A stretch of 7,755 nucleotides of DNA from Candidatus Tectimicrobiota bacterium (GTDB lineage: Bacteria; JACPSX01), in assembly GCA_016193065.1 (NCBI GenBank), contig JACPSX010000190.1, positions 1-7,755 of the forward strand. Direction: 5' to 3'. The position numbers and the translations under genes are program-made. The notes beneath the pieces were generated by a model. It was not told where the DNA came from, made no database searches, and saw nothing but the letters and a program-made list of their open reading frames with translations. How positions within the stretch are numbered: the first letter of the stretch is position 1; each line of letters opens with the position of its first letter. Of the stretch, positions 1 to 7,755 are shown piece by piece.

Positions 1-252
1 CGGACGCCGGCCGGTCATGGCCGCCCCGACGGCCAGCCCGGTGATGCCCGCCTCCGAGATAGGGGCGTCAATCACGCGCTCCGTGCCGAACTCCTCCACC
101 AGCCCGGACAGGACTTTAAACGGCGTGCCGGCTTCCGCCACGTCTTCGCCCAGAATGAACACGCGCGGGTCGCGGCGCAGTTCTTCGGCCAGGGCCTCAC
201 GGATCGCCTCACCGAAGGTCAGTTCGCGGCCCTGTGCGTCAGGCATAGACAT
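1..252 (-). CDS. 2-oxo acid dehydrogenase E1 beta subunit (N-terminal part)
   Basis: This is the first 84 codons of the beta subunit of a thiamine-diphosphate dehydrogenase E1 of the pyruvate/acetoin/branched-chain type; the rest lies beyond the left edge. The frame is open to base 1. It shows the family's N-terminal pattern: a TFGEAIREAL segment (12-21), GEDVAEAGTPFKV (35-47), then RVIDAPISEAGITG (59-72) and AVGAAMTGRRP (74-84). In this family the beta subunit pairs with alpha to form the heterotetramer that decarboxylates a 2-oxo acid and passes the acyl group to lipoyl-E2. Two ATG codons fit, at 252 and 246; a GAGGTGG sequence lies about 6 bases before the first. Either start overlaps the end of the alpha gene, so translation is probably coupled. 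The substrate cannot be told from this fragment. Confidence 0.9.
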   Translation of the reverse strand, partial: MSMPDAQGRELTFGEAIREALAEELRRDPRVFILGEDVAEAGTPFKVLSGLVEEFGTERVIDAPISEAGITGLAVGAAMTGRRP

Positions 253-1237
253 CCTGATCCACCTCGCCCGGGCCTGGGTAGGGGGCGGCGATGGCGAGTC
301 GCGCCGCGGCCTCGATCTCGTCCTTCACTTCGGAGTGAATCCGGTCGATGGCCGCCTGGTCGGAGATTCCCTGCCCGATGAGCCAGCGGGCCAGGCGCTG
401 GATGGGATCGCGCTGGGTCATCCACTCGCGCTCTTCTTCTTTCGAGCGATAGTACGAGCGGTTGATGTCGCCTACGTGGTGGCCGTGGTAGCGATAGGTG
501 TTGCACAGGAGAAAGGCCGGCCCTTTTCCCAGGCGGGCGCGCTCTACCAGACGTTGCGTGAGCGAGTATACCGCCTGGATGTCCTGCCCGTCCGCGACCG
601 CGGTTTCAATGCCGAAGGCTTGAGGCCGCGCCGTGATTTCTCCGGCAGTGGTTTCAGAAAAGTGGGTATATTCATTGTAGAGGTTGTTCTCGCAAACGTA
701 GATGACCGGGAGTTTCCAGAGCTGGGCCAGGTTCATGGCCTCGTAGAGGAGTCCTTGCCCCAGCGCTCCCTCGCCGAAGAAGCACACGGACACCTGACCC
801 TTGCCCCGCTGTTTTGCCGAGAATGCAGCCCCGGTGGCGATCCCGATGCCGCCCCCCACAATGGCATTTGCTCCGAGATTTCCCACCTGCGGGTCCGCAA
901 TGTGCATCGAGCCGCCTTTACCCCGGCAATATCCTGGCTCCTTGCCGAGCAGCTCCGCGAACATCCGATCCGTCGAGGCCCCCTTGGCCAGGCAATGGCC
1001 GTGGCCGCGGTGAGTGCTGGTGATGGTATCGTCGGGCCGCAGGGCCGAGCATACGCCCACGGCCACCGACTCCTGTCCGATATACAGATGGGCCAGCCCG
1101 GGCATGATGGCGCGGGTGTAGAGGTCGTTCACCTTTTCTTCGAACTCGCGGATCGTCACCATCTGCCGGTACATGGGGAGCCAGAGTGTCCCCTCCGGGA
1201 CCGTCTGATGCTGAGTTCTTTTCCTGGCTGTCTTCAT
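239..1237 (-). CDS. 2-oxo acid dehydrogenase E1 alpha subunit (pyruvate/acetoin type)
   Basis: This 332-residue protein has the normal length for a bacterial E1 alpha subunit. Visible family marks are IGQESVAVG (53-61), THRGHGH (75-81), the glycine-rich stretch around RGKGGSMH (105-112), the thiamine-diphosphate/Mg motif GEGA (155-158) ending in ENN (183-185), and the loop TYRYHGHHVGD (247-257), which corresponds to the phosphorylation/active-site loop of mammalian E1. The metal motif has Glu where pyruvate and acetoin enzymes usually have Asp; branched-chain E1 alpha proteins also have Glu there. The rest of the motif region (EAMNLAQLWKLPVI) looks pyruvate/acetoin-like. The start codon overlaps the TGA of the upstream reductase gene (ATGA) and has only a weak Shine-Dalgarno sequence, so translation probably depends on re-initiation. 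The tail overlaps the beta subunit start. The exact substrate is not determined. Confidence 0.92.
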   Translation of the reverse strand: MKTARKRTQHQTVPEGTLWLPMYRQMVTIREFEEKVNDLYTRAIMPGLAHLYIGQESVAVGVCSALRPDDTITSTHRGHGHCLAKGASTDRMFAELLGKEPGYCRGKGGSMHIADPQVGNLGANAIVGGGIGIATGAAFSAKQRGKGQVSVCFFGEGALGQGLLYEAMNLAQLWKLPVIYVCENNLYNEYTHFSETTAGEITARPQAFGIETAVADGQDIQAVYSLTQRLVERARLGKGPAFLLCNTYRYHGHHVGDINRSYYRSKEEEREWMTQRDPIQRLARWLIGQGISDQAAIDRIHSEVKDEIEAAARLAIAAPYPGPGEVDQDVYA

Positions 1238-2115
1238 GGTTTGATCCCGGCCATCCTGGCCAGCACTGCAAAGATCACCGCGAAGTCCTCCTTGACCAAG
1301 CCCAGGGCACGGGCGGTGGTCAGGAACTCGTTAGTCACTGCGGTAGTGGGCAGAGGGACGTCGAGGTGCCGGCCCATCTCCAGTGCCAGGTTCATGTCTT
1401 TCTGCATCATGTTCACGTCGAACCAGGCCTCCTCCGGCATCTTCAGCACGAAAGGCCCGCGGTACTTCACCATGGGAGAGGCAATGACGCTGTGCAGCAA
1501 AACCTCGACGGCGGTCTCGCGGGGGATGCCGCTCTTTTCGGCCAGGAGCACGCCCTCGCTAAACGCCAGCATTTGCACGGCCAGACTCAAGTTGGTGGCG
1601 ATCTTCATGGAAACCGCCAGCCCGTTGCCCCCTACATGGGTGACCTTTGGCCCAATGTCCTGCAGGATCGGTTTGATTTTTTCGAAAGCGTCGCGGTCCC
1701 CACCGACCATGATGGAGAGGTTTCCCTCTTCCAGTGTGGCCACGCTTCCCGATACCGGCGCGTCGAGCATCTGTGCCCCTCGGGCGGCGACCCGGGCGGC
1801 AAGCTCCCGGCTCGCAGCGGGGCTGACGGTGCTCATGTCCACAAAGATCTTGCCCGGCCCCAGCCCTGCCAGTAGACCGTCGGGTCCGCCTGTCACGGAC
1901 TGTAAAGCCTCTGTATTGGTCACCATGGTGAAGATTGCGTCGGCCGTTTCCGCCACGGCGCGAGGCGTATCGCCCCACTTCATGCCGAGGTCCAGCAACC
2001 ACTGGGCCTTGGACTTGGTGCGGTTGTAACCCGTGAGGGCGTGGCCGGCAGCCAGCAGCCGTTTGGCCATCCGGCCGCCCATCACTCCCAGACCGACAAA
2101 TCCAAGATGGGCCAT
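1234..2115 (-). CDS. 3-hydroxyisobutyrate dehydrogenase-family NAD(P)-dependent reductase
   Basis: This 293-residue protein matches the length and motifs of the beta-hydroxyacid dehydrogenase family (3-hydroxyisobutyrate dehydrogenase, tartronate semialdehyde reductase, GLYR1-type). It opens with a Rossmann glycine motif, GLGVMGGRMA (8-17). YNRT at 30-33, after the second beta strand, is the arrangement usually linked to NADPH preference. DMSTVSP (93-99) and the substrate motif DAPVSGSVATLEEG (118-131) follow. The catalytic lysine is K171 in GNGLAVSMKIATN, with N175 beside it. The C-terminal helix DFAVIFAVLARMAG (277-290) is typical. It is the first gene of the operon, with AGGGAG placed 7 bases before ATG. 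It should interconvert a beta-hydroxy acid and its semialdehyde, probably in the cytoplasm. Its coupling to an E1 dehydrogenase suggests a shared short-chain acid pathway, but this is inference. Confidence 0.88.
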   Translation of the reverse strand: MAHLGFVGLGVMGGRMAKRLLAAGHALTGYNRTKSKAQWLLDLGMKWGDTPRAVAETADAIFTMVTNTEALQSVTGGPDGLLAGLGPGKIFVDMSTVSPAASRELAARVAARGAQMLDAPVSGSVATLEEGNLSIMVGGDRDAFEKIKPILQDIGPKVTHVGGNGLAVSMKIATNLSLAVQMLAFSEGVLLAEKSGIPRETAVEVLLHSVIASPMVKYRGPFVLKMPEEAWFDVNMMQKDMNLALEMGRHLDVPLPTTAVTNEFLTTARALGLVKEDFAVIFAVLARMAGIKP

Positions 2116-2141
2116 GGAGGTTCTCCCTGAGGAGAAAGTTT

Positions 2142-2170
2142 ATACTATTTCCGGGGCTTCCTGGAGGCAA
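2142..2170 (-). promoter_or_regulatory. Candidate sigma70 promoter of the reductase-E1 operon
   Basis: Read on the minus strand, TTGCCT (2170-2165) and TAGTAT (2147-2142) are separated by exactly 17 bases. Each box matches four of six consensus positions. It lies about 27 bases upstream of the ATG at 2115, leaving room for a short leader with the AGGGAG site. The match is moderate, so a different start point is possible. Confidence 0.35.
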
Positions 2171-2177
2171 ATTCTGC

Positions 2178-2217
2178 AAAAACTCCGGGTGGGCAGGCCC
2201 GAATAGCTTGCCCACCC
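2178..2217 (-). terminator. Terminator-like inverted repeat upstream of the reductase operon
   Basis: A perfect 9-bp inverted repeat, GGGTGGGCA at 2187-2195 and TGCCCACCC at 2209-2217, encloses 13 bases. On the minus strand it is followed by GGAG and then five T residues (2182-2178). This resembles an intrinsic terminator, although the T tract is 4 bases from the stem. It sits immediately upstream of the candidate promoter, so it could shield the operon from minus-strand read-through, or it could be an operator-like palindrome. No minus-strand gene is evident upstream of it. Confidence 0.4.
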
Positions 2218-2230
2218 CCAGTTCGTTACC

Positions 2231-2344
2231 GAGGAATTATTACCCTCTCTGATCCATTCCTCAGGGTGCCCCCTTGGGCTCCCGAAGCGCTTGCGACGTG
2301 AGATGTGTCGGCCGGATCGAGAGCTTTCCTCCTCGCAACCGCTT
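2231..2344. other. Cluster of three strong inverted repeats beside the structured RNA
   Basis: Three hairpin-forming elements follow each other. GAGGAAT (2231-2237) pairs with ATTCCTC (2256-2262). GGGTGCCC (2264-2271) pairs with GGGCTCCC (2276-2283) apart from a central T-T mismatch. An arm at 2285-2296 pairs with 2333-2344 over 11 base pairs with a single C-C mismatch. None is followed by a T run. They may be the 5' part of the structured RNA or a separate element. No gene is seen here on either strand. Confidence 0.45.
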
Positions 2345-2690
2345 AGATCACCTACGGGGGCTACACCCTCGGAGGAAGAACACCAGGGGCTGACCTTCCC
2401 GCCCCGAGCGAAACTGCCGGGAGCAGCGCAACACCCGCAAAGCGGGTACCCGCACCGGGAGCGGCCAGGGATGGGAAACCGCGCAGCTTAGACTTGCTTG
2501 CAGATAGCTGAGCATTGAACGTGGCGGTAGCGGAGGGTTCCGCACCCATAGTAATGGGTACCCGCGTCCTGGGTGTGGGCGCCCCGTAAGGGTCCGCTGC
2601 GGGAGGCGTCCAGCGAAGGGCGGGAGTCGGCCCCTTTCCTAATGGAACCGTAGAAACTGGGGCGGGCAAGGGGTCAAGAAAAAATGGAAA
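2345..2690 (+). ncRNA. Structured non-coding RNA, HEARO/omega-RNA-like, without an adjacent nuclease gene
   Basis: The sequence shows a dense series of short stems: GGGGG/CCCTC (2356-2370), GGGGC/GCCCC (2386-2405), CTGC/GCAG (2414-2426), ACCCGC/GCGGGT with an AAA loop (2433-2447), GCGG/CCGC (2461-2482), CAGCT/AGCTG (2484-2510), GCGGA/TCCGC (2530-2543), ACCCAT/ATGGGT with an AGTA loop (2544-2559), CCC/GGG with a GUAA tetraloop (2583-2592), AAGGG/CCCTT (2616-2636) and TTCC/GGAA (2636-2647). Purine-rich linkers such as GCGAAAC, GGGAAAC and TAGAAAC favour the plus strand. No reading frame here looks like protein. From memory, the order of segments after about 2480 (GAACGTGGCGGTAGCG, then the AGTA hairpin, then GGAGGCGTC, GCGAAGGGCGGGAGTCGG, TAGAAAC and GGGGTCAAG) resembles HEARO RNA. 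That RNA is the omega guide RNA of IscB/IsrB nucleases and normally lies just upstream of the nuclease gene. No such gene follows. Ends are approximate and the family assignment is unverified. Confidence 0.5.
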
Positions 2691-2748
2691 AAGGCCGATG
2701 GAGAATTTGAGGGGCGAGCCGTCAACCTATCATAGGGGAGCCGGGAAA

Positions 2749-2925
2749 ATGACCGACGGGAAGCCGAAAACCACCAGGATCACCGTGCCCTTTGGAGTTT
2801 TAATTGCCCTGTTGTGCCAGGAAGCCTTTCGCGTCGTTTCCAAGGAGCAGGAAGCCTACCGGCTGGTTCATGGCATGTTGCCGGGATTTCTGGCCCGCTA
2901 CCGGCAGCACAGACTGGCATCCTAG
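2749..2925 (+). CDS. Hypothetical small protein, 58 residues
   Basis: I do not recognise this protein. A good Shine-Dalgarno sequence, GGGGAG at 2735-2740, sits 8 bases before the ATG at 2749. That favours this start over the in-frame ATG at 2698, which has no clear site. The predicted product begins with a basic, threonine-rich stretch (MTDGKPKTTRITVP). A helix-like region with an alternating hydrophobic pattern follows (FGVLIALLCQEAFRVV, 15-30), and a basic tail ends RYRQHR. It has one cysteine. There is no signal peptide; the hydrophobic stretch is too short and interrupted by charge to be a clear membrane segment. It begins about 60 bases after the structured RNA on the same strand, so the two could be co-transcribed. 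It may also be a chance ORF. Confidence 0.4.
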   Translation: MTDGKPKTTRITVPFGVLIALLCQEAFRVVSKEQEAYRLVHGMLPGFLARYRQHRLAS

Positions 2926-3045
2926 GAAGAATTTCTCCGACGGCTCGCTGTTGGTCTTCCCGTCTTGCTTTCCAACTGTTTCCTCCGTTTACTCCGACCG
3001 GGAAATGTGCCACCATAGCTCCAACCCTCATTCCTATGGAGATTT

Positions 3046-3764
3046 ATGCTGGCAGAACTGTTTGCGCTCCTGGCCTCTCTGGGCTATGCGGCTTCTTACG
3101 TCTTCGCCAAGAAGGCGCTTAAGGGATCGGATCCCCTGACCGGAGTCCTGCTCTCGGTGGTGGCCGGGTCCTCCCCCGCTCATCCCTCATTTACGCCACC
3201 GAACCTTTACTGACCGTGGTCGCGGCCCGTTGGTTCTTGGGGGAGGTCCTGACCTTGCAGATCCTTCTCGGGACCGTGCTCATCATCCTGGGGGTGATGA
3301 ACTTAAGCCAGGAGAAGCGGCAGCAGCGCCCGTGGCGTCCGCAAGACCTCCTCTATGCCGTTCTGGCGACCGCCTTCTACGGCCTCTCCTCGGTCATCCG
3401 CAAGTGGGGCATCCGGGAGATCCCGGATCCCGTTCTGGGCGCCGCCGTCAATTCCCTGGCCGCCGCGATTCTCGTAGGGATTTTCACTTCTGTGCGCCGG
3501 GGAGAAGGCCGTCCCGCCATGGGAAGATCTGCCGGCTGGTATTACGTGGCTTCCGGCATCTCCGCGGCTACAGCAATCCTTTTCGTTTTTATGGCGCTGA
3601 GCTATGGAGATGTCGTGGTAGTCTCCCCCTTGATGAGCACCCGCCCCCTGTTTGCCATTCTCTTGAGCTTCCTGTTCCTGCGGGATGTGGAGCGTGTCAC
3701 TTGGCGGATCTTCCTGGGGGGTGTGCTGGTTGTCTTAGGGTCGGCGGCCATTACCGGGCGCTGA
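3046..3764 (+). pseudogene. Broken EamA-type (DMT superfamily) permease
   Basis: Two halves of one membrane transporter lie in different frames. The first starts at ATG 3046 (GGAG 4 bases upstream) and encodes an EamA-like opening helix with AASYVFAKKALKG; it stops at TGA 3211-3213. The second is in another frame from about 3177 and reads RSSLIYATEPLLTVVAARWF, the usual end of EamA domain 1. It then contains a complete second domain, including RKWGIREIPDPVLGAA and GDVVVVSPLMSTRPLFAILL, and stops at 3764. Intact family members are about 290-300 residues with ten membrane helices. Here roughly 60 residues (around helices 2-4) are missing between the halves, so a deletion with frame change near 3165-3185 is the simplest reading. 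A shortened product starting at GTG 3216 would retain about 182 residues and might still be made. A sequencing or assembly error would explain the frame change but not the missing residues. Confidence 0.75.
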
Positions 3765-3793
3765 GACAGTGACTGGTTGTTCTCGGTTTGGAG

Positions 3794-3822
3794 TTGACAG
3801 GAGCTCCGGGTCTCCTCTTAAT
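3794..3822 (+). promoter_or_regulatory. Candidate sigma70 promoter for the adenosyltransferase
   Basis: A perfect TTGACA at 3794-3799 is followed after 17 bases by CTTAAT (3817-3822), which matches four of six -10 positions. It lies about 115 bases upstream of the adenosyltransferase start and after the end of the broken permease. A small hairpin, CCTCT-TAAT-AGAGG (3814-3827), overlaps the -10 region. I see no cobalamin riboswitch consensus (no B12 box) between this promoter and the gene. Confidence 0.5.
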
Positions 3823-3937
3823 AGAGGTGGAAGGGATCTTTTGTTTTCTCTTCATGCGGGTGGCGGGGGACCTCGTGCAACTTGACGATCGGGAAGCGGA
3901 GATCTCAGACCCAGTAATCGGTTACCAGATATGAAGC

Positions 3938-4531
3938 GTGGGGGTCTATACCCGGACGGGAGATAAGGGAGAAACGGGGCTTGCCGGGGGGCGGCGGGTT
4001 GCAAAGGATTCTTCCCGGATCGAGGCCTACGGGACCGTGGACGAGCTCAACGCGACCGTGGGGATTGTCAGGGCCTTGAATCGGGACCTGCGCAAGCACT
4101 CCGCCGTCCGCGCCGAGTTGGAGGAGGTTCTGCGCCAGGTGCAGCAGCAGCTTTTTGATCTGGGAGCGGATCTGGCCACCCCGACGGAAGAGGGCCGTCC
4201 CGTCACCACGCGGATCGGCGAGTCCCAGGTCAAGGAGATGGAAGCGCTCATGGACCGCTGGCAGAAAGACCTGAAGCCGCTGAAGTCTTTTGTCCTCCCC
4301 GGCGGGGGAAAGTTAAGCGGTTTCCTGCACCAGTGCCGCACCGTGTGCCGCAGAGCGGAGCGCCAGGTCGTGAAGCTTTCCCGGCAGGAAGACGTGGGGC
4401 CCTGGCCCCAGATCTATCTGAACCGGCTCGGGGATCTTTTCTTTGTTCTCTCGCGCTGGATTTCCCATCATCTCCAGGAATCGGAGACCCTCTGGGAAGG
4501 GGGATTAGCCTCCCGGCCCCGGCGCCGCTAA
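3938..4531 (+). CDS. Cob(I)alamin adenosyltransferase, PduO type
   Basis: This 197-residue protein transfers the adenosyl group of ATP to cob(I)alamin, making adenosylcobalamin in the cytoplasm. Its length and motifs fit the PduO/MMAB family. The N-terminal ATP-binding segment is YTRTGDKGETGL (4-15), followed by RIEAYGTVDELNA (27-39). FVLPGG (118-123), the helix RTVCRRAER (134-142) and IYLNRLGDLFFVLSRW (159-174) follow; the conserved arginines and the NRLGDL core are present. The start must be the GTG at 3938: a TGA in the same frame lies at 3932-3934, and the GTG gives the normal opening MGVYTRTGD. No clear Shine-Dalgarno sequence precedes it. The gene stands alone on its strand and ends tail-to-tail with a SelW-like gene, their stop codons overlapping by three of four bases. 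No B12-dependent enzyme is in the window. Confidence 0.93.
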   Translation: MGVYTRTGDKGETGLAGGRRVAKDSSRIEAYGTVDELNATVGIVRALNRDLRKHSAVRAELEEVLRQVQQQLFDLGADLATPTEEGRPVTTRIGESQVKEMEALMDRWQKDLKPLKSFVLPGGGKLSGFLHQCRTVCRRAERQVVKLSRQEDVGPWPQIYLNRLGDLFFVLSRWISHHLQESETLWEGGLASRPRRR

Positions 4532-4767
4532 GGTTTTTGAAGCTCTTGAATCTTGGCCAGTATCTCTTCGGACTTCGGGAAGCGACCGGTCTGAAAGTGG
4601 GAGAAGATAAGACTGCCGTCGATCCGGACGTCGAAGACACCGCCGCTGCCCTCGATAAGCTTCGATTCAAGCCCCGTGCTTTTGCGGATTGCCTGCTGCA
4701 AACTTGCAGCCTGGGGTTTGTAGTTTCACTCCCCGCAGTAGGTGATGGTAATTTCCATGAGCTTCAT
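4528..4767 (-). CDS. SelW-like Rdx-family selenoprotein (UGA = selenocysteine)
   Basis: The minus strand encodes a 79-residue thioredoxin-like Rdx (SelT/SelW/SelH) protein if the TGA at 4728-4726 is read as selenocysteine. The redox motif is then C11-G-E-U14 in the loop after the first beta strand (MEITITYCGE), exactly where SelW proteins have CxxU or CxxC. Downstream similarity is strong: NYKPQAASL (15-23), GGVFDVRIDG (42-51) and TGRFPKSEEIL (60-70), ending at TAG. A bacterial SECIS-like hairpin follows the TGA. An AGGAGG (minus strand, 4777-4772) precedes ATG 4767 by 4 bases; an in-frame ATG at 4758 is an alternative start. It lies 40 bases after the aldo/keto reductase gene on the same strand and is probably the last gene of that operon. 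SelW-type proteins are thought to act as small thiol redox proteins. A standard gene caller would miss this gene, because no ATG follows the TGA. Confidence 0.85.
4695..4728 (-). promoter_or_regulatory. bSECIS-like hairpin just after the in-frame UGA
   Basis: Immediately downstream of the TGA (4728-4726) the minus strand forms a perfect 6-bp stem, GCTGCA/TGCAGC (4710-4705 with 4700-4695), closed by the four-base loop AGTT. The loop G is the second loop base and lies 23 bases after the TGA. Bacterial SECIS elements recognised by SelB generally have a short stem with a G among the first loop bases about 16-37 bases past the UGA, so this one fits on both counts. Confidence 0.7.
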
Positions 4768-4807
4768 CTCTCCTCCTCTGTCTCCGCGCTGGAGTCTCAC
4801 CCAACGC

Positions 4808-5923
4808 CTACGAGCCGAAAAGGTTTGCAATCACGCTGGGGGGAACCGGGGCCGTGCAGGCGGTCTCCAGGTTCTCCTCCACGTGGGCTCTTTGTTTCAT
4901 TCCCACTAGTGCGGTGCCCAATCCGGGGGTCGAACGTACAAACTGAATCGCTCTTTGAGCATCGGTGCGCAGACCGGGGAAGGTCGAGGCGAGGAATTCC
5001 GGCAGGTGGCGGGTGGCTCTTCCCTGGTAGACCGAGGCACTGGCCATCGTGTACATCCCCAGCTCGGCGGAAGCTTCCAGGGGGCTTAAGAGTTTCCCGT
5101 TGAGCTTCTGGGTCTTCGCAGCAAAAGCTTCGGTCATGGCCAGGCTGTAGGGGAGCTGGATGACCCGGAAGTGATGGTTTTTGCCCCCTGCCTGGCAGGC
5201 CAGGTTAAAAAGCTCGGCCAGATCGAGGTGCTCGGTCTCTTCTGCCGGGACCCGGTAGCCGTTCCAGGTGGCCGTACCGTACAAGCGGATGTGCCCCGCC
5301 GCCACCTCTTCCTCCAGCCGTGCGAAGGCTCTAAGCATCCTGTCGTTGAATTCCGGCCGTGGGATCTCCGACAGTTGGGTCTCGGGGTTATGGATGTAGT
5401 AGATATCGATGCACTCCAGGCGGAGGTTGCGGCGGCTGCATTCCATCTGGTGGGAGAGATACCGGGGGGATAAGCAGTGGCAGCCCGCCACAACTTCACC
5501 GGGCTGGATCACTCCGGTGCGCGCGAAGGTGTCCTGGAAATAAGCGGAAGGGTCATCCGGAGGCTCGCCGTCAAAGGGGATGAAGCCCCCCTTGGTGGAA
5601 ACAACAACTTCATCGCGGCTCAGGGTCCCTGCCTGGAAGCTGCGCTCGAGCACCTCGCCGATAGTACGCTCGCTGCGCTGGCAGCGGTAGTTGACCGCTG
5701 TATCGATGACGTTGCATCCGATCTGCAGGGCCCGGCCGATGGCTTTCCGGTACAGATTGTCCGTGGCCTCGTCGTGATGGCCCAGGTAAGTGCCCAGGCC
5801 GATTGAGGACGCCCAGGCGCCGAGAGGCTCCGGAAGACGGCGGAAGTGATTCGCGGGCAAACCCGGAATCCGGTCTCGGTAACGCCGGGTGCTGGTCTCC
5901 GTGGCGCTGTTCGGCTGGCTCAT
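4808..5923 (-). CDS. Aldo/keto reductase
   Basis: This 371-residue protein is an NAD(P)H-dependent aldo/keto reductase with a (beta/alpha)8 barrel. The catalytic tetrad can be placed: D74 and Y79 in NVIDTAVNYR, K111 in STKGGF, and H178 in YYIHNPE. Further family marks are GLGTYLG near the start (42-48) and RSTPGLGTALVGMK (330-343), the C-terminal cofactor-binding region. It is longer than the typical 310-330 residues because of an N-terminal extension of about 30 residues and an insertion after K111. There are several cysteines (C70, C81, C148, C150, C161, C171) but no C-terminal iron-sulfur cluster motif. The ATG overlaps the thioesterase stop (ATGA), and AGGAG lies 9 bases upstream. The substrate is unknown; neighbouring genes suggest thioester or aldehyde chemistry. 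Confidence 0.88.
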   Translation of the reverse strand: MSQPNSATETSTRRYRDRIPGLPANHFRRLPEPLGAWASSIGLGTYLGHHDEATDNLYRKAIGRALQIGCNVIDTAVNYRCQRSERTIGEVLERSFQAGTLSRDEVVVSTKGGFIPFDGEPPDDPSAYFQDTFARTGVIQPGEVVAGCHCLSPRYLSHQMECSRRNLRLECIDIYYIHNPETQLSEIPRPEFNDRMLRAFARLEEEVAAGHIRLYGTATWNGYRVPAEETEHLDLAELFNLACQAGGKNHHFRVIQLPYSLAMTEAFAAKTQKLNGKLLSPLEASAELGMYTMASASVYQGRATRHLPEFLASTFPGLRTDAQRAIQFVRSTPGLGTALVGMKQRAHVEENLETACTAPVPPSVIANLFGS

Positions 5924-6342
5924 TTCTTTCTTCTCCTGGAAGGTTTGAACAACCCTTTGGCCAGGGATTTGCGGAAATAGGCAGGATGGGAAACGGGTTT
6001 TCCCTGACCGTTGATTGCAACGATCGTGAGTCCTCCTTCTACGCTGAGCAAGTCTTGTTTAAAGATCTGAAAGCCGAAAATGACAGAAGAGCGCCCCACT
6101 TTCTCGATCCGGCAGTGAACGTCGATTTCGTCGTCGTAGTACAGGGGCTTTTTAAAGCGAGCCCAGACTTCCACCCGGGGAAAGCCCAGCTTTCGAAGGA
6201 TCCGCGTGTAGGGGATTCCAAGCGTTCTCAACAACTCGTGCTCGGCTGCTTCAAAATATCTGAGGACCGACGCGTAGTGTATGCGACCAGCGGCGTCCGT
6301 GTCGATCCAGGAGACTCGCATGTGTTCAATTTGCTCTACCAT
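5920..6342 (-). CDS. Acyl-CoA thioesterase, 4-hydroxybenzoyl-CoA thioesterase (hot-dog) family
   Basis: This 140-residue protein has the length and layout of a YbgC/4HBT-type thioesterase, which hydrolyses acyl-CoA esters to free acid and CoA in the cytoplasm. The active-site segment is DTDAAGRIHYASVLRYFEAAEHELL (14-38), containing the conserved D-x-D-x-x-G core, Y23 and F30-E31 at the start of the hot-dog helix. VEVWARFKKPLYYDDEID and GFQIFKQD continue the fold, and the C-terminus is very basic (PSRRRKK). It is the first gene of a three-gene operon with the aldo/keto reductase and the SelW-like gene, behind a good promoter. AGGG lies only 4 bases before the ATG, a modest ribosome binding site. 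The acyl substrate cannot be told from the sequence. Confidence 0.88.
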   Translation of the reverse strand: MVEQIEHMRVSWIDTDAAGRIHYASVLRYFEAAEHELLRTLGIPYTRILRKLGFPRVEVWARFKKPLYYDDEIDVHCRIEKVGRSSVIFGFQIFKQDLLSVEGGLTIVAINGQGKPVSHPAYFRKSLAKGLFKPSRRRKK

Positions 6343-6404
6343 GAGGCCCTCGCTTCGTTATGATGAGTATGATGGCATTTCCGGACCGCTTTGGTGCTGT
6401 GGGA

Positions 6405-6433
6405 ATGATATCGGTGCACTGGCAGAGGGTCAA
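6405..6433 (-). promoter_or_regulatory. Sigma70-like promoter of the thioesterase operon
   Basis: On the minus strand TTGACC (6433-6428) and TATCAT (6410-6405) are separated by exactly 17 bases. Each box has five of six consensus bases. Transcription would start near 6398, giving a leader of about 55 bases before the thioesterase ATG at 6342. This is the best promoter match in the window. Confidence 0.6.
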
Positions 6434-6683
6434 GGGTCGAGTGTTTGGAGGCAGTATTCAGAGGAGATCCTTTGCATTGAGAAATCGAAGGCCTGCGCGA
6501 GTTTGGAGAGGTGAAACGATACCCTGGTGTTTCCTTGCAAGTTCCGCCGGGAGCCGCATTCTCTTGATTTTTCCCTTCGGCTCTTGTAGGGTGAGAACAA
6601 TTTTCTGTGCTTTCAGATGGCACGCACCCTGGAATTACAGGGCAAGTAAGGCCATACCAGCTTTCGTTTTTTCCTCCCGTCAG
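6434..6683. other. Non-coding gap between the thioesterase promoter and the dehydrogenase remnant
   Basis: Frames run through this stretch on both strands, but none looks like protein or matches a family I recognise. The only structure I see is a small hairpin, CCCTG/CAGGG (6629-6644), without a T run. It may hold eroded 5' sequence of the aldehyde dehydrogenase remnant, but I could not recognise any in the translations. Confidence 0.4.
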
Positions 6684-6860
6684 GTCCTTTACGGACTCAG
6701 GGGCAGCGTCTGGACGAACGACATCAGTTTGGCCATCGAAACGGCCCGCAGCTGGATCAACGGCGGCAGCCGCCACTTTATCGGCGCCCCCTTTGGAGGC
6801 TATAAGCAAAGCGGGCTGGGACGAGAGGAGTCGCACGTCACCATCAACGTGCGCGTGTAG
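6684..6860 (+). pseudogene. Aldehyde dehydrogenase C-terminal remnant
   Basis: The last 58 codons of a plus-strand frame ending at TAG 6860 read as the C-terminal end of an NAD(P)-dependent aldehyde dehydrogenase: [17 protein letters not shown], then [25 protein letters not shown] and a short tail. Intact enzymes are about 480-500 residues, so over 85% of the gene is absent; the codons upstream in this frame do not resemble the family. Two internal shortenings are also apparent. About six residues are missing between ETAR and WINGG, where an RLRAGT-type segment is usual. About eleven are missing between GREES and HVTINV, where a LEELLSYTQIK-type segment is usual. Both keep the frame. With no start signal and no catalytic Cys region, this is a decayed fragment. 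Confidence 0.7.
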
Positions 6861-7000
6861 GACCTATCCGAATCACCTGGTTCGAAGTCTTTGCGGACCC
6901 AGCGTTAGAAGAAAAAATGCGTGATTCAAGTTCAGCCTGTGGGTCGTGACATTATCGTAATGGGAAATAAGCGTGAAGGAGATTAAGGACATAGGATCAT

Positions 7001-7019
7001 CCTCCAGAGGAAGAGGAGG
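7001..7019 (+). promoter_or_regulatory. Amidohydrolase ribosome binding site inside a possible hairpin
   Basis: AGGAGG at 7014-7019 lies 5 bases before the ATG at 7025 and is a full Shine-Dalgarno match. A CCTCC at 7001-7005 is complementary to GGAGG (7015-7019) across a 9-base loop, so the site could be sequestered in the leader RNA. The ribosome binding site itself is clear; the regulatory role of the hairpin is speculative. Confidence 0.5.
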
Positions 7020-7024
7020 TTCCC

Positions 7025-7755
7025 ATGCTTATTGACGCGCACGTCCATTTACTGCCACCCAAGCGTCAGGCCGGGCTCATTCAATGGATTCACCGCTTTT
7101 TCCCGCATCATCCTATTCCTGAAACCGTGACACAGGATGAGTGCATTGCAGATTACGAAAAGCTGGGAGCCGATTACATCTTTAACTTGGTCTATCCGAT
7201 CCTTCCCGAGGAAACGGAGGAACTTATTGACTTCAATGCTGACCTGCGCTTGCGATATCCATGGATCGTCCCGTGGGGCTCTCTCCACGTTGAGAACCCG
7301 GACAAAAGGAAGATTGTCGAGCGCTGCATTGTTCAGGAAGATTTTCTTGGTTTAAAATTCCACCCGTTCATCCAGCGCTTTGACCCGCTAGATCCCCGGA
7401 TGTTTGACGTCTACGAGCGGCTTCAGGAACTGGGACGACCAGTGATCTTCCACACGGGCTACGAGGAATTTTACGGCCATTCACTTCCAATGGAAGAGTT
7501 AATAGAGAACTTCCCAAGGATGCCCGTGGTCTTTGCTCACAGCCTGTTTCCCGATTTCCACAAGGCGTGGCGGATTCTCGACCGTTACGATCACGTCTGG
7601 ATGGATATGACCAACAATTTCAGCGCACTTTGGGATGAACGGTATCGCTTCGCTGCCCCCACAGAAGCAAAAGCAAAGCTGCTTGATGGCCTTGCCACCA
7701 GAAGCGACCGGGTCATGTTCGGCTCTGAGCATCCAGCAGGGCTGGGAACCTTAGA
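7025..7755 (+). CDS. Amidohydrolase-family (TIM-barrel) protein, 5' part
   Basis: The frame stays open for 243 codons to the window edge. It shows the metal-binding opening DAHVHL (4-9), a lysine in GLKFHP (109-114), FHTG (142-145), AHS (171-173) and FGSEHP (232-237). This is the order of ligands in the amidohydrolase_2 branch (ACMSD/resorcylate-decarboxylase-like metal-dependent hydrolases and decarboxylases). That branch usually has Asp in the last motif (GSDxP); here the residue is Glu-235, next to His-236, so the catalytic residue may differ or the alignment may shift by one. It begins behind AGGAGG spaced 5 bases from ATG. Its codons are visibly more AT-rich than those of the genes to the left. 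The substrate is unknown and the C-terminus is not seen. Confidence 0.85.
   Translation, partial: MLIDAHVHLLPPKRQAGLIQWIHRFFPHHPIPETVTQDECIADYEKLGADYIFNLVYPILPEETEELIDFNADLRLRYPWIVPWGSLHVENPDKRKIVERCIVQEDFLGLKFHPFIQRFDPLDPRMFDVYERLQELGRPVIFHTGYEEFYGHSLPMEELIENFPRMPVVFAHSLFPDFHKAWRILDRYDHVWMDMTNNFSALWDERYRFAAPTEAKAKLLDGLATRSDRVMFGSEHPAGLGTL

Follow-up and report, generated by a model that had tools for sequence, protein, structure and literature searches.

The minus strand of the window, the whole 7,755-nucleotide stretch of DNA that was analysed, very probably encodes a SelW-like, Rdx-family selenoprotein of bacterial type, with an in-frame TGA inserting selenocysteine (Sec) into a thioredoxin-like CxxU redox motif. 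The features of the locus are as follows.

4528..4767, minus strand: gene for a SelW-like selenoprotein (Rdx family), 79 codons including U14, stop TAG (translation, Pfam Rdx, TIGR02174)
4726..4728, minus strand: in-frame TGA, putative Sec codon at the second position of C11-G-E-U14 (TGA at this codon in 20 of 24 other matching genomes)
4695..4710, minus strand: bSECIS-like hairpin of 6 bp with loop AGUU (folding and published bSECIS limits, PMC13188914)
4770..4779, minus strand: putative strong Shine-Dalgarno-like GAGGAGGAG upstream of the ATG (judged from the sequence)

Translation from 4767 to 4528 with the TGA read as U yields MKLMEITITYCGEUNYKPQAASLQQAIRKSTGLESKLIEGSGGVFDVRIDGSLIFSHFQTGRFPKSEEILAKIQELQKP, followed by TAG. 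The preliminary description had claimed a 79-residue protein with U at position 14, a single TGA at the second redox position of a CxxU motif, and Rdx-family similarity on both sides of it, and each of these points is borne out. The TGA at 4728-4726 is the U14 codon, in the context YCGEUNY near the N-terminus. When it is read through, Pfam Rdx (PF10262) matches residues 5-74 (E 2e-18, 66.8 bits, cut-off 22.6) and NCBIfam SelT/W/H TIGR02174 matches residues 6-74 (63.4 bits, cut-off 34.2), so that the similarity extends to both sides of the TGA. The span of 4528-4767 and the frame also stand, but the strand, left unstated earlier, is minus. The word hidden is justified where ORFs are called naively: a plain ORF listing at the locus holds only a 57-residue TTG-start ORF 3' of the TGA and a 256-residue antisense ORF. 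The gene would be missed or cut short by Sec-unaware gene callers.

The homolog search covered 145 genomes including the window's own, i.e., 144 others, and matched the SelW-like protein at 25 places in 24 other genomes. The exact CxxU codon is TGA in 20 of them, in most cases ahead of NY, with no other interruption of the frame across the domain. These 20 genomes each represent a different family, and their proteins are 35-55% identical to that of the window; together with the window protein, the C11 and U14 columns are invariant (21/21 sequences). Homologs of the Cys form make up a more distant CxxC branch with CRW or CGW at the motif. Within the phylum of one relative, another 48 close matches (78-103 bits) all read through a single TGA, which lies at the same CxxU codon in each of the 29 that were fetched. 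The earlier suggestion that close homologs might have a Cys or Ser codon here, the TGA then being an error, is answered by the 20 other genomes. Because all of these have TGA at that codon, the TGA can for practical purposes be regarded as neither a sequencing error nor a nonsense mutation private to the window genome. In taxonomy, the relatives compared have only the domain in common with the window genome, so its lineage seems to lack close relatives in this set. Genomes from the phylum of G084 (G186, G195, and G194, with loci L089, L095, and L097, and their kin) often have more than one SelW-like gene: a close one plus one or two that are more distant, some with the TGA and some lacking it.

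The TGA is followed by the hairpin GCTGCA-AGTT-TGCAGC at 4710-4695 on the minus strand. It had been described as a 6-bp hairpin 23 bases after the TGA; the stem is indeed 6 bp and the loop G is nucleotide 23, but the stem starts 15 nucleotides past the TGA. Published limits for bSECIS elements are a loop of 3-9 nucleotides, a stem of 4-16 bp, a G in the first two loop positions, a spacing of 16-37 nucleotides, and a minimum free energy (MFE) of -7.5 or lower (PMC13188914). The hairpin lies within every one of them, with a loop of 4, a stem of 6, G as the second loop base, a spacing of 21, and MFEs of -8.0 kcal/mol for the hairpin and -10.9 kcal/mol for 50 nucleotides. Taken alone, it is weakly significant and slightly out of the ordinary: a fold as good as that of the native hairpin arises in 4.3% of synonymous recodings, the dinucleotide-shuffle z-score over 50 nucleotides of the region is -0.57, and about seven distinct perfect hairpins of 6 bp and 4 nucleotides occur in the window. 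Rfam gave no significant match over the locus or the whole window. The case rests on protein conservation and the comparative data, the contribution of the hairpin alone being modest.

A comparison of 21 homologs, drawn from different families and counting that of the window, points to constraint at the level of RNA. In 18 of the 21, a stem no shorter than 5 bp carries a well-spaced loop G, where synonymous recoding predicts 4.8, and 16 of the 21 have a hairpin of -5 kcal/mol within the published loop limits (6.2 expected). The serine codon in the loop is AGY (AGT or AGC) in 13 of 13 cases, versus 24 of the 85 serines encoded at other positions of these genes (Fisher 7e-7), a bias that points to selection on RNA. 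The homologs are related, so these hairpin and codon statistics overstate independence; their families are, however, distinct. The 29 relatives from one phylum have little or no hairpin excess, with no hairpin of loop up to 6 nucleotides where 3.2 are expected and 7 against 3.5 when the loop is widened to 9 nucleotides; some have larger loops. Their loop codon is AGT in 28 cases and the glycine codon GGT in the other one. An AGY serine at the loop gives an easy additional check on whether a Sec codon is genuine in the SelW-like family.

The genome search proposed earlier for selA, selB, selC, and selD was successful in part. The selB gene is present over its profile cut-off and is intact (639 residues), 259 bases from a contig end. 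Two selD genes were also found over cut-off in the same genome, each with one in-frame Sec-type TGA.

L063, 8424-9350, plus strand: selD, one of two copies
L064, 3960-4886, minus strand: selD, the other copy

The TGA contexts are SHGAGUGCKISP in one copy and RCAGUAGKLGPGDL in the other. The U of SHGAGUGCKISP presumably occupies the position of the catalytic Cys17 in E. coli SelD. Both TGAs fall in the catalytic cysteine region, within motifs that differ (SHGAGUGCK and RCAGUAGK). All formate dehydrogenase alpha matches, considered as a possible extra selenoprotein, lie in frames without an internal stop and carry no TGA evidence.

The genes for SelA and tRNA-Sec were not found. NCBIfam and Pfam profiles detected no selA in the genome assembly, and the best match of the tRNA-Sec covariance model on the genome is a tRNA-Trp, the others checked being Ser, Leu, Gly, and Tyr tRNAs. 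A pattern search of the genome for tRNA-Sec gave 17 matches, none of them a tRNA and no more than a reversed-pattern control, and neither gene is in the 259 bases upstream of selB. These searches perform well elsewhere: the same selA search was positive in every one of the 20 TGA-form genomes, and the tRNA-Sec model matched over cut-off in seven of eight relatives (59-77 bits), with ARAGORN assigning the candidates checked in three of three relatives to tRNA-Sec with anticodon UCA. The eighth relative, G139, has selA, but only a tRNA-Ser was matched there, which shows that tRNA-Sec can be absent from a fragmented assembly. The two genes are 1.3 kb apart in G084 and on a common contig in G054; thus, a single gap could hide both. 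Their absence would count against the Sec reading if the assembly were complete. Since it is 86% complete and in 294 contigs, an assembly gap is the likely cause, and selA and tRNA-Sec are probably located in the unassembled part of the genome.

The missing genes are also what would be expected of a former selenoprotein gene that is now a recent relic in an organism that lost Sec decoding (selA and selC). That history is very unlikely in a genome where selB is intact over 639 residues, both selD genes are intact but for their Sec-type TGAs, the SelW-like frame is itself intact, and the assembly is incomplete. A still smaller likelihood attaches to a pseudogene, in which an Rdx gene acquired a nonsense mutation or TGC or TGT was misread as TGA by sequencing error. 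Another broken gene nearby, the split EamA frame described below, fits such decay, as do the undetected selA and tRNA-Sec, but 20 other, distant genomes have TGA at that codon too, the frame is intact on both sides of the TGA, and codon choice 3' of it is constrained at the RNA level. The comparative data refute the pseudogene in practice. Equally improbable is the true absence of standard SelA and tRNA-Sec, in which case the UGAs would be decoded by a tRNA and a Sec synthase too divergent for the profiles to detect. A genome-wide reassignment or readthrough of TGA, with no selenocysteine involved, has a negligible chance of being correct: nothing in its favour was found, TGA ends four ordinary genes in the window (E1 dehydrogenase, hydroxyisobutyrate dehydrogenase, EamA, and thioesterase), which indicates an unaltered genetic code, and the in-frame TGAs of SelW and SelD occupy positions of Sec type.

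For the selenoprotein, SelB carrying Sec-tRNA(Sec) would bind the mRNA hairpin just downstream of the UGA, where selenocysteine would be delivered in place of termination. We infer Sec insertion at U14 and a thiol/selenol redox activity of the protein. The function of SelW-like proteins has been called unclear, although the motif hints at a redox role and an interaction with glutathione has been found (PMC1088965, the Sargasso Sea paper). The most likely role is that of a thiol/selenol oxidoreductase, possibly tied to glutathione or another small thiol.

Rdx proteins of known structure matched by profile are 2fa8 (Atu0228), 2obk, and selenoprotein W (2npb), which place the window protein in a common family with them; as a family member it would be expected to have a thioredoxin-like fold. 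The motif of 2fa8 and 2obk, the more distant bacterial homologs, is one we take to be CxxC. The eukaryotic 2npb has its SECIS in the 3' UTR (PMC1088965), unlike the hairpin just after the TGA here. SelW-like CxxU proteins of bacteria were described between 2005 and 2008 and ranked there with the commonest marine selenoproteins (PMC1088965, PMC1794560, PMC2398784). The window gene resembles those from Geobacter, Symbiobacterium, and marine metagenomes (same sources) in its small size, its Rdx profile match (residues 5-74), its CxxU motif, and the bSECIS-type hairpin that comes after the TGA, with no difference of substance beyond a host lineage that has no close relatives in the set searched. 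Bacterial members of the family were recognised two decades ago, and the window gene is an ordinary further member that leaves the understanding of the family unchanged. For a bacterial lineage with sparse sampling, it adds one SelW-like selenoprotein and evidence that Sec is used.

The genes around the SelW-like gene, identified by profile matches, encode a cobalamin adenosyltransferase, an aldo/keto reductase, and a thioesterase, and point to no specific pathway. The aldo/keto reductase and thioesterase genes lie upstream on the same strand. Because the three genes share a strand and the aldo/keto reductase gene is only 40 bases away, they could be co-transcribed. The EamA transporter frame is in two pieces on the plus strand, 3046-3213 and 3216-3764, the first of which loses similarity near 3170; this looks like a deletion, frameshift, or assembly error. 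At about 6690-6860 on the plus strand is a short open stretch that presumably resembles an aldehyde dehydrogenase at its C-terminal end; the remainder of such a gene is lacking, and the stretch is likely a gene remnant.
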